Of a stretch of 56,797 nucleotides of DNA, positions 1 through 56,797 are shown in pieces. The number at the start of each line of letters is the position of its first letter. The first letter of the stretch is position 1. Origin of the DNA: Elusimicrobiota bacterium (GTDB taxonomy: Bacteria; Elusimicrobiota; Elusimicrobia; UBA1565; UBA9628); assembly GCA_023249675.1 (NCBI GenBank), contig JAHFCE010000003.1, positions 54,988 to 111,784 on the forward strand, in the 5' to 3' direction. A program made the position numbers and the translations under genes. A model generated the notes under the pieces. It saw nothing but the letters and a program-made list of their open reading frames with translations, had not been told where the DNA came from and ran no database searches.

Positions 1-594
1 CGAAAGGTTATGCGGGGGAATATTGGTCGCCATGCCGACCGCGATGCCCGACGAACCGTTGACGAGCAGGTTCGGGACCTTGGCGGGCATGACGGTGGGC
101 TCGGTGGTCGTGCCATCGAAATTGGCGGAAAAATCGACCGTGTCCTGATCAATATCGGCCATGACCTCTTCGGCGATCTTAGCGAGACGGGCCTCCGTGT
201 ACCGGTAGGCGGCGGCGGGGTCCCCATCGACGGAGCCGAAGTTGCCCTGGCCGTCGATCAGCGGATGAAGCAGCGAAAACTCTTGAACCATGCGCACCAT
301 CGCGTCATACACGGCAGAGTCTCCGTGCGGATGATATTTTTTCAGCACTTCGCCGACGACGCCAGCGCATTTCGAGTACTTCTTGTTCGAAGCAAGGCCC
401 TCATCGTGCATCGCGTACAGGATGCGGCGATGGACCGGTTTGAGGCCGTCGCGCACGTCCGGCAGAGCGCGGCCAACGATCACCGACATCGAGTAGTCGA
501 TGTAGGACCCGCGCATCTCGGCGCCAAGATCGCGCTGGATGATGTTGCCGGCAGGTTCGGGGGTGAGTTCCGGCTGGTTATCGGGTTTGCTCAT
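1..594 (-). CDS. gyrA: DNA gyrase subunit A, N-terminal part (runs off the left edge)
   Basis: This is the first 198 codons of the breakage-reunion subunit of DNA gyrase, which with GyrB introduces negative supercoils. The translation begins MSKPDNQPE and continues with the typical GyrA start [19 protein letters not shown]. The quinolone-pocket motif [12 protein letters not shown] keeps the Ser and Asp that correspond to E. coli Ser83 and Asp87. The active-site tyrosine lies in RYTEARL. The ATG at 592-594 follows a purine-rich stretch, and gyrB ends 21 bases upstream, so the two are probably co-transcribed. The C-terminal beta-pinwheel lies outside the window. Identification is firm; only the end is missing. 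Confidence 0.97.
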
Positions 595-615
595 GGTCTT
601 TTCTCTCTTGCTAAA

Positions 616-3180
<2,565 letters not shown>

Positions 3181-3486
3181 CTAACGATAAGTCGTCTTAA
3201 CGGCAGTAATCCATGGGCGGCTGAAATACTTATTGAGGGAACGAATCAAGACTCCTGATCGCATTTGCAGCTCCTGTGCCGCCGCCGCGCTTTTCGGACG
3301 CACGAACAGCGTTCCCCTCTTAACAGCCGCCAAAGCCCAATACTTCGCGTAGGCTCCACACTCCTTATCCCACACTGCGTTCAGCAAGGTCAACTTATCA
3401 TTGACCGTGCCGGCGCGGTATGAAAAGCTCTTAACCAAATCACCGGCGGTGGACCATCGCCCCGCCTTTTCCTTTTCTACGGTCAC
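3181..3486 (-). CDS. dciA: DUF721 / DciA-like protein, putative replicative helicase loader
   Basis: A 101-aa basic protein between dnaN and gyrB, where DUF721 genes are often found. DciA proteins load or operate the DnaB helicase in bacteria that lack DnaC or DnaI. The pattern agrees with the family: a central WALAAVKRGTLFVRPKSAAAA, matching the usual 'v..G.L.v.v.s...aqeL' core, then QELQMRSGVLIRSLN. The start is a GTG at 3484-3486 that overlaps the dnaN stop as GTGA, implying coupled translation. The helicase-loading role is inferred from family and position. DUF721 membership is likely but rests on a short sequence. Confidence 0.8.
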   Translation of the reverse strand: MTVEKEKAGRWSTAGDLVKSFSYRAGTVNDKLTLLNAVWDKECGAYAKYWALAAVKRGTLFVRPKSAAAAQELQMRSGVLIRSLNKYFSRPWITAVKTTYR

Positions 3487-4601
3487 AACCTCATTGGCAT
3501 GACGACGAATTTATAATCACCCTCGCCGCCAGCCGGCTCGAAGAGGGCGGGATTGACGGGACTCGTCATAGCCACCGTCACCGTGTCTGTGTCAATGTGC
3601 TTTAAGGCATCGACAACGAACTGCGGGTTGAAGGCCACTGAGAAATCGACCCCCCCATAATCGACGGCAACATCCTCATTGAATTCATTGTTTTGGCTTG
3701 AAGAGGTCACATGCAAAAAACCCTTCTTGAGCGCATACTTAACAGAGCCGCCTCGGTCCACAGCGCACAGCGCCGCGCGTTTCGTGACGGCGAGAATGTC
3801 TTTGGTTGGAGCGCTGAAGACGACCTCACGCTTGGTTGGGATGACTTGATCATAGTTAGGGAACGCTCCGCCGACAAGGCGGGAAAGAATCGTCGTTTCC
3901 TTTAGTTGAAAGGTTATTTGATTTTCGGTCACCGCAATGAGTATTTTCTCATCATCATTCTCCTTAATCTCAAGGAGGGTGATGAGCCGAAGGAGTTCCG
4001 AAAGAACCTTCGTCGGCACGATGACTGAAAACTCCCGGTCCTTTGGAATAACTTTTTTTGAGCATACAGCAAGACGGCGTCCATCTGTCGAAACCATCTC
4101 AAGTGTTCCCTTTTTGGCGGCCCAAAAGACGCCGTTGAGCACGTGCCGGGTTTCATCGGAGGAAGCCGCGAAAATCGTCTTCTGAATCATTCCAGCGACA
4201 ACCCCGGCAGGAAGCTCAAATGAAGAAGCTTTATTGAATTCTGGGAGAATCGGGTATTCAGACTTGGGAGCGCCAATGATTCCAAATCGTGACCGGCCGC
4301 ACTTAAGAGATATTTTTCCACCGACATCGACAGCAAGCTCTATGTCTTGGGAATCAGGAAGGCTGTGAAGAATGTCTGCAAATTTTTTAGCCGGAATGGT
4401 AATCGAGCCGTCCGTCTCAATCTCCGCTTTAACATAGTGTTTGACGCCCATTTCAAGGTCGGTCGAGACAACCTTCACACGCTTATCTTCCGTCTCCATA
4501 AGAAAATTCAATAAGATCGGAAGGGTGGTTCGACTTGACAGCGCGGACTGGATGGTTTGGACCCCCCGTACCAACTCTTCCCTGCTTATGGTTATTTTCA
4601 T
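3483..4601 (-). CDS. dnaN: DNA polymerase III beta sliding clamp
   Basis: A 372-aa beta clamp of normal length. It begins MKITISREELVRGVQTIQSALSSR, has the typical FxMETED and TDLEMGVKHYV segments in domain 1, and ends with the conserved VMPMRL tail. The ring-forming protein tethers Pol III to DNA and recruits other replication and repair factors. The ATG at 4601 has a GAGGAT ribosome-binding site about 9 bases upstream. It lies 166 bases downstream of dnaA, separated by a DnaA-box region. No recF follows; the next gene is the DciA-like gene, overlapping by 4 bases. Base composition is visibly less GC-rich than in the genes further from the origin. Confidence 0.97.
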   Translation of the reverse strand: MKITISREELVRGVQTIQSALSSRTTLPILLNFLMETEDKRVKVVSTDLEMGVKHYVKAEIETDGSITIPAKKFADILHSLPDSQDIELAVDVGGKISLKCGRSRFGIIGAPKSEYPILPEFNKASSFELPAGVVAGMIQKTIFAASSDETRHVLNGVFWAAKKGTLEMVSTDGRRLAVCSKKVIPKDREFSVIVPTKVLSELLRLITLLEIKENDDEKILIAVTENQITFQLKETTILSRLVGGAFPNYDQVIPTKREVVFSAPTKDILAVTKRAALCAVDRGGSVKYALKKGFLHVTSSSQNNEFNEDVAVDYGGVDFSVAFNPQFVVDALKHIDTDTVTVAMTSPVNPALFEPAGGEGDYKFVVMPMRL

Positions 4602-4636
4602 TTAAATCATCCTCTTCATCATCAAGCAGGGGATAG

Positions 4637-4716
4637 GGTGGATAAGCCGGCCCCACCAGCAAAAAAAACACCTAGATGTTGTGGATAAGTCACACGTCCC
4701 ATCCACAGTATCCACA
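4637..4716. promoter_or_regulatory. DnaA-box cluster between dnaA and dnaN
   Basis: Three matches to the DnaA box TTATNCACA lie in the 166-base dnaA-dnaN gap. TGTGGATAA at 4680-4688 is perfect. GGTGGATAA at 4637-4645 and GTATCCACA at 4708-4716 each have one mismatch. They could form the second half of a bipartite origin or regulate dnaN. The 4602-4767 gap holds nothing else that I recognise. Confidence 0.7.
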
Positions 4717-4767
4717 ATACGGCGGACCATCCCCAGTTGTCATAAAACGTACACATTTTTTTAACAA

Positions 4768-6117
4768 TCACCGTTCAGCCATTTTAATATCCGCCCGCAG
4801 TTTGTTGATGAGTTCTAGAAAAAAAGGATCTTCCTCCAGCTTCTTTTCAATCTTCTTGCGCGCATGCAGAACGGTGGAGTGGTCTTTGCCGCCGAAAGCC
4901 CGGCCGATGTCTGTTGAGGAGAGATCTGACATCACACAGGCCAGGTACATCGCGACCTGGCGGGGCATTGAGATTGAAACCGCGCGCTGGTGGCCTTTCA
5001 AGTCTTTAACATCGACAGAATATTTAAGCGCAACCACGCGCTGAATGGTCTCAACCCGCACCGGAGAGCTATCGTCGACCGCGATGGAGTCTTTTAAGAT
5101 ATCACGAGCGTCATCAACCGAGAGCGGGGCCCCCGTCATCGCCTGGAATGCCTTCAGACGGATCAAGCAGCCCTCAAGGGCGCGGACATTGGTTTTGACC
5201 GAGGATGCGATGAAGAGGATGACATCATCGGGCGCCGTGAAGCCCTCAGAGTTGGCTTTCTTGCGTAAGATAGCGATGCGGGTTTCAAGATCCGGTGCTT
5301 TGATGTCGGCGACAAATCCCCATTCGAGGCGTGAGATTAGGCGCTGTTCGAGGGGAGACATTTCCTTTGGCGAGCGGTCGGAACTGACGACGATCTGTTT
5401 GCGGGAGTCGAAGAGAGCATTGAAGGTGTGGAAGAATTCCTGTTCAGAGCGGTCTTTGGCGATCAAAAACTGAATGTCATCAATCAGCAGGCAGTCGAGA
5501 GAGCGGTAGCGCAAACGGAAAGAGTCGATCTGATTGTTTTGAACCGCCGCAATAAACTCGTTGACGAATTGTTCGCTGGTCGTGTAGAGAACGCGTGAAC
5601 GCGGGTGGTGCCGGCGGATCGAGTTGCCGATCGCGTGCATCAAGTGGGTCTTGCCGAGGCCGACGCCGCCATAGATCACATACGGATTGTACTGGGTGCC
5701 CGGGCTCTTCGCGATCGACTCGGCTGTCGCGCGGGCGAGGCGATTCGACTCGCCGATGACGAACGAGTCGAAGGTGTAGCGAGGGTTGAGCTCCGAGATG
5801 GGAAAGTCGGACTGCGGGGAGGCTTCGGGCACCGGATCCGACGGAGGAAGCACGCGCGTGAGATCGCGCTCAATGCGGAAGTCGATTCCGATTTCGCAGC
5901 CCGACAAGTCGCGCAGCAAGGCAAGCAGGCGCTTCTGATAGCGCTCCTTGATGCCGTCGGAGAAAAACTTGTTGGGGACCTTGAGCATCAAGACCCCACC
6001 CTCCAAGGAGGCGGCCCCCACAGGTTTGAGCCAAAGCTCGGCGTTTTCATCGCCGATTTCCGTGCGCAGCCGTTCCACGGTCTGGGCCCAGAGATCAACC
6101 CCGTCGGCTATTTTCAC
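4768..6117 (-). CDS. dnaA: Chromosomal replication initiator DnaA
   Basis: A 449-aa initiator that binds DnaA boxes and melts the origin. Domain I is at the N-terminus (LWAQTVERLRTEI). The AAA+ domain III has Walker A GGVGLGKTH near residue 150 and Walker B LLIDDIQFL. The C-terminal DNA-binding domain IV carries the DnaA signature GGKDHSTVLHARKKI. The start is GTG at 6115-6117, immediately next to a cluster of perfect DnaA boxes, so autoregulation is likely. Domain II is short. The gene runs away from the upstream oriC candidate and starts the leftward replication block. Confidence 0.98.
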   Translation of the reverse strand: MKIADGVDLWAQTVERLRTEIGDENAELWLKPVGAASLEGGVLMLKVPNKFFSDGIKERYQKRLLALLRDLSGCEIGIDFRIERDLTRVLPPSDPVPEASPQSDFPISELNPRYTFDSFVIGESNRLARATAESIAKSPGTQYNPYVIYGGVGLGKTHLMHAIGNSIRRHHPRSRVLYTTSEQFVNEFIAAVQNNQIDSFRLRYRSLDCLLIDDIQFLIAKDRSEQEFFHTFNALFDSRKQIVVSSDRSPKEMSPLEQRLISRLEWGFVADIKAPDLETRIAILRKKANSEGFTAPDDVILFIASSVKTNVRALEGCLIRLKAFQAMTGAPLSVDDARDILKDSIAVDDSSPVRVETIQRVVALKYSVDVKDLKGHQRAVSISMPRQVAMYLACVMSDLSSTDIGRAFGGKDHSTVLHARKKIEKKLEEDPFFLELINKLRADIKMAER

Positions 6118-6200
6118 AGGTTATTCACAGATGTGGATAACTTTTTATCCACAGAATAAGTATTTATATTTTATGAATTTATCAGTATTTCGTCCGGGTC
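6118..6200. other. Probable replication origin (oriC): DnaA boxes plus AT-rich element
   Basis: Directly upstream of dnaA lie three perfect DnaA boxes: TTATTCACA at 6121-6129, TGTGGATAA at 6132-6140 and TTATCCACA at 6145-6153. An AT-rich tract follows at about 6154-6192 and could serve as the unwinding element. The position is a divergence point, with dnaA leftward and hpf rightward. GC skew was not computed. The remainder of the gap to 6291 shows no further boxes that I can see. Confidence 0.82.
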
Positions 6201-6291
6201 TATTGGGAGACCCTCCCGCAACAAGGCGAAATCCTACCAGTTTTTCCCAGTCGAGTCAATCTTGGGCGATAATCTCGCGGCCCAGCATTCG

Positions 6292-6320
6292 TTGACAGGT
6301 CGAGGGCCAACCGCTAGAAT
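6292..6320 (+). promoter_or_regulatory. Promoter of the hpf-hprK-pts operon
   Basis: TTGACA at 6292-6297, a 17-base spacer, and TAGAAT at 6315-6320. The -10 box ends 9 bases before the hpf ATG at 6330, so the predicted leader is only about 3 bases. This looks like a strong sigma70-type promoter giving a nearly leaderless mRNA. Confidence 0.78.
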
Positions 6321-6329
6321 CTCACACCT

Positions 6330-6854
6330 ATGGAGATTCAACTAACGGCCAAGCAGCTCAACATCACGCCCGCGCTGCGCGAGTATGTGCAGCAGAAAAT
6401 GGGAAAAACCCAAAAATATTTCGATCACATCGTTTGGGGACAAGCGTTTCTTTTCGTGGAGAAACGCTCGCATAAGGCGGAGATGATCGTGCATGCCCCC
6501 GGGCAGACGTTCCGAGCCCTTGCGACGGCGGCCGATCTCTATTCAGCCATTGATCTTGCGTCCGACAAGATTGATGCTCAGCTCAAGAAGCACAAGGAGC
6601 GCATTAAAAACCGTCACAAGTCGGAGACCTCCGGGACGATGGTCGAGGCCGCGTCTGTCGCGCGGACTTCTTTTGCGGTGTCGCGGCAGTCCGTCTCTCC
6701 GATGACGCCGGAACAGGCCGCGGCGGAACTCGATGGTTCTGAGCGCTTGTTCCTGGTTTATCTAGACAAGGACACCGACCAGATTCATATTCTCTACCGT
6801 CGTGAGGACGAGAGTTTGGGGATCATCCATCCTGTTCGTAAAATCAAGCGCTGA
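6330..6854 (+). CDS. hpf: Ribosome hibernation promoting factor, long form
   Basis: A 174-aa long-type HPF/RaiA that binds the 30S decoding region and drives 100S dimers when growth slows. Residues 1-100 match the ribosome-binding domain (MEIQLTAKQLNITPALREYV, then the basic stretch KKHKERIKNRHKS). Residues 120-174 match the C-terminal dimerisation domain (MTPEQAAAELDGSERLFLVY to GIIHPVRKIKR). It is the first gene of an operon running into hprK, rapZ and PTS genes, a grouping reminiscent of the rpoN-hpf-ptsN-rapZ cluster of proteobacteria but without rpoN. No ribosome-binding site is visible, in keeping with the near-leaderless promoter. Confidence 0.95.
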   Translation: MEIQLTAKQLNITPALREYVQQKMGKTQKYFDHIVWGQAFLFVEKRSHKAEMIVHAPGQTFRALATAADLYSAIDLASDKIDAQLKKHKERIKNRHKSETSGTMVEAASVARTSFAVSRQSVSPMTPEQAAAELDGSERLFLVYLDKDTDQIHILYRREDESLGIIHPVRKIKR

Positions 6855-6858
6855 CGCT

Positions 6859-7809
6859 GTGCAGGCCGCGGAACTCACCGTCGGCGAACTCCTGAAGGAG
6901 CAGGGCGAGAGCCTGCGTCTTGAGCTGCTCTCGGGGGAGAAATCACTGGGTCGCCGGATCATGGTGGCCGACCTCAATCGTCCCGGCCTTGCCCTGTCCG
7001 GATTTCTTGATCGCTTCCGCGCGGAGCGCGTGCAGATTTTCGGTAACGGGGAGCAGGCCTACTGCCATAAGTCCGACGCCAAAAAACTAGCCGAGGCGCT
7101 GTCGGCGATGCTGTCCGCCCCCGAGCTTCCGTGCGTGATCGTCACGCACAATGCGTCGGTGTCGCCGGCGCTCATGCAGTCTTGCAAAAAGCACGGCGTG
7201 CCGTTGCTGCGTTCCGCTTATGATACGACGACTTTGACCGGCGAACTGTCCGAGGCGCTGGAAGCGCGCCTGGCGCCGGCGACAACGGTGCACGGCGTAC
7301 TCGTAGACGTTTATGGGCTCGGCGTCATCATTCAAGGTGAGTCCGGGATCGGAAAATCTGAGTGCGCGCTCGAGCTGCTCAAGCGCGGTCATATTCTCGT
7401 CGCCGATGACGCAGTCCACATTCAGCACCGGCGCGGCGGCTACTTGCGCGGCTCCTGCCCGGAGCCCTTGAAGAACCATATGGAGGTGCGCGGCCTCGGC
7501 ATCATCGACGTCAAGCTTCTTTTCGGCATCGGCGCTATTCTCGACCGCACGCGGATTGAACTCGCGATCCAGCTCGAGGCGTGGGGCGCGGCGGCGACAT
7601 ATGATCGGACCGGTCTTGACGCCAAGAAGATTTCCATTCTCGATGTGGAAATTCCGCTTATTCGGATACCCGTCAGCCCCGGCCGCAACCTTGCCGTTCT
7701 CATCGAGGTTGCGGCGCTGAACCAGCGCCTGCGCTCGCAGGGGTATTTCTCAGCGGAAAATTTCAATCGGCGCCTCATCGGCCACATGAAGTCGAAGGAG
7801 CGCGGTTGA
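6859..7809 (+). CDS. hprK: HPr kinase/phosphorylase
   Basis: A bifunctional enzyme that phosphorylates and dephosphorylates the regulatory serine of HPr. With the GTG at 6859 it has 316 aa, close to the family norm of about 310. Walker A GESGIGKS is at residues 160-167. The HprK signature follows in VRGLGIIDVK, and the N-terminal domain has the usual LNRPGLALSGF and VTHNASVSPALM segments. An in-frame GTG at 6802 would overlap hpf by more than 50 bases and is less likely. The target serine is present in the HPr gene of the same operon. HprK in an LPS-bearing bacterium is usually tied to regulation rather than classic Gram-positive catabolite repression. Confidence 0.95.
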   Translation: MQAAELTVGELLKEQGESLRLELLSGEKSLGRRIMVADLNRPGLALSGFLDRFRAERVQIFGNGEQAYCHKSDAKKLAEALSAMLSAPELPCVIVTHNASVSPALMQSCKKHGVPLLRSAYDTTTLTGELSEALEARLAPATTVHGVLVDVYGLGVIIQGESGIGKSECALELLKRGHILVADDAVHIQHRRGGYLRGSCPEPLKNHMEVRGLGIIDVKLLFGIGAILDRTRIELAIQLEAWGAAATYDRTGLDAKKISILDVEIPLIRIPVSPGRNLAVLIEVAALNQRLRSQGYFSAENFNRRLIGHMKSKERG

Positions 7810-8666
7810 TGAAACGAATTCCGAAGAAGATATTCGTCATCACCGGAGTCTCGGGCGCGGGCAAGAGTCAAGCGCTGAAGGTGTTCGAGGACTTCGGATG
7901 GTTCTGCGTCGACAACCTGCCGATCGCCCTGCTTGATGAGTTTGCGGCCTTTGTGGAGAGGTCGCCGGTGATGACGCGCGTCGCCCTTGGCATGGATGTT
8001 CGCGAGGGCCGTGTGCTCGGCGCGCTCCCGTTGCTCCTGCGGCGTCTCAAGCTCCAGGGTCTTGATGTCCATGTTTTGTTCATCGACGCGGCAGATGCGG
8101 CCGTCATCCGTCGCTTTTCTGAGACGCGTCATCGACATCCGCTGGGCGGAAAAATTTCCGATTCGGTGAAGCAGGAGAGGAAGCTCCTCGCTCCGATTAA
8201 GGGCATGGCCGACAAGGTCGTCGACACGACGCGTTTGACGCTTGGCGAGCTCAAGGAGAAGATTTCCGAGATGCTCGGCCTGACGCTCATTCGAGAGATG
8301 ACCCTGCAAGTCGTCAGCTTCGGCTACAAGCACGGAATGCCGATCGATGCCGACATCGTCATGGATGTCCGCTTCCTTCCCAACCCGCACTATCAGGCCG
8401 GCTTGCGCAAGAAGACGGGTCTTGATGAGCCGGTGCGAAAATACATTCTTCGCCAGCCCGCCGCGGGTAAATTTCTCAATGATTGGCACAGGCTGATCTC
8501 AACTTTGCTTCCGCATTACGTGCGCGAGGGGAAATCCTATCTAACGATCGCCATCGGCTGCACCGGCGGCCGCCACCGCAGCGTGTTCTGCACGCGCTGG
8601 CTTGCGCAGAAGCTTCGCGCGGCGGGATATCCGGTCCAGGAATTCCACCGGGATATTGCTGCGTGA
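7809..8666 (+). CDS. rapZ: RapZ / YvcJ-family nucleotide-binding protein
   Basis: A 285-aa P-loop protein. Walker A is GVSGAGKS at residues 13-20, followed by the family sequence DFGWFCVDNLPIALL. The C-terminal domain keeps FGYKHGMPIDADIVMDVRFLPNPHY and IAIGCTGGRHRSV. In E. coli RapZ controls glmS mRNA decay by binding sRNAs; in other bacteria the role is less clear. The ATG shares one base with the hprK stop. A TTG three bases earlier is possible but offers no advantage. The GTGA overlap with the following EIIA gene indicates tight translational coupling. Confidence 0.95.
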   Translation: MKRIPKKIFVITGVSGAGKSQALKVFEDFGWFCVDNLPIALLDEFAAFVERSPVMTRVALGMDVREGRVLGALPLLLRRLKLQGLDVHVLFIDAADAAVIRRFSETRHRHPLGGKISDSVKQERKLLAPIKGMADKVVDTTRLTLGELKEKISEMLGLTLIREMTLQVVSFGYKHGMPIDADIVMDVRFLPNPHYQAGLRKKTGLDEPVRKYILRQPAAGKFLNDWHRLISTLLPHYVREGKSYLTIAIGCTGGRHRSVFCTRWLAQKLRAAGYPVQEFHRDIAA

Positions 8667-9082
8667 TCAATTTCATCATCGTAACGCACGGAGAATTTGG
8701 CGCTTATCTTGTCGAAGCCGCGGAGGGGATCGTCGGCCGCCAGGCGCAGGGGGTGCGCGTCGTGGCCACTTCGTCGCGCCAGTCTATTGCCGAGATCAGG
8801 AGGTTCGTTGCGCGCGCGTTGGCCGAATTGTCCAATCCCGATGGGGTCATTCTCTTCACGGACATGCCCGGGGGCACTCCGAATAACCTTGCCTTCCCGC
8901 TGGTGCGCGATGAGCGGCGAGTGGAAATGGTCAGCGGCGTCAATCTCTACATGCTCGTCTCGGCGTTCAGCCAGCGCGAGCAGATGCCGATCGAGAAGCT
9001 CGTTGAGAAGGTCGTCGCCGATGGTCAGAAATCCATCCGCGATATCCGGGCCATGTTCCTCGCTGTGGCGGGGGGCCGGTAA
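8663..9082 (+). CDS. PTS mannose-family EIIA component
   Basis: A 139-aa stand-alone EIIA of the mannose/fructose/sorbose class. It accepts phosphate from HPr on the histidine in VTHGEFG (His9) and passes it to EIIB. Other family features are the LFTDMPGGTPNN motif and a VSGVNLYML stretch. The GTG at 8663 overlaps the rapZ stop as GTGA. The open frame extends further upstream inside rapZ, but that part has no EIIA similarity. EIIB, EIIC, EIID, HPr and EI follow, so the phosphorelay appears complete. Confidence 0.92.
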   Translation: MINFIIVTHGEFGAYLVEAAEGIVGRQAQGVRVVATSSRQSIAEIRRFVARALAELSNPDGVILFTDMPGGTPNNLAFPLVRDERRVEMVSGVNLYMLVSAFSQREQMPIEKLVEKVVADGQKSIRDIRAMFLAVAGGR

Positions 9083-9083
9083 T

Positions 9084-9566
9084 ATGGGCGTTGCCCTTTT
9101 ACGCATCGATGATCGCCTCATCCATGGCCAGGTGGTCGAGGGTTGGGTTCCTTTTCTTCGGGTCGACCTTGTTGTCGTGATCTCCGATGCGGCGGCCTCC
9201 GATGAAATCCAAACCGCGCTCATGAAGATGGCCTTGCCGCCCGCGGTCGGCCTGCTCGTCGTGCCGGTTGCCGAGGCGGCGGCCAGGCTGAGATCGTTGG
9301 AGCGGGCTTCGCGAAGGTCCCTGGTGCTCGTGCCCGGGCCCGTGGAGGCGCTGGCCCTGATGGAAAGCGGCGTTGAGGTCGACCGCATCAATGTCGGCGG
9401 CCTTCACTACACGGTCGGCAAGGTGCAGCTTGGCCGAGCGCTGTTTCTTAATGAGAAGGATCGGCTGGCCCTGGTGGCGTTGGCCGCCAAGGGTGTGCGG
9501 CTTGAGGGGAGGGCTCTTCCCTCCGACGTCGCAGAGGACTTGACCGCGGCCCTGGAAGGCCGATGA
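9084..9566 (+). CDS. PTS mannose-family EIIB component
   Basis: A 160-aa EIIB. The N-terminal RIDDRLIHGQVVEGWVP is the family hallmark, with the phosphorylated histidine at His14. VDRINVGGLHY is the second conserved segment. It transfers phosphate from EIIA to the incoming sugar. The ATG at 9084 follows the EIIA stop by one base. A longer open frame in this register is only a read-through of the EIIA region. The end overlaps the EIIC start by 4 bases. Confidence 0.92.
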   Translation: MGVALLRIDDRLIHGQVVEGWVPFLRVDLVVVISDAAASDEIQTALMKMALPPAVGLLVVPVAEAAARLRSLERASRRSLVLVPGPVEALALMESGVEVDRINVGGLHYTVGKVQLGRALFLNEKDRLALVALAAKGVRLEGRALPSDVAEDLTAALEGR

Positions 9567-10165
9567 CAACGACTATTCTGATCGCCTGCGCGGCTCTCGC
9601 TGTCCTTGAACTTGATGTCGTTTTGATCGCGCAGACCATGGCGTCTCGTCCGCTTGTCGTGGGAGCCGCCTTTGGCGCGTTCATGGGCAAGCCGGAGGCC
9701 GGAGCTCTGTTTGGCGTTGTTTTCGAGTTGCTGAGCTTGGGGGACCTTCCCATCGGTGGGAACCTGACTTGGTCAGCGACGATTGCAGCCGGCACGGCGA
9801 CGGTGCTTGCGGGCGCGGGGACCTCCTTTGCCCCCTGCTTTTTTGGAGGCATTGCCGCCGGCATCGTTCACTCCCGCCTTGAGGCCACCGAGCGCGTGCA
9901 TCGCGCTTTGACTGGCGACGCCCTGGCTCATCGCGCCGAGGCCGGGGGCCGCGCGCTGGGTCGGGCGCTTGGCGCTTCAATCGCCGCGCATGCCGCGATG
10001 ACCTTTGTTGTTGCATGCGCCATCGTGGCGTTGGTCGTCCCCATTGACCGCCTGTGGTGGGCGCGCGCGCCTGCGGTCATCCAGGCCGGGAGTTTTCTCG
10101 CCGTGTCGAGCGCTCCGTGGATCGGTCTTTCGGGAGTGACGCTGTGGTGCTTGAGGCGCGTATGA
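9563..10165 (+). CDS. PTS mannose-family EIIC component (short)
   Basis: A 200-aa, very hydrophobic membrane protein with several predicted helices. It matches the EIIC mannose-family pattern: an AALAVLELDVVLIAQTMASR start and the FGVVFELLSLGDLPIGGNL stretch, like the family's E..w.G..piGg.. signature. It would form the sugar channel with EIID. At 200 residues it is clearly shorter than typical EIIC proteins of about 250 to 270, so one or two helices may be missing. Start and stop both overlap the neighbouring genes by 4 bases. The substrate cannot be read from the sequence. Confidence 0.85.
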   Translation: MTTTILIACAALAVLELDVVLIAQTMASRPLVVGAAFGAFMGKPEAGALFGVVFELLSLGDLPIGGNLTWSATIAAGTATVLAGAGTSFAPCFFGGIAAGIVHSRLEATERVHRALTGDALAHRAEAGGRALGRALGASIAAHAAMTFVVACAIVALVVPIDRLWWARAPAVIQAGSFLAVSSAPWIGLSGVTLWCLRRV

Positions 10166-10950
10166 GCGCTCCCCGGATGACGCCAGGGATGAAGGTCCGT
10201 CTGGGCGCGAGGCTTCTGCTGCTACAGGCGCGTTGGGACCCGGCGCGCCTGCAGGGCCCCGGCTTCGCCTTTGCCCTTGATCCGTGGCTGCAGGTGTGTT
10301 GGGGCGGCGATCCCTCAGAGCTGCTTGCCGCTCGGCGGCGGCACCTTGAGCATTTCAACACGCATCCGATCGCGGCGTGGCTTACCGCGGGCATCGTCTG
10401 CCGGCAGGAAGCCGCGGCGTCATCGTTGTTGGGCGCTGCCCGTGAGGCAGAGATCCGTAAAATCGGACCGCTTAAAATGAGGCTCGGAGCAGCGCTTGCC
10501 GCCCTGTACGACTCGTTTTTTTGGGGAGCCTTGCGTCCTGCGAGCGCTCTCGCGGGCATTCTCGCGGCGCAGGCGGCATACCTCCTTGGCTCGCCGCACG
10601 CGCTGTCCTGGGCGGTGGCGGCTGCGCTGTCTGTCTATAACGTCCCGGCCGTGATGGCGCGTATTTTCGGCCTGTGGCGCGGCTGGGCTGATGGTGAGCG
10701 GGCCGCGGCCGAGCTCACGAAACTTTCCGTGCAGACCTGGATTCGCGGCCTGCGTTGGGCGACCATGGGTGGGGCGTTCGTGGCCTTTGGAATCGGGGCG
10801 TGGCCCCTGAGCGGCGGAGATCGCCTGATCGCGGTCTTGACATTCGCGGCAGGCTTGATTCTAACCCGACGCGGCGTTTCGCCGCTGGCACAACTTGGAT
10901 TGGCCGGGGTCGGCGGCATGGCCGTGTCGGCGGCGGGGCTGCGTTTGTGA
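10162..10950 (+). CDS. PTS mannose-family EIID component
   Basis: A 262-aa EIID. The HLEHFNTHPIAAWLTAGIV segment corresponds to the conserved 'h..fFNT.P....ii.G' of the family. It is followed by KMRLGAALAALYDSFFWG, matching 'sl..pLaGiGDsiFw'. Hydrophobic helices occupy the C-terminal half. It acts with EIIC as the membrane part of the transporter. The ATG at 10162 overlaps the EIIC stop (ATGA). The family's usual GDSIFW is ALYDSFFWG here, and the protein is somewhat shorter than the usual 280 or so residues, so the system is divergent. Confidence 0.88.
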   Translation: MSAPRMTPGMKVRLGARLLLLQARWDPARLQGPGFAFALDPWLQVCWGGDPSELLAARRRHLEHFNTHPIAAWLTAGIVCRQEAAASSLLGAAREAEIRKIGPLKMRLGAALAALYDSFFWGALRPASALAGILAAQAAYLLGSPHALSWAVAAALSVYNVPAVMARIFGLWRGWADGERAAAELTKLSVQTWIRGLRWATMGGAFVAFGIGAWPLSGGDRLIAVLTFAAGLILTRRGVSPLAQLGLAGVGGMAVSAAGLRL

Positions 10951-11213
10951 TGGAAAAGATCATGACGATCAAGAATCGTCTGGGCCTGCATGCGCGGCCT
11001 GCGGCGATGTTCGTACAGGAAGCGAGTAAGTTCAAGAGCCAAATAGATGTCGTCAAGGATGGCTTGCAAGTCAACGGCAAGAGTGTGATGGGCCTCATGC
11101 TCCTTGCCGCCGAGAGGGGCTCGCGTCTCACGATCAGGGCTGACGGCCCCGATGAAGCGAAGGCCATCGAGGCCCTTGAAAAACTTTTCTCTCGGAATTT
11201 TGATGAGACTTAA
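10950..11213 (+). CDS. ptsH: Phosphocarrier protein HPr
   Basis: An 87-aa HPr. The catalytic histidine is His14 in NRLGLHARPAA. The regulatory serine is Ser45 in NGKSVMGLMLLA, the site used by HPr kinase, which is encoded in the same operon. Both phosphorylation inputs are therefore intact. The ATG at 10950 shares its A with the EIID stop. A second in-frame ATG at 10962 would remove four residues and cannot be excluded. ptsI follows with no gap. Confidence 0.96.
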   Translation: MEKIMTIKNRLGLHARPAAMFVQEASKFKSQIDVVKDGLQVNGKSVMGLMLLAAERGSRLTIRADGPDEAKAIEALEKLFSRNFDET

Positions 11214-12935
11214 ATGATCGTCATTAAGGGAATCGCCGCCAGCCCCGGCATCTCGATCGGGCGTGCCTACGTGGTCGAGGACGAGGACATCGTCGTTGAA
11301 CGTGTCGAGATTCCTCGTGACAAGATTAAGGAAGAGGTCCGCCGCTTTAAGGTCGCGCAGAAGGCGACCCATCGCGACCTCGACGCCGCCGAGGTCAAGG
11401 TGCTTAAGGTGTTGGGTAAGCACCACGCCAAGCTTATCGATGCCCATCGTCTCATTCTGAAGGACTCGCTGATCACGCACGACGTGCCGAAACGAATCCA
11501 TGAAGAATGCGTCAACGCCGAGTTCGCGTTGTCCGAGGCCCTCGAACTGGTCAACCGGCAGTTCGAGCGCATGGAAGACGAGTTCTTCCGCGAGCGCCGC
11601 CATGATCTGTTCGACGTCGGCAAGCGGCTGCTCCTGCATTTGATGAAGCGCCAGAAGAGGTCTCTTGCCGATATCAACGAGGAGTGCGTGCTCATTGCGC
11701 GCAATCTCCTGCCTTCGGATACTCTGGGGTTAAAGGAAACGAAGATCATCGGTTTCGCCACCGACCTTGGCGGCAAGACGAGCCATACCGCGATCCTGGC
11801 CCAGAGCCTTGAGATCACCGCCGTTGTCGGCCTCTCTGACGTCAGCCGTCGCGTCAAAACCGGAGACATCGTCATTCTTGACGGCGAGCAGGGCCTTGTC
11901 ATCATCAACCCGGGGCCCGAGACGGTCGCGAAGTATGAGAAGGTTCAGCAGCGGGCCGTCGCCGAGGAGCGCTCGCTGGAGACGCTGAAGGGCCTGCCGA
12001 CCGTCACGCTCGACGACCGAGCGTTCCGCCTCGAGGCGAACCTGGACTCCCCCGAGGAGCTCAAGGCGGTCGTCGCTCTCCAGGCGGACGGCATAGGGCT
12101 TTTCCGTACCGAGTATCTCTTCCTCAATCGGACTGAGGCTCCTTCCGAGGAGGAGCAGGTCAAGGCGTACGGCGCCGCGGTGAGGGCCCTCGAGGACCGC
12201 GAGGTCGTCATTCGCACGGCCGACGTCGGCGGCGATCGACTCTCTTTGCTCGGCATCGAGGGGTCTAAGAACGAGACGAATCCGTTCATGGGTCTGCGCG
12301 GCGTGCGCCTCTTTCTGCGCCATCTTGATCTTTTTAAGACGCAGCTGCGCGCGATCCTGCGCGCATCGCTTAAGGGCAAGGTGCGCGTGCTGATTCCGAT
12401 GGTCTCGTCCGTCGGCGAGGTGCTTGCCGTGCGCCGCCTGCTCGAGCAGGCGCGCGCCGAGCTCGTGGCGGAAGGAGCGGCGTTCACCTCCGATCTTGAG
12501 CTTGGAATCATGGTTGAGATTCCCTCGACCGCGATCCTGCTCGACGCGTTTCTGCCGCACGTGGACTTTGTTTCGATCGGCACGAACGACCTCATTCAAT
12601 ACACGCTCGCCGTCGACCGCATCAATGAAAATGTCGCCCATCTGTACGATCCCTATCATCCTGCGGTCGTCCGGCTGCTCGATGGGGTCGTGCGCGCGGC
12701 GCATCTGAGGGGCAAATGGGTTGGTGTGTGCGGAGAGATGACCTCAGATCCGCGCGCGGTTCCGTTGTTGGTCGGCCTTGGCGTTGATGCGATGTCGGTC
12801 TCTCCGCGCATGTTTCTGCGCGTCAAGCAGACGATCCGCGGCCTCAAGCACGAGGCAATGAAGAAGCTCGTCGCGAAGGCCTTGGCCTGCTCCGAGTCGG
12901 ATGAAGTCCGGCTCTTGTTGGAACAGAACCCCTGA
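11214..12935 (+). CDS. ptsI: PTS enzyme I (phosphoenolpyruvate-protein phosphotransferase)
   Basis: A 573-aa enzyme I that moves phosphate from PEP to HPr. The phosphorylated histidine is His191 in GGKTSHTAILA. The PEP-binding barrel contains GIGLFRTEYLFL, the GIMVEIPSTAILLDAF stretch, SIGTNDLIQYTLAVDR and the active-site cysteine in GVCGEMTSDPRAVPLL. Length is normal. It starts immediately after the ptsH stop and ends 4 bases before lepA. Confidence 0.97.
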   Translation: MIVIKGIAASPGISIGRAYVVEDEDIVVERVEIPRDKIKEEVRRFKVAQKATHRDLDAAEVKVLKVLGKHHAKLIDAHRLILKDSLITHDVPKRIHEECVNAEFALSEALELVNRQFERMEDEFFRERRHDLFDVGKRLLLHLMKRQKRSLADINEECVLIARNLLPSDTLGLKETKIIGFATDLGGKTSHTAILAQSLEITAVVGLSDVSRRVKTGDIVILDGEQGLVIINPGPETVAKYEKVQQRAVAEERSLETLKGLPTVTLDDRAFRLEANLDSPEELKAVVALQADGIGLFRTEYLFLNRTEAPSEEEQVKAYGAAVRALEDREVVIRTADVGGDRLSLLGIEGSKNETNPFMGLRGVRLFLRHLDLFKTQLRAILRASLKGKVRVLIPMVSSVGEVLAVRRLLEQARAELVAEGAAFTSDLELGIMVEIPSTAILLDAFLPHVDFVSIGTNDLIQYTLAVDRINENVAHLYDPYHPAVVRLLDGVVRAAHLRGKWVGVCGEMTSDPRAVPLLVGLGVDAMSVSPRMFLRVKQTIRGLKHEAMKKLVAKALACSESDEVRLLLEQNP

Positions 12936-12939
12936 CGGC

Positions 12940-14748
12940 ATGAGCGCCCCTGACCGCATCCGCAACTTCTCCATCATCGCCCACATTGATCATGGAAAAT
13001 CCACGCTGGCGGATCGCCTGCTCGAGCTGACAGGAACGATCCACTCGCGGGACATGCAGGCACAGATCATGGACTCGATGGAGCTCGAGCGCGAGCGCGG
13101 CATCACGATCAAGGCGAAGGCCGTGCGCATGGACTATAAGGCTCCCGACGGCGAGATATGGCTCCTCAACCTCATCGACACGCCCGGACACGTCGACTTC
13201 ACTTATGAGGTCAGCCGCGCGCTCGCCGCCTGCGAAGGCGCGCTGCTCGTTGTGGATGCGACGCAGGGCGTCCAGGCGCAGACCCTGGCCAACGCGACGC
13301 TGGCGCAGGCCGTCGGCCTGCGCATTATTCCGGTCATCAACAAGATCGACCTACCGTCCTCCGACGTGAACGGCACCCTCGAACAGATTTTCGACGTGCT
13401 TAAGATCGTCGAGGACCCAGTCTTGATTTCAGCGAAGAGCGGCGAGGGAGTCCAGGGCGTGCTTGACGCCATCATCAAGGAGATTCCCGCGCCGACCGGC
13501 AAGCCTGAAGCGCCGCTCGCGGCCCTCATCTTCGACTCATCCTATTCCACCTTCCGCGGCGTGATCCTGCTTGTGCGCGTGGTTGAGGGCACGATGAAAA
13601 AGGGAATGCGCGTGAAGTTTTTCTCGACCGGGACCGAAGCGGTCATTGAGGAGGTGGGCTTTCTCAAGCCGAAACAGGTGCCCTGCGCTCAGCTCTCCGC
13701 CGGCGAGGCGGGATACCTGATCTGCGGAATAAAGGACATCCACACCGTGCGCGTCGGCGACACGGTCATGGAACATAGCCGGCCGCTGCCCGAGCCGCTG
13801 CCCGGCTACAAGGAAGCCAAACCGGTTGTTTTCGCGGGGATTTTCCCGATTGATCAAAGCGAGTATACGGCGCTCAAGTTTGCGCTCGATAAGCTCAATC
13901 TCGAAGACTCGTCCTTCAACTATATGGCCGATTCCTCGCAGGCGCTCGGGTTCGGCTACCGTCTTGGTTTTCTGGGGCTTCTGCACATGGACATCGTCAA
14001 GGAGCGCCTCACGCGCGAGTTCGGCCTCGACCTAATCGTGACCGCGCCAAACGTCATCTATCGAGTTCAGACGTATGACGGCCGCTGGATCGTTATCGAC
14101 AATCCGGCCAAGTTTCCAGCACACGGCGACATCAAGATCATTGAGGAGCCCTACGTGCTGTTGACGATCGTGCTCCCGATCGAGCACCAAGAACCGGTGC
14201 TCAATCTCATCAAGGAGCGCCGCGGCGTGCACATCGGCATCGAGTACCTGTCGCCGACGCGCATGCTCATTAAGTACGAACTGCCGCTCGCCGAGATGGT
14301 CGTTAATTTCTACGATCGCTTAAAGTCGGTTTCCAAGGGCTACGCGACGCTTGATTATCAGTCGATCGGAGATCGCGAGTCGGACATGGTCAAGCTTGAG
14401 ATATTGATCCACGCCGAGCCCGTTGACGCGTTGAGCCAGATCGTCCACCGGGATAAGGCCCAGGAGGTCGGGCGCAAGCTGTGCGAGAAGCTCAAAGAGC
14501 TCATCGACCGTCAGAACTTCGAGGTGGCGATCCAGGCCCGCGTCAACGGGAAGATCATCGCGCGCGAGACGATCGGAGCCAAGCGCAAGGACGTCATTGC
14601 CAAGTGCTACGGCGGAGACATCACGCGTAAAAAGAAATTGTTAGGCAAGCAAAAAGAGGGGAAGAAGCGGGCGAAGCTCATCGGCTCCGTCGAGGTTCCC
14701 CAAGAGGCGTTTCTCGCGGTTCTTAAGATCGACGAGGACGCAAACTAA
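12940..14748 (+). CDS. lepA: Elongation factor 4 (LepA), ribosome back-translocase GTPase
   Basis: A 602-aa translational GTPase. G1 is AHIDHGKS at residues 14-21, the switch region reads ERERGITIKAKAVRM, G3 is DTPGHVDF and G4 is NKID. The C-terminal LepA-specific domain ends with RKKKLLGKQKEGKKR and AFLAVLKID. The open frame continues upstream into ptsI, but the ATG at 12940 gives the family N-terminus RIRNFSIIAHIDHGKST. lepB follows after 15 bases. The lepA-lepB pairing is widespread in bacteria. Confidence 0.97.
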   Translation: MSAPDRIRNFSIIAHIDHGKSTLADRLLELTGTIHSRDMQAQIMDSMELERERGITIKAKAVRMDYKAPDGEIWLLNLIDTPGHVDFTYEVSRALAACEGALLVVDATQGVQAQTLANATLAQAVGLRIIPVINKIDLPSSDVNGTLEQIFDVLKIVEDPVLISAKSGEGVQGVLDAIIKEIPAPTGKPEAPLAALIFDSSYSTFRGVILLVRVVEGTMKKGMRVKFFSTGTEAVIEEVGFLKPKQVPCAQLSAGEAGYLICGIKDIHTVRVGDTVMEHSRPLPEPLPGYKEAKPVVFAGIFPIDQSEYTALKFALDKLNLEDSSFNYMADSSQALGFGYRLGFLGLLHMDIVKERLTREFGLDLIVTAPNVIYRVQTYDGRWIVIDNPAKFPAHGDIKIIEEPYVLLTIVLPIEHQEPVLNLIKERRGVHIGIEYLSPTRMLIKYELPLAEMVVNFYDRLKSVSKGYATLDYQSIGDRESDMVKLEILIHAEPVDALSQIVHRDKAQEVGRKLCEKLKELIDRQNFEVAIQARVNGKIIARETIGAKRKDVIAKCYGGDITRKKKLLGKQKEGKKRAKLIGSVEVPQEAFLAVLKIDEDAN

Positions 14749-14763
14749 CCCCAAAGGATTCCC

Positions 14764-15765
14764 ATGGAAGAAAGACTCTTGTTTGTCGGCGTCTCTCTCG
14801 GACTCTTCGCTTGGTACTCCCGGCGCTGGAAGGACAGGGGTGGCCCCGCCTCGCCGCTGCAGTCGGCGGCTTGGCACGCGCTGTTCTACGCGATCGCGGC
14901 TTTCTCCATCGTGATGATTCTCACCATGGTCTTCGAGGGCCGCACGAAGGTGATCGCGTTGTGGGCGCGCGCGCTGCGCGTGGGTGACATCGCCCCCGCG
15001 CTCTCGGCCGCGGCGGTCGCCGCCGCCATCGGCTTTTGGCGCGCATGGTCCAAGGCGGAGAGCGTCGAGAGCCGCCGTTTTTACCTTGACGACGACCTCG
15101 AATGGGCGGACACGGTGTTCTCCTCGGCGTTGCTCGCCTGGGTTCTCATGACGTTCTTGATTCAGGCCTTCAAGATTCCTTCCGGCTCCATGGAAAGGAC
15201 TTTGCTCATCGGCGACCATCTCTTCGTCAATAAGTTCGTCTATGGCCTGCGCGTCCCGGTGTGGGGCAAACGGATATTGTCCTTGCGCGACGTGCAGCGC
15301 GGCGATGTGATGGTGTTCGAGTTCCCGGTCACCGATCCGCGCGACACTCATTGCGGCAAGGTCAACGCGGGAGAGAACTTCATCAAGCGCGTCGTCGGCC
15401 TGCCCGGCGAGTCCATTGTCGTCAGCGGCGGCAAGGTCTTCATCGACGGCAAGCTCATGTCCGATGAAAACTATGCTCGGTGGGATGATTCCTTCCGCCA
15501 GCCCGAGTCTGTGTACGCAAAAGCGCTCTCACCGCAGCGCTATCAGGATTTATGGCAGACCCACAAGCTTGACCGGGAGCTTGGCGACATCCAGCGCGAT
15601 TACTTCGGACCGGTGAAGGTCCCCGCGGGAGCCTACTTCATGATGGGCGACAACCGCGACCATTCCTGCGACTCGCGCTACTGGGGCCCTGTGGACAGCC
15701 GGTTCATCAAGGGCAAGGCCTGGTTTATCTACTGGCCGCCGTCGCGCATGAAGGTTGTTCGCTAG
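14764..15765 (+). CDS. lepB: Signal peptidase I
   Basis: A 333-aa membrane protease that removes signal peptides from exported proteins. The N-terminal 135 residues contain about four hydrophobic segments, more than the one or two of most homologues. The catalytic serine is Ser142 in IPSGSME and the general-base lysine is Lys208 in NFIKRVVGLPGE. The family signature GDNRDHSCDSRYWGPV is near the C-terminus. The ATG at 14764 has an AAAGGA ribosome-binding site. Its TAG stop overlaps the stop of the convergent M3 peptidase gene (shared CTAG), so no terminator fits between them. Confidence 0.95.
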   Translation: MEERLLFVGVSLGLFAWYSRRWKDRGGPASPLQSAAWHALFYAIAAFSIVMILTMVFEGRTKVIALWARALRVGDIAPALSAAAVAAAIGFWRAWSKAESVESRRFYLDDDLEWADTVFSSALLAWVLMTFLIQAFKIPSGSMERTLLIGDHLFVNKFVYGLRVPVWGKRILSLRDVQRGDVMVFEFPVTDPRDTHCGKVNAGENFIKRVVGLPGESIVVSGGKVFIDGKLMSDENYARWDDSFRQPESVYAKALSPQRYQDLWQTHKLDRELGDIQRDYFGPVKVPAGAYFMMGDNRDHSCDSRYWGPVDSRFIKGKAWFIYWPPSRMKVVR

Positions 15766-17798
15766 TTCTTGACGGCCTTGAGGCCGATGCTCTCGAGGAA
15801 CGCGCCCTCATTGGGTTCGCGGCCGAGGAAGGCTTTGAGGGAGTCCATCTCCTCGCGCGAGGAGCCCTTCTCGAGTATCTCTTCGCGGTAGCGGCGTCCG
15901 AGCGCGGGGTTCAAGACGCCCTCGGTTTTGAAGCGCGAGAACATGTCCTCGGCGTACACCTTGGACCACAGGTAGCCGTAGTAGCCCGCGTCATAGCCCA
16001 TCAGGTGGCCGAAGCTCGCCTCGGGGTGCGTGCCCGCCGAGGTCGGGATCAGGGCGACGTCCTTCGACAGGCTCGCGTAGGCCGCGGTCGTGTCGGCGGG
16101 TGGGGCGCCGTGATAGAGCTGGTCCACCGCGCCGAACAGGAGTTGGCGCAGGTTAAAAAGGCCGGAGTTCACGTTCTTGGCCGCGAGCATCTTGCCGAGC
16201 AGCTCGTTGGGAAGCTTCTTCGAATGGTCGAGGTAGTGTCCGGACAGGGACTGGAGGACATCCCGGTCCCAGACCCAGTTCTCCAGCATTTGAGACGGAG
16301 CCTCGACGAAGTCGCGCGCGGTTGACGAGCCGGCGAAGCGTCCGTAGCGCGCCTTGGTCAGAGTTTGGTGCATGATGTGGCCGAACTCGTGGAAGAACGT
16401 TTCGACCTCATCGTGCGTGAGCAAAGACGGACGGTCTTTCGTGGACTTGTTGAAATTCGCGACCATCGAGGACACCGGCTTCTGGTAGCGCCCGTCCGGC
16501 AGGAGGCGTCCGGTGATCATCGAGAAGGCGGCGGCGTGCTTGTATTTTCCCTCGCGTGGGAAAAGATCCAGGTAAAAGTAAGCGATCGGCTCGCCGCCCG
16601 CGGCGTCGGTGATCTCGTAGAGCTTCACGTCGGGGTGCCAGGTTGCGGCGTTCTCGAGGCGGCGGAACTTGAGGCCGAGGAGCTTCTGATAGACGCCGAG
16701 CATCTGCTCGGTTACGTAGTCGGCGGGGAAGTACTCCTTGATCTTCTGCGCATCGACGGCGTACTTCGCTTTCTTGAGCTGGTTGTCATAGAAGCGCCAG
16801 TCCCAGGCGTTGAATCGGCCGTCGGAGGCGCGTCCCTCGAAGACGAACTTGAGGGAGTTAAGGACCTGCAGTTCGTCGGCGCCGAGCACCTTGAGCTTCT
16901 TGCGCAGGCGGGTGACGAAAGCAGCCACGGTTTGGGGGTCCTTGGCCATGCGGTCCTCAAGGATGAAGTGCGCGTGGGTCGGGTAGCCGAGTAGGCGCGC
17001 GGCCCTCAGACGCAAGGCGAGGACTTCCTTCAGCACCGGCAGGTTCTGGCTCGACGCGCGGTTGTTGAACTTGCCTTCCATGATGCGGCGCGCGGCGGGG
17101 TTGGAGGAGTTCTCCATGAACGGGAAGTAGTCGGGGTAGTCGAGACCGACCTTGTACTGGGCGCCGACTTTTTCCAGGCGCGCGACGAAATCCTCGGGCA
17201 ATCCGTCGAGCTCGGATTTGTCGAAGAGCGCGTAATCCTTATATTCGTTTATATTTTTACCGAACGCCGCCTCAAGCTCAACGAGCTTCTTGCGCAGGTC
17301 GATGACCTCCCGGCGCTTGTCCTTCGGCAGTTCGAGACCGGAACGTTTGAAATCAAGGAGCTCTTTCTCGATGAGGCGCTTTGACTCGCCGGTCAACACC
17401 TCGCCCTTCACCGCGTACTCCTTGAGCGCGCGGTAGAGGTCTTCGCGCGAGTACACATCCACGGAGAACTGGCCGAGCAAGGTCTCGCACGCGTTGCCCG
17501 CGTCGCGCACGGAGGAGGAAATCGAGACGTATTTGAGGAAGGTATCCGAAGCTGTCTGGTCCGACAGATCGGAGCCGATCTGGTCGAGGGCCCAGGGAGT
17601 GTTATCGAACGTTCGGTTGCCCGCGGGCATGCGTGCGACCGTTTCGAGGGCGGCTTCGGCGCGCGTCTTGGCCGAGCGGCAGTCCTCCATCAGCTCCTGC
17701 GCCGTCGGCTCATAGCGCAGCGTGGGCGCGGGTAGAAACGGCGCGGCCGCGGCCGACAGGGCCGACGACAAGACAAGGAGGAGGAGAGGGTGTTTCAT
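15762..17798 (-). CDS. Secreted M3-family zinc oligopeptidase
   Basis: A 678-aa peptidase of the thimet oligopeptidase/Dcp family. The zinc motif HEFGHIMH is near residue 470, and the C-terminal domain has the usual FGHLMGYDAGYYGYLWSKVYAEDMF. An N-terminal signal peptide (MKHPLLLLVLSSALSAAAA) predicts export, whereas many M3 enzymes are cytoplasmic. It probably degrades oligopeptides in the periplasm. A promoter with an extended -10 box lies six bases upstream of the ATG. Confidence 0.93.
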   Translation of the reverse strand: MKHPLLLLVLSSALSAAAAPFLPAPTLRYEPTAQELMEDCRSAKTRAEAALETVARMPAGNRTFDNTPWALDQIGSDLSDQTASDTFLKYVSISSSVRDAGNACETLLGQFSVDVYSREDLYRALKEYAVKGEVLTGESKRLIEKELLDFKRSGLELPKDKRREVIDLRKKLVELEAAFGKNINEYKDYALFDKSELDGLPEDFVARLEKVGAQYKVGLDYPDYFPFMENSSNPAARRIMEGKFNNRASSQNLPVLKEVLALRLRAARLLGYPTHAHFILEDRMAKDPQTVAAFVTRLRKKLKVLGADELQVLNSLKFVFEGRASDGRFNAWDWRFYDNQLKKAKYAVDAQKIKEYFPADYVTEQMLGVYQKLLGLKFRRLENAATWHPDVKLYEITDAAGGEPIAYFYLDLFPREGKYKHAAAFSMITGRLLPDGRYQKPVSSMVANFNKSTKDRPSLLTHDEVETFFHEFGHIMHQTLTKARYGRFAGSSTARDFVEAPSQMLENWVWDRDVLQSLSGHYLDHSKKLPNELLGKMLAAKNVNSGLFNLRQLLFGAVDQLYHGAPPADTTAAYASLSKDVALIPTSAGTHPEASFGHLMGYDAGYYGYLWSKVYAEDMFSRFKTEGVLNPALGRRYREEILEKGSSREEMDSLKAFLGREPNEGAFLESIGLKAVKN

Positions 17799-17804
17799 GA
17801 GAGG

Positions 17805-17813
17805 ATGATACCA
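17805..17813 (-). promoter_or_regulatory. Extended -10 promoter of the M3 peptidase gene
   Basis: On the minus strand TGGTATCAT (extended -10) ends six bases before the ATG at 17798. No clear -35 box is visible. Initiation 6-7 bases after the box would start the mRNA at or next to the ATG. Confidence 0.55.
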
Positions 17814-17821
17814 AAGCCCGA

Positions 17822-18637
17822 CTATTCGCGGATGATGAGCTCGTCTGCCGCGGTGCGCGTCAGGGTGAGCGTGAGGCCGTCGAGGGCTACGGACGAACTC
17901 GAGTCAAGGGGAATCCGGGCCTCGGCGAGAGGCCAGATTTTCGATGAGAGCCCGTCCTCCTTGATGAAGAGAAAGCTGCGCGTATCGGCAAAGCCGGAGG
18001 CGTCGGGCTTGGCGTCGGCGGCGTACAACAGCCACAGTTCTTGGCCGCGGACCCGCAACACGACCGAGTGGGCGCGGATCGCATCGATCAAGGCGCCGGT
18101 CTTGAGCTCGTTCTTGGGCCCGCGCGTGCCTTCCACCGGCGTCATCTTCACCGTGCTGCCGCGCATGGGGCTGAAGAGGTTGATTAAGAGCTTGAAGTTA
18201 TAAACAGTATTTTCGTCAATGCGCGCGTTCACTCCTGCGTTCCACAGCCGGTTCAATTTCCCTAAGGGGGCCAGACGGCTCGTCGTCGCCTCGGTGAAGG
18301 TTAAGGCATACGATGAGAACGTCGCATCGGAGGCGATGCCGAGATCGAGAGAGCGCGCCCCGAACGTGCGCGTCAGAAGATGGCGATTGTTATCCAGGAT
18401 CGCGGGTAAAGACACGCGCGCGACGACGGCTCCGGCTACCTTGGTCGGTTGCAGCGGTTTTGGTTGCAGAGGTTTCTGAAGTGAGGGATCTTTGGCCCGC
18501 GCGAGGTCCGGATGGACGGCCTGCGGCAGGGCCTGAAGGAAAGCCGCGTCGGCTGAGAGGCTTAAGGCTTCTAGGGTCTGCGCCGCCGCCGGACAAGCCA
18601 GAGATGCGGCCGTGAGGATCGTGAGGAGGGTTTTCAT
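17822..18637 (-). CDS. Exported protein of unknown function
   Basis: A 271-aa protein with a clear signal peptide (MKTLLTILTAASLACPAAA, cleavage after AQ is plausible). The mature part has a short proline/lysine repeat (LQKPLQPKPLQPT) and then a mixed beta-rich region with no motif that I recognise. Its ATG overlaps the stop of the upstream M14 peptidase by 4 bases, so it is translated with that enzyme. The function is unknown. It could be an accessory, inhibitor or substrate-binding partner of the peptidase, but this is only an inference from the operon. Confidence 0.8.
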   Translation of the reverse strand: MKTLLTILTAASLACPAAAQTLEALSLSADAAFLQALPQAVHPDLARAKDPSLQKPLQPKPLQPTKVAGAVVARVSLPAILDNNRHLLTRTFGARSLDLGIASDATFSSYALTFTEATTSRLAPLGKLNRLWNAGVNARIDENTVYNFKLLINLFSPMRGSTVKMTPVEGTRGPKNELKTGALIDAIRAHSVVLRVRGQELWLLYAADAKPDASGFADTRSFLFIKEDGLSSKIWPLAEARIPLDSSSSVALDGLTLTLTRTAADELIIRE

Positions 18638-19965
18638 GGGATCGTCTCTCCTTGCGACTTGGACGCCGGGGCTGCGGCGAAGACTTTCGTCTGTGTTGCG
18701 GCTCGCCGCGGGTCATCGGCCAGATCGATCAGATAAAGTGCCGGGCGGATATTAGCCTGGAAGGTCGTCTGGATGGCGTTCGCCCCGGGGTAAAAGCCGC
18801 CGTTCCACATCGACTTCGGCGTGAGCTCAAAGGTGAAGGAGAAGATTCCTTTTTTGCCCCAAGCCCAGTCGCAGGTGTCGCCGGTGGCGATGTAGAGAGC
18901 GCTCGATTGTTCGGGCGTGTAGCCCGTCATCCGGGCCATCTCGCCGGCCATCGCCTTGAACGCCGCCAGTGCCTTTGCGTCTGGGATCGGATCATCTGAG
19001 CCGCCCCACGGATAGAGGATCAGTTCGGAGAAGGTGTGGTAAGACAGCAGAACCTTGAGGTTCGGACGCCCCTCCACGAAGGTCTTGACGGCCCGGCTCT
19101 CGGGCTCGGAAAAGGGGGAGGGCCCGCGGTAGGTGTCGTCGTCCGGGTCCAGGGAGGCTCCGCCGCCGCCCCAGCCCCAGCTGTAGTTGCGATTGAGGTC
19201 GACGCCGGTCGAGCCGTCGCCATTTTTCGCCATATTCTTGCGGTGCATATGATACCTGCCGCCCTCGACGTCGTACTCCACACCGTCCGGATTGACCATC
19301 GGGATGAAGTAGATGTCGCGGGATTCAAGCAGGCGCGCAATCTCGGGTTGGTCGCGGTTGTCAACGAGGTATTTGGCGAGCAGGAGCGGCACCTCGGTCG
19401 AGAGGTGCTCGCGCGCGTGGTGCGCGCCAAGAAAGACGATGCCTGGTTTCGCGCTCGGCTGGTCGCCGGCGGCGCCCCGTGTCAGGCGCACGGCCCACAG
19501 GTCCTTGCCGAGCGTGGACTTGCCAATCGAGAACATGGAAACAAGATCCGGCGCGCGCGCGGCGAGCGAGAGCATCTCCGCCTTGAGCTCTTGATCGTTG
19601 TGGTAGAGAGCGTCCTTTTCCGGGAAGTCGAGTGAGCCGAAGCGCTGCCGCAAAGTGACCACCGAGCGGATTTTGAGGCCCGCGGCTTTGGCGCGCGCGA
19701 GCGCCCGCGGCGCGGCGAAACCGGCGGCCATTCCGGGCGCTAGCTCTTCGAGGCTGATGCCGGCGTCAACCGCGGCTTGGCGCTCGGCTTTACCGGGGGC
19801 TTCGACCTCCACCCACATCCGCGGATCCATCTCAACGGGGGCGGCGGCCGGAGGCGCGTCCTTCCTAACGAGGGGCGTCTTGTCTGATTGGTCGTCGAAG
19901 CGCGGGTCGGGAAGGGCGAGAGCGCTTGCGGCGCACAGAATGAGGGCGGCGGCAAGTGGTTTCAT
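18634..19965 (-). CDS. Secreted M14-family zinc carboxypeptidase
   Basis: A 443-aa protein with a signal peptide (MKPLAAALILCAASALA). The M14 zinc site reads GAHHAREHLSTE (HxxE), with the third ligand in LSYHTFSELILYPWG and the catalytic glutamate in FTFELTP. VDLNRNY supplies the substrate-binding Asn-Arg pair. The fold is that of carboxypeptidase A/T. The region from about residue 40 to 100 resembles a propeptide. It has its own promoter and a GGAGG ribosome-binding site, and it is followed by the unknown exported protein (4-base overlap). Confidence 0.93.
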   Translation of the reverse strand: MKPLAAALILCAASALALPDPRFDDQSDKTPLVRKDAPPAAAPVEMDPRMWVEVEAPGKAERQAAVDAGISLEELAPGMAAGFAAPRALARAKAAGLKIRSVVTLRQRFGSLDFPEKDALYHNDQELKAEMLSLAARAPDLVSMFSIGKSTLGKDLWAVRLTRGAAGDQPSAKPGIVFLGAHHAREHLSTEVPLLLAKYLVDNRDQPEIARLLESRDIYFIPMVNPDGVEYDVEGGRYHMHRKNMAKNGDGSTGVDLNRNYSWGWGGGGASLDPDDDTYRGPSPFSEPESRAVKTFVEGRPNLKVLLSYHTFSELILYPWGGSDDPIPDAKALAAFKAMAGEMARMTGYTPEQSSALYIATGDTCDWAWGKKGIFSFTFELTPKSMWNGGFYPGANAIQTTFQANIRPALYLIDLADDPRRAATQTKVFAAAPASKSQGETIP

Positions 19966-19991
19966 GGCGGCCTCCGGACTGAACAGCCCTG

Positions 19992-20020
19992 ATTAAAGCG
20001 CAGCCCGGAGGGCGAGTCAA
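19992..20020 (-). promoter_or_regulatory. Promoter of the M14 carboxypeptidase gene
   Basis: On the minus strand TTGACT (20015-20020), a 17-base spacer and TTTAAT (19992-19997). The predicted leader of about 20 bases contains the GGAGG ribosome-binding site. This is a conventional promoter directly downstream of a terminator. Confidence 0.72.
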
Positions 20021-20030
20021 GCAAAAAAGG

Positions 20031-20056
20031 AAAAAAGACCTATTATTTTTTAGGCC
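20031..20056 (-). terminator. Intrinsic terminator after the PrcB-like lipoprotein gene
   Basis: Minus-strand hairpin GGCCTA / TAGGTC (six pairs including one G-U) followed by six T residues (20031-20036). It overlaps the last codons and the stop of the PrcB-like gene. Confidence 0.65.
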
Positions 20057-20882
20057 CTTCGGCCCACCGCGCCTTTTCGCACCGGATGGCCCGTTCGTCC
20101 TTGGGGACGGAGACGAGCAGGAAGGGAGCCGTCTCGCCCTCGGCGACGACTTCTCCTTGCCCGGGGCCTTCCTCAAGCCAGCGCACAAGGTAGCGCGTCG
20201 GCTCTGCTGCGACCCCTATCAGCCGCGTGCGGTAGCCGGAGGATGGGCGCGGGCCAACGAAGATCGCTGCGATTCGTGTTTTTGTGAAGTCGATGGCGGG
20301 AGGCGCCTCGCGGGACAGCCGTCCCCACAGTTCGGCCCAGACCGCGGCATCCTCGATGACGCGCTCGCCGCTCTCAACGGCCCCGCCGTATGCCCCGCGC
20401 CAGACCCCGGAGCCGTCCTCGACGGCGCCGATCAGGACGCCGGACGCCCGCCCGGGAATGATGGCCACCGTCGAACCACCGAGGACCACGCTTTTATCGC
20501 GCGCGCCCTCGAGGACGCCGCGCGCGCGAGCGAACTCGAGGCGCATCTCCTTAAGCTGCGCGAGACGCTCTTTTTTCTCGGCTGCGGACAGCGGCGGGGG
20601 AGAGCCGCTGTTTTCCGGGTTGAAGTCCCCTTCCTCGAGGTGTTTGCTGATCCGTTGAATGCCCAACTCGGAGGCTTCCCGGCTCAGGTTGGCGGCCTGC
20701 ATCTCGTTGGTATAGCCGGTCGCGGCCGTGTCGAGAGGGGTCGCAATCAGTGACGAGGAGGGTGCGGGCGGCGCGAGCTTCGGTGTCTCCTCTGGAGCCT
20801 CAATGGGCGCGCGCCTGCATGCGGCGCTCAGCAGCAGCGCCGCGGCCAGAGCGGGAAGACGTTTAGACCTTGGGGCCGCCAA
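20043..20882 (-). CDS. Lipoprotein with PrcB-like C-terminal domain
   Basis: A 279-aa protein with an n-region RSKR, a hydrophobic core and a lipobox LLSAAC, so it is probably lipid-anchored. A charged helical segment (AEKKERLAQLKEMRLEFARA) leads into a C-terminal domain of about 95 residues. There, RVIEDAAVWAELW, TRIAAIFVGPRPSSGYRT and FLLVSVPKD match the pattern of the PrcB C-terminal domain. PrcB in Treponema supports the maturation of a surface protease; such a role here is inference. The start is a TTG at 20882 that overlaps coaD by 20 bases. No better start precedes the lipobox. Confidence 0.78.
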   Translation of the reverse strand: MAAPRSKRLPALAAALLLSAACRRAPIEAPEETPKLAPPAPSSSLIATPLDTAATGYTNEMQAANLSREASELGIQRISKHLEEGDFNPENSGSPPPLSAAEKKERLAQLKEMRLEFARARGVLEGARDKSVVLGGSTVAIIPGRASGVLIGAVEDGSGVWRGAYGGAVESGERVIEDAAVWAELWGRLSREAPPAIDFTKTRIAAIFVGPRPSSGYRTRLIGVAAEPTRYLVRWLEEGPGQGEVVAEGETAPFLLVSVPKDERAIRCEKARWAEGPKK

Positions 20883-21354
20883 ATTTGAGCTTGAGACGGC
20901 GCGCCACGAAGGAGGGGACGAACTGGTCGGTGCCAGCGCCCAGGCGCGCGACCTCGCGCACCATCGATGCGGAGAGATAGGTGTACTGATCGTCGGGCAT
21001 CAAGAAGACGGTCTCGACGTCCTTGTTGAGCCGGCGGTTGAAGGACGCGAGCTGGAACTCATAGTCCATGTCCGAGACGACGCGCAGGCCGCGGATCAGC
21101 ACACGCGCCTTTTTCTTCTTCAGGTAGTCGACGAGCAAGCCGCCGATGGTGTCGCAGTCCACGTTCGGCAGGCCGCGGATGGACTCCTCGACCATTTCGA
21201 TGCGTTCCGAGACGGAGAATGCGTTCTTTTTGGTGGCGTTGTTCGACACGGCCACGATGACATGCTCGAAAAGCTTGGCGGCGCGCTGGATGATATCGAG
21301 ATGTCCACGCGTCAGCGGATCGAAGCTGCCGGGGTAGACCGCGATTCGGCTCAT
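20863..21354 (-). CDS. coaD: Phosphopantetheine adenylyltransferase
   Basis: A 163-aa enzyme of coenzyme A synthesis that joins ATP and 4'-phosphopantetheine. It has the nucleotidyltransferase motif GSFDPLTRGHLDII (His18) and the conserved RGLRVVSDMDYEFQLA and YTYLSASMVREVA segments. The length is typical. The ATG at 21354 lies six bases after a TATACT box, so the message may be leaderless. Confidence 0.96.
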   Translation of the reverse strand: MSRIAVYPGSFDPLTRGHLDIIQRAAKLFEHVIVAVSNNATKKNAFSVSERIEMVEESIRGLPNVDCDTIGGLLVDYLKKKKARVLIRGLRVVSDMDYEFQLASFNRRLNKDVETVFLMPDDQYTYLSASMVREVARLGAGTDQFVPSFVARRLKLKFGGPKV

Positions 21355-21360
21355 GACCGC

Positions 21361-21366
21361 AGTATA
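21361..21366 (-). promoter_or_regulatory. -10 box of coaD
   Basis: TATACT on the minus strand, ending six bases before the coaD ATG. No convincing -35 box lies at the expected distance. The rest of the 21355-21496 gap shows nothing that I recognise. Confidence 0.5.
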
Positions 21367-21496
21367 CCTTTGTCGAAAGCCCTCTGGCGCGGGCGCGCGC
21401 AGGCTACTCTGTCACGGGTTTAACAACCTCCCAGATTTCTGTTACTCCAGGCCTCCCTGCGGCTTGTCCCTGCAAGGCGGCTCGATACAGCAAAAT

Positions 21497-22450
21497 TCAC
21501 TGACCTAGCTGTACGCCGACTTCTTGAGTTTTCTTGAGGAGATTGTCCGACCTGTGTTTTTGATGTTGTGCATTTTCTATCAACTGAATAGTCTCGGAAT
21601 CCCTACTCTTTCTCGCTAAATCTAGAGCAGTGTTACCTTTGCCGTCCTTTTCATCAATATCCGCGCCAGCCTGAAGCAAAACTCTGACCGAACTCGAGTG
21701 GCCTCTTGCTGCAGCCCACGTTAGTGCAGTGCCTCCATATTGGAACTGTGCGTTAGGATTCGCTCCTGCGGCCAATAAAATTTTTAAGATCGGAAACGCA
21801 TCCACCATCGCCGCACACATTACTGCCGTTCTCCCGATGTGATCTGTTGCGTTTACATCTGCTCCGCTTGAGAGTAAAACCTCCACGGTGTCCGCATGAG
21901 CCCACTGGGCCGCCTCAATCAGCGCGGTACTCCCGCCCGCATCGGGTATTTCATGGATATTCACATCTGCACCCTTTTTTAAGAGCAACTGCACGGTCTT
22001 TGTATATCCCTCGTGACTGGCTACAATTAAGGGCGTTGAACCCGTGTGCTCTTCCCGGGTGTTCACATTTGCTCCAGCGGCAATTAAGGCCTCCACGGTT
22101 TCTGGGGATTCCGTTCTAGCTTGCGCCGCTTCAAACAAAGCTTGAGATTGACCGTCCTGCCCATTTACTGGGACTCCAGCTTGAATCAATGCCCTGACCA
22201 CTCCCGGACACGAGTGCATTGCCGCCATTACAAGAGCGTCTACTACACTCCCCTTAATCTTCACGCTTGCATCTGCCTTGGCATCGAGCAACGAACGGGC
22301 GTCTTCAACTCGACATTCTGCCGCCGCACGAATAAGTGGAGTCCGACCATACTCGTCTCTCGCATTAACATCACCGCGTTTATTTTGGGCCATTACGACT
22401 ACAGGCATCAGAAGCAATACCACCGACAAAAACCAGATGATTCTTTTCAT
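21497..22450 (-). CDS. Exported ankyrin-repeat protein
   Basis: A 317-aa protein with an N-terminal hydrophobic signal (RIIWFLSVVLLLMPVVVMA, probable cleavage after AQ). It has about seven ankyrin repeats of the form GxTPLixAaxxGxxxxvxxLLxxGAdvn. Clear copies include YGRTPLIRAAAECRVEDARS, GSTPLIVASHEGYTKTVQLL and GGTALTWAAARGHSSSVRVL. Ankyrin repeats mediate protein binding; the partner is unknown. Codon use is visibly less GC-rich than in the flanking genes, and the gene stands alone between wider gaps, which fits acquisition by transfer. A GGGAG ribosome-binding site precedes the ATG. Confidence 0.92.
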   Translation of the reverse strand: MKRIIWFLSVVLLLMPVVVMAQNKRGDVNARDEYGRTPLIRAAAECRVEDARSLLDAKADASVKIKGSVVDALVMAAMHSCPGVVRALIQAGVPVNGQDGQSQALFEAAQARTESPETVEALIAAGANVNTREEHTGSTPLIVASHEGYTKTVQLLLKKGADVNIHEIPDAGGSTALIEAAQWAHADTVEVLLSSGADVNATDHIGRTAVMCAAMVDAFPILKILLAAGANPNAQFQYGGTALTWAAARGHSSSVRVLLQAGADIDEKDGKGNTALDLARKSRDSETIQLIENAQHQKHRSDNLLKKTQEVGVQLGQ

Positions 22451-22537
22451 GACACTCCCAAAGGAAAACGCGCAACTTCAACCATCTGCCGATGTGAAAC
22501 CGATGCGCTTAGGACCTTCAGCGTCGGTTGGCAACAA

Positions 22538-22566
22538 AGAGTAGGGCCAGAGCCTTGGTTTGTCAA
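22538..22566 (-). promoter_or_regulatory. Candidate promoter of the ankyrin gene
   Basis: Minus strand: a perfect TTGACA (22561-22566), a 17-base spacer and a weak TACTCT -10 box (22538-22543). The leader would be about 80 bases. The remainder of the 22451-22692 gap shows nothing recognisable. Confidence 0.45.
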
Positions 22567-22692
22567 GGGCACGACACTCCATGTTCCCGGACTTTTGAAG
22601 CGCTCATACTGAACAACGCCGCCGCCGCTCGATGTTGTCGTCCAAGCTTCGGCTGTACGCTCGACATCGAGTTCGGCTTTGCCGGCGAAACC

Positions 22693-23172
22693 CTAGCCGA
22701 CTTTCCTAACGAGCTGTTGGGTGAAGGGCTCGGCCTCGTCATTCTCGATGATCTTCACGAGCCCCACGCCGGGCGCGTAGCAGCGCTCTCCCGAGCCGCC
22801 GTCGCCCTCCGCGATCAAATAGGCGACGCGCAGGCAGTTCGTGAACTTCCCCGCCGGCGTCTCGACGGAGGCGTCGAGCGACTTGATCCAGAATCGGCGC
22901 GGCGGACTGATCCACTCGGTGCCGACCTGAACCGGCTGATTAAACTCAATATCATTTCCTTCGCGGACGCCGTGGGCGTCCTTCGTCACGGTGAATTCGC
23001 AGACCGTCTCGGTCTCATTCATCCACTTCACGGTGCGGCGGCACTTGGCCGTCGCCGCGGCGCCGTCGGTCGAGACTTCAAGCACCTTGGTCTTGCAGCT
23101 GCCGGTGCCCTGAGAATTCTCCTTGACGTATTCGCGCCGCGCGCCTTTGACGAGGGGGAAGAAGTCGAGCAT
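22693..23172 (-). CDS. Small protein of unknown function, co-translated with metH
   Basis: A 159-aa protein beginning [19 protein letters not shown]. Its ATG shares one base with the metH stop (TGATG), which fixes the start; the longer open frame runs through metH in another register and is not real. The pattern 'FPL..G....Y' at the start, then TPAGKFTNCLRVAY and CYAPGVGLVKII, recurs in a loose group of beta-rich bacterial proteins, many of them lipoproteins. Here there is no signal peptide. The function is unknown. Confidence 0.75.
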   Translation of the reverse strand: MLDFFPLVKGARREYVKENSQGTGSCKTKVLEVSTDGAAATAKCRRTVKWMNETETVCEFTVTKDAHGVREGNDIEFNQPVQVGTEWISPPRRFWIKSLDASVETPAGKFTNCLRVAYLIAEGDGGSGERCYAPGVGLVKIIENDEAEPFTQQLVRKVG

Positions 23173-26100
23173 CAGCTCGCCGCCGCCTCGTTTTGGCCCA
23201 CGGAGAAGTAGCGGGCCTTGGGGTGGTGGAAGACGAGGGCCGAGACCGTGGCCTCGGGCTCCATCATGAAGCCCTCGGTGAGCGTGACGCCCGCGTTCTT
23301 TTCGGGGTCGAGGAGTTTGAAAAGGATCGTCTGGTCCTCGAGGTTCGGGCAGGCCGGGTAGCCGAAGCTGACGCGCACGCCGCGGTACTTGCCCTGGAAC
23401 TTCTCGCGGATGCTCATTCCGGGGGGATCCCCGATGCCCCACATCCTTCGGATGTGACTGTGTATCAGCTCGGCGAAGCCTTCGGCGGCCTCGATCGCGA
23501 TGGATTGCAACGCGTGCGACTTGAGGTACTCGCCGTCGTCGCGATACTTGTCGGAGAGCTCTCGAATGCCGGCGCCGCAGGTCACGACGAACATCGCCGC
23601 GTAGTCTCGGCCCGTTCCCGCGGGCCTCACAAAGTCTGCCAGGCACAGGCGCTCGCCGGCGGGCTGGCGCGGGAAGTCGAAGCCGGCAAGGGGGGCTGCC
23701 GCCGAAGGCGACGCATAGAGATTCATCCGGTCGCCGGTCGCGTCGGAGGCGAAAAACTTAAAGACGGCCTTGGGTTTGATGAGGTCCTTCGCCAGGATCT
23801 CGTCCTGGAGCGCCCGCACGCGTTTGTGTAGCTCGACGGCCTTCGGGTTCTTGTCCTTGAGATGCTGTTCGAGGCTGCCGCGCAGGCCGAGATGCTTGCC
23901 GTACAGCATGATCGGATTGATGTACCGGAAGATGTCCTCGACCGGGAAATCAGCGAGCGCGTGGAGCTTGAGGTCGGGCGGGACGGGGGCAACGTCATGG
24001 ATGATCTCCACGCGCGGCGCCGCGGGACCCGCAGACTCGGCGGCGACGGGGGCGATCGTCTCAGTTCGCAGGTATTCTTGAATTTCTCGGTTTTTGGCGA
24101 GAAGAGCCTCTTTCTTCTCGCCAAAATAGTCGTTGGCGAGCGAGAGACCGGTCATCGCGTCTTTCGCGTAGAACACCGGGCCGTCGTAGGAAAGCGCGAT
24201 GCGCTTGGCCGCGAAGCGCGGCGAGAGGGCCGCGCCGCCGACGAGGATGGGCAGGCGGATGCCCGCGGCGGTCAGGTCGTCGGCGGTGACGACCATCATC
24301 TGCGCCGATTTCACAAGGAGGCCGGACAGGCCGATCGCGTCGGGCTTGTGCGTTCGGATCGCCTCGAGCAGCTGCTCGGGAGCGACCTTGATGCCGAGGT
24401 CTACGATCTTGTAACCGTTGTTTTTTAGGATGATGTGCACGAGATTTTTGCCGATGTCGTGCACGTCGCCTTTGACTGTCGCCAGGAGGATCGTCGCGCG
24501 GGTGGAGGCGTCGGCCTTCGTCATATGAGGCTCGAGGTGGGCGACGGCCGCTTTCATCACTTCGGCCGACTGGAGGACCTCGGCGACGATCATGGTGTTG
24601 GCGCCGAACAGGCGGCCGACCTCGTCCATGCCGGCCATCAGCGGGCCGTTGATGATCTCGAGGGGCTTGAGGGTTTTGAGGAGCTCATCGAGGTCGGTCT
24701 TGAGGCCTTCCTGGGAGCCCTCAACGACGTTTCTGGCGACCCGTTCATGAATTGGAAGCTTGAGCCGTTCCGATGGGCTTTTTTCGACGGTCTTGACCAG
24801 GCGGAAGTGCTCGGAGAATGCGGCCACGGCGTCGAAACCGGCGGGATGTTTGGGATCCCCTGGGCCGGCCCAGGAGAGAAGATCCCAGGACAGCTTTTTT
24901 TCAATATCGGAAATCTGAGAATAGCGGGCGAGTTTTTCGGCGTTCACGATCGCCAGATCAAGACCCGCCTCGACGCAGTAGTGAAGAAAAACGGAGTTAA
25001 GAACCTCGCGTCCGGCGGCTGGGAGGCCGAAGGATACGTTCGAGATGCCGAGGACGGTTTTGCACCGTGGCATGGCTGATTTGATTATTTTTATGCCCTC
25101 GATCGTCTCAACGGCGGAGCCCCAGTAGTTCTTGTCGCCGGTGCCCGCGGGAAAGACGAGCGGGTCGAAGATAATATCCTCGGGGGCGATGCCGTATTTG
25201 CCCGTGAGCAACGCGAACGAGCGCTGGGCGATCTCGAGCTTGCGCTCGCGCGTGAGGCCCATGCCCATGACCTTATCCTCGTCGATCGTGCCGACGACGA
25301 GGGCCGCGCCGAATTGGTGGACCAGCGGGATGACGGCCTCGAAGCGCTCCTCGCCGTCTTCCAGGTTAATGGAGTTGAGGATGCACTTGCCGGGCGCGCG
25401 CTTGAGGGCCTCTTCCATGACCTTGGCGTCGGTCGAGTCGATCATGAACGGGACCTTGACCTTGCGCACGGCCTTGTCAAAGAAGGCGATGAGGTCGTCC
25501 TTTTCGTCGCGGTCGGGGTTGGCGAGGCAAACATCAATGATGTGCGCGCCGGCGCGGACCTGATGGCGGGCAAGTTCGGCCGCCGCCTCGATCTCACCGC
25601 CCACGATGAGTTCCTTGAACTTGCGTGAGCCGATGACGTTGGTGCGTTCGCCGACGATCAGCGGGCGGCGGTCTTCCTCAAGCGAGAGAGACTCCATACC
25701 GGAGACCGAGGAGCGGCGTGATTTGTGCGCGCGGCGCGGCGGCTTGTTTGCGACGGCGGCGGCGATCAGCCGGATGTGCTCGGGCGTCGTGCCGCAGCAG
25801 CCGCCGACGAGATTCACCCAACCCTCCTCCGCGAAGCGGCCGACCTTTTTCGCGACCATCACGGGGCTCTCGTTGTATGCGCCGTTTTCGTCGGGTAATC
25901 CGGCGTTCGGATAACAAATTGTGAACGCCCGCGTGAGAGAAGATAATGTGCGCAGATGATCGGTCATGAAGTCCGGACCCGTGGCGCAGTTCATGCCGAT
26001 CGCGAGCAGGTCAAAGTGGGCGACGGCATCGGCCAACGCGGCGATGTCCTGGCCGCCGAGCATGGTGCCCATCGTCTCGATCGAGACCGAGAGGATCACG

Positions 26101-26699
26101 GGAATCGAGCGGTTTGCCGCTCGAAAGGCCTGGTGGATGCCGTTGATCGAGGCCTTGATGTTGATCGTGTCCTGCTGGGTCTCAAGCAGGACGAGGTCGG
26201 CGCCGCCTTCGAGCAGGCCCGTCGCCGCCTCGCGGTAGCCTTCGAGCACCTCGTCGTAGGTGATACCGCCGGTGACCGAGATCGTCTTGGTGCCGGGGCC
26301 CAAGGCGCCGGCGACGAAGCGGGGCTTGTCCTTGGTCGCGTGCTTGGCGGCGGCCGCGCGCGCGAGCGCGCAGGCCTTCCGGTTGATCTCGCGGGCCTTG
26401 TCCTGTAGGCCGTACTCGGCGAGCACGTGGCGGATCGCGCCGAAGGTGTTGGTCTCGACGAGGTCCGCGCCGGCCGCGAAGTAGGCCTCGTGCACCTCTT
26501 GGATCACATCGGGGCGCGTGAGGACGAGGTTTTCGTTGCAGCCCTCGAGCTCGGGGCCGCCGAAGTCCTTCGCGGTCAGGTCGCGGGCCTGGAGCATGGT
26601 GCCCATAGCGCCGTCGAGCACGAGGAGCCGGCGATGGAGAAGCTCCCGGAGCTCGTCCTCTCGGCCGCGATCAGTGAAGCGAATGGGTCCCTGGCTCAT
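23172..26699 (-). CDS. metH: Cobalamin-dependent methionine synthase
   Basis: A full-length 1175-aa MetH that transfers a methyl group from methyltetrahydrofolate through cobalamin to homocysteine. The domains in order are: homocysteine-binding barrel with zinc cysteines (GMNCATG and [10 protein letters not shown]); pterin-binding domain ([12 protein letters not shown]); B12 cap and B12 domain with the cobalt-ligand motif DVHDIGKN; and C-terminal AdoMet reactivation domain ([20 protein letters not shown]). All four modules are present, so self-reactivation is expected. The ATG at 26699 has no ribosome-binding site. A terminator-like hairpin lies 17 bases upstream, within a structured leader. 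Confidence 0.97.
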
Positions 26700-26823
26700 G
26701 TTCTGCTAAAATTGAAAAACCACGCCGCCGGGCGTGGTTTCTTGCGCCGTTTTAGCGCCCGGTGGGCCGGGGCCTATTGACGCCGAAGGCGCTCAAATCC
26801 TCGCCTGCGACGGGGGTAGTATA
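26700..26823 (-). promoter_or_regulatory. Structured leader of metH, candidate attenuator or riboswitch
   Basis: A TATACT -10 box (26818-26823, minus strand) lies just after the upstream gene and would give a leader of about 112 bases. On the minus strand the leader contains a GCGCC-TTC-GGCGT hairpin, a GCCCCGG/CCGGGC hairpin, then AAAACGGCGC, which could instead pair with the first GCGCC. It ends in a perfect 10-bp hairpin followed by T residues right before metH. The mutually exclusive pairings look like a transcription switch. The ligand is unknown. There is partial resemblance to SAH riboswitches (GAGGA, GCGC, AAACGGCGC), but the fit is incomplete. Confidence 0.45.
26715..26740 (-). terminator. 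Terminator-like hairpin directly upstream of metH
   Basis: Perfect 10-bp inverted repeat AAACCACGCC / GGCGTGGTTT with a 4-base loop at 26717-26740. On the minus strand it is followed by a run of five T residues (26715-26719). It may terminate the upstream TPR gene, serve as the expression platform of the metH leader, or both. Confidence 0.7.
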
Positions 26824-26844
26824 GCGCTTCGAAGCCCCCCAGTG

Positions 26845-27690
26845 CTAGTGGCGCAGGATAAGCTCTTGGAAATCTTGGCGGTTGCGCAGGGAGTCGAAAT
26901 CCTCGTCCTTGGCGGCCTTCTGGATCGAGCGCCGATCGATTCTGACTGCGATCAGCAGCTCGCGCATGGCGTCATCAAGGCGGCCGGCCAGCGCCAGCAT
27001 CGCGGCGTGAGGATAGCGAGTGTCGGCGAGCTCCGGGGCGAGCTTGGCGCCGATATCGGTTTCGGCCAGCGCGCCATCGAGATCGCCGTTGTGAAACAGC
27101 CGGCGACCGTTATTCACGTGGGCCCGGCCGCGGTCGGAGCGTGCGCGTGCGTTGTCGCTGCGCGTGAGTAGAAACTTAAAGCGGTCGCGCTCGCCGATCT
27201 TCTCGTAGATGAGAAGGGCGCAGGTGCCGAGCGGATTGTAGTGCGCCCGCCCCCAGCGCCATCGCCGCGTGTCGGGCCAGACGTCGGTTCGCGCCTGGAG
27301 GGCGGCTGTGGACAAGATCACCTTGGCGGAGCTCGGCGACCCGGCGGTCGTGGAAGCGAGAATCATTTCGTCGAAGCCGGGGCGGTTGTGGCCGGCCTCG
27401 CGCAACTCCTTGCGGAGGCGATTGATCCCCGGCTCGTCGTAGGTGTTGACGCCGTCGGCCTCGAGAGCCCAACGCGTCTCGACGTCCGGCTTCCCGGCGA
27501 CGATGGACAGGGTCCCGACGCGCGTCATGATCGGATCGCCCTGGATGGCTTCCCCGAGCTTCGGGAAGGCGTAGTGCTCGATGGCGACCGAACAGGCGTC
27601 GTTCCAGCCGATGATCTTATATTCCTCGCGCTCGACGTTGAGAGCGGCGGCCGGAGCGGCGAGCAGTAGGAGCGCGGTCAGGAGGATCAT
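26845..27690 (-). CDS. Exported TPR-containing protein of unknown function
   Basis: A 281-aa protein with a signal peptide (MILLTALLLLAAPAAA). The middle has no motif that I recognise. The C-terminal 90 residues form two or three tetratricopeptide-like helices, for example HVNNGRRLFHNGDLDGALAE and AAMLALAGRLDDAMRELLIA. The ATG at 27690 was chosen over an upstream start at 27756 because it begins the signal peptide directly and lies 9 bases after an extended -10 box. Repeat type and export are supported; the function is unknown. Confidence 0.75.
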   Translation of the reverse strand: MILLTALLLLAAPAAALNVEREEYKIIGWNDACSVAIEHYAFPKLGEAIQGDPIMTRVGTLSIVAGKPDVETRWALEADGVNTYDEPGINRLRKELREAGHNRPGFDEMILASTTAGSPSSAKVILSTAALQARTDVWPDTRRWRWGRAHYNPLGTCALLIYEKIGERDRFKFLLTRSDNARARSDRGRAHVNNGRRLFHNGDLDGALAETDIGAKLAPELADTRYPHAAMLALAGRLDDAMRELLIAVRIDRRSIQKAAKDEDFDSLRNRQDFQELILRH

Positions 27691-27699
27691 ATCCCCGTC

Positions 27700-27708
27700 A
27701 GTATAACA
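27700..27708 (-). promoter_or_regulatory. Extended -10 promoter of the TPR gene
   Basis: TGTTATACT on the minus strand, ending 9 bases before the ATG at 27690. There is no clear -35 box. The spacing matches the hpf and rpmB promoters. Confidence 0.58.
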
Positions 27709-27755
27709 GGGATGGAACTGTTTCTGGAAACAGTTGGACGCCAATCCTCCGGTCA

Positions 27756-29579
27756 CTAGAGTTGATTGAACAGGTAGCGCCGTACGATCCGCGTCAGCGG
27801 CGAGTCGGGGATCGCGAGCGCTCCAGGATCGGTCACGGAGAGAGCCGCGGCGACATCGGCGGCGAAGGCGCGGTCGAGTCGGGCGGCGACGCGGACATCG
27901 AGAACGGAGACAATGAGCTCGTGCTCATAGCGGACGCTGCGCGGGTGGAGATTGAAGGAGCCGGTGATGGAGAACAGCCCGTCGACGGTCATGAACTTGC
28001 TGTGCAAGGTCGAGCCGCGCTTGAGGAAGACTCCGGCCCCCGCCGCAATGAGCTCGGGCAGGCTCGCGAGGATCGGGGCGGTCACGATCGGCTCATCGAC
28101 GCTTTCCGCGGAGTTGGTCAGGATGTTGACTTTTACGCCGCGCCGGAGCGCTGCGAGAAGGGCTGCTCGCAGCGCGGGGGTGGTGATCACATAGGCGTTC
28201 TCGATGTTGATGACGCGCGAGGCGCCGGAGATGGCTTTGAGGTAGGCGAGCATGATCGTCGCCTCGCCTTCGGGGCCGTCGGCGAGGAAGGACATGCGCG
28301 CGAGGCCGTTTGCCGGAGCGGCGGGCGCCTCGGCGCTCATGCGGCCGTGGGGCAGGCGCTGAGCCTCGACCTGAGCGTTCCACAACCCAGCCATGAAGCG
28401 TGCTGTCTGCGTCACGACGGGCCCGCGGTAGAGCATATCGGTGTCGCGCCACTTTTGTCCCGCGCCCATGTGCGAGTACTCGTCGCCGAAGTTCATACCG
28501 CCGATGATTGCATAGACGCCGTCCACAAGCAGTATCTTGGTGTGGAGGCCGTCGTATTTCCTGGACGCGTCATTAAAGAAGACGACCTCGATGCCCGCTG
28601 CCGCCATGCGCGCGAGCACGGCGGCGCCGTGCAGGGCGACGGTCTTGCCGTCGACCATGATCTTCACATCGAGTCCCTCGCTTTTCTTGGCGATGAGCAG
28701 GTCGGCGGCGGCGTTTCCGGTCGTGTCGTCGTAGAAGGCCCAGCTTTGGATGTGGAGGCTTCTCTTCGCTTTGCGCATCAGGCCGAAACGGACGGCGAAG
28801 GAGGCGGGGCCATCGATGAGGGGCTTGGCCGAGTTGCCCTCGGTGAAAGCGGAGCCGGTCAAGGCCTCGTATTCCCGCACGAAGCCGGGCTCGGAGAACA
28901 GCGAGGGCGCGTCCGGACCGCGGGACGGGTGCGCGCTTGCGGCGACCAAAGCGAGCTGCCGCCGGGACATGTCTTCCCATGACTCGAAGGGTTTGGCGCC
29001 AGGGATCTTGCCGGCGCCCTCAAGCTCGGCGCCGATCATGAAGGCGAACTGAGCCGCGAACAGCGCGCGTTTCTCCGCCGGCATCGGCGGCAGGTGCGGG
29101 ATCAGGCGCGGGTCGGCGGCGAGCGCCTGGAGCGTCGGGCCAAGCCGGCCTGCCTCATGGGCGCGCGCGAGGACCGCGATGAGTTCGGACTCGGCTTTGG
29201 CCGGATCGCCTCCGGATTTGATCAGAGCGGCGAGCAGTTCTCCGGCGAAGGCGTCGACCGCGGGGTCGGGCGCAGGGACTGCGGCGCTCGCGTCCGGCCG
29301 CGCGCCGTCAAAGGCCGCGGCGGCGGACAGGCCCGGGGTCCCCTCAGGGGCTATCGCGACAAGCGAGCGGGCGGCACTCACGGCGACGGGGCCGGCCTCC
29401 ATCGCGGGAGCAAGCATCGAGATCACGGCGTTCATCACCGGCGCCGACGGCTCAAGAGGTATGGATGGGATGACGATGGGTGCGGGTGCGCCGGGGATTG
29501 CGGGGAGGCTGATGACGGCGGCCCGGGCGGACGGCCTCAGGGCGAGGAAGGCCGACAACAGTAAAATATGAGAACTCAC
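27756..29579 (-). CDS. Exported phospholipase D / cardiolipin-synthase-like protein
   Basis: A 607-aa protein with a signal peptide (MSSHILLLSAFLALRPSARA). An Ala/Pro-rich region of about 220 residues precedes two PLD catalytic motifs: LHTKILLVDGVYAIIGGMNF and LHSKFMTVDGLFSITGSFN, each HxK(x)4D with a downstream Gly-rich segment and Asn. Both active-site halves are intact. Export, rather than membrane anchoring, separates it from housekeeping cardiolipin synthases. It may act on phospholipids or nucleic acid in the periplasm or outside. The start is GTG at 29579, with an AT-rich -10-like stretch (TAATAAAAT) 6 to 9 bases upstream. Confidence 0.87.
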   Translation of the reverse strand: MSSHILLLSAFLALRPSARAAVISLPAIPGAPAPIVIPSIPLEPSAPVMNAVISMLAPAMEAGPVAVSAARSLVAIAPEGTPGLSAAAAFDGARPDASAAVPAPDPAVDAFAGELLAALIKSGGDPAKAESELIAVLARAHEAGRLGPTLQALAADPRLIPHLPPMPAEKRALFAAQFAFMIGAELEGAGKIPGAKPFESWEDMSRRQLALVAASAHPSRGPDAPSLFSEPGFVREYEALTGSAFTEGNSAKPLIDGPASFAVRFGLMRKAKRSLHIQSWAFYDDTTGNAAADLLIAKKSEGLDVKIMVDGKTVALHGAAVLARMAAAGIEVVFFNDASRKYDGLHTKILLVDGVYAIIGGMNFGDEYSHMGAGQKWRDTDMLYRGPVVTQTARFMAGLWNAQVEAQRLPHGRMSAEAPAAPANGLARMSFLADGPEGEATIMLAYLKAISGASRVINIENAYVITTPALRAALLAALRRGVKVNILTNSAESVDEPIVTAPILASLPELIAAGAGVFLKRGSTLHSKFMTVDGLFSITGSFNLHPRSVRYEHELIVSVLDVRVAARLDRAFAADVAAALSVTDPGALAIPDSPLTRIVRRYLFNQL

Positions 29580-29681
29580 AGTCGTATTTTATTATGGAAC
29601 GGAGGTTATGCGCATGAGTCTTTCGGCCCCAAAACTGGACGAGAAGGCCCATACGTCATAGATATGGGTGGGCTATTGCGG

Positions 29682-31772
29682 CTAAGCCAGATCGATCCAG
29701 TTCCAGCGGCTTTGGTACAAGGCGATCAGGCGGTCCCGGACCGCGCGGTGGCCGGGGGCCAGCAGTTTGGGGTCGGCCTTGAGCAGTTCATCGGCGTCGG
29801 CGCGCGCGAAGCCGAGAAGTTCCGCGTCCTTGAACAGGTCGGCGACGGCGAGCGCCAACTCGCCGCTCTGCGCCGTGCCGAGGAGTTCGCCGGGGCCGCG
29901 CAGCTTGAGATCCTCTTCGCCGATCTTGAAGCCGTCGGCGGTCGCGGTCATGATGTCGAGGCGCGCGCGGGCGTGTTCGGTGCGGGGGTCGGCGACGAGG
30001 TGGCAATAGGACTGCGCGCCGCCGCGGCCGATGCGTCCGCGCAGCTGGTGCAGGCTCGCGAGGCCGAAGCGGTCGGCGTTCTGGATGACCATGACCGTTG
30101 CGTTCGGCACGTCGATGCCGACCTCGATGACCTGGGTCGCGACGAGTATTTGGGATTTACCCTCGGCAAATCCGTTCATCGCAGCGCTTTTGGCTTTGCC
30201 GGTCATCGCGCCATGAATGAGGTCCATTTTAAGATCGGGGAACACCGAGGTTTTCAGGCGCTCGAACTCAGACTTGGCCGACTGCAGGTCGAGCCGGGCC
30301 GATTCCTCGATGATCGGATAGACGACGTAGGCCTGGCGGCCGGCCGCGACCTCGCGACGGATCTCGGCGAAGGCCGCGGCTTCGGGGGAAAAGAAGGTCG
30401 CAATCGGCGTGCGTCCCGGGGGCATCTCATCGATCGTCGAGGCCTCGAGGTCGCCGTACAAGGATAGCGCGAGCGTGCGCGGAATCGGCGTCGCGGTCAT
30501 GACCAGAAGGTCGATGAGGTTGCCTTTTTGGCGCAACGTCGTGCGCTGGCGCACGCCGAAGCGGTGCTGCTCATCGATGACGGCCAGACGCAGGCGCGGG
30601 ATATTGACCATGCCCTCAAGGAGGGCATGGGTGCCCACGATGATGTCGATTTCGCCCGCGCGTATCGCTGTTAAAATTCGTTCACGCTCTTTCTTGGGCA
30701 CGCGCGAGGTGAGAGACGCGACCTTCACTGGGAGCCCGTTTAAGAAGCGGTCGAGCGTGGCGCGGTGCTGGTCGGCCAGGATTTCCGTCGGCGCCATCAA
30801 CGCGCCCTGGCCTCCGTTTTCAACGGCGAGAAGCAAAGCGGACAGTGCGACCACCGTCTTGCCTGAGCCGACGTCGCCCTGGAGCAGGCGCGTCATCGGA
30901 TAGGGCTTGCGCATATCGTCGAAGATCTCGTTGATGACGCGCTTCTGGGCACGCGTGAACTCGAAGCCGGCCTTCTGTCGAAAGGGCGTGAGTAAAGTGC
31001 GTTTGACGTCATAAGAAAAGCGCTTGCGCAGGCCGCGGGTCTGGCGGCGTTTGAGAATCCAGGCGAGCTCGAGAAGCAGAAGCTCCTCGTAGGCGAGGCG
31101 GGCGCGCGCGGCCTCGAGTTCGGCGTCCGAGCGCGGGAAATGGATGCCGCGCAGGGCTTGGGAGGCGGCGAGCAGTTTTCGTTTGGCCACGAGCTCGGCG
31201 GGAACCGTATCGCGCGCGGAGCCGGCGGCGAGCTCGAGGGCCTTGTGCGCGGCCTCGCGCAGGAAGCGCTGGGACAAGCCCGCGGTCAGCGCGTAGATGG
31301 GCGTGATGCGGCCGGCGTGCACGCGCCAGCGCTCATCGGCGAGCGGATAGTGCTCCTCCACGCGGATTTCGCGCACGCCGGTCAGGTCGGGCTCGGCGCG
31401 GCCGATCACCCAGAGGTCGGCGCCTTCAGCCGCCTCGGCTTTCAAGGACGCGAAGGCGTCGTAGCTGCGCGAGAGGTGCTTGAACCACAGGCACTCGACC
31501 TTGCCGTGGGCGGTGGCGAGCGTCGCCTTGTAGATGCCCAAGGTCGGGCCCGCGCCATGCCGTGAGGCGCGCAGGACGCGGCCTCTTAGAACGATGAGGC
31601 CGCCCGTGGGGCGCTTCAAGTTTTCGGTTTCGTGGCGATCCTGCCAGAGGCGGGGGTAATGGGTGAGCAGGTCTCCCAAGGTGCGCACATCTAAATGCTC
31701 GAAGAGGGCCGCCCGGCGGGGGCCGACCCCTTTCAGGTACTGGATGGGCGTGCTGAGAGTTTGTTCGGTCAT
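29682..31772 (-). CDS. recG: ATP-dependent DNA helicase RecG
   Basis: A 696-aa fork-remodelling helicase. The N-terminal wedge domain begins PIQYLKGVGPRRAALFEHL and includes an OB fold. The helicase core has Walker A GDVGSGKT, motif II DEQHRFGVRQR, motif III TATPIPRTLALSLYGDLE and motif VI QLRGRIGRGGAQSYC. The length is normal. It is divergent from rpmB. The following PLD gene lies about 100 bases downstream. Confidence 0.97.
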   Translation of the reverse strand: MTEQTLSTPIQYLKGVGPRRAALFEHLDVRTLGDLLTHYPRLWQDRHETENLKRPTGGLIVLRGRVLRASRHGAGPTLGIYKATLATAHGKVECLWFKHLSRSYDAFASLKAEAAEGADLWVIGRAEPDLTGVREIRVEEHYPLADERWRVHAGRITPIYALTAGLSQRFLREAAHKALELAAGSARDTVPAELVAKRKLLAASQALRGIHFPRSDAELEAARARLAYEELLLLELAWILKRRQTRGLRKRFSYDVKRTLLTPFRQKAGFEFTRAQKRVINEIFDDMRKPYPMTRLLQGDVGSGKTVVALSALLLAVENGGQGALMAPTEILADQHRATLDRFLNGLPVKVASLTSRVPKKERERILTAIRAGEIDIIVGTHALLEGMVNIPRLRLAVIDEQHRFGVRQRTTLRQKGNLIDLLVMTATPIPRTLALSLYGDLEASTIDEMPPGRTPIATFFSPEAAAFAEIRREVAAGRQAYVVYPIIEESARLDLQSAKSEFERLKTSVFPDLKMDLIHGAMTGKAKSAAMNGFAEGKSQILVATQVIEVGIDVPNATVMVIQNADRFGLASLHQLRGRIGRGGAQSYCHLVADPRTEHARARLDIMTATADGFKIGEEDLKLRGPGELLGTAQSGELALAVADLFKDAELLGFARADADELLKADPKLLAPGHRAVRDRLIALYQSRWNWIDLA

Positions 31773-31791
31773 GGCATATGCTCGGTCAACT

Positions 31792-31800
31792 TGCTATAAT
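31792..31800 (+). promoter_or_regulatory. Extended -10 promoter of rpmB
   Basis: TGCTATAAT is a perfect extended -10 box ending 9 bases before the rpmB ATG. No good -35 box is seen. The transcript would have about 3 leader bases and no ribosome-binding site. Confidence 0.68.
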
Positions 31801-31809
31801 GAGCGCACA

Positions 31810-32010
31810 ATGTCATTTAAATGCCAGATTCCCGGTTGCGGCAAAGGTCCTCAGTCCGGCAACAGCTACAGCCATTCGCATAAGGCGACTCGTCGCGTCT
31901 TCCGCCCGAACCTTCAGCGGCAGAAGGTCGCGATCGCAGGCCGGACTCAGACCGTCTACGTGTGCACGGACTGCATCAAGTCCGGGCGCGCGGTTCGTCC
32001 GACTCGATAA
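31810..32010 (+). CDS. rpmB: 50S ribosomal protein L28, zinc-binding form
   Basis: A 66-aa ribosomal protein. It starts MSFKCQIPGCGKGPQSGNS, has SHSHKATRRVFRPNLQ, and ends with VYVCTDCIKSG. Two cysteine pairs (CxxxxC and CxxC) indicate the zinc-containing type. The open frame continues upstream into recG on the opposite strand, but the ATG at 31810 gives the family N-terminus and lies just after the promoter. Confidence 0.95.
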   Translation: MSFKCQIPGCGKGPQSGNSYSHSHKATRRVFRPNLQRQKVAIAGRTQTVYVCTDCIKSGRAVRPTR

Positions 32011-32027
32011 TAGCCAACCCTGTCCTC

Positions 32028-33596
32028 ATGCACAAGGAAGGGCGCGCGCTCAGGGCCTGGGCTTATGCCCTGGCCCTGATTGTTTTTTGCCTGCCCGTCA
32101 TGAGTCCGGATGTGTGGTGGCATCTCTCGGCGGGACGGTGGATTTGGGCGCACTGTTCGATCCCCTTTGCCGACGCGTTCAGCTTCACGCGCGCGGGCAC
32201 GGCGTGGATAGACTTCGAGTGGGGCTTTCAGCTTCTGTTGTATCCCTTCGGCCTGTTCGGCGATTGGGGATTATGGACGGCGAAGGCGTTGCTGCTCGCG
32301 CTGGCGTTTTTCCCGATCGACGGCCTGCTGCGCGATCGCAGGGCCTCGCCGGTCGAGCGCGCGCTCGGCGCGGCGCTCTGGGCGGCGGCGGTCCTGCCGA
32401 AATCCGACCTGCGCGCCGACCTGATCTCCGCGGCGTTCTTTGCCTGGCAGCTGCGCCGCCTCGCCTTCGGAAAAGCGTCCTTTGCGGCGGGCTTCATCGC
32501 CTTCGCTCTTTGGGCCAACCTTCATGCGGGCTTCGTGATCGGCCTCGTGCTGTATCCCGCGTGGGCTTTGGTCCAACGCGCGGCGCGAGAGGAACGGCCG
32601 AGAGATCTTGGGGCGGAGGCGTGCGGCGCCGCGCTCGGCACGCTGCTCAATCCCTACGGGCTCTCTCTGTACACGGTGTTCGTGACGCATGCGCTCGACC
32701 CGGTGCGTACCGGCGTCAAGGAGTGGGGCCCGTTTTCGCTGCGCTATCCGTTTCAGTGGCCGCTCGCCGTAATGCTCGTGGTCGGGGCTGTGATCGCATG
32801 GCGCGCGCGCCGGCGCGCGCCGGGCTTGGCGTACGCCGCTTTGGCCCTGACCGCGGCGACCGTGTACTCCTCACGTTTTAGCGCCTATTGGCCGGCGGCT
32901 GCCGTGCCGTTGCTGGCGGCCTCAGTCCCGGCCGAAGCGGCGCTCGCTCTTCTCTCGCTTCTCTTTGCCGTGTCGCTGCGCGCCGTCGACTGGGGCCGGC
33001 CTTATCAGGATGTGTTCGTCGCGCGCCGGGCCGCGGACTTCGTCGTCGCGGAGCGCGCGGTGTTCGCGCCGCTGCGCCTGTTCAATACATACGAATGGGG
33101 CGGCTATTTGGGATGGCGCCTCGGGGCCGAAAGCCGCGTCTACGGCGACGGGCGCTACTTGTTCCATGGCCAGATTGCCGAGCTGCAGGAGGCGCTCTCC
33201 GGGAGCGCGCCGATGGCCGCGTTCGTCGAGCGCAACCGCCTCGACGCTTTGCTGATCCGGAATTATCCCGAGCGTCTGCCGGGCGTGCGCCTCTATCCGG
33301 ATGGCTCCCGGCGCGAGCTCGCGCGGCCGTGGTACGTCGCGTACCTGCCGCGCGAGCGCTGGGCCCTCGTCTGGTGGGACCGGCAGGCGCTACTCTTCGT
33401 GGACCGCTCGAAAGCCGCGGCCGGGTGGCTTACGGCGCATGAGTACCGTTGGTGGCGTCCTGGCGACGCAGAGGCCCTCGCGGATGCCCTGGCGAGGGGC
33501 GAGGCTTCTGCGGCCGCCGTCGAGGCCGAAAAGGCCCGTCAGAACCTCCTCTCCCAAACCTCGAACCATGTGAACGAGGCGTTACGCCCCCCTTGA
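32028..33596 (+). CDS. Multi-spanning membrane protein, possibly GT-C-type glycosyltransferase
   Basis: A 522-aa protein with about ten hydrophobic segments in the first 340 residues and a soluble C-terminal part. The first loop reads SPDVWWHLSAGRWIWAH, then DAFSFTRAGTAWIDFEWGFQ. This 'D.WWHL..G......P..D.fSft..g..W...eW' pattern is shared by many uncharacterised bacterial membrane proteins that resemble lipid-linked-sugar glycosyltransferases. Sugar transfer is therefore a guess. The ATG at 32028 was preferred to an upstream start inside rpmB. It lies 17 bases after rpmB and is probably co-transcribed with it. Confidence 0.8.
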   Translation: MHKEGRALRAWAYALALIVFCLPVMSPDVWWHLSAGRWIWAHCSIPFADAFSFTRAGTAWIDFEWGFQLLLYPFGLFGDWGLWTAKALLLALAFFPIDGLLRDRRASPVERALGAALWAAAVLPKSDLRADLISAAFFAWQLRRLAFGKASFAAGFIAFALWANLHAGFVIGLVLYPAWALVQRAAREERPRDLGAEACGAALGTLLNPYGLSLYTVFVTHALDPVRTGVKEWGPFSLRYPFQWPLAVMLVVGAVIAWRARRRAPGLAYAALALTAATVYSSRFSAYWPAAAVPLLAASVPAEAALALLSLLFAVSLRAVDWGRPYQDVFVARRAADFVVAERAVFAPLRLFNTYEWGGYLGWRLGAESRVYGDGRYLFHGQIAELQEALSGSAPMAAFVERNRLDALLIRNYPERLPGVRLYPDGSRRELARPWYVAYLPRERWALVWWDRQALLFVDRSKAAAGWLTAHEYRWWRPGDAEALADALARGEASAAAVEAEKARQNLLSQTSNHVNEALRPP

Positions 33597-33621
33597 TTAA
33601 TTGCAAGTCTTAGACTACATT
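33593..33621 (+). promoter_or_regulatory. Candidate promoter of the CheY-like gene
   Basis: TTGATT (33593-33598), a 17-base spacer and TACATT (33616-33621). An AGAGGAG ribosome-binding site follows at about 33651-33657. Confidence 0.5.
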
Positions 33622-33667
33622 ATCGGGCCCGGGCCGTATTGCGGGCTGGCAGAGGAGACCCCCCGTG

Positions 33668-34048
33668 ATGAAGCAGATTTTGCGCACTCTGATCGTTGAC
33701 GACAGCGTCGCGACGCGGATGCTGCTCCGGGACATGCTGGAAAGCGCTGGCCATCAAGTGTTGGCCGAGGCTGAGAACCAGGATGAGGCGGTGAAGGCTT
33801 ACGCCGCGCACAAGCCGGATGTGACCACTCTGGACCTTTCCTTGGCTCAAGGCGACGGCCTGTCGGTGCTCAAGGCTATCCGCCAATTAGACGCAAAAGC
33901 CAAGGTGGTCGTTATCTCCGGCAACTCCCAACAAAAGGTCCTTGAGATGATCCAGGCCGCCGGCGCCACCGGCTTTTTGGCAAAACCGTTTAAAATCGAC
34001 GAATTGATTGCGGCCGTTGAGCGCGCGGCCGGGCCGAATCAGCTTTGA
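33668..34048 (+). CDS. CheY-like single-domain response regulator
   Basis: A 126-aa receiver domain with no output domain. The acidic pair is Asp11-Asp12, the phosphoacceptor is Asp56 in TTLDLSL, the switch serine is in VISGNS and the lysine in AKPFK. It probably signals by protein binding. A GTG three bases upstream could also serve as the start; an AGAGGAG ribosome-binding site is well placed for either. The 3' end overlaps the convergent CheC-like gene by 10 bases, which suggests that the two work as a pair. No histidine kinase is encoded nearby. Confidence 0.92.
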   Translation: MKQILRTLIVDDSVATRMLLRDMLESAGHQVLAEAENQDEAVKAYAAHKPDVTTLDLSLAQGDGLSVLKAIRQLDAKAKVVVISGNSQQKVLEMIQAAGATGFLAKPFKIDELIAAVERAAGPNQL

Positions 34049-34644
34049 AGGACGTCTGGGTCGGAACGCAGCAGAAAGTTGGTCGTCACAGAATCCAGAC
34101 GGAGCATCAAGGTGCACTCGCAGGCCAAGGACGGCGAGGAGATGTGGATGAGCGCGTCGACCATCAGCTCATTGCCGAAGGAACTTAGGTCGCCGAAAGC
34201 CTGGGCGTAGATGTCGGACTTCCTGCCGACGACCATCGTCGGCGCGGAGAGAATCCTCCCCATCCCCTGGCGGTCCGCCAATTCTCCGGATAATCCGCCG
34301 ACGATGATATTGGCGATTTCTGTCAGACTCGAGCGTTCGAAGGCGGCGCTCGAGGCTCTCTGTCCAAGGCGATCCTGCGCATAGGACCGCACGAGGGTCT
34401 TTCCGTTTTCTTCGGAGAACATGACGAGGTATCTCTCGCCGGGGGTCGAAAAGCATGCGCCTGAATACTCCCGCTTGTCGCGGGCCAGGATCGAGCGGAA
34501 ACGCTCGCTTGATCCGACGTCAATGGAGACGATATGGATATCCCAACGGGCTCCGGAGATGTAGGCAAGCCTTTCGGTGCCCCGCGTCACGCCCAGCTTG
34601 ACGAAGGGAAGGAGCTCCGTGGAGGCGGTTTCAAGTGAGATCAT
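34039..34644 (-). CDS. CheC/CheX-like phosphatase-type protein
   Basis: A 201-aa protein. The segment LTEIANIIVGGLSGELADR matches the helix motif of CheC/CheX/FliY phosphatases (E-x-x-N with 'EI.NII.G....L'), the residues that dephosphorylate CheY-P. The gene converges on a lone CheY-like gene with a 10-base overlap. The N-terminal 95 residues do not match anything that I recognise. It could be a dedicated CheY phosphatase or a binding partner. Family membership is likely; activity is inference. Confidence 0.68.
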   Translation of the reverse strand: MISLETASTELLPFVKLGVTRGTERLAYISGARWDIHIVSIDVGSSERFRSILARDKREYSGACFSTPGERYLVMFSEENGKTLVRSYAQDRLGQRASSAAFERSSLTEIANIIVGGLSGELADRQGMGRILSAPTMVVGRKSDIYAQAFGDLSSFGNELMVDALIHISSPSLACECTLMLRLDSVTTNFLLRSDPDVLQS

Positions 34645-34673
34645 TCTTCAGGGGGCAGGGGACGCCCCGCGAT

Positions 34674-34702
34674 AGTATAAACGGCGCCCCCGTGGATTTC
34701 AA
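34674..34702 (-). promoter_or_regulatory. Promoter of the CheC-like gene
   Basis: Minus strand: TTGAAA (34697-34702), a 17-base spacer and TATACT (34674-34679). The leader of about 25 bases contains a short GGGG/CCCC hairpin. Confidence 0.65.
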
Positions 34703-34746
34703 GGCTCATTTTTCTCGTTGTCATCGTTTTTTTATGGGTCCTATTT

Positions 34747-35211
34747 TCAGCGGCCGGCGCCTCGGATAACGGTGAAAGGAACGTTTTCAGATGAAGCGCC
34801 GGTCGCGCGTGCCGCGCGGATGATGTCAGGGAGTTGCTCGCGCGTGAAGAAGAAGGAGCCCTTGGGGGTGACCACGCCCGCCAGCTGTGATCGGGGGTCG
34901 TTCCCGAATGCGCTTAGAAACTGCTGAATCGACATCGGCCGCGCGGGCATCTCCCGCGGCGTCCGCCACGGGCTTGTGTAGGCCGTGAACGCCGCCGCAG
35001 GCCGGCCATCGATGACGACCGAGCCCAAGGCGTACGAATCCGGGAGGTCGTCCCTCAAACTATTCAAGGCTTCCGGTGCCAGCGGCATGAGCACTTGACG
35101 AAAAGTCGCGAGTTCGGCGCCCAGCGCTTCGGGCGTCGGAGGTGCGGGCGGCGCCGGTTGTCGGCAGGCGGCGAGCGTTAAGAGCAGGACAATGAGAGAA
35201 AGACGCCTCAT
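34747..35211 (-). CDS. Lipoprotein of unknown function
   Basis: A 154-aa protein with a lipoprotein signal (RRLSLIVLLLTLAAC) and a proline-rich linker after the cysteine. The mature part has no motif that I recognise. Its ATG overlaps the upstream SmpA-like gene by 4 bases, which places it last in the lpxB-ABC-relA operon. An envelope role is likely from anchoring and context. Confidence 0.78.
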   Translation of the reverse strand: MRRLSLIVLLLTLAACRQPAPPAPPTPEALGAELATFRQVLMPLAPEALNSLRDDLPDSYALGSVVIDGRPAAAFTAYTSPWRTPREMPARPMSIQQFLSAFGNDPRSQLAGVVTPKGSFFFTREQLPDIIRAARATGASSENVPFTVIRGAGR

Positions 35212-35648
35212 TCGGTGAGGGGGCGGCCGGAGGATTGAGCGCTTGATGAGCCGCGTTCGCGCGGGCCGCGGCGGGGAGGCGTTGGTGTTGCGGGTGTCGT
35301 GGGGGGCGTCGGCGCGGCGGATTCAGGCGGCTCGACATAGACGGCCGCGGTCACGACCGAGTCGCCGCAGCGGATGCTCACGGTCTTTCCAGAGGCGTCG
35401 TCGATCGACACGCGGTTTTGCGCCGGCATTGAGGCCGGGGTGCTCCACTCGTAGGCGGTGCGTCCTTTCAGGTGCGGCAAGGTCCTGCCCTCGATGTACG
35501 GGAAGGTCTCTTCCGGCGGGCCCATCGCGGCGAAGACCTGCTCGCGCGTCATGCCGACGCGAAGCTTCAGGCAGTGGCGGTAGTTCAACGCCGGTTGCCG
35601 AGAACAGCCTTCGGTGAAAAGGAGCCCGGCGAGAAGCAGAGGCTTCAT
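35208..35648 (-). CDS. SmpA/OmlA (BamE)-like lipoprotein
   Basis: A 146-aa protein. The lipobox is LLFTEGC, followed by LNYRHCLKLRVGMTREQVFA and AMGPPEETFPY. This is the 'l..G mt..qV...lG.P' pattern of the SmpA/OmlA domain found in BamE, an outer-membrane assembly factor. The C-terminus is a Pro/Thr/Arg/Ser-rich tail. The ATG at 35648 shares one base with the relA stop; an upstream in-frame extension has no signal peptide and is rejected. A true BamE role is not certain, because this domain also occurs in other lipoproteins. Confidence 0.72.
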   Translation of the reverse strand: MKPLLLAGLLFTEGCSRQPALNYRHCLKLRVGMTREQVFAAMGPPEETFPYIEGRTLPHLKGRTAYEWSTPASMPAQNRVSIDDASGKTVSIRCGDSVVTAAVYVEPPESAAPTPPTTPATPTPPRRGPRERGSSSAQSSGRPLTE

Positions 35649-37093
35649 CACGAGATAATTCCCTGTTCGCGGAGGTAGTGGCGGATCTTTGAGCGCGCGC
35701 GCGCGGTTTTCACGTAGTTGAGCCAGTCTTTCTTCGGCATCGAGCCTTTTTTGGTGATGATCTTGCAAATGTCTCCGGATTTGAGCGCCATGTCGAGCTT
35801 GACCATCTTGTTGTTGACCTGCGCGCCGACACAGGAGAAACCGATCTCCGTGTGCACGGCGAAGGCGAAGTCGAGAGGCGTGGCGCCTGCGGGAAGCACT
35901 TTCACCTGGCCCGCCGGGGTGAAGACGAAGACCTGGTTAAACTCGAGGTCCGTCTTGAGGCTGTCGAGGAATTCGCGGGGAGAGTTGAGGTCCTGTAGCC
36001 ACTCCATCCATTGCCGCAGCCAATTCAGCTTCTCCTCCATGTGCGCGTCGCGCGTCGATCCGCCGGTCTTGTAACGCCAGTGCGCGGCGATGCCGTACTC
36101 GGAGGAGCGGTGCATCTCCTCGGTGCGGATTTGGATTTCGACGAGCTCGCCGGTCAGGCTGACGATGGTCGTGTGCAGGGACCGGTACAAATTCAATTTG
36201 GGGGTGGAAATGTAGTCGGTGAAGGATCCCGCCACCGGCTTGAAGTGGGTATGGATGATGCCGAGCAGCGCGTAGCAGTTGGCCACGGTGTCGGTGATCA
36301 GGCGCACGCCGAGGGCGTCCTGGATTTCCTCAAAGGGCTTCTGCTGTCGCTCCATCTTTCCGTAGATCGACCACAAGGTCTTGCTGCGCGCAAGGATGCG
36401 GCAGGGGATGTTGGCGCCGGCGAGCACGGATTCGACGGCCGTGCGAGTTTCGATGAGATTCTTCTCGCTGCCGGCGAGCATGCCGGCGACCTTCTGCGAG
36501 AGCTCGGCGTGCTCCGCCGGGTGCAGGTATTTGAAGGCGAGGTCCTCGAGCTCGCCTTTGAGTTTAAACATGCCGAGGCGATGCGCAAGCGGGGCGTAGA
36601 GCGCCATCGTCTCGGTGGCGATACGCTCTTGCTTCTCGCGCTTGAGGAAATTAAGCGTCCTCATGTTATGCAAGCGGTCGGCGAGCTTGACCACGATGAC
36701 TCGGATGTCCTGCGCGGTTGCGAGCAGCATCTTGCGCCAGTTCTCGGCTTGCGCTTCATCGCGCGACTCAAATTTGAGGGCGTCGAGCTTGGTGACCCCC
36801 ATGACGAGCATGGAGATCTCCTCTCCGAACTCGGCGCGCAGCTGCATTTCGGTCGTCGCGGTGTCCTCAATCGTGTCGTGCAGCAGGCCCGCGCACACCG
36901 AGGGCAGGTCCATGCGCCATTCGATCAGTGACTCAGCGACCGCGACGCAATGCGTCAGATAGTGCTCGCCTGAGGCCCGGGATTGATTGAGGTGCGCTTT
37001 TTCCGCGAAGTCCCAAGCGAGCTCGAGCGCGATCGGGTCCACATGCGGCGAGTAGGCGGTGAATTTAGCGAGCAGGTCGTTTTTTTGGATCAT
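35648..37093 (-). CDS. RelA/SpoT-type (p)ppGpp synthetase/hydrolase lacking the C-terminal ACT domain
   Basis: A 481-aa stringent-response enzyme. The HD hydrolase domain (residues about 25-180) keeps LLHDTIEDT. The synthetase domain has RSKTLWSIYGKMER, NLYRSLHTTI and VEIQIRTEEMH. A TGS domain follows (FVFTPAGQVKVLPAGATPLD). The protein then stops after ARSKIRHYLREQG, where typical RelA/SpoT proteins continue for about 250 residues with helical, zinc-finger and ACT regions. Both catalytic halves appear intact, so it may be bifunctional with altered ribosome or amino-acid sensing. Its start overlaps the ABC transporter by 4 bases. Confidence 0.92.
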   Translation of the reverse strand: MIQKNDLLAKFTAYSPHVDPIALELAWDFAEKAHLNQSRASGEHYLTHCVAVAESLIEWRMDLPSVCAGLLHDTIEDTATTEMQLRAEFGEEISMLVMGVTKLDALKFESRDEAQAENWRKMLLATAQDIRVIVVKLADRLHNMRTLNFLKREKQERIATETMALYAPLAHRLGMFKLKGELEDLAFKYLHPAEHAELSQKVAGMLAGSEKNLIETRTAVESVLAGANIPCRILARSKTLWSIYGKMERQQKPFEEIQDALGVRLITDTVANCYALLGIIHTHFKPVAGSFTDYISTPKLNLYRSLHTTIVSLTGELVEIQIRTEEMHRSSEYGIAAHWRYKTGGSTRDAHMEEKLNWLRQWMEWLQDLNSPREFLDSLKTDLEFNQVFVFTPAGQVKVLPAGATPLDFAFAVHTEIGFSCVGAQVNNKMVKLDMALKSGDICKIITKKGSMPKKDWLNYVKTARARSKIRHYLREQGIIS

Positions 37094-38832
37094 GGGGTTT
37101 TGGCGCAGTCGCGGGCGACGCTTTGAAGTTCGAAGAGTCGTCGATACAGTCCCCGGCTTTCCATGAGTTTCGTATGCGTGCCGAACTCGGCGAGTCCGCC
37201 GGCATTCAGCACGTATATGTTGTCCGCCGGCGCGACGGCGGCAAGATCATGAGCGATCGTGATGACGGTGCGTCCGGCGAGCGCGGTCTTGAGTACGGAG
37301 AGAATCTCCGCTCGGGCGGGTCCATCGAGATGAGCGGTGGCCTCATCGAGCACGACGATGTCTGGATCTTTGAGCAGCATGCGCGCGATCGCGAGTTTCT
37401 GGCGCTGGCCGGAGGACAACACGAAGCCCCAGTCGCCGAGCGTCGTGTGATAGCCCTCGGGCAGCGCGTCGACGAAATCTTCGGCGCCGACAGCGCGCAC
37501 GGCTCGCTCGACCTCAGAGAGGGTCACGACCTTGCGCCCGAGCGCCAAGTTTTGGAAGACGGTGTCGTTGAACAATACGGCGTCTGCGGACACGAGGCCG
37601 ACGCGGGCGCGAATCGAGGATGCGTCAAGTTCGCAGGCGTCGACGCCGTCGAACGTCAAGCGGCCCTCCGAGGGGTCGTGTAGGCGCAAGAGGAGCTTGG
37701 CGATCGTCGTCTTGCCGCAGCCGCTTGGGCCGACGATCGCCGTGCGCGCGCCTTTCGGGATGTCGAGATCGAGGCCGCGCAGCGCCCAGGAACGCGCGCC
37801 GGGATAGCGGAAACCGGCGTGTTCAAGGCGGATGCTTGATCGGAGGATTTTGAAGTCAGGCGCCCGCTTTCGGGGAACCGCTGTTTTCTCATCGAGTATC
37901 TGGAACAGCCGTTCGGCCGAGGCCCATGCGCGCTGCGCCTCGGCATTGACGCGGGCGAGGTTCTTGATCGGCGCGTAGGCGGCGAGCAGGGCGCCCATGA
38001 AGGCGAAAAAGGCGCCCGGCGTCATGCGTCCGCGGATCACCTCGCGGCCGCCGAACCAGATGATGGCGGCGACCATGACCGAGGCGCCGAGCTCGAGCAG
38101 GGGGTTCATGAGCGCTGTGGCCCGAAGGTAGCGCATCATCGGCTGGAAGAAGGACTCATTCTCCTCTTGGAACTTTTCGGTGGCGCCCTCTTCGTAGTTG
38201 AAGGCCTTCACCGTCATCATCCCCTGCACGCTTTCCTGGAAGCGGTGGTGCAAGCGGTCGACGGCGATTTGAGACTGGCGGCTTGCCTCGCGCATTTTGC
38301 GCGAGAGCACATAGAGGGCGGCCAGCGAGAGAGGAGAGCTAAGCACGGCTAACGCGGCGAAGCGCCAGTCGAGCTTGAACAGCGAGGCGACCAGGAACAG
38401 GACGGTCAAGCTGTCGCGGATGAGATAGACGGGCAAGGTTGTCAGCGCGCTCTGCGCGAGCGTCAAGTCTCCGGTCACGCGCGAGAGCACGTCGGCGCCA
38501 AGCCGGCCGGAGTAGAACTCAAGCGGCAAGAGGTGCAGATGCCGGAACAGGTCTTCGCGGATCTGCTGACTCACGCGCTGGCCGATCCAGCTCATTAGGT
38601 AGTTCTGGATGTAGGAGGAGACGGCTTTGAGCGCCACGAGCAGCGGCACGCCTGCGACGGCGAGGGCGAGCATGCGCAAGTCCTTGGCGATGAAGACCTC
38701 ATCGACGATCGGCTTGAGCAGGAGAATCGCCAGGCCGTTGAACGCCGAGACGGCGATCATCGCGAGGCAAGCCCAGCCGAAGCGGCTGCGATGGGGTTTG
38801 AGATATCGTGCCAGGCGCCGGCGAATGCTCAT
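37090..38832 (-). CDS. MsbA-type ABC exporter (fused permease-ATPase)
   Basis: A 580-aa half-transporter. Six transmembrane helices lie in residues 1-310. The ATPase domain has Walker A GPSGCGKT, signature LSSGQRQKLAIAR, Walker B DIVVLDEATAHLD with the catalytic glutamate, and the H-loop ITIAHD. It sits directly after lpxB, so lipid A flipping across the inner membrane (the MsbA role) is the most likely job. General lipid or drug export remains possible. Overlaps of 4 bases on both sides indicate coupled translation. Confidence 0.9.
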   Translation of the reverse strand: MSIRRRLARYLKPHRSRFGWACLAMIAVSAFNGLAILLLKPIVDEVFIAKDLRMLALAVAGVPLLVALKAVSSYIQNYLMSWIGQRVSQQIREDLFRHLHLLPLEFYSGRLGADVLSRVTGDLTLAQSALTTLPVYLIRDSLTVLFLVASLFKLDWRFAALAVLSSPLSLAALYVLSRKMREASRQSQIAVDRLHHRFQESVQGMMTVKAFNYEEGATEKFQEENESFFQPMMRYLRATALMNPLLELGASVMVAAIIWFGGREVIRGRMTPGAFFAFMGALLAAYAPIKNLARVNAEAQRAWASAERLFQILDEKTAVPRKRAPDFKILRSSIRLEHAGFRYPGARSWALRGLDLDIPKGARTAIVGPSGCGKTTIAKLLLRLHDPSEGRLTFDGVDACELDASSIRARVGLVSADAVLFNDTVFQNLALGRKVVTLSEVERAVRAVGAEDFVDALPEGYHTTLGDWGFVLSSGQRQKLAIARMLLKDPDIVVLDEATAHLDGPARAEILSVLKTALAGRTVITIAHDLAAVAPADNIYVLNAGGLAEFGTHTKLMESRGLYRRLFELQSVARDCAKTP

Positions 38833-39938
38833 GGCGCGGCCTCTGCGACGGCGCCCGCGAGCACGGCCGCGGCGGCGCGGTCGGCGGCCCCAGGTTCGCC
38901 CAGCGAGCGGCGGACCTTAAGGAGCTCGGCGCGGATGGCGGCGGCCTTCGTCGGATCATCGAGGATCGCGGCGGCTTCGGCGGCGACGCGTTCGGGCGTG
39001 GCGTCGCCTTGGATGAGTTCAGGCACGACCGCCTTGCCGGCGAGAAGGTTCGCCATGGCGATATGTTTGACATTCACCAACGCCCTTGCGATGGCGTAGG
39101 TCGGCCAGGACATCTTGTAGACGACGACCATCGGCACGCCGAGCAAGGCGTTCTCAAGCGTTGCGGTGCCGGAGGAACAGAGCGCGAGATCAAGCGTCGA
39201 ACGAAGTTTGTAGTCCTGTTCGCGGATAAGCTGAACGCCCTCAGGGAGGGCACCGTAGGCGGTGTCGTTCTGGTTTGCGGAGGCGAATAGAAGACCCCGG
39301 AGAGAGGGACGCTTCGCGCGCAACACACGGAACGCCTCGAAGAAGACGGGTAAATGCCGTTTGATCTCGGAGGCCCGGCTCCCGGGTAGAAGCCCCACGA
39401 CGTTTGCCGCGGCGTCTCTGGCCATCGGCTCGGGAATCAGATCGAGCAAAGGATGGCCCACAAAATCGGCGGGAACGCCGGCGTCGCGATAGAGTTTTTC
39501 CTCGAACGGGAAAATGACCAGCATCTTCTGGATAAAGCGCTTGAGGACCTTGATCCGTCCGGGTCGGGAAGCCCACACCTGCGGGCTGATGAAATAGAAT
39601 GCGGGGATGCCGGCGCTCTTGGCGTATGGGAGAATGCGCCGGTTGAAGCCGTAGTAATCCACGCAGATGAGAGCCGCGGGGCGGCGGTCGACGAGGAAAC
39701 GTTTGAGTTTGCCCGCGAGCTTGAGGAGGAATCCAACCTTGAGCGCGGGCTCCCAGAAGCCTGTCACGCCGCGCGAGGCCAGGTCTTCAATGAATTCGTC
39801 AGCTGCGGCGAGGCACAATGGGCCGCCGACCGCAGCCACGCGCACGGACGGATCCCGGAGCTTGAGTGCCTTGATGAGGTTTGAGGCGTGAAGATCCCCG
39901 GAGGGGTCTCCCGCGACGATAAGGAGCTGGGTGGTCAT
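38829..39938 (-). CDS. lpxB: Lipid-A-disaccharide synthase
   Basis: A 369-aa enzyme that joins UDP-diacylglucosamine and lipid X. It starts MTTQLLIVAGDPSGDLHAS, has YFISPQVWASRPGRIKVL, FVGHPLLD and GLLPGSRASEIKRHLPV, and the donor-site CSSGTATLENALLGVPMVVVYK. The ATG at 39938 begins the family N-terminus; an upstream extension to 40037 has no homology. It is separated from the main lpx operon by a toxin-antitoxin pair. The end overlaps the exporter gene (ATGA). Confidence 0.95.
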   Translation of the reverse strand: MTTQLLIVAGDPSGDLHASNLIKALKLRDPSVRVAAVGGPLCLAAADEFIEDLASRGVTGFWEPALKVGFLLKLAGKLKRFLVDRRPAALICVDYYGFNRRILPYAKSAGIPAFYFISPQVWASRPGRIKVLKRFIQKMLVIFPFEEKLYRDAGVPADFVGHPLLDLIPEPMARDAAANVVGLLPGSRASEIKRHLPVFFEAFRVLRAKRPSLRGLLFASANQNDTAYGALPEGVQLIREQDYKLRSTLDLALCSSGTATLENALLGVPMVVVYKMSWPTYAIARALVNVKHIAMANLLAGKAVVPELIQGDATPERVAAEAAAILDDPTKAAAIRAELLKVRRSLGEPGAADRAAAAVLAGAVAEAAP

Positions 39939-39987
39939 ACGGGCTCGCAGAAGTGCCAGACATCGAGAACTTGGTCCTGGACCGAGT

Positions 39988-40260
39988 TCACGGACGATAC
40001 ACCTCGCGGCGATTGCCGATTCGCACGACGAGGACAAGCATCACCCGATCTTCGATTCGGACGATGGCCCGGTAATCGCCGATGCGATATTTCCAGAATT
40101 CACCCAACCGTGAACCTTTTAGGGCCGCGCCGAGGCGTCGCGGGTCGGCCGCCATGGCGACGCGCTCAAACAGAAATTTTAAAATACGGCGTGCGATTTG
40201 CGGATCAAGCTTCTTGAGCTCGCGTTCCGCCGCAGGGTCAAAGCTAACTTGCCAATCCAT
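39988..40260 (-). CDS. RelE/ParE-family toxin
   Basis: A 90-aa protein. The start [23 protein letters not shown] and the core [20 protein letters not shown] followed by [13 protein letters not shown] are typical of RelE-type mRNA interferases. The GDYR(v/a)iy-like strand and the basic C-terminal region are present. It overlaps the antitoxin gene by 17 bases in the usual antitoxin-then-toxin order. Confidence 0.92.
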
Positions 40261-40468
40261 GCCGCTTCAGGATGCTTTCCAGAGGAATAACGCGTGTGCG
40301 CCCGGCGCGGATATGCTCAAGACGCTTTTCGGCCAGATAAAGATCTTCGAGGTCGCCCAAATGCTCAAGGAGTGCCGCGCGTACGTAAAAGCTTTTTGTA
40401 CGCCCGGTGGACTTCGCCAGGGCGTTGAGTCGAGCTTCGATTCTAGACGGCAGTCGGATGGCAAGCAT
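40244..40468 (-). CDS. RelB-type ribbon-helix-helix antitoxin
   Basis: A 74-aa protein. [22 protein letters not shown] is a ribbon-helix-helix start, followed by [20 protein letters not shown]. The C-terminal half would wrap the toxin. The ATG at 40468 has an AGGAGG ribosome-binding site, much stronger than most in this window, as expected for an antitoxin that must be made in excess. It has its own promoter, which the antitoxin-toxin complex probably represses. Confidence 0.9.
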
Positions 40469-40491
40469 GGGTGCTCCTCCTGTGTATTACA

Positions 40492-40520
40492 AGTATAACA
40501 GACGGAGTATCCGGCTTCAA
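40492..40520 (-). promoter_or_regulatory. Promoter of the toxin-antitoxin pair
   Basis: Minus strand: TTGAAG (40515-40520), a 17-base spacer and an extended -10 TGTTATACT (hexamer 40492-40497). An imperfect inverted repeat TGTATTAC/GTATAACA at about 40483-40500 overlaps the box and may be the operator. Transcription could continue into lpxB. Confidence 0.7.
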
Positions 40521-40551
40521 GGGGGGGATAGTGTGGGCTCGAGTCACGCCA

Positions 40552-41601
40552 TCAGCTCCTGAGGATGTCCTTGCCCACGGATTTGGCGATCCTGCCCAGG
40601 TCCTGCGCCCAGCTCGGGATCAGCGAGCGTGGGCCGGCGTGGCCCGACAGTTCGTAGCGCTGGAGCTCCTCGGAAATTTGAAGCGCGAGCTTCAAGGCCT
40701 CGACGCCGCGCTCGCCGCTCGGCCAGGGCTTGCGGTTGTGTCGGATGCAGTCGAGGAAGTGCTGCTGTTCGCTGCGCAGGGGATCGGTCGAGGACAGCTT
40801 CGGGCTCAGGTACTCGACATCCTTGAGGCTCTTGATCACCGGGGTCTTCTTGCGGTAGACCTTGAGCGCGGTATTGCCGTAGTCAAGCGAGATGTAGGAA
40901 TCTTTTTGAAACGCCCTCAATTTTCGGCTCTTGGTCAGGGAGATGCGGCTTGCGGTCAGGTCGGCCACGCAGCCGGTTTTGAAGCGCACGCGCACGTTGG
41001 CGATGTCCTCGTGGCCGGACAACAGGTTGGCGCCCAGGGCCTCGATGCTTTCGACTTCGGAGCCGACCAAGGTCAGCAGGATGTCAAGGTCGTGGATCAT
41101 GAGGTCCATCACGACGCCGATGTGGCTCGTGCGCGGATCGTAGGGTCCGAGGCGCTCGACGGTGATGTAGCGCGGATCGCGGATGTGCTTGACGGCTTCA
41201 AGGACGGCGGGATTAAAGCGCTCGATGTGGCCGACCTGGAGGACGACTTCCTTGGCTTCGGAGAGCGCGAGCAGCTCCTTGGCCTCGTCCACGGAGGAGG
41301 CGAGCGGCTTCTCGATGAGGCAGTGCGCGCCGGCGCCGAGGACGTCCTTGCCGACCTCGTAATGCAGGGGCGTGGGCACGGCCACGATGACCGCGTCCAC
41401 GCGCGACAGCACGTCTTTATAGGCGCGCACCGCGACGGTGTTCGACTGCCAGGCCGCAAGCTGAGCCTTCCAGATGTTTGTGTCGCAGACGCCGATGAGC
41501 TCGACGTCTGGGAGCTTCGACAGCGCGCGCGCGTGGTGGGTGCCCATCTTGCCTGCGCCGATGACGGCGACGCGGATTTTTGAGGGTGCGTTCTCGGTCA
41601 T
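40552..41601 (-). CDS. Gfo/Idh/MocA-family oxidoreductase in the lipid A operon (GnnA-like)
   Basis: A 349-aa NAD(P)-dependent sugar dehydrogenase. The Rossmann motif is VAVIGAGKMGTHHARAL; the family's EKP motif is in LIEKPLASSVDEAKELL; and GHIERFNPAV and VMDLMIHDLDILL follow. The gene follows lpxI with a 4-base overlap. Relatives in this location include GnnA, which oxidises C3 of UDP-GlcNAc before amination in species with amide-linked lipid A. No adjacent GnnB-type aminotransferase is seen here, so the substrate is uncertain. Confidence 0.85.
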   Translation of the reverse strand: MTENAPSKIRVAVIGAGKMGTHHARALSKLPDVELIGVCDTNIWKAQLAAWQSNTVAVRAYKDVLSRVDAVIVAVPTPLHYEVGKDVLGAGAHCLIEKPLASSVDEAKELLALSEAKEVVLQVGHIERFNPAVLEAVKHIRDPRYITVERLGPYDPRTSHIGVVMDLMIHDLDILLTLVGSEVESIEALGANLLSGHEDIANVRVRFKTGCVADLTASRISLTKSRKLRAFQKDSYISLDYGNTALKVYRKKTPVIKSLKDVEYLSPKLSSTDPLRSEQQHFLDCIRHNRKPWPSGERGVEALKLALQISEELQRYELSGHAGPRSLIPSWAQDLGRIAKSVGKDILRS

Positions 41602-42440
41602 GGAGTGGGCCCCCCCGGGGCATAGCCGGCGACGGCGATTGAAGCGGCGTCGGCGTCCTTGGCAAAGCGTGCGCGGTCGAACACCAAGGTGGAGCCCGCT
41701 TCCAGAGCGAGGGCCTTCACGCCGGCGGCTTTGAAATTGACGAGAGAATCGAGGCCGACCACGGGTAGGTCGAAGCGAAAATCCTGCTTTGGTTTGGCGA
41801 CCTTCACGACGACGAGGGCGGGCTCGCGGCCTAAAGCGCGCGCGAGGGCGGATGCGCGCGCCACGCAGGCGTCGGTGCCTTCCATTCCCTCGACGGCGAC
41901 GATGGTCCCGCCCTGCACGACGACGGTCTGGCCGATGTCGAAGCCCGCGACGGTCTTGGCCGCGCGCCAGCCGAGAAGCGCATCAGCGAGATCTTCTTTT
42001 GTCAGCGTCCTTTTTGTCAGGGGTCCCTCGGGAGCCAGTAGGTGCTCCAGATAGGAGGCCGACGAGATGAACTCGAGGCCGTCTTTGGCGAATTCATCAA
42101 CGACTGCTTTGAGGAGGGTGTCCGTACGCTTATCCTTAAGTCCCAGGAGGACCTTGGCCGCGCGCCAGTCCGGCATCACGCCGCCGAACAAGGAGACATG
42201 CTGGACCTTGCCGGCCATGACGACCTTGCGCACGCCCTTTTCCTTCAACGCCCGAATGGGGGCGTCGATCTGGCCGAGCTTGAACCAAGTCAGCCCGCCC
42301 GCGACGGCTTCGAGCGCGGGGTCGGTGACTCCCGGGATGCCCAAAGCCATGATGGGCACGCCGCGCCGCCTGGCTTCCTCGGCGACGAGAAACGGGAAGC
42401 GGCCGGAGCCGGCGATGAGTCCGAGCGGCTCCGTTCCCAT
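41598..42440 (-). CDS. lpxI: UDP-2,3-diacylglucosamine hydrolase LpxI
   Basis: A 280-aa LpxI (DUF1009) enzyme, the alternative to LpxH. It starts EPLGLIAGSGRFPFLVAEEA and contains VVMAGKVQHVSLFG, the domain-swap region DIGQTVVVQGGTIVAVEGME-GTDA, and a C-terminal RFDLPVVGLDSL. It cleaves UDP-diacylglucosamine to lipid X, feeding LpxB. It lies 5 bases after lpxA. Confidence 0.95.
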   Translation of the reverse strand: MGTEPLGLIAGSGRFPFLVAEEARRRGVPIMALGIPGVTDPALEAVAGGLTWFKLGQIDAPIRALKEKGVRKVVMAGKVQHVSLFGGVMPDWRAAKVLLGLKDKRTDTLLKAVVDEFAKDGLEFISSASYLEHLLAPEGPLTKRTLTKEDLADALLGWRAAKTVAGFDIGQTVVVQGGTIVAVEGMEGTDACVARASALARALGREPALVVVKVAKPKQDFRFDLPVVGLDSLVNFKAAGVKALALEAGSTLVFDRARFAKDADAASIAVAGYAPGGPTP

Positions 42441-42445
42441 GGGTT

Positions 42446-43255
42446 TTAGAGCGCGACCTCTTCGAGTTCCGTGGCGCCCACAGCTGGGCGCATATACCCG
42501 CGCTTACCGGCGGACTCGATGAAGTCGATCCACTCCTGAACGATCGGATCAGGCTTGCCGGCCTTGAGCCGCGTCAGCGCCTCGATCTGCGAGAGGCCGC
42601 AAAGGAACAGGGTGCGGTAGGCCGCCTTCAGTGCGGATCTGGACTCAGGCGGCACGCCCGCGCGTTTCAGGCCGAGCAGGTTGAGCCCGCGGATGACCGC
42701 GCGGTCTCCCTGGGTGTTCGCGAAAGGCAGGACGTCTTGGCCGTTCATCGAGCCGCCGCCCAGCATCGCGAGGCGTCCGATCCGGCTGTATTGGTGGATG
42801 GCGCACATGCCCCCAAGCACGGCGCCGTCGCCGATCTGCACGTGGCCGGCGAGCAGGACCGCATTGACGACGATGACGTCGTCGCCGACGACGCAGTCGT
42901 GCGCGATGTGCGAGCAGGCCATGAACAATCCGCCCGAGCCGATTTTGGTGAGGCCTCCGCCCTGGGCGGTGCCGCGGTTCATCGTCACGCACTCGCGCAC
43001 GGTGTTCTTGTCGCCCATGACGAGGCGGGTCTTCTCGCCTGCGTACTTGAGGTCCTGAGGGGGCGTGCCCACGTAGCAGCCCGGATGCAGGATGTTGTCG
43101 GCGCCGAGCGTCGCGTATTCGACAATGGTATGCGCGCCGATTGTGGTGCGCGCGCCGATGATGGTGTCGGGACCGATGATCGCGTACGGCCCGATTGCGG
43201 CGGATGGATCGATCTGCGCGGATGAGTCAACGATTGCGGTGGGATGGATGGCCAT
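42446..43255 (-). CDS. lpxA: UDP-N-acetylglucosamine acyltransferase
   Basis: A 269-aa enzyme for the first step of lipid A synthesis. Left-handed beta-helix hexapeptide repeats run through residues 1-190. The catalytic histidine is in CSHIAHDCVVGDDV, and VTMNRGTAQGGG and GLNLLGLKRAGV are conserved. The C-terminal helical domain is present. Whether the acyl acceptor is a hydroxyl or an amine cannot be read directly, although the nearby GnnA-like gene raises the question. Confidence 0.96.
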   Translation of the reverse strand: MAIHPTAIVDSSAQIDPSAAIGPYAIIGPDTIIGARTTIGAHTIVEYATLGADNILHPGCYVGTPPQDLKYAGEKTRLVMGDKNTVRECVTMNRGTAQGGGLTKIGSGGLFMACSHIAHDCVVGDDVIVVNAVLLAGHVQIGDGAVLGGMCAIHQYSRIGRLAMLGGGSMNGQDVLPFANTQGDRAVIRGLNLLGLKRAGVPPESRSALKAAYRTLFLCGLSQIEALTRLKAGKPDPIVQEWIDFIESAGKRGYMRPAVGATELEEVAL

Positions 43256-43259
43256 GGTT

Positions 43260-43742
43260 TTAGGTGGCCGCTTTATCGACGAGCGCGAATGTCATGGTTG
43301 CTTCGGCGACCATCTTTTCGTCGACATAAGATTCGCCTCTGAACTTACCCGCGCGGCCCAGCCGCAAAATCTCGATATGGTGCTTGAGCACTACGCCAGG
43401 GAGGACGGGGGCCCGGAACTTGGCCTCGTCGATGCCCATGAAGAAAGCAATTTTATTCTCAAAACCGCCTTTGGAGAGGAGCATCGCGCAGGCGGTCTGG
43501 GCCATGGACTCGATGATAAGAACGCCCGGCATCACGGGCTGGGCAGGGAAATGCCCCGCGAAGAACTGCTCGTTGGCCGTGACCATTTTTACTCCGACAC
43601 AGTACTTATCTTCCTGGATCACTTCGATGCGGTCGATGAGAAGAAACGGGTAGCGATGGGGGATGGCCTTTTTGACGCCCATGATGTCGAGCGAGCGGAT
43701 GGGTTTTGCGGAGAAGACCTCAGGCGCGGTTTCGGCGTTCAT
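43260..43742 (-). CDS. fabZ: 3-hydroxyacyl-ACP dehydratase FabZ
   Basis: A 160-aa hot-dog-fold enzyme of fatty acid elongation. The core is AIPHRYPFLLIDRI, then FFAGHFPAQPVMPGVLIIESMAQ with the catalytic histidine and glutamate. It lies between lpxC and lpxA with gaps of 1 and 4 bases, as in many Gram-negatives, and competes with LpxA for hydroxyacyl-ACP. The N-terminus is about 15 residues longer than average. Confidence 0.95.
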   Translation of the reverse strand: MNAETAPEVFSAKPIRSLDIMGVKKAIPHRYPFLLIDRIEVIQEDKYCVGVKMVTANEQFFAGHFPAQPVMPGVLIIESMAQTACAMLLSKGGFENKIAFFMGIDEAKFRAPVLPGVVLKHHIEILRLGRAGKFRGESYVDEKMVAEATMTFALVDKAAT

Positions 43743-43743
43743 G

Positions 43744-44637
43744 TTACTTGGCCTCCAGTGCGGGGGTGTTGGATTTGCGCAGTTTTTTGGCCGCGGCGTT
43801 GAGCAATTTGGCGAACTCGACGTTGTGGGCGTGGCCGAGGCGTTCGGCCTCGATCTTCATCTTGAACAGCGGGCGGCCGATCAGGGTCAGGTCGCCGATC
43901 AAGTCGAGCATCTTGTGGCGGACGAATTCGTCGGGGAAGCGCAGGCCCTCCTCATTTGTGTGGAAGCGCTCCTTGCCGATGACGATTGCGTTCTCAAGAC
44001 TGCCGCCTTGAGCCAGGCCCTGCGACTTGAGATAGGCGACCTCTTGCTCGAAGCAGAAGGTGCGCGCGCGCGCGACCTCGGCGAGGTAGCTTTCGCGTTC
44101 GACGGTCATCGACAAAGTCATCTTGGGCATCAAGGGGTGATCATGCACGAGAGTCGCCGTGATCTCAAAGCGGTCGGAGGGTGTTGCGCGGTAGCGCGCG
44201 CCGTCCTTGGCGGTGTAGACGACTTCGTGCGGCAGGTGCAGCCAGCGCTTCGGTGCGTCGAGCGTTTTGAGGCCGGCGCGGATGAGAGCTTCAATGAAGG
44301 GCAGTGCCGAGCCGTCCATGATCGGAGGCTCGTTGGCGGTGACCAGGATGTCGATGTTGTCGATGCCCAGGCCCGTGCAGGCGGACAGCACGTGCTCGAC
44401 GGTGTGGACCTTTGCGTCGCCAAGGCCCAAGTTCGTGCCGCGCACGGTCGTGAGCACGAAGTCGAGGCGTGCTGGGATCATCGGCGTGCCGGCAAGGTCG
44501 GAACGGAAGAATCGAATACCTGTATTGGCGGGTGCGGGGCGGAAGGAAATTTTTGACTTGTTGCCGGTGTGGAGCCCGACGCCCTCGAGCTCGACTTCCC
44601 TGCCGATTGTAATCTGCAGCGGATTTTCGTTCATCAT
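43744..44637 (-). CDS. lpxC: UDP-3-O-acyl-N-acetylglucosamine deacetylase
   Basis: A 298-aa zinc enzyme that commits to lipid A synthesis. The zinc ligands are in HTVEHVLSACTG and HKMLDLIGDL, with DGSALPFIEAL between them. The ATG at 44637 follows a GAGGTC ribosome-binding site by 7 bases; a further upstream start would overlap lpxD and lacks homology. The HAHNVEFA segment carries the last catalytic histidine. Confidence 0.95.
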   Translation of the reverse strand: MMNENPLQITIGREVELEGVGLHTGNKSKISFRPAPANTGIRFFRSDLAGTPMIPARLDFVLTTVRGTNLGLGDAKVHTVEHVLSACTGLGIDNIDILVTANEPPIMDGSALPFIEALIRAGLKTLDAPKRWLHLPHEVVYTAKDGARYRATPSDRFEITATLVHDHPLMPKMTLSMTVERESYLAEVARARTFCFEQEVAYLKSQGLAQGGSLENAIVIGKERFHTNEEGLRFPDEFVRHKMLDLIGDLTLIGRPLFKMKIEAERLGHAHNVEFAKLLNAAAKKLRKSNTPALEAK

Positions 44638-44647
44638 CTTGTTGACC

Positions 44648-45706
44648 TCATTTTTCGGCGGCGGAGCCGAGCTTCTTCTCAAGCCCTTTGACCTTTTCGA
44701 ATAGTTCGGGCAAGCGGTTGAACAGGGCCTGGAGCTTGAAGGCTTCGCGGTGCGGGCGGCCGGGCGATCCGAATAGGACGGACTTTGGAGGCACGTCGCT
44801 CATCACGCCGGTTTGCGCGGTGATGATCGCGCCGTCGCCGATCTCAAGGTGGCCGGCGATACCCGCCTGGCCCGCGAGGATGACGTTATTGCCGATGACC
44901 GTCGAACCTGCGATGCCCGTCTGCGCGACGACGACGCAATTATTCCCGAGCTTGACGTTGTGGCCGACCTGAACGAGATTGTCGATCTGGGCGCCGGACT
45001 TGACCACGGTCGAACCGACGGCGCCGCGGTCGATCGTCGCGTTGGCGCCGATCTCGGCGCCGGCCTCGATGATGACGTTCCCGATTTGCGGGATTTTGGT
45101 GTGCTGTCCCGTCTTTTTGTCGGTGAGGAAGCCGAAGCCGTCGGCCCCGATGACGGCGCCGGGGTGGATGATCACGCCGTCGCCGACCACGCACTCTTCG
45201 CGGATGACGACTTGCGGGTAGATCAGGCAATTGCGCCCGATCTTGGCGTTGACGCCGATATACACCTGCGGCATGATGACTGTGTTCTCTCCGACCGCGG
45301 CGCCCCGCTCGATGACCGTGAAGTCGCCGATCGAGACGTTGGGTCCTAGGACGGCCTGGCCGTGGATCGAGGCCTTGGCGCTGTGCGTGGGGAGAATCTT
45401 GGCTTTGCCGTGCTCAGCGATGAGGCGTACGAGCTTGGCGAAGGCGGCGCGCGGCTCGTCGACGATAATCTTGCCCTTTGCGGCGCAGGGCGTGTCCTTG
45501 AGATCGGGCGCCAGGAAGAGGCAGCCGGCGCTCGCGGTCGCGGCGAGCGCCGAATATTTTCGGTTCTCAAGGAACACGGCGTCCGTCGGTCGGGCATCGG
45601 CCAGGTTGGCCACGCCCGTTACCGTGTGGCTTAAGTCACCCTGGGCCTCGCCGCCGACAAGGGCGGCGACTTGCGCGATGGTCAGCGGTTTCGGGAGTGT
45701 TTTCAT
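44648..45706 (-). CDS. lpxD: UDP-3-O-acylglucosamine N-acyltransferase
   Basis: A 352-aa enzyme for the third step of lipid A synthesis. The N-terminal uridine-binding domain (TIAQVAALVGGEAQGD, FLENRKY) is followed by a long hexapeptide beta-helix with the catalytic histidine in LVQVGHNVKLGNN. A C-terminal helix ends in KVKGLEKKLG. Its start overlaps the OmpH/Skp gene (ATGA). Confidence 0.96.
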   Translation of the reverse strand: MKTLPKPLTIAQVAALVGGEAQGDLSHTVTGVANLADARPTDAVFLENRKYSALAATASAGCLFLAPDLKDTPCAAKGKIIVDEPRAAFAKLVRLIAEHGKAKILPTHSAKASIHGQAVLGPNVSIGDFTVIERGAAVGENTVIMPQVYIGVNAKIGRNCLIYPQVVIREECVVGDGVIIHPGAVIGADGFGFLTDKKTGQHTKIPQIGNVIIEAGAEIGANATIDRGAVGSTVVKSGAQIDNLVQVGHNVKLGNNCVVVAQTGIAGSTVIGNNVILAGQAGIAGHLEIGDGAIITAQTGVMSDVPPKSVLFGSPGRPHREAFKLQALFNRLPELFEKVKGLEKKLGSAAEK

Positions 45707-46506
45707 GGGGCCGGCGCGGCTCCTTGCAGCTGCTTCAGGATTTTGTCGGTCAAATCGACGGCCGGGTGGCCGTAGAGCGTGGCGGATTTATCCACGACGA
45801 CGCTCACGCCCTCGCGTTTGGCGACCTCGGAGATCGCACGGTAGAGGCGGGCGAGGACCTGGTCGGTCTTGCGGCCTTCGGCGTCGAGCAAAGAGCGCTC
45901 AGCGCCCAGGCGCTCACGGTCGAGTTCGCCCTGCAGGCGGTCGCACTCAATTTGTTTGGCGATGATGCGGCCGTCGAGTTCGAGGAGGCGTTGGGCGAGT
46001 GTGGGTCCCGCGGCGGGTTGGATGGGGGCGGGCGGCGATGCTGGGACGGCCCGTGTTGAGACGGCGAGCGGCGCGGGTTCCGTTTTGGGGATGCTGTGAT
46101 CGCGGGTCGGGTTCAGCGGTGAAGTGCCGGGTCGCCCAAGATCGAGTGGACCCTCCATCATACCGGGAAGATTGAGCGTCACCGGGGCCGGAACGGGGGC
46201 CGAAAGGGTCGGCGTGGACTTCGCGAGTTCCTCGCGCTCGATTTTGAGCGCCCCGAGGTCCTGGCGCAGGCGCAGGAGCTCGGCCTTGCGCGTGTTCACA
46301 TGCTCCTCGGCCTGGCGGACCAACTCCTCAAGGCCCTCGCGCGCGCGCGAGGCGTCGGGACTCGCTTTAAACAATCGCTGCATGTCGACAAAGCCCATAT
46401 TGCCGCGCTCCGCGCGGTTTTCCTCGAGAGACAGCTCAATGGCGCGTGATGGGATGGCAGCGGCCATCAGGGCGGCGCAGAGGAACAAAAGAGGGAGTCG
46501 TCTCAT
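45703..46506 (-). CDS. OmpH/Skp-like periplasmic chaperone with a proline-rich insert
   Basis: A 267-aa exported protein (signal MRRLPLLFLCAALMAAAIPS). GNMGFVDMQRLFKASPDA corresponds to the Skp start 'igyvd..ri....pe'. A coiled coil of about 55 residues follows. From about residue 100 to 165 a Pro/Ala/Thr-rich segment interrupts it. The second helix (LAQRLLELDGRIIAKQ) and the C-terminal VSVVVDKSATLYGHPAVDLT complete the Skp pattern. Position between bamA and lpxD is classical. Normal Skp is about 160 aa, so the insert is unusual. Confidence 0.88.
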   Translation of the reverse strand: MRRLPLLFLCAALMAAAIPSRAIELSLEENRAERGNMGFVDMQRLFKASPDASRAREGLEELVRQAEEHVNTRKAELLRLRQDLGALKIEREELAKSTPTLSAPVPAPVTLNLPGMMEGPLDLGRPGTSPLNPTRDHSIPKTEPAPLAVSTRAVPASPPAPIQPAAGPTLAQRLLELDGRIIAKQIECDRLQGELDRERLGAERSLLDAEGRKTDQVLARLYRAISEVAKREGVSVVVDKSATLYGHPAVDLTDKILKQLQGAAPAP

Positions 46507-48890
46507 TAGAATAGAGGTCCTAGACCGAAGTTGATCTGATACAGGCGTTCGCCGTTGCGGTGATTGAGGCCGTAGCCGTAGTCAAGACGGATCGGGAAGG
46601 CGGGCGTGACAAAGCGCAGGCCGAAACCGATGTCGGTTTTGATGTCGCGCTCCCCGGAGCCGACGCGCGCGGAAAAATCACGCGTGCGGTCCCAGGCCCC
46701 GCCCGCGTCGGCGAACACAACGAACTTGACGATGGTCTTCTTGCGCTCGCGCGCGAGCGGAAAGCCGAACTCGACGTTGGCCGCGCTGTAGACCTTGCCG
46801 CCCTGCGGGAAGCCGGCTTCGCCGGAGGGCGAATAGCCGCGCAAGGAGTCCTGGCCGCCAATGAAGAAGCGGTCTTGGACGGGCACCTGCTTCGTCGCGT
46901 TGAACTGGGTGACGTAGCCGCCGCGGTGATAGGCCGAGATCACAAAGGGCCAGTCCTCGATGGTGAAGAGCGTGTAATGGGCCTGATTCGCAAGGCTCGG
47001 CTTGAGGAAGTGGATGTCGCCCATGAAGGGGCCGCCCGAGAGCTGGACGCCGATGCCGTGGCGGCTGCCGCGCGCGGGGTCCCAAATGCTGTCGCGCGTG
47101 TCGCGGGAGAACTCCGCGCCGAACGAGGACTGGATGCTGGTGCCCTCGGAGAGGGTGCCCTTGAACTGGTCCTGCACGTTCTGGATCGAGATTTGCGCCA
47201 GGCCGTAGGTCAGGTTCAGCTGATACTTGTCTTCCTCGAACCGCGGTCCGAGGCGGATCGAGCCGCCGGTGCGCCGCTCGACGTAGGCGGACAAAGACGT
47301 ATCGAATGGGTTGATGCGGCGCGTGTTGTAGACGTCGAAGCCGAGGCTCGTCGGGTGGCTGCCGAGCCAGGGCGTGGTCCAGCTCAGGGAGTAATCCTGC
47401 ACGCGCTTGCCGAACGACCACTGAATCGAGGCCTTCTGCGCGCGGCCAAACAAGTTGAGGTGCTGCAGCGACAAAGTGCCGATGAGGCCGTCCACCGATG
47501 AGTAGGCCGCGCCGGCCGTCAGTATGCCGGGCTTTCCTTCGGTCACATCGAAGGTCAAATCAACCTTGTCCTGGTCGGAGGGCGTGGGTTGGAGGTCGAG
47601 GTCCACGTCATCGATGAAGCCGAGATTGCGGATTTTTTCGATGCTGCGGCGCACGCGAGAGGAGCGGAACATATCGCCGGGCTTGATGACGATTTCGCGG
47701 CGCAGAACATGGGTTTTTGTGGCTTTATTGCCCTCGACGTCCACGTGGCCGACGTAGGAGATAGGTCCCTCGACGATCTCGTACAAAACATCCATGCGGT
47801 CGGCTTTCGAGTCGAAGGTTTTGACCGGGTTGATCCGCGTGCGCAGGCGGCCGCGGTCGGAGTACAGCTCCTGAACGGCGCGGATGGTCTCTTCGAATTT
47901 TTCTTGGCTGAAGACCTTGCCCTTGCGGTACTCGACAGCTTTCGCGAGCTCGGTCGATGTGTAGATGAGGTTGCCCATGAAGCTTGTATTGCCGAAGCGG
48001 TAGGAGCGGCCTTCCGTCACGCCGAGCGCGATGTTAATGCGCGTCTTGTCGGCGCTGAGGGTGACGAGCGGGCTTGAGATGGCGACATCGAGGAAGCCAT
48101 TGTTCTTGTAGTGCGCCTCGATCTTTTTGACATCCTCGGCCAAGTCTTTGACGAAGTAGACTTTCTTGCGTTTGTTCTTCATCAGCTTGAGCAGGGTTTT
48201 GCGCTTAAAGGCCGCGACGCCGCTGATTTCGACGAGTTCGATGCGCGACTTGGCGCCCTCGGAAACCTTAAAGACGAGGTCGACGGTCGCGCTTTTGGTA
48301 TCGATCCGGACCTCGGGCTCGATGGCGGCGTCGAGGAAACCCTTTTCGCGGTACTTCGCGGTCAGCTTCTCGCGATCCTCATCCAGTTTCCCGCGGTCGA
48401 AGGGGTCTTTATTTTTGAGGGCGAGAAGGTCGGACAGCGCGCCGCGAGAGAGTTTTTTTTGGCCTAGGAAGGTGATTTTGCGGATGACGGGCTTCTCTTT
48501 AACGATGAAGTTGAGCAGGACCTGGCGGTCGGCGCCGGCGGCCTTGCGGAAGTGCGCGGGGACTTGTTTTTCGAGCAACGTGATCTCGGCCCCGACGCGC
48601 TCGAACAGGCCCAGTCCGAGCAAAGACTGAACGTCCTTATCGAGGTCGGGACGGTCGTATAGGTCGCCCTTGCGGGCCTTGATGGCGCCGCGGATGGTGG
48701 AGAGCTTGGTATTCTTGAGCCCGTCGGACTTGATATCGCCGACGACCCAGGGGCGGGGCACGACACCGGGAACTGCCTCGGCGCGGGATGAGATTGAGAC
48801 CGCCGAGGCGGTCGAAACCGAGGGCGCGGCGGCTGCGGCCGACGATGACAACACGGCCGCGGCGATAACGCTTATGAAGAAGCTTTTCAC
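46506..48890 (-). CDS. bamA: Outer-membrane assembly factor BamA
   Basis: A 794-aa outer-membrane protein that inserts beta-barrel proteins. After a signal peptide (KSFFISVIAAAVLSSSAAAA) come about five POTRA-like repeats (for example KITFLGQKKLSRGALSDLL and YVGHVDVEGNKATKTHVLRR) and a C-terminal barrel. GQDSLRGYSPSG is the conserved (V/I)RG(Y/F) loop and the chain ends in a Phe (GLGPLF), as barrel substrates do. The GTG at 48890 starts the signal peptide; the longer open frame would run through an intrinsic terminator. ompH follows with a one-base overlap. Confidence 0.94.
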   Translation of the reverse strand: MKSFFISVIAAAVLSSSAAAAAPSVSTASAVSISSRAEAVPGVVPRPWVVGDIKSDGLKNTKLSTIRGAIKARKGDLYDRPDLDKDVQSLLGLGLFERVGAEITLLEKQVPAHFRKAAGADRQVLLNFIVKEKPVIRKITFLGQKKLSRGALSDLLALKNKDPFDRGKLDEDREKLTAKYREKGFLDAAIEPEVRIDTKSATVDLVFKVSEGAKSRIELVEISGVAAFKRKTLLKLMKNKRKKVYFVKDLAEDVKKIEAHYKNNGFLDVAISSPLVTLSADKTRINIALGVTEGRSYRFGNTSFMGNLIYTSTELAKAVEYRKGKVFSQEKFEETIRAVQELYSDRGRLRTRINPVKTFDSKADRMDVLYEIVEGPISYVGHVDVEGNKATKTHVLRREIVIKPGDMFRSSRVRRSIEKIRNLGFIDDVDLDLQPTPSDQDKVDLTFDVTEGKPGILTAGAAYSSVDGLIGTLSLQHLNLFGRAQKASIQWSFGKRVQDYSLSWTTPWLGSHPTSLGFDVYNTRRINPFDTSLSAYVERRTGGSIRLGPRFEEDKYQLNLTYGLAQISIQNVQDQFKGTLSEGTSIQSSFGAEFSRDTRDSIWDPARGSRHGIGVQLSGGPFMGDIHFLKPSLANQAHYTLFTIEDWPFVISAYHRGGYVTQFNATKQVPVQDRFFIGGQDSLRGYSPSGEAGFPQGGKVYSAANVEFGFPLARERKKTIVKFVVFADAGGAWDRTRDFSARVGSGERDIKTDIGFGLRFVTPAFPIRLDYGYGLNHRNGERLYQINFGLGPLF

Positions 48891-48908
48891 CGGAAGGGTC
48901 AGTGTACT

Positions 48909-48938
48909 AAAAAAGCGGGCCCCTTCTCCGGGGCCCGC
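48909..48938 (-). terminator. Intrinsic terminator of the inositol operon
   Basis: Minus-strand hairpin with a perfect 9-bp stem, GCGGGCCCC / GGGGCCCGC (48915-48923 and 48930-48938), followed by six T residues (48909-48914). It is 18 bases upstream of the bamA start and about 28 bases after the inositol-phosphate synthase stop. Confidence 0.88.
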
Positions 48939-48966
48939 CTTCCTCATAGGAATACGACGACCGGGC

Positions 48967-50364
48967 CTACGCAGGCGTCCGGAGATTGGTCCGCTTCACC
49001 CTCTTCGGCGCCGGCCTGGGAGCCGGCGCGGCCGAGGCCGTCTTGGACGGATCGTAGTAGTCGAGGCCGCTGTGGTCGAGGACTTCCTCGCCCATCAGCA
49101 CGCGCAGCGTGTTCTTGAGCTTGAGGTGCTGAATGAACAGGTCATGCTCGGGTTTGAGGTCTTCGCGGCACTGGGGGCTCTTAAAAAAGAAAGAGAGCCA
49201 TTCCTGGATGCCCTGGAGGCCGGCGCGCTTGGCCAGGTCCAAGAAGAGGACCAGGTCGAGCACGATCGGGGCCGCCAGGATCGAGTCGCGGCACAAGAAA
49301 TTGATCTTAATCTGCATCGGCATGTCGAGCCAGCCGCGGATATCAATGTTATCCCATCCTTCTTTGGCGTCTCCGCGGGGGGGGTAATAGTCGATGCGGA
49401 CCTTGTGGTGGAACTTGCCGTACAGCGCGGGGTACAGCTCAGGCTCAAGGATGGTGTCAAGCACGGACATTTTGCTCAGCTCCTTCGTCTTGAAGGAACC
49501 CGGATCGTCAAGAACCTCGCCGTCGCGGTTGCCGAGAATATTCGTCGAGTACCAGCCGGTGAGCGCCAACATGCGCGCTTTGAGCATCGGCGCGATCGTG
49601 GTCTTCATCAAGGTCTGGCCGGTCTTGAAGTCTTTGCCGCAGAGGGGAGACCGCGTCTGCTCCGCGAGCTCAACGAGGGCCGGGATGTCGGCAGAGAGGT
49701 TCGGGGCGCCGTTGCCGTAGGCCAGGCCGAGCTTGATCGCGGCGTAGGCGTAGATCATGGATGGGGGAATGGAGGGGTCGTTGTTCCTGAGGCCATTCTC
49801 GAACGCCTCAATATCCTCATGGCATGCGGAGCGCGCGGGCAAAATTTCAGTTGACCCGCACCAGAGCATGACGACCCGATCGCAACCATTTTTCTTCTTA
49901 AACGATTCAATATCGGCCATCACCTGCCGGGCCAAGTCCATTTTGGTCGCGCCCTTCTTGGGATTGACCGCCTTGATGTTCTTGATGTAGGCGGGGTCGT
50001 AGACGGGGGACATGGGCTTGATCGCCGCGAGCTCTTTTTGGACCTGGGCGATCTGGGCGGCGTCGAGCACGCCGGCCTTCGTCGCCGCGACGGACATGTC
50101 GTCCGTGAAGAAGTCCCAGCCGCCGAACACAAGCTGATCGAGCGACGCCAAGGGCACGAAGTCTTTGATCAGCGGTGAGCGGTTCTCGTAGCGCTTGCCG
50201 AGGCGGATCGCCTGCATCTGCGTCACAGAACCAACGGGGGCGCCGAGGCCCTTCTTAACAAGCTCCACGCCCGCGATGAAAGTGCTGGTCACCGCCCCCA
50301 TCCCAGGGAGCAGGACGCCGAGCTTACCCTTAGCGGGTCGGATGCGGCTGCCGTGCTTGTTCAT
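48967..50364 (-). CDS. myo-Inositol-1-phosphate synthase
   Basis: A 465-aa enzyme that converts glucose 6-phosphate to 1L-myo-inositol 1-phosphate with NAD. The NAD-binding start is GVLLPGMGAVTSTFIAGVEL. Conserved segments include MLWCGSTEI, LCGKDFKTGQTLMKT, STNILGNRDGEVL and KINFLCRDSILAAPIVLDLV. The C-terminal tail is rich in Pro, Arg and Lys. It is last in a seven-gene operon and overlaps the upstream phosphatidyltransferase gene by 35 bases. The ATG at 50364 has an AGGAGAG ribosome-binding site. It provides the inositol for whatever the operon makes. Confidence 0.93.
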   Translation of the reverse strand: MNKHGSRIRPAKGKLGVLLPGMGAVTSTFIAGVELVKKGLGAPVGSVTQMQAIRLGKRYENRSPLIKDFVPLASLDQLVFGGWDFFTDDMSVAATKAGVLDAAQIAQVQKELAAIKPMSPVYDPAYIKNIKAVNPKKGATKMDLARQVMADIESFKKKNGCDRVVMLWCGSTEILPARSACHEDIEAFENGLRNNDPSIPPSMIYAYAAIKLGLAYGNGAPNLSADIPALVELAEQTRSPLCGKDFKTGQTLMKTTIAPMLKARMLALTGWYSTNILGNRDGEVLDDPGSFKTKELSKMSVLDTILEPELYPALYGKFHHKVRIDYYPPRGDAKEGWDNIDIRGWLDMPMQIKINFLCRDSILAAPIVLDLVLFLDLAKRAGLQGIQEWLSFFFKSPQCREDLKPEHDLFIQHLKLKNTLRVLMGEEVLDHSGLDYYDPSKTASAAPAPRPAPKRVKRTNLRTPA

Positions 50365-51547
50365 TTTGATTGACTCTCCTCAGGTGCAGCATGATCGCGA
50401 AATAGAGGCAGCCGCCGATCGCGGCGGCCCATAGGAACTCGTACACCATGTCCATGAAGGCGAGGAGCACGAGCAGATAGATGAAATCGCGCTGGGCGAG
50501 CGCGTTCTCAAGGCGCCCGAGCTTGGATTCGAGGCCGTCGCCCGCGGGCTCATCCACGACCCCCGCCTCCGGCCCGCGGGCGCGTTCGGCGCGGGCCTTG
50601 CGCCGGTGCCGCCACGCGGTCCAGGCCGACGCAAAGACGCCGGCGTCGGCGATCGCGGCCAGAAGCAAGGTGTGTGTATGGCCCGAGAGACGGAAGCCCA
50701 CGCCGAGGCAGGTGAATAGCGCCAAGTGCACGACGTTGTCGCCCCAGAAATCGAGATCGGAACCGAGATCGGTTTCCTGGAAGCGTACGCGCGCGAGCTC
50801 GCCGTCGCAGCCGTCAAGGACTGAGTGCAGCCAGATGAGAAGCGCTCCGGTCACGTAGACGAGGCGCGTGTCGCCGAGAAAGAGGGAGGCCCCGACTAGG
50901 CCGACGATCGTGCTGAACAAGGTCATCTGGTTCGGCGTGAGAGAGGTTTCGAGCAAGGCGCGGCTGGCAGCCAAAGACAAGTGGCGGTCGAAGTGCCGGG
51001 CCATGAAGCCGTCCTGCTTCTTGGGACCGGCGGCCATCAGCCAGTCCAGAATCGGGCCCTGGTCGAGCGGCGCTTCCAGGCGCCTGTAGGAGCCGTTGGG
51101 GAGCGGCTGCCTGACGCGCGAGATCGAATCCTCGCGGGTCGGCGAGACTTGGATGACGCTCAAGCCGGAGACATCTTCATAGCTGACCGGGGAGGGGAAG
51201 TTTTGACGGGCGATGAAGGCTAAAGTTTCGACTCGGATGAAATGGTCGGCGGAAATCCCGAGATAGGGTGGCTCGCATTCCATCGGCGCCGTCTCGCCCT
51301 TGCTCGTCCAACGAATGTCGAGTCCCGGCGGGGTGCGTAGGGTCGCGAGCTGTTTGGCGTCCGGTTCCGGTATCGCGATCAAAACGGAGTTGAGACCCGC
51401 TCGCGCGGCGGTGAACAGCTGGCGCTCGAGCACGCGCATCCCCCCGCTTTTCTGCCAGAGGAGTTGCGGATGAGCGACCCAAAGGATCGCGCGCGTGAAG
51501 ACGTTTGGAGGATTATCCAAGCGACGCCGCCTCGAGGGGTCGGCCAT
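50330..51547 (-). CDS. CDP-alcohol phosphatidyltransferase with an N-terminal extra domain
   Basis: A 405-aa membrane enzyme. The catalytic motif (D-x2-DG-x2-AR-x8-G-x3-D-x3-D) is complete in LDGCDGELARVRFQ followed by GSDLDFWGD. Several hydrophobic helices surround it. The N-terminal 200 residues precede the membrane part; KSGGMRVLERQLFTAARAGL resembles a degenerate nucleotidyltransferase start, as in fused inositol-phosphate cytidylyltransferase/phosphodiester synthases. It could make phosphatidylinositol phosphate or a di-inositol phosphodiester. The start may be the ATG at 51547 (35-base overlap) or a TTG at 51520 preceded by GAGGCGG; the choice is open. Confidence 0.85.
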   Translation of the reverse strand: MADPSRRRRLDNPPNVFTRAILWVAHPQLLWQKSGGMRVLERQLFTAARAGLNSVLIAIPEPDAKQLATLRTPPGLDIRWTSKGETAPMECEPPYLGISADHFIRVETLAFIARQNFPSPVSYEDVSGLSVIQVSPTREDSISRVRQPLPNGSYRRLEAPLDQGPILDWLMAAGPKKQDGFMARHFDRHLSLAASRALLETSLTPNQMTLFSTIVGLVGASLFLGDTRLVYVTGALLIWLHSVLDGCDGELARVRFQETDLGSDLDFWGDNVVHLALFTCLGVGFRLSGHTHTLLLAAIADAGVFASAWTAWRHRRKARAERARGPEAGVVDEPAGDGLESKLGRLENALAQRDFIYLLVLLAFMDMVYEFLWAAAIGGCLYFAIMLHLRRVNQNEQARQPHPTR

Positions 51548-52505
51548 ATGCCGCGCGGATTGTCGCGAGGCAGAAGGCGGCCTCGGACAGGTTCTCACCG
51601 CGCCCGCGTCCCGCACATTCGTTCTCGAAGGCCGGCCACATCGCGGCGAGCCAGTCGGGATGCGAGGAGCCGCCCGAGAGTTTCTCGGGGAAACAGGTCG
51701 TTTCCTCGATGCCGTCGGCCCTGACGGTCAGCGAGTCGTCGCGCAGCTCGGCCGTGCCGCGTTCGCCATAGACGAACGCGCTATTGGCGCGCTCGCCCGC
51801 GTGCCAGGACAGGTGGATCGTGCCCGAGGCGCCGGGCGCTTGGAGCAGGATGGTCGCGACCTCATCGACGGCGCCAGTCGGGCGCAGAATTGTTTGCGCG
51901 AGCGTGAGCTCGACGCCGAGCAGACGGCGCATGAGGTAGAGATTGTGCCAGCCGTGATCGACCAGGATGCCGCCGCCGGAGATCGCCGGGTCCTTGCGCC
52001 AGTCGCCGGGGAGCGCCGAGACGGAGGGTTTCGTGCGCAGGACTCGGATCTCAGCGTGGCGCACGGCCCCAAGCCGTCCCGATGCGACGACTTCCAAGAG
52101 ACGAGACCACTGCGGCGAAAAAGCCCAGTTGTTGATCGAGTAGATGCACACATTCCTGGCGGCGGACTCTGTTCGCATGAGGGCCCATGCTTCCGGATCC
52201 AACGTCAACGGCTTCTCACACAGGACGTGGATGCCGGCGCGAACGCCCGCTAAAACGGCGTCGGCGTGGTATTTGGGAGGGGAGCACACAATGAGAGCAT
52301 CCAGGGCCTTCTCGCTGGAAAGAAGGGTCCCGATATTTTCATAAAGATGCGCGGATGGAACGGAACGTTTCGCCGCTTCGCGGCGCACAGAAGAGGGTTC
52401 AGCGATTGCATCCACGGCGACGCCGAGCGAGCGCAAAGCCGACAGGTGAGCACCCTCCGCGATGGCGCCGAAGCCGACCAAGCCGACGCGCCGAATCTTC
52501 TTCAG
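51513..52505 (-). CDS. Gfo/Idh/MocA-family oxidoreductase of the inositol operon
   Basis: A 330-aa NAD(P)-dependent dehydrogenase. The Rossmann motif GLVGFGAIAEGAHLSAL and the EKP motif VLCEKPLTLDPEAWALM are clear, and VDHGWHNLYLM lies near the active site. The family acts on sugars and inositols. Reading back from the motif gives KKIRRVGLVGFG, starting at a CTG (52503-52505) that overlaps the aminotransferase stop as CTGA, like the ATGA and GTGA overlaps elsewhere. The first conventional start (TTG at 52481) would cut the first strand of the fold. Oxidation of an inositol is suggested by context. Confidence 0.87.
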   Translation of the reverse strand: MKKIRRVGLVGFGAIAEGAHLSALRSLGVAVDAIAEPSSVRREAAKRSVPSAHLYENIGTLLSSEKALDALIVCSPPKYHADAVLAGVRAGIHVLCEKPLTLDPEAWALMRTESAARNVCIYSINNWAFSPQWSRLLEVVASGRLGAVRHAEIRVLRTKPSVSALPGDWRKDPAISGGGILVDHGWHNLYLMRRLLGVELTLAQTILRPTGAVDEVATILLQAPGASGTIHLSWHAGERANSAFVYGERGTAELRDDSLTVRADGIEETTCFPEKLSGGSSHPDWLAAMWPAFENECAGRGRGENLSEAAFCLATIRAAYGRPLEAASLG

Positions 52506-53845
52506 AGTGAGCGCCTTCGGGCGACCACCTGCATGGCCTCGCCGAGAAGATCGAGCCCTTCCAAAGCCTGTTGCGCGGTGATCACAAGCGGCGGGTTGAT
52601 GCGGAGCGAAGGGTTGTAGGACATAGTCAAAACCCCCCGTTTGAGCCCCTCTTCAAAGATCTCCCGGCAAACGGCCTTGTCGAGGGATTGTTGTTTCTTC
52701 GGATGAATCAGATCCACGCCGAGCATCAAACCCCGGCCGCGGAGAGATCCAATCAACGGCTGCTTCGCCTTGAGCTCCTCGAGACGGCGGAGCATTGCCG
52801 CGCCGACCGTCGCGGCATTTTCCACAAGCTTATCGCGCAAAATGATTTGAAGCGTCGTATCGCAAGCGGCCGACGCGAGCGGATTGCCGCCGTAGCTGGA
52901 GGACGAGCCCGAGGGGTTTGACCACGGTTTGGCGGAGGCGGTCTCATCGTTCGTTACGACGCCGGAGACGGGGAAGCCGCCGCCGAAGCCCTTGCCGATC
53001 GTCATTATGTCGGGGACGACGCCTTCGTGATCGCAGCCGAACATCCGGCCGGTGCGGCCGAAGCCGGTGATCATCTCATCGGAGATAAACACCGCCCCGA
53101 TTTCCCGCGCGAGGTCGCGCACACCTTTGAAGAAACCGGCGGGAGGGATCACGTTGCCGTTGGTGCCTTGGATCGGCTCGAGGATGATCGCGGCGACGGA
53201 GGCGGTCGTCTCGCGCTTGAGCTTCTCCCGTAAAAATTCCAGGCAATGCGCCCCGCAGTCATGCGGTTGCTGAGCGCCGAAGGGGCACCTGCGGCTGTCG
53301 GGGTAGGGGGCGAGGTGCAGTCCCGGCGCCATCGTGCCATAGTCGTTCTTAAAACCGTCATTGAGCAGGCCCATGACGCCCATTGTCTTGCCATGGAAGC
53401 CGCCCCAGAAGCCGACAACCTCCAGCTTGCCCGTCCTCGACTTTGCCAGGCGCAGCGCGGCCTCAACGGCCTCGGCGCCCGATGAGTACAGCTGGCAGCG
53501 CTTGAGGCCCTTCGGAGTCACGGACGCCAAAGTCCTGAGGAAATTGACGCGGTGCGGCGAGGTGAAAGAGCCGACGGCGGTCTTCGAGGCTTGATCTCCA
53601 ATGGCCCTCGCCCAGTCCGGGTGTCCGTAGCCGAGGGATGCCACGCCGATTCCGGCGACGAGGTCGAGATATTCTTTTCCATCGACGTCGCGTAATGTTG
53701 CGCCGTTGCCGCCGTCGATGGCGAGCTGGGCGTACAACGCGATCGTTTGCAGGCCCGGAGCGATGTATTCCTGTTCTTCGTTAAACAGGGCTTTCGATTT
53801 TGGTCCGGCGCAATAGGGGGCGTCCGCCAGCGTTTGGGGCGTCAT
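52502..53845 (-). CDS. Class III pyridoxal-phosphate aminotransferase
   Basis: A 447-aa enzyme of the ornithine/GABA/alanine-glyoxylate group. The family features are DVDGKEYLDLVAGIGVASLG, YSSGAEAVEAALRLAKS, the cofactor-binding FISDEMITGFGRTG and the Schiff-base lysine in TIGKGFGGGFP. SYGGNPLASAA is typical. The substrate cannot be read directly. Paired with the downstream dehydrogenase, it could aminate an oxidised inositol or sugar; class III members can also act as phospho-amine lyases. The ATP-grasp gene ends 5 bases upstream. Confidence 0.9.
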   Translation of the reverse strand: MTPQTLADAPYCAGPKSKALFNEEQEYIAPGLQTIALYAQLAIDGGNGATLRDVDGKEYLDLVAGIGVASLGYGHPDWARAIGDQASKTAVGSFTSPHRVNFLRTLASVTPKGLKRCQLYSSGAEAVEAALRLAKSRTGKLEVVGFWGGFHGKTMGVMGLLNDGFKNDYGTMAPGLHLAPYPDSRRCPFGAQQPHDCGAHCLEFLREKLKRETTASVAAIILEPIQGTNGNVIPPAGFFKGVRDLAREIGAVFISDEMITGFGRTGRMFGCDHEGVVPDIMTIGKGFGGGFPVSGVVTNDETASAKPWSNPSGSSSSYGGNPLASAACDTTLQIILRDKLVENAATVGAAMLRRLEELKAKQPLIGSLRGRGLMLGVDLIHPKKQQSLDKAVCREIFEEGLKRGVLTMSYNPSLRINPPLVITAQQALEGLDLLGEAMQVVARRRSL

Positions 53846-53850
53846 GGTTG

Positions 53851-54693
53851 TTATCTCTTCCTGCCGGCGACTTGGCGCAGGCGAAGGCGCATGCGGCGGG
53901 CGATTTGGACCGCAGCTTCGGTGCGCACGCGCGCGAAGCTCGGCCAGCTGTTGATGTCGATGATATAAATCGTTCCATCGTGAGTCACGATGGCGTCACC
54001 GCCGAACACCTCGACTTTCACGGCTTGCGCCGCGAGCTCGGCCGAGTTGGCCAAATCCTCAAGTTCGAAGGGCAGGCGACGGGCGGTGGAGGGATCGTGG
54101 TAGAACCACGTGAACCACTGGCCGGGGCCGACGCCGTAGAATTTGATGAGGTCGCCGTCGATGTGGCGCTGGATCGCGAGGTTCTTGATTTCGCGGCTTT
54201 CGAATTCGCGGCGAACATTCAATGCCTCGTTCCAGTTCCGAGCAAACATGACATCGTAGGCGCAGGTATTGTGCACATCGCCGCGTTTCAGCCACCAGCC
54301 TCCGGCCGCCTCGAAGGACGGCGCTGCGCGGTTCGCGTTGGCGGTGGTGCGGCGCACCTCGGTCGGGGGATACGATAGGCCGGGCGTGTTGGCGAAGGAC
54401 TCAAGCATGCGCGTGCGGTAGCAGCCGAGGACGGAGTCGGCGGGGTTGATCGTCACGACGCCGGTCTCGGCCTCGATCTTTTTAAGGCGCATGAGGCGCG
54501 GGTAGGTTTCGCACATCGGGATGATGAGGTCGTAGTCCTTCACGTCGGCGCGGTCGAATTCTTCGGGCGTCATGACCGAAACTTCGGTTTTAAGGATCGA
54601 GAGCTGGTCCATGACGGCCTTGAGTATGAGAGCATCATCGGACTCGCGGCCTGGGGAATTTTGAATCTCGCGCAAAACCCCGAGCGCTTTCAT
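53851..54693 (-). CDS. ATP-grasp-family enzyme (kinase or ligase)
   Basis: A 280-aa protein. VTINPADSVLGCYRTRMLES is the usual 'N....i....dK..m...L' entry of ATP-grasp domains. GWWLKRGDVH gives the ATP-binding lysine, LAIQRHIDGDLIKFYGVG the next strand, and TIYIIDINSWPSF the metal-binding DxN. These patterns resemble both RimK-type carboxylate-amine ligases and inositol-phosphate (ITPK-type) kinases. The inositol context makes the second reading attractive, but sequence alone does not decide. It starts in a 4-base overlap with the nucleotidyltransferase gene. Confidence 0.78.
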   Translation of the reverse strand: MKALGVLREIQNSPGRESDDALILKAVMDQLSILKTEVSVMTPEEFDRADVKDYDLIIPMCETYPRLMRLKKIEAETGVVTINPADSVLGCYRTRMLESFANTPGLSYPPTEVRRTTANANRAAPSFEAAGGWWLKRGDVHNTCAYDVMFARNWNEALNVRREFESREIKNLAIQRHIDGDLIKFYGVGPGQWFTWFYHDPSTARRLPFELEDLANSAELAAQAVKVEVFGGDAIVTHDGTIYIIDINSWPSFARVRTEAAVQIARRMRLRLRQVAGRKR

Positions 54694-55400
54694 GGCCGCA
54701 TCTCCGTGGTGAGGAATAATTCAGCCGCCTGGAGGTCTACGGGGCGGTCGACATCTATGGTCTTGGACATGGTCACGCCAGACACTCGCTCGCCTGAGGC
54801 GACGAGCGCCGTCCAAAAATCACGTAGACGTCCGTGCGCGGAGGCCTCGGGCAGGCGCCGCGCCGCGGAGCGCGTCAAGTAGTAGAGGCCGCAGGTCACG
54901 GCGCGGCGCGTCTTCGCATCGGGGCCGACCGCGGTGACAACGCCGACTTCATCCACGTCGGCCCACAGCGGCTTCTCGTCATCGACATGTAATGTTAACG
55001 CTATTCCTGCCCGGGCTTTTGTCGCGCGGCATTCGTTGATGAACCGCGAGACGTCTTCAGGCTGGATGAGAGCATCGACCGTGCTGACCACAAAATCCTC
55101 CTTTGTCTCGGCGATCCGCAGACTGACGAGCCGGAAGCTCTCAAAGGAGGAGGTCGTATCGGCCGTGATGAAGTCGAACTCGATGTCGGTAAACGCAGCG
55201 CTCAGGCTTGGGGCTACGCCGCCGCCGCGGCTGTTCGTCAGGATGGTCAGTTTCCCGCAGCCCGCCGCGCGCAGCCCATCGACGACCCAATGCGACAGAG
55301 GGCGCCCGGCGACCGGGATCAGTGCCTTAACAGTGCTTGGATGGCTCTTGGCCAAACGCGAACCCTCGCCCGCTGCGATGATTCCCGCTTCGATCGTCAT
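54690..55400 (-). CDS. MobA-like sugar/inositol-phosphate nucleotidyltransferase
   Basis: A 236-aa protein. IIAAGEGSRLAKSHPSTVKA followed by LIPVAGRPLSHWVVDGL is the nucleotidyltransferase signature (GxGSR...K). VVSTVDALI supplies the metal-binding aspartate region, and KTIDVDRPVDLQAAELFL is the usual C-terminal 'iDidtp.Dl..ae'. In this operon it may activate inositol 1-phosphate or an amino derivative as a CDP compound. It overlaps both neighbours by 4 bases. Confidence 0.85.
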   Translation of the reverse strand: MTIEAGIIAAGEGSRLAKSHPSTVKALIPVAGRPLSHWVVDGLRAAGCGKLTILTNSRGGGVAPSLSAAFTDIEFDFITADTTSSFESFRLVSLRIAETKEDFVVSTVDALIQPEDVSRFINECRATKARAGIALTLHVDDEKPLWADVDEVGVVTAVGPDAKTRRAVTCGLYYLTRSAARRLPEASAHGRLRDFWTALVASGERVSGVTMSKTIDVDRPVDLQAAELFLTTEMRP

Positions 55401-56062
55401 CCGAGCAGGGCCTCGAGCTCAATGACCGAGCGGATGGTCCAATCTTGGCCGACATTCGCAATCGCGCCGCCAGCGGCGACCAGAGCGCGCCTCATTCCGA
55501 CACCGGCAGCGCCTTTCATATCGCGTTTGACCGAGTCGCCGATCATGACGCAGTCCGCCGGCGAGGTTTTGAGGGCTTGAGCAGCGTGGAGGAAGATGGC
55601 AGGCTCGGGCTTGGCCACGCCGAGCATCCCGGAATCGGCCACGACGGAGAACAGCGGACGCAGGCCCTCGGCGGTTAGGACATCGTCCAAGTTGCCGTAG
55701 AAGTTGGAGACGATGCCGAGGCGGTAGCGCTTGGAGAGGCGTTTCAGCGCGGGGGTCAGTCGCTTAAACTGCTTGCGGCAGTCGGCGACGAAACGGTCGG
55801 CGATGGGATCGATCAAGTCGGTCCGGTTCGGGGCCAGGGCCCTGACGACGTCTTTCACCTGGAGGCGCACGGTTTGTGCGAGATCAAGGCCGCTCAGTGC
55901 GTGGCGCGCGGGGAGGTTGTCGTCCGAGTCGTAGAAAGCGCGGTCGAAGCGATCCTTCGTGAAGTCGAGACCGGCTTCCTCATAGAGGGGATGGAAACGC
56001 TCGAGCCAGGTGGTTCCATCGGCATCGAGGGTCCCTCCATAGTCGAACAACAGGGACTTCAT
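55397..56062 (-). CDS. HAD-superfamily hydrolase, first gene of the inositol operon
   Basis: A 221-aa HAD protein. Motif I is LLFDYGGTLDADG, with the nucleophile aspartate but a glycine where phosphatases usually have the second aspartate. Motif II is IVSNFYGN, motif III is VAKPEPAIF and motif IV is MIGDSVKRD. A helical cap lies between I and II. It may remove phosphate from an inositol phosphate or lipid. The ATG at 56062 lies six bases after a perfect extended -10 box, which rules out a longer start at 56125. Confidence 0.85.
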   Translation of the reverse strand: MKSLLFDYGGTLDADGTTWLERFHPLYEEAGLDFTKDRFDRAFYDSDDNLPARHALSGLDLAQTVRLQVKDVVRALAPNRTDLIDPIADRFVADCRKQFKRLTPALKRLSKRYRLGIVSNFYGNLDDVLTAEGLRPLFSVVADSGMLGVAKPEPAIFLHAAQALKTSPADCVMIGDSVKRDMKGAAGVGMRRALVAAGGAIANVGQDWTIRSVIELEALLG

Positions 56063-56068
56063 CCGCGT

Positions 56069-56077
56069 ATTATACCA
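56069..56077 (-). promoter_or_regulatory. Extended -10 promoter of the inositol operon
   Basis: TGGTATAAT on the minus strand ends six bases before the HAD ATG, predicting a leaderless message. No -35 box is evident. Confidence 0.68.
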
Positions 56078-56118
56078 AATAGCCGTTACCCTTCGATTTG
56101 TCGAGACTGTGACGGGCC

Positions 56119-56147
56119 TTGACACTGATAGGCAAACCTGTTATAAA
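56119..56147 (+). promoter_or_regulatory. Strong promoter upstream of pilM
   Basis: TTGACA (56119-56124), exactly 17 bases, and TATAAA (56142-56147). Initiation near 56154 would give a leader of about 100 bases before pilM. Confidence 0.78.
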
Positions 56148-56166
56148 TCCCTGCCGTGCAAAAAAC

Positions 56167-56215
56167 GCGCCGAGTCCGACCTCCCGGAAAAGACGGGGGG
56201 CGTCGGCGCTTTTTT
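56167..56215 (+). terminator. Terminator-like hairpin in the pilM leader
   Basis: Outer stem GCGCCGA / TCGGCGC (56167-56173 and 56203-56209), with further GAC/GTC and C-rich/G-rich pairing inside, then six T residues (56210-56215). Six A residues precede it, so it is nearly symmetrical. About 60 bases of RNA would be made before it. It is either an attenuator for pilM or the end of a small RNA. Confidence 0.7.
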
Positions 56216-56256
56216 AATGACTTGTTGGCGCGGTCGGCCGGGAACTAAGGGGGTCA

Positions 56257-56797
56257 ATGCCTAAGCTCGAAGAGGTCAAGGAGAAGCTCGGAGCCTTAAA
56301 AGGGCTTGCGGAGATGCTCCTCGGACCCAAGGACGTCATCGGCATCGATGTCGGCTCGTACTCGGTTAAGATTGTTCTCTTCAAACCCGAGGCCGGCGCG
56401 TATCAGCTTAAGGCCTGGGGCCATCTGCCTCTCGGCGAGAAGATGGACGCGGGTCCTGATGAGAAGAAGGCGGCCGTGATCAATGCGTTGCGTGCCTTTT
56501 TCATCGAGAAGGGCGTCAAGGTGAAGGACGTCGCGACCGCTGTGTCGGGGAATGCGGTCATCGTGCGTTACGTCAAATTTCCGCGTCTGACGAAGAGCGA
56601 ACTTCGGACGACATTGGTGACGGAGGCCGAGCCGTTCATCCCTTTTGACATCAATGAAGTGCAGCTCGGCTTCCATATTCTCAGCGAGATCGTCGAGGAC
56701 GGCCAGAAAAAAATGGAAACCGTGCTGGTCGCGGCCAAGCGAGAGATCGTCGTTCAGCGTCTTGAAATCCTTCAGGGCGCGGGGTTGATCCCTGCGA
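56257..56797 (+). CDS. pilM: Type IV pilus assembly protein PilM, N-terminal part (runs off the right edge)
   Basis: The first 180 codons of an actin-like ATPase that helps form the inner-membrane platform of type IV pili. The phosphate-1 motif is VIGIDVGSYSVKIVLF. VRYVKFPRLTKSELRTTLVT and EAEPFIPFDINEVQLGFHIL match PilM. The ATG at 56257 follows an AAGGGGG ribosome-binding site. Expected partners pilN, pilO and pilQ would lie beyond the edge. Confidence 0.93.
   Translation, partial: MPKLEEVKEKLGALKGLAEMLLGPKDVIGIDVGSYSVKIVLFKPEAGAYQLKAWGHLPLGEKMDAGPDEKKAAVINALRAFFIEKGVKVKDVATAVSGNAVIVRYVKFPRLTKSELRTTLVTEAEPFIPFDINEVQLGFHILSEIVEDGQKKMETVLVAAKREIVVQRLEILQGAGLIPA

What the first reader, a model, noticed from the sequence alone, without database searches (positions are those of the whole stretch)
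26700..26823. metH leader looks like a transcription attenuator or unrecognised riboswitch
A TATACT box just after the upstream gene, a leader of about 112 bases with two GC-rich hairpins and competing GCGCC/GGCGC pairings, and a perfect 10-bp terminator hairpin ending 17 bases before the metH ATG. Since no promoter fits in the last 17 bases, metH expression must read through the hairpin. metH is a known target of SAM, SAH and cobalamin riboswitches. Part of the leader (GAGGA, GCGC and AAAACGGCGC) recalls the SAH class, but with an insertion and without the full core.
Basis: partly seen in the sequence, partly recalled or inferred. Interest (0 to 1): 0.6.

Follow-up and report, generated by a model that had tools for sequence, protein, structure and literature searches.

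The report
Unlisted SAM riboswitch family before metH
The stretch of RNA in front of the methionine-synthase gene belongs to a previously unlisted family of RNA switches, related to the known SAM-II and SAM-V switches, which in Elusimicrobiota bacteria probably turns methionine genes off when S-adenosylmethionine is plentiful, although the copy in this window has lost part of the binding site.

Summary
On the minus strand, metH (26699-23172) has a 112-base leader with a conserved -10 box and a terminator whose 10-bp stem ends 17 bases before the ATG. The leader alone does not fold unusually well. Comparison with relatives settles it. About 30 metH leaders in 29 Elusimicrobiota genomes carry the motif GGCGAGGAUUU..CC-GAAUU-GCCCC-GGCC..GGGnGC-UAAA-GA-GG. 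Three helices, including a pseudoknot, show compensatory changes (0 of 500 shuffles). The same motif precedes metY, metX, metK, cysT and dsrE2-tusA. Its conserved bases match the published SAM-binding core of SAM-V and SAM-II (third strand UUU, descending UUG, ascending UAAA). Rfam's SAM-II, SAM-V, SAH and cobalamin models do not find it. [quoted passage not shown] The SAH resemblance is not supported. The window copy is a true but diverged member: AAUAGG replaces AAUUG, removing a uridine whose SAM-V equivalent (U20) faces the SAM sulfonium, and a hairpin is inserted. Its own SAM binding is therefore doubtful. Nothing was tested at the bench.

The parts
26818..26823 (-). -10 promoter box TATACT
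   Evidence: At the matching place in relatives 27 of 44 leaders score at least 5 on the TATAAT scale, against 1.7 expected from shuffled upstream sequence; -35 weak in the window copy
26700..26811 (-). predicted metH leader RNA, about 112 nt (start site inferred from the -10 box)
   Evidence: inference
26803..26805 (-). P1 5' strand GGC (pseudoknot half); with the next 8 bases also the proposed antiterminator GGCGAGGAUUU
   Evidence: covariation of P1 across 36 sequences; pairing with the terminator arm
26795..26802 (-). GAGGAUUU, third strand of the triplex; UUU (26797-26795) equated with U8-U10 of SAM-V
   Evidence: invariant UUU in 36 sequences; SAM-V numbering from PMC6061858
26780..26792 (-). 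hairpin GCGCC-UUC-GGCGU inserted in the window copy, absent from its close relatives
   Evidence: other members have different hairpins at the same site (L021, L109, L110)
26779..26783 (-). P2a 5' strand GCGUC, pairs with GGCGC at 26748-26744 (5 bp, one U-G)
   Evidence: folding; P2a covariation GC15 AU5 CG5 UA5 (GCC/GGC in closest relatives)
26774..26778 (-). AAUAG in place of the conserved (C/G)(A/G)(A/C)UU; loss of the uridine equated with U20 of SAM-V
   Evidence: only copy of those compared without UUG here
26769..26773 (-). P2 5' strand GCCCC
26765..26767 (-). P1 3' strand GCC in the loop of P2, pairs with GGC 26805-26803
   Evidence: P1 covariation; spacing as in relatives
26755..26760 (-). 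P2 3' strand GGGCGC with bulged C
26751..26754 (-). UAAA, equated with U47-A48-A49-A50 of SAM-V
   Evidence: UAA invariant in 36 sequences
26744..26748 (-). P2a 3' strand GGCGC
26717..26740 (-). intrinsic terminator stem-loop AAACCACGCC-CGGC-GGCGTGGTTT followed by T-rich tail
   Evidence: sequence; terminators at the same place in relatives
23172..26699 (-). metH, cobalamin-dependent methionine synthase, 1175 aa
   Evidence: TIGR02082 1185 bits, cut-off 1010.85

Best explanation
The metH leader is a diverged member of a SAM-sensing riboswitch family that is widespread in Elusimicrobiota and built on the SAM-II/SAM-V pseudoknot. Shown by computation: a conserved RNA begins a few bases after a promoter. 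It folds as a pseudoknot: P1 is GGC with GCC in the loop of P2; P2 is GCCCC/GGGnGC; P2a is nCC/GGn, variable at its outer pair. It carries UUU, UUG and UAAA at the places that form the SAM triplex in SAM-V, is followed by a terminator or, in one case, a Shine-Dalgarno sequence, and precedes methionine, SAM and sulfur genes. Inferred: SAM binds in the P2 triplex and locks the 5' strand GGCGAGGAUUU into P1 and the triplex. The terminator then forms and metH is off. Without SAM the 5' strand can pair with the terminator's 5' arm (CCnCGCC plus AAA) and transcription continues. The window copy keeps promoter, P1, P2, P2a, UUU, UAAA, antiterminator pairing and terminator. It has lost the UU of UUG and gained a hairpin, so it probably binds SAM poorly or not at all: a decayed or altered switch.
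For: Conserved motif in metH leaders of relatives. Model R1, built without the window copy, finds it at 30.5 bits; 44 of 341 phylum genomes carry the motif at E <= 0.01. Covariation: 93.5% of cells paired against 87.0% shuffled, 0 of 500 shuffles reach it, covariation score 0.175 against at most 0.041 for slid structures. Six uridines invariant in 36 sequences, as reported for SAM-II (PMC1273637); third-strand UUU, U19-U20-G21 and U47-A48-A49 as in SAM-V (PMC6061858). Genes behind the motif: metH, metY, metX, metK, cysT, dsrE2-tusA, a methionine-aminotransferase-like gene. The SAM-I riboswitch occurs only in other families of the phylum. Antiterminator: in most metH leaders the terminator 5' arm folds onto GGCGAGGAUUU when the 3' arm is left out; stronger complementarity than other terminators, p = 0.0025, and 13 of 500 shuffled probes as good.
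Against: No binding or expression data exist. The window copy lacks the conserved UU, so the explanation is weaker for this copy than for the family. The antiterminator statistics are moderate, and the partner differs in metY-type leaders. Six copies precede genes with no evident tie to methionine (L107, L110, L116, L119, L167, L169).
Confidence: 0.8

Rival explanations
1. The window copy is a decayed relic: the family is a SAM riboswitch, but in this genome the pocket is broken and the leader is now only a promoter with a leaky terminator in front of metH.
For: AAUAGG instead of AAUUG, plus a 13-base hairpin insertion, found only in the window copy. Several relatives have lost the leader altogether, with metH right behind another gene (L138, L140, L148, L149, L155).
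Against: Promoter, P1, P2, a 5-bp P2a, UUU, UAAA, antiterminator pairing and terminator are all kept. A dead switch with a working terminator would cut metH expression, so loss of the whole leader would be expected.
Confidence: 0.5
2. The whole family senses something other than SAM (for example SAH, methionine or homocysteine) on a SAM-II-like scaffold.
For: Several metabolites of the same pathway fit metH and metY; the sequence lies outside Rfam's SAM-II and SAM-V models.
Against: The six uridines and the UAAA that make the SAM pocket are kept in canonical members. metK, metX, metY and cysT repression is the known SAM regulon, and SAM-I occurs in other families of the phylum.
Confidence: 0.1
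3. Leader-peptide attenuation or a protein-binding leader rather than a direct metabolite switch.
For: A terminator and an alternative pairing are present, as in any attenuator.
Against: No conserved or methionine-rich leader peptide. Single-stranded U and A bases are invariant in an RNA pseudoknot with covarying helices.
Confidence: 0.05
4. Ordinary terminator of the upstream gene; metH is transcribed from a start inside the last 17 bases (leaderless).
For: The gene before metH ends only 145 bases upstream and no Shine-Dalgarno sequence is evident in the last 17 bases.
Against: A conserved -10 box and a conserved RNA motif lie between the upstream gene and the terminator in about 30 leaders with different upstream neighbours.
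Confidence: 0.03

Closest known systems
SAM-II riboswitch (metA motif, Rfam RF00521 SAM_alpha)
   Same: H-type pseudoknot; six invariant uridines; P2a helix; promoter a few bases upstream; usually an intrinsic terminator; methionine and SAM genes (PMC1273637)
   Different: Not recognised by the Rfam model. P1 only 3-6 bp; P2 of 5 bp with a bulge next to the GC; longer third strand GAGGAUUU; GC-rich P2 with P1's 3' strand right after it; many members carry an extra hairpin; phylum Elusimicrobiota
SAM-V riboswitch (Rfam RF01826)
   Same: Core UUU / A-U-U-G / UAAA at the same places; short P1; an optional hairpin (P3) between P1 and P2 3' strands; metY as target; one member (L126) with the Shine-Dalgarno sequence inside P2a
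   Different: Not recognised by the Rfam model; mostly transcriptional with terminators; P3 absent from most metH-type members; longer P2 with bulge
SAH riboswitch (Rfam RF01057)
   Same: Also found before methionine-cycle genes (from general knowledge)

Membership tests
SAM-II (RF00521) | score above the Rfam gathering threshold (36 bits) | tested here: not met
   No RF00521 match in the window region at E <= 10, in 17 motif loci at E <= 5 or in two motif stretches at E <= 10; 0 of 150 genomes over cut-off. No over-threshold positive control was available
SAM-II (RF00521) | H-type pseudoknot of P1 and P2 with P2a, supported by covariation | tested here: met
   for the family
SAM-II (RF00521) | six invariant uridines | tested here: inconclusive
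   met by 36 family sequences; in the window copy four are certain, the UU of UUG is replaced by A/G
SAM-II (RF00521) | promoter just upstream, terminator downstream, methionine/SAM genes | tested here: met
SAM-II (RF00521) | selective SAM binding | not testable with these tools
   needs in-line probing or calorimetry
SAM-V (RF01826) | score above the Rfam gathering threshold (41 bits) | tested here: not met
   no positive control rang
SAM-V (RF01826) | core U8-U10, A18-U19-U20-G21, U47-A48-A49-A50 | tested here: inconclusive
   compared by eye with the published numbering: UUU, UUG and UAA invariant in the family, A18 is A, C or U; U20 lost in the window copy
SAM-V (RF01826) | Shine-Dalgarno sequence in P2a (translational control) | tested here: not met
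   window: terminator instead; only L126 shows a Shine-Dalgarno sequence overlapping P2a
SAH (RF01057) | Rfam model match | tested here: not met
   no match at E <= 10
Cobalamin (RF00174) | Rfam model match at the metH leader | tested here: not met
   cobalamin riboswitches exist in 13 of 44 family genomes, none on the metH contig where the metH contig is known

The most novel reading that the evidence does not exclude
The window copy is a variant riboswitch with changed ligand preference. The one pocket position that separates SAM from SAH (the uridine equated with U20) is altered while scaffold, promoter, antiterminator and terminator are kept, so metH here may answer to SAH or another pathway metabolite.
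Probability: 0.07. Interest if true: 0.8.

Novelty: new variant of a known kind. Interest (0 to 1): 0.62.

Why it matters
It appears to be the SAM switch of a large part of a bacterial phylum known almost only from metagenomes, and it is not found by the Rfam models tried. It shows that the SAM-II/SAM-V pocket extends to a further scaffold and further lineages, in families of the phylum where SAM-I was not found. It offers a natural mutant (the window copy) at the position thought to discriminate SAM from SAH, which makes a structural hypothesis about that discrimination directly testable.

Tried and rejected
SAH, SAM-I and cobalamin riboswitches at the locus: no Rfam match. The weak Rfam matches BSnc120, OmrA-B and Leu_leader are terminator look-alikes well below their cut-offs. 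Leader peptide: none conserved. Folding energy of the single leader: not significant. Repeat of the leader elsewhere in the genome: only itself. The motif in 59 metH loci of other phyla: none. The motif in viral contigs: none for one exact pattern. Finding true SAM-II copies as a positive control in plasmids and viral contigs failed. Literature: no paper in the library joins Elusimicrobia and SAM riboswitch, and no 'SAM-VII'.

Full report
What is in the window. The window lies in an Elusimicrobiota genome (G000, contig 25; MetH relatives are Elusimicrobia MAGs). On the minus strand, metH runs 26699-23172 and the preceding ORF ends at 26845. Taken alone the leader is not exceptional: its folding energy is 1.47 standard deviations below shuffles, and Rfam has nothing above threshold in the whole window and nothing credible at E <= 10 around the leader.

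Comparison. The nearest MetH proteins in public genomes are Elusimicrobia. Printing the DNA before those genes shows a shared block in most of them: a -10 box, then GGCGAGGATTT..CC-GAATT-GCCCC-GGCC..GGGnGC-TAAA-GA-GG, then a terminator, then metH. A covariance model built from 11 of them, without the window copy (R1), finds the window copy at 30.5 bits, E = 1.3e-6, with the next window match at 10.8 bits. A search of all 341 genomes held for the phylum gives strong matches in about 30 genomes with R1. With the broader R2, which includes the window copy, 44 genomes match at E <= 0.01. By my count about 30 leaders in 29 genomes belong to metH. R2 finds nothing in 59 metH loci of other phyla.

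Structure. I cut each member into the parts that should pair and left out the variable hairpin; this is a constructed alignment, and the spacer of one or two bases before the P1 3' strand was chosen by a rule. In 36 distinct sequences, 93.5% of cells pair against 87.0% after shuffling; no shuffle of 500 reaches the observed pairing, double changes or covariation score, and slid structures fall to 25-52% paired. The outer pair of P2a occurs as G-C 15, A-U 5, C-G 5 and U-A 5 times. P1, the pseudoknot, has two-sided changes at three of four pairs (GGU/ACC, AGC/GCU, and an outer pair in all four orientations). P2 is nearly invariant but has C-G to G-C in L012 and, outside this alignment, GGUCGC/GCGACC in L116. 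An independent RNAalifold run gave the same P2 and P2a.

What it works like. In SAM-V the third strand U8-U10, the descending A18-U19-U20-G21 and the ascending U47-A48-A49-A50 form the triplex that holds SAM, and U20:A48.U9 surrounds the sulfonium and excludes SAH (PMC6061858). SAM-II has six absolutely conserved uridines (PMC1273637) and binds SAM almost identically to SAM-V (PMC6061858). The Elusimicrobiota RNA has UUU, (A/C/U)UUG and UAA(A/G) at those places, with exactly six invariant uridines. This comparison of core bases was made by eye from the published numbering. The genes behind the motif are those a SAM sensor would control: metH, metY (seven genomes, two with tandem copies), metX, metK, the sulfate permease cysT, dsrE2-tusA and a methionine-aminotransferase-like gene. 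The known SAM-I riboswitch is found in sampled families 6, 7, 23, 28 and 29 of the phylum, while this motif at E <= 1e-4 is in families 1, 2, 3, 8, 9, 10, 12 and 15: no overlap.

Mechanism. The -10 box is conserved: 27 of 44 leaders score at least 5, 1.7 expected. When metH leaders are folded up to the terminator loop, the terminator's 5' arm pairs in most of them, the window included, with the aptamer's own GGCGAGGAUUU, which resembles the terminator's 3' arm GGCGUGGUUU. The complementarity is stronger than for other terminators in the same loci (p = 0.0025), and 13 of 500 shuffled probes do as well, so this is moderate evidence. In several metY-type leaders the partner is the 3' side of the aptamer instead (AGCGGC with GCCGCU). 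In L126 there is no terminator and the Shine-Dalgarno AGGAG lies in P2a, as in SAM-V. All three arrangements predict an OFF switch. Ligand binding and switching are inferred, not shown. No conserved leader peptide exists.

The window copy. Among the copies compared only this one lacks UUG: it reads CAAUAGGCCCC where its 90%-identical relatives read AAUUGCCCC or GAUUGCCCC. A hairpin GCGCC-UUC-GGCGU is inserted before it; other members carry unrelated hairpins at the same site. P1, P2, a 5-bp P2a, UUU, UAAA, promoter, antiterminator pairing and terminator remain. In SAM-V, 4-thiouridine at U20 severely reduced SAM binding (PMC6061858), so I expect the window RNA to bind SAM poorly. Decay and altered specificity cannot be told apart by sequence.

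Membership. The Rfam SAM-II and SAM-V models do not reach threshold in any of 150 phylum genomes, including genomes with strong copies (G201, G189), and are not listed even at E <= 10 on two short motif stretches. I therefore call it SAM-II/SAM-V-like, not a member of either family as defined in Rfam.

Novelty. No paper in the open library links Elusimicrobia with a SAM riboswitch; subscription literature was not available. I rate it a new variant of a known kind.

Noticed in passing
L125 (635-724 and 786-873, -), L170 (2036-2107 and 2202-2331, +), L171 (2018-2088, +): Tandem copies of the motif before metY in two genomes; before metK in a third, a second, more diverged copy (GTATTTAATATCCAACTTG...AACTAAAGCGG) follows the first.
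   Followed up: partly
L107 1501-1559 (-), L110 1501-1551 (+), L116 2826-2888 (+), L119 188-243 (+), L167 1634-1712 (+), L169 2152-2211 (+): Well-formed copies, most with terminators, before genes with no evident methionine role (an AAA_25 ATPase, unknown proteins); unexplained.
   Followed up: partly
L126 2662-2736 (-): Copy before metY without terminator; Shine-Dalgarno AGGAG overlaps the P2a 3' strand, so the same aptamer seems to be used for translational control.
   Followed up: partly
L110 / L130 (G148): The terminator 5' half holds TCCTCGCT, a perfect 8-base complement of the aptamer's 5' AGCGAGGA, the clearest antiterminator pairing seen.
   Followed up: no
L138, L140, L148, L149, L155, L156, L160, L161: Several Elusimicrobiota metH genes have no leader motif and follow another gene directly, so the switch has been lost or never gained several times.
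   Followed up: partly
L025 and L033: A public record titled Klebsiella pneumoniae MAG (CAMBFS010000037.1) gives the same locus length, match position and identity as a Deltaproteobacteria MAG record; the Klebsiella label looks wrong.
   Followed up: no
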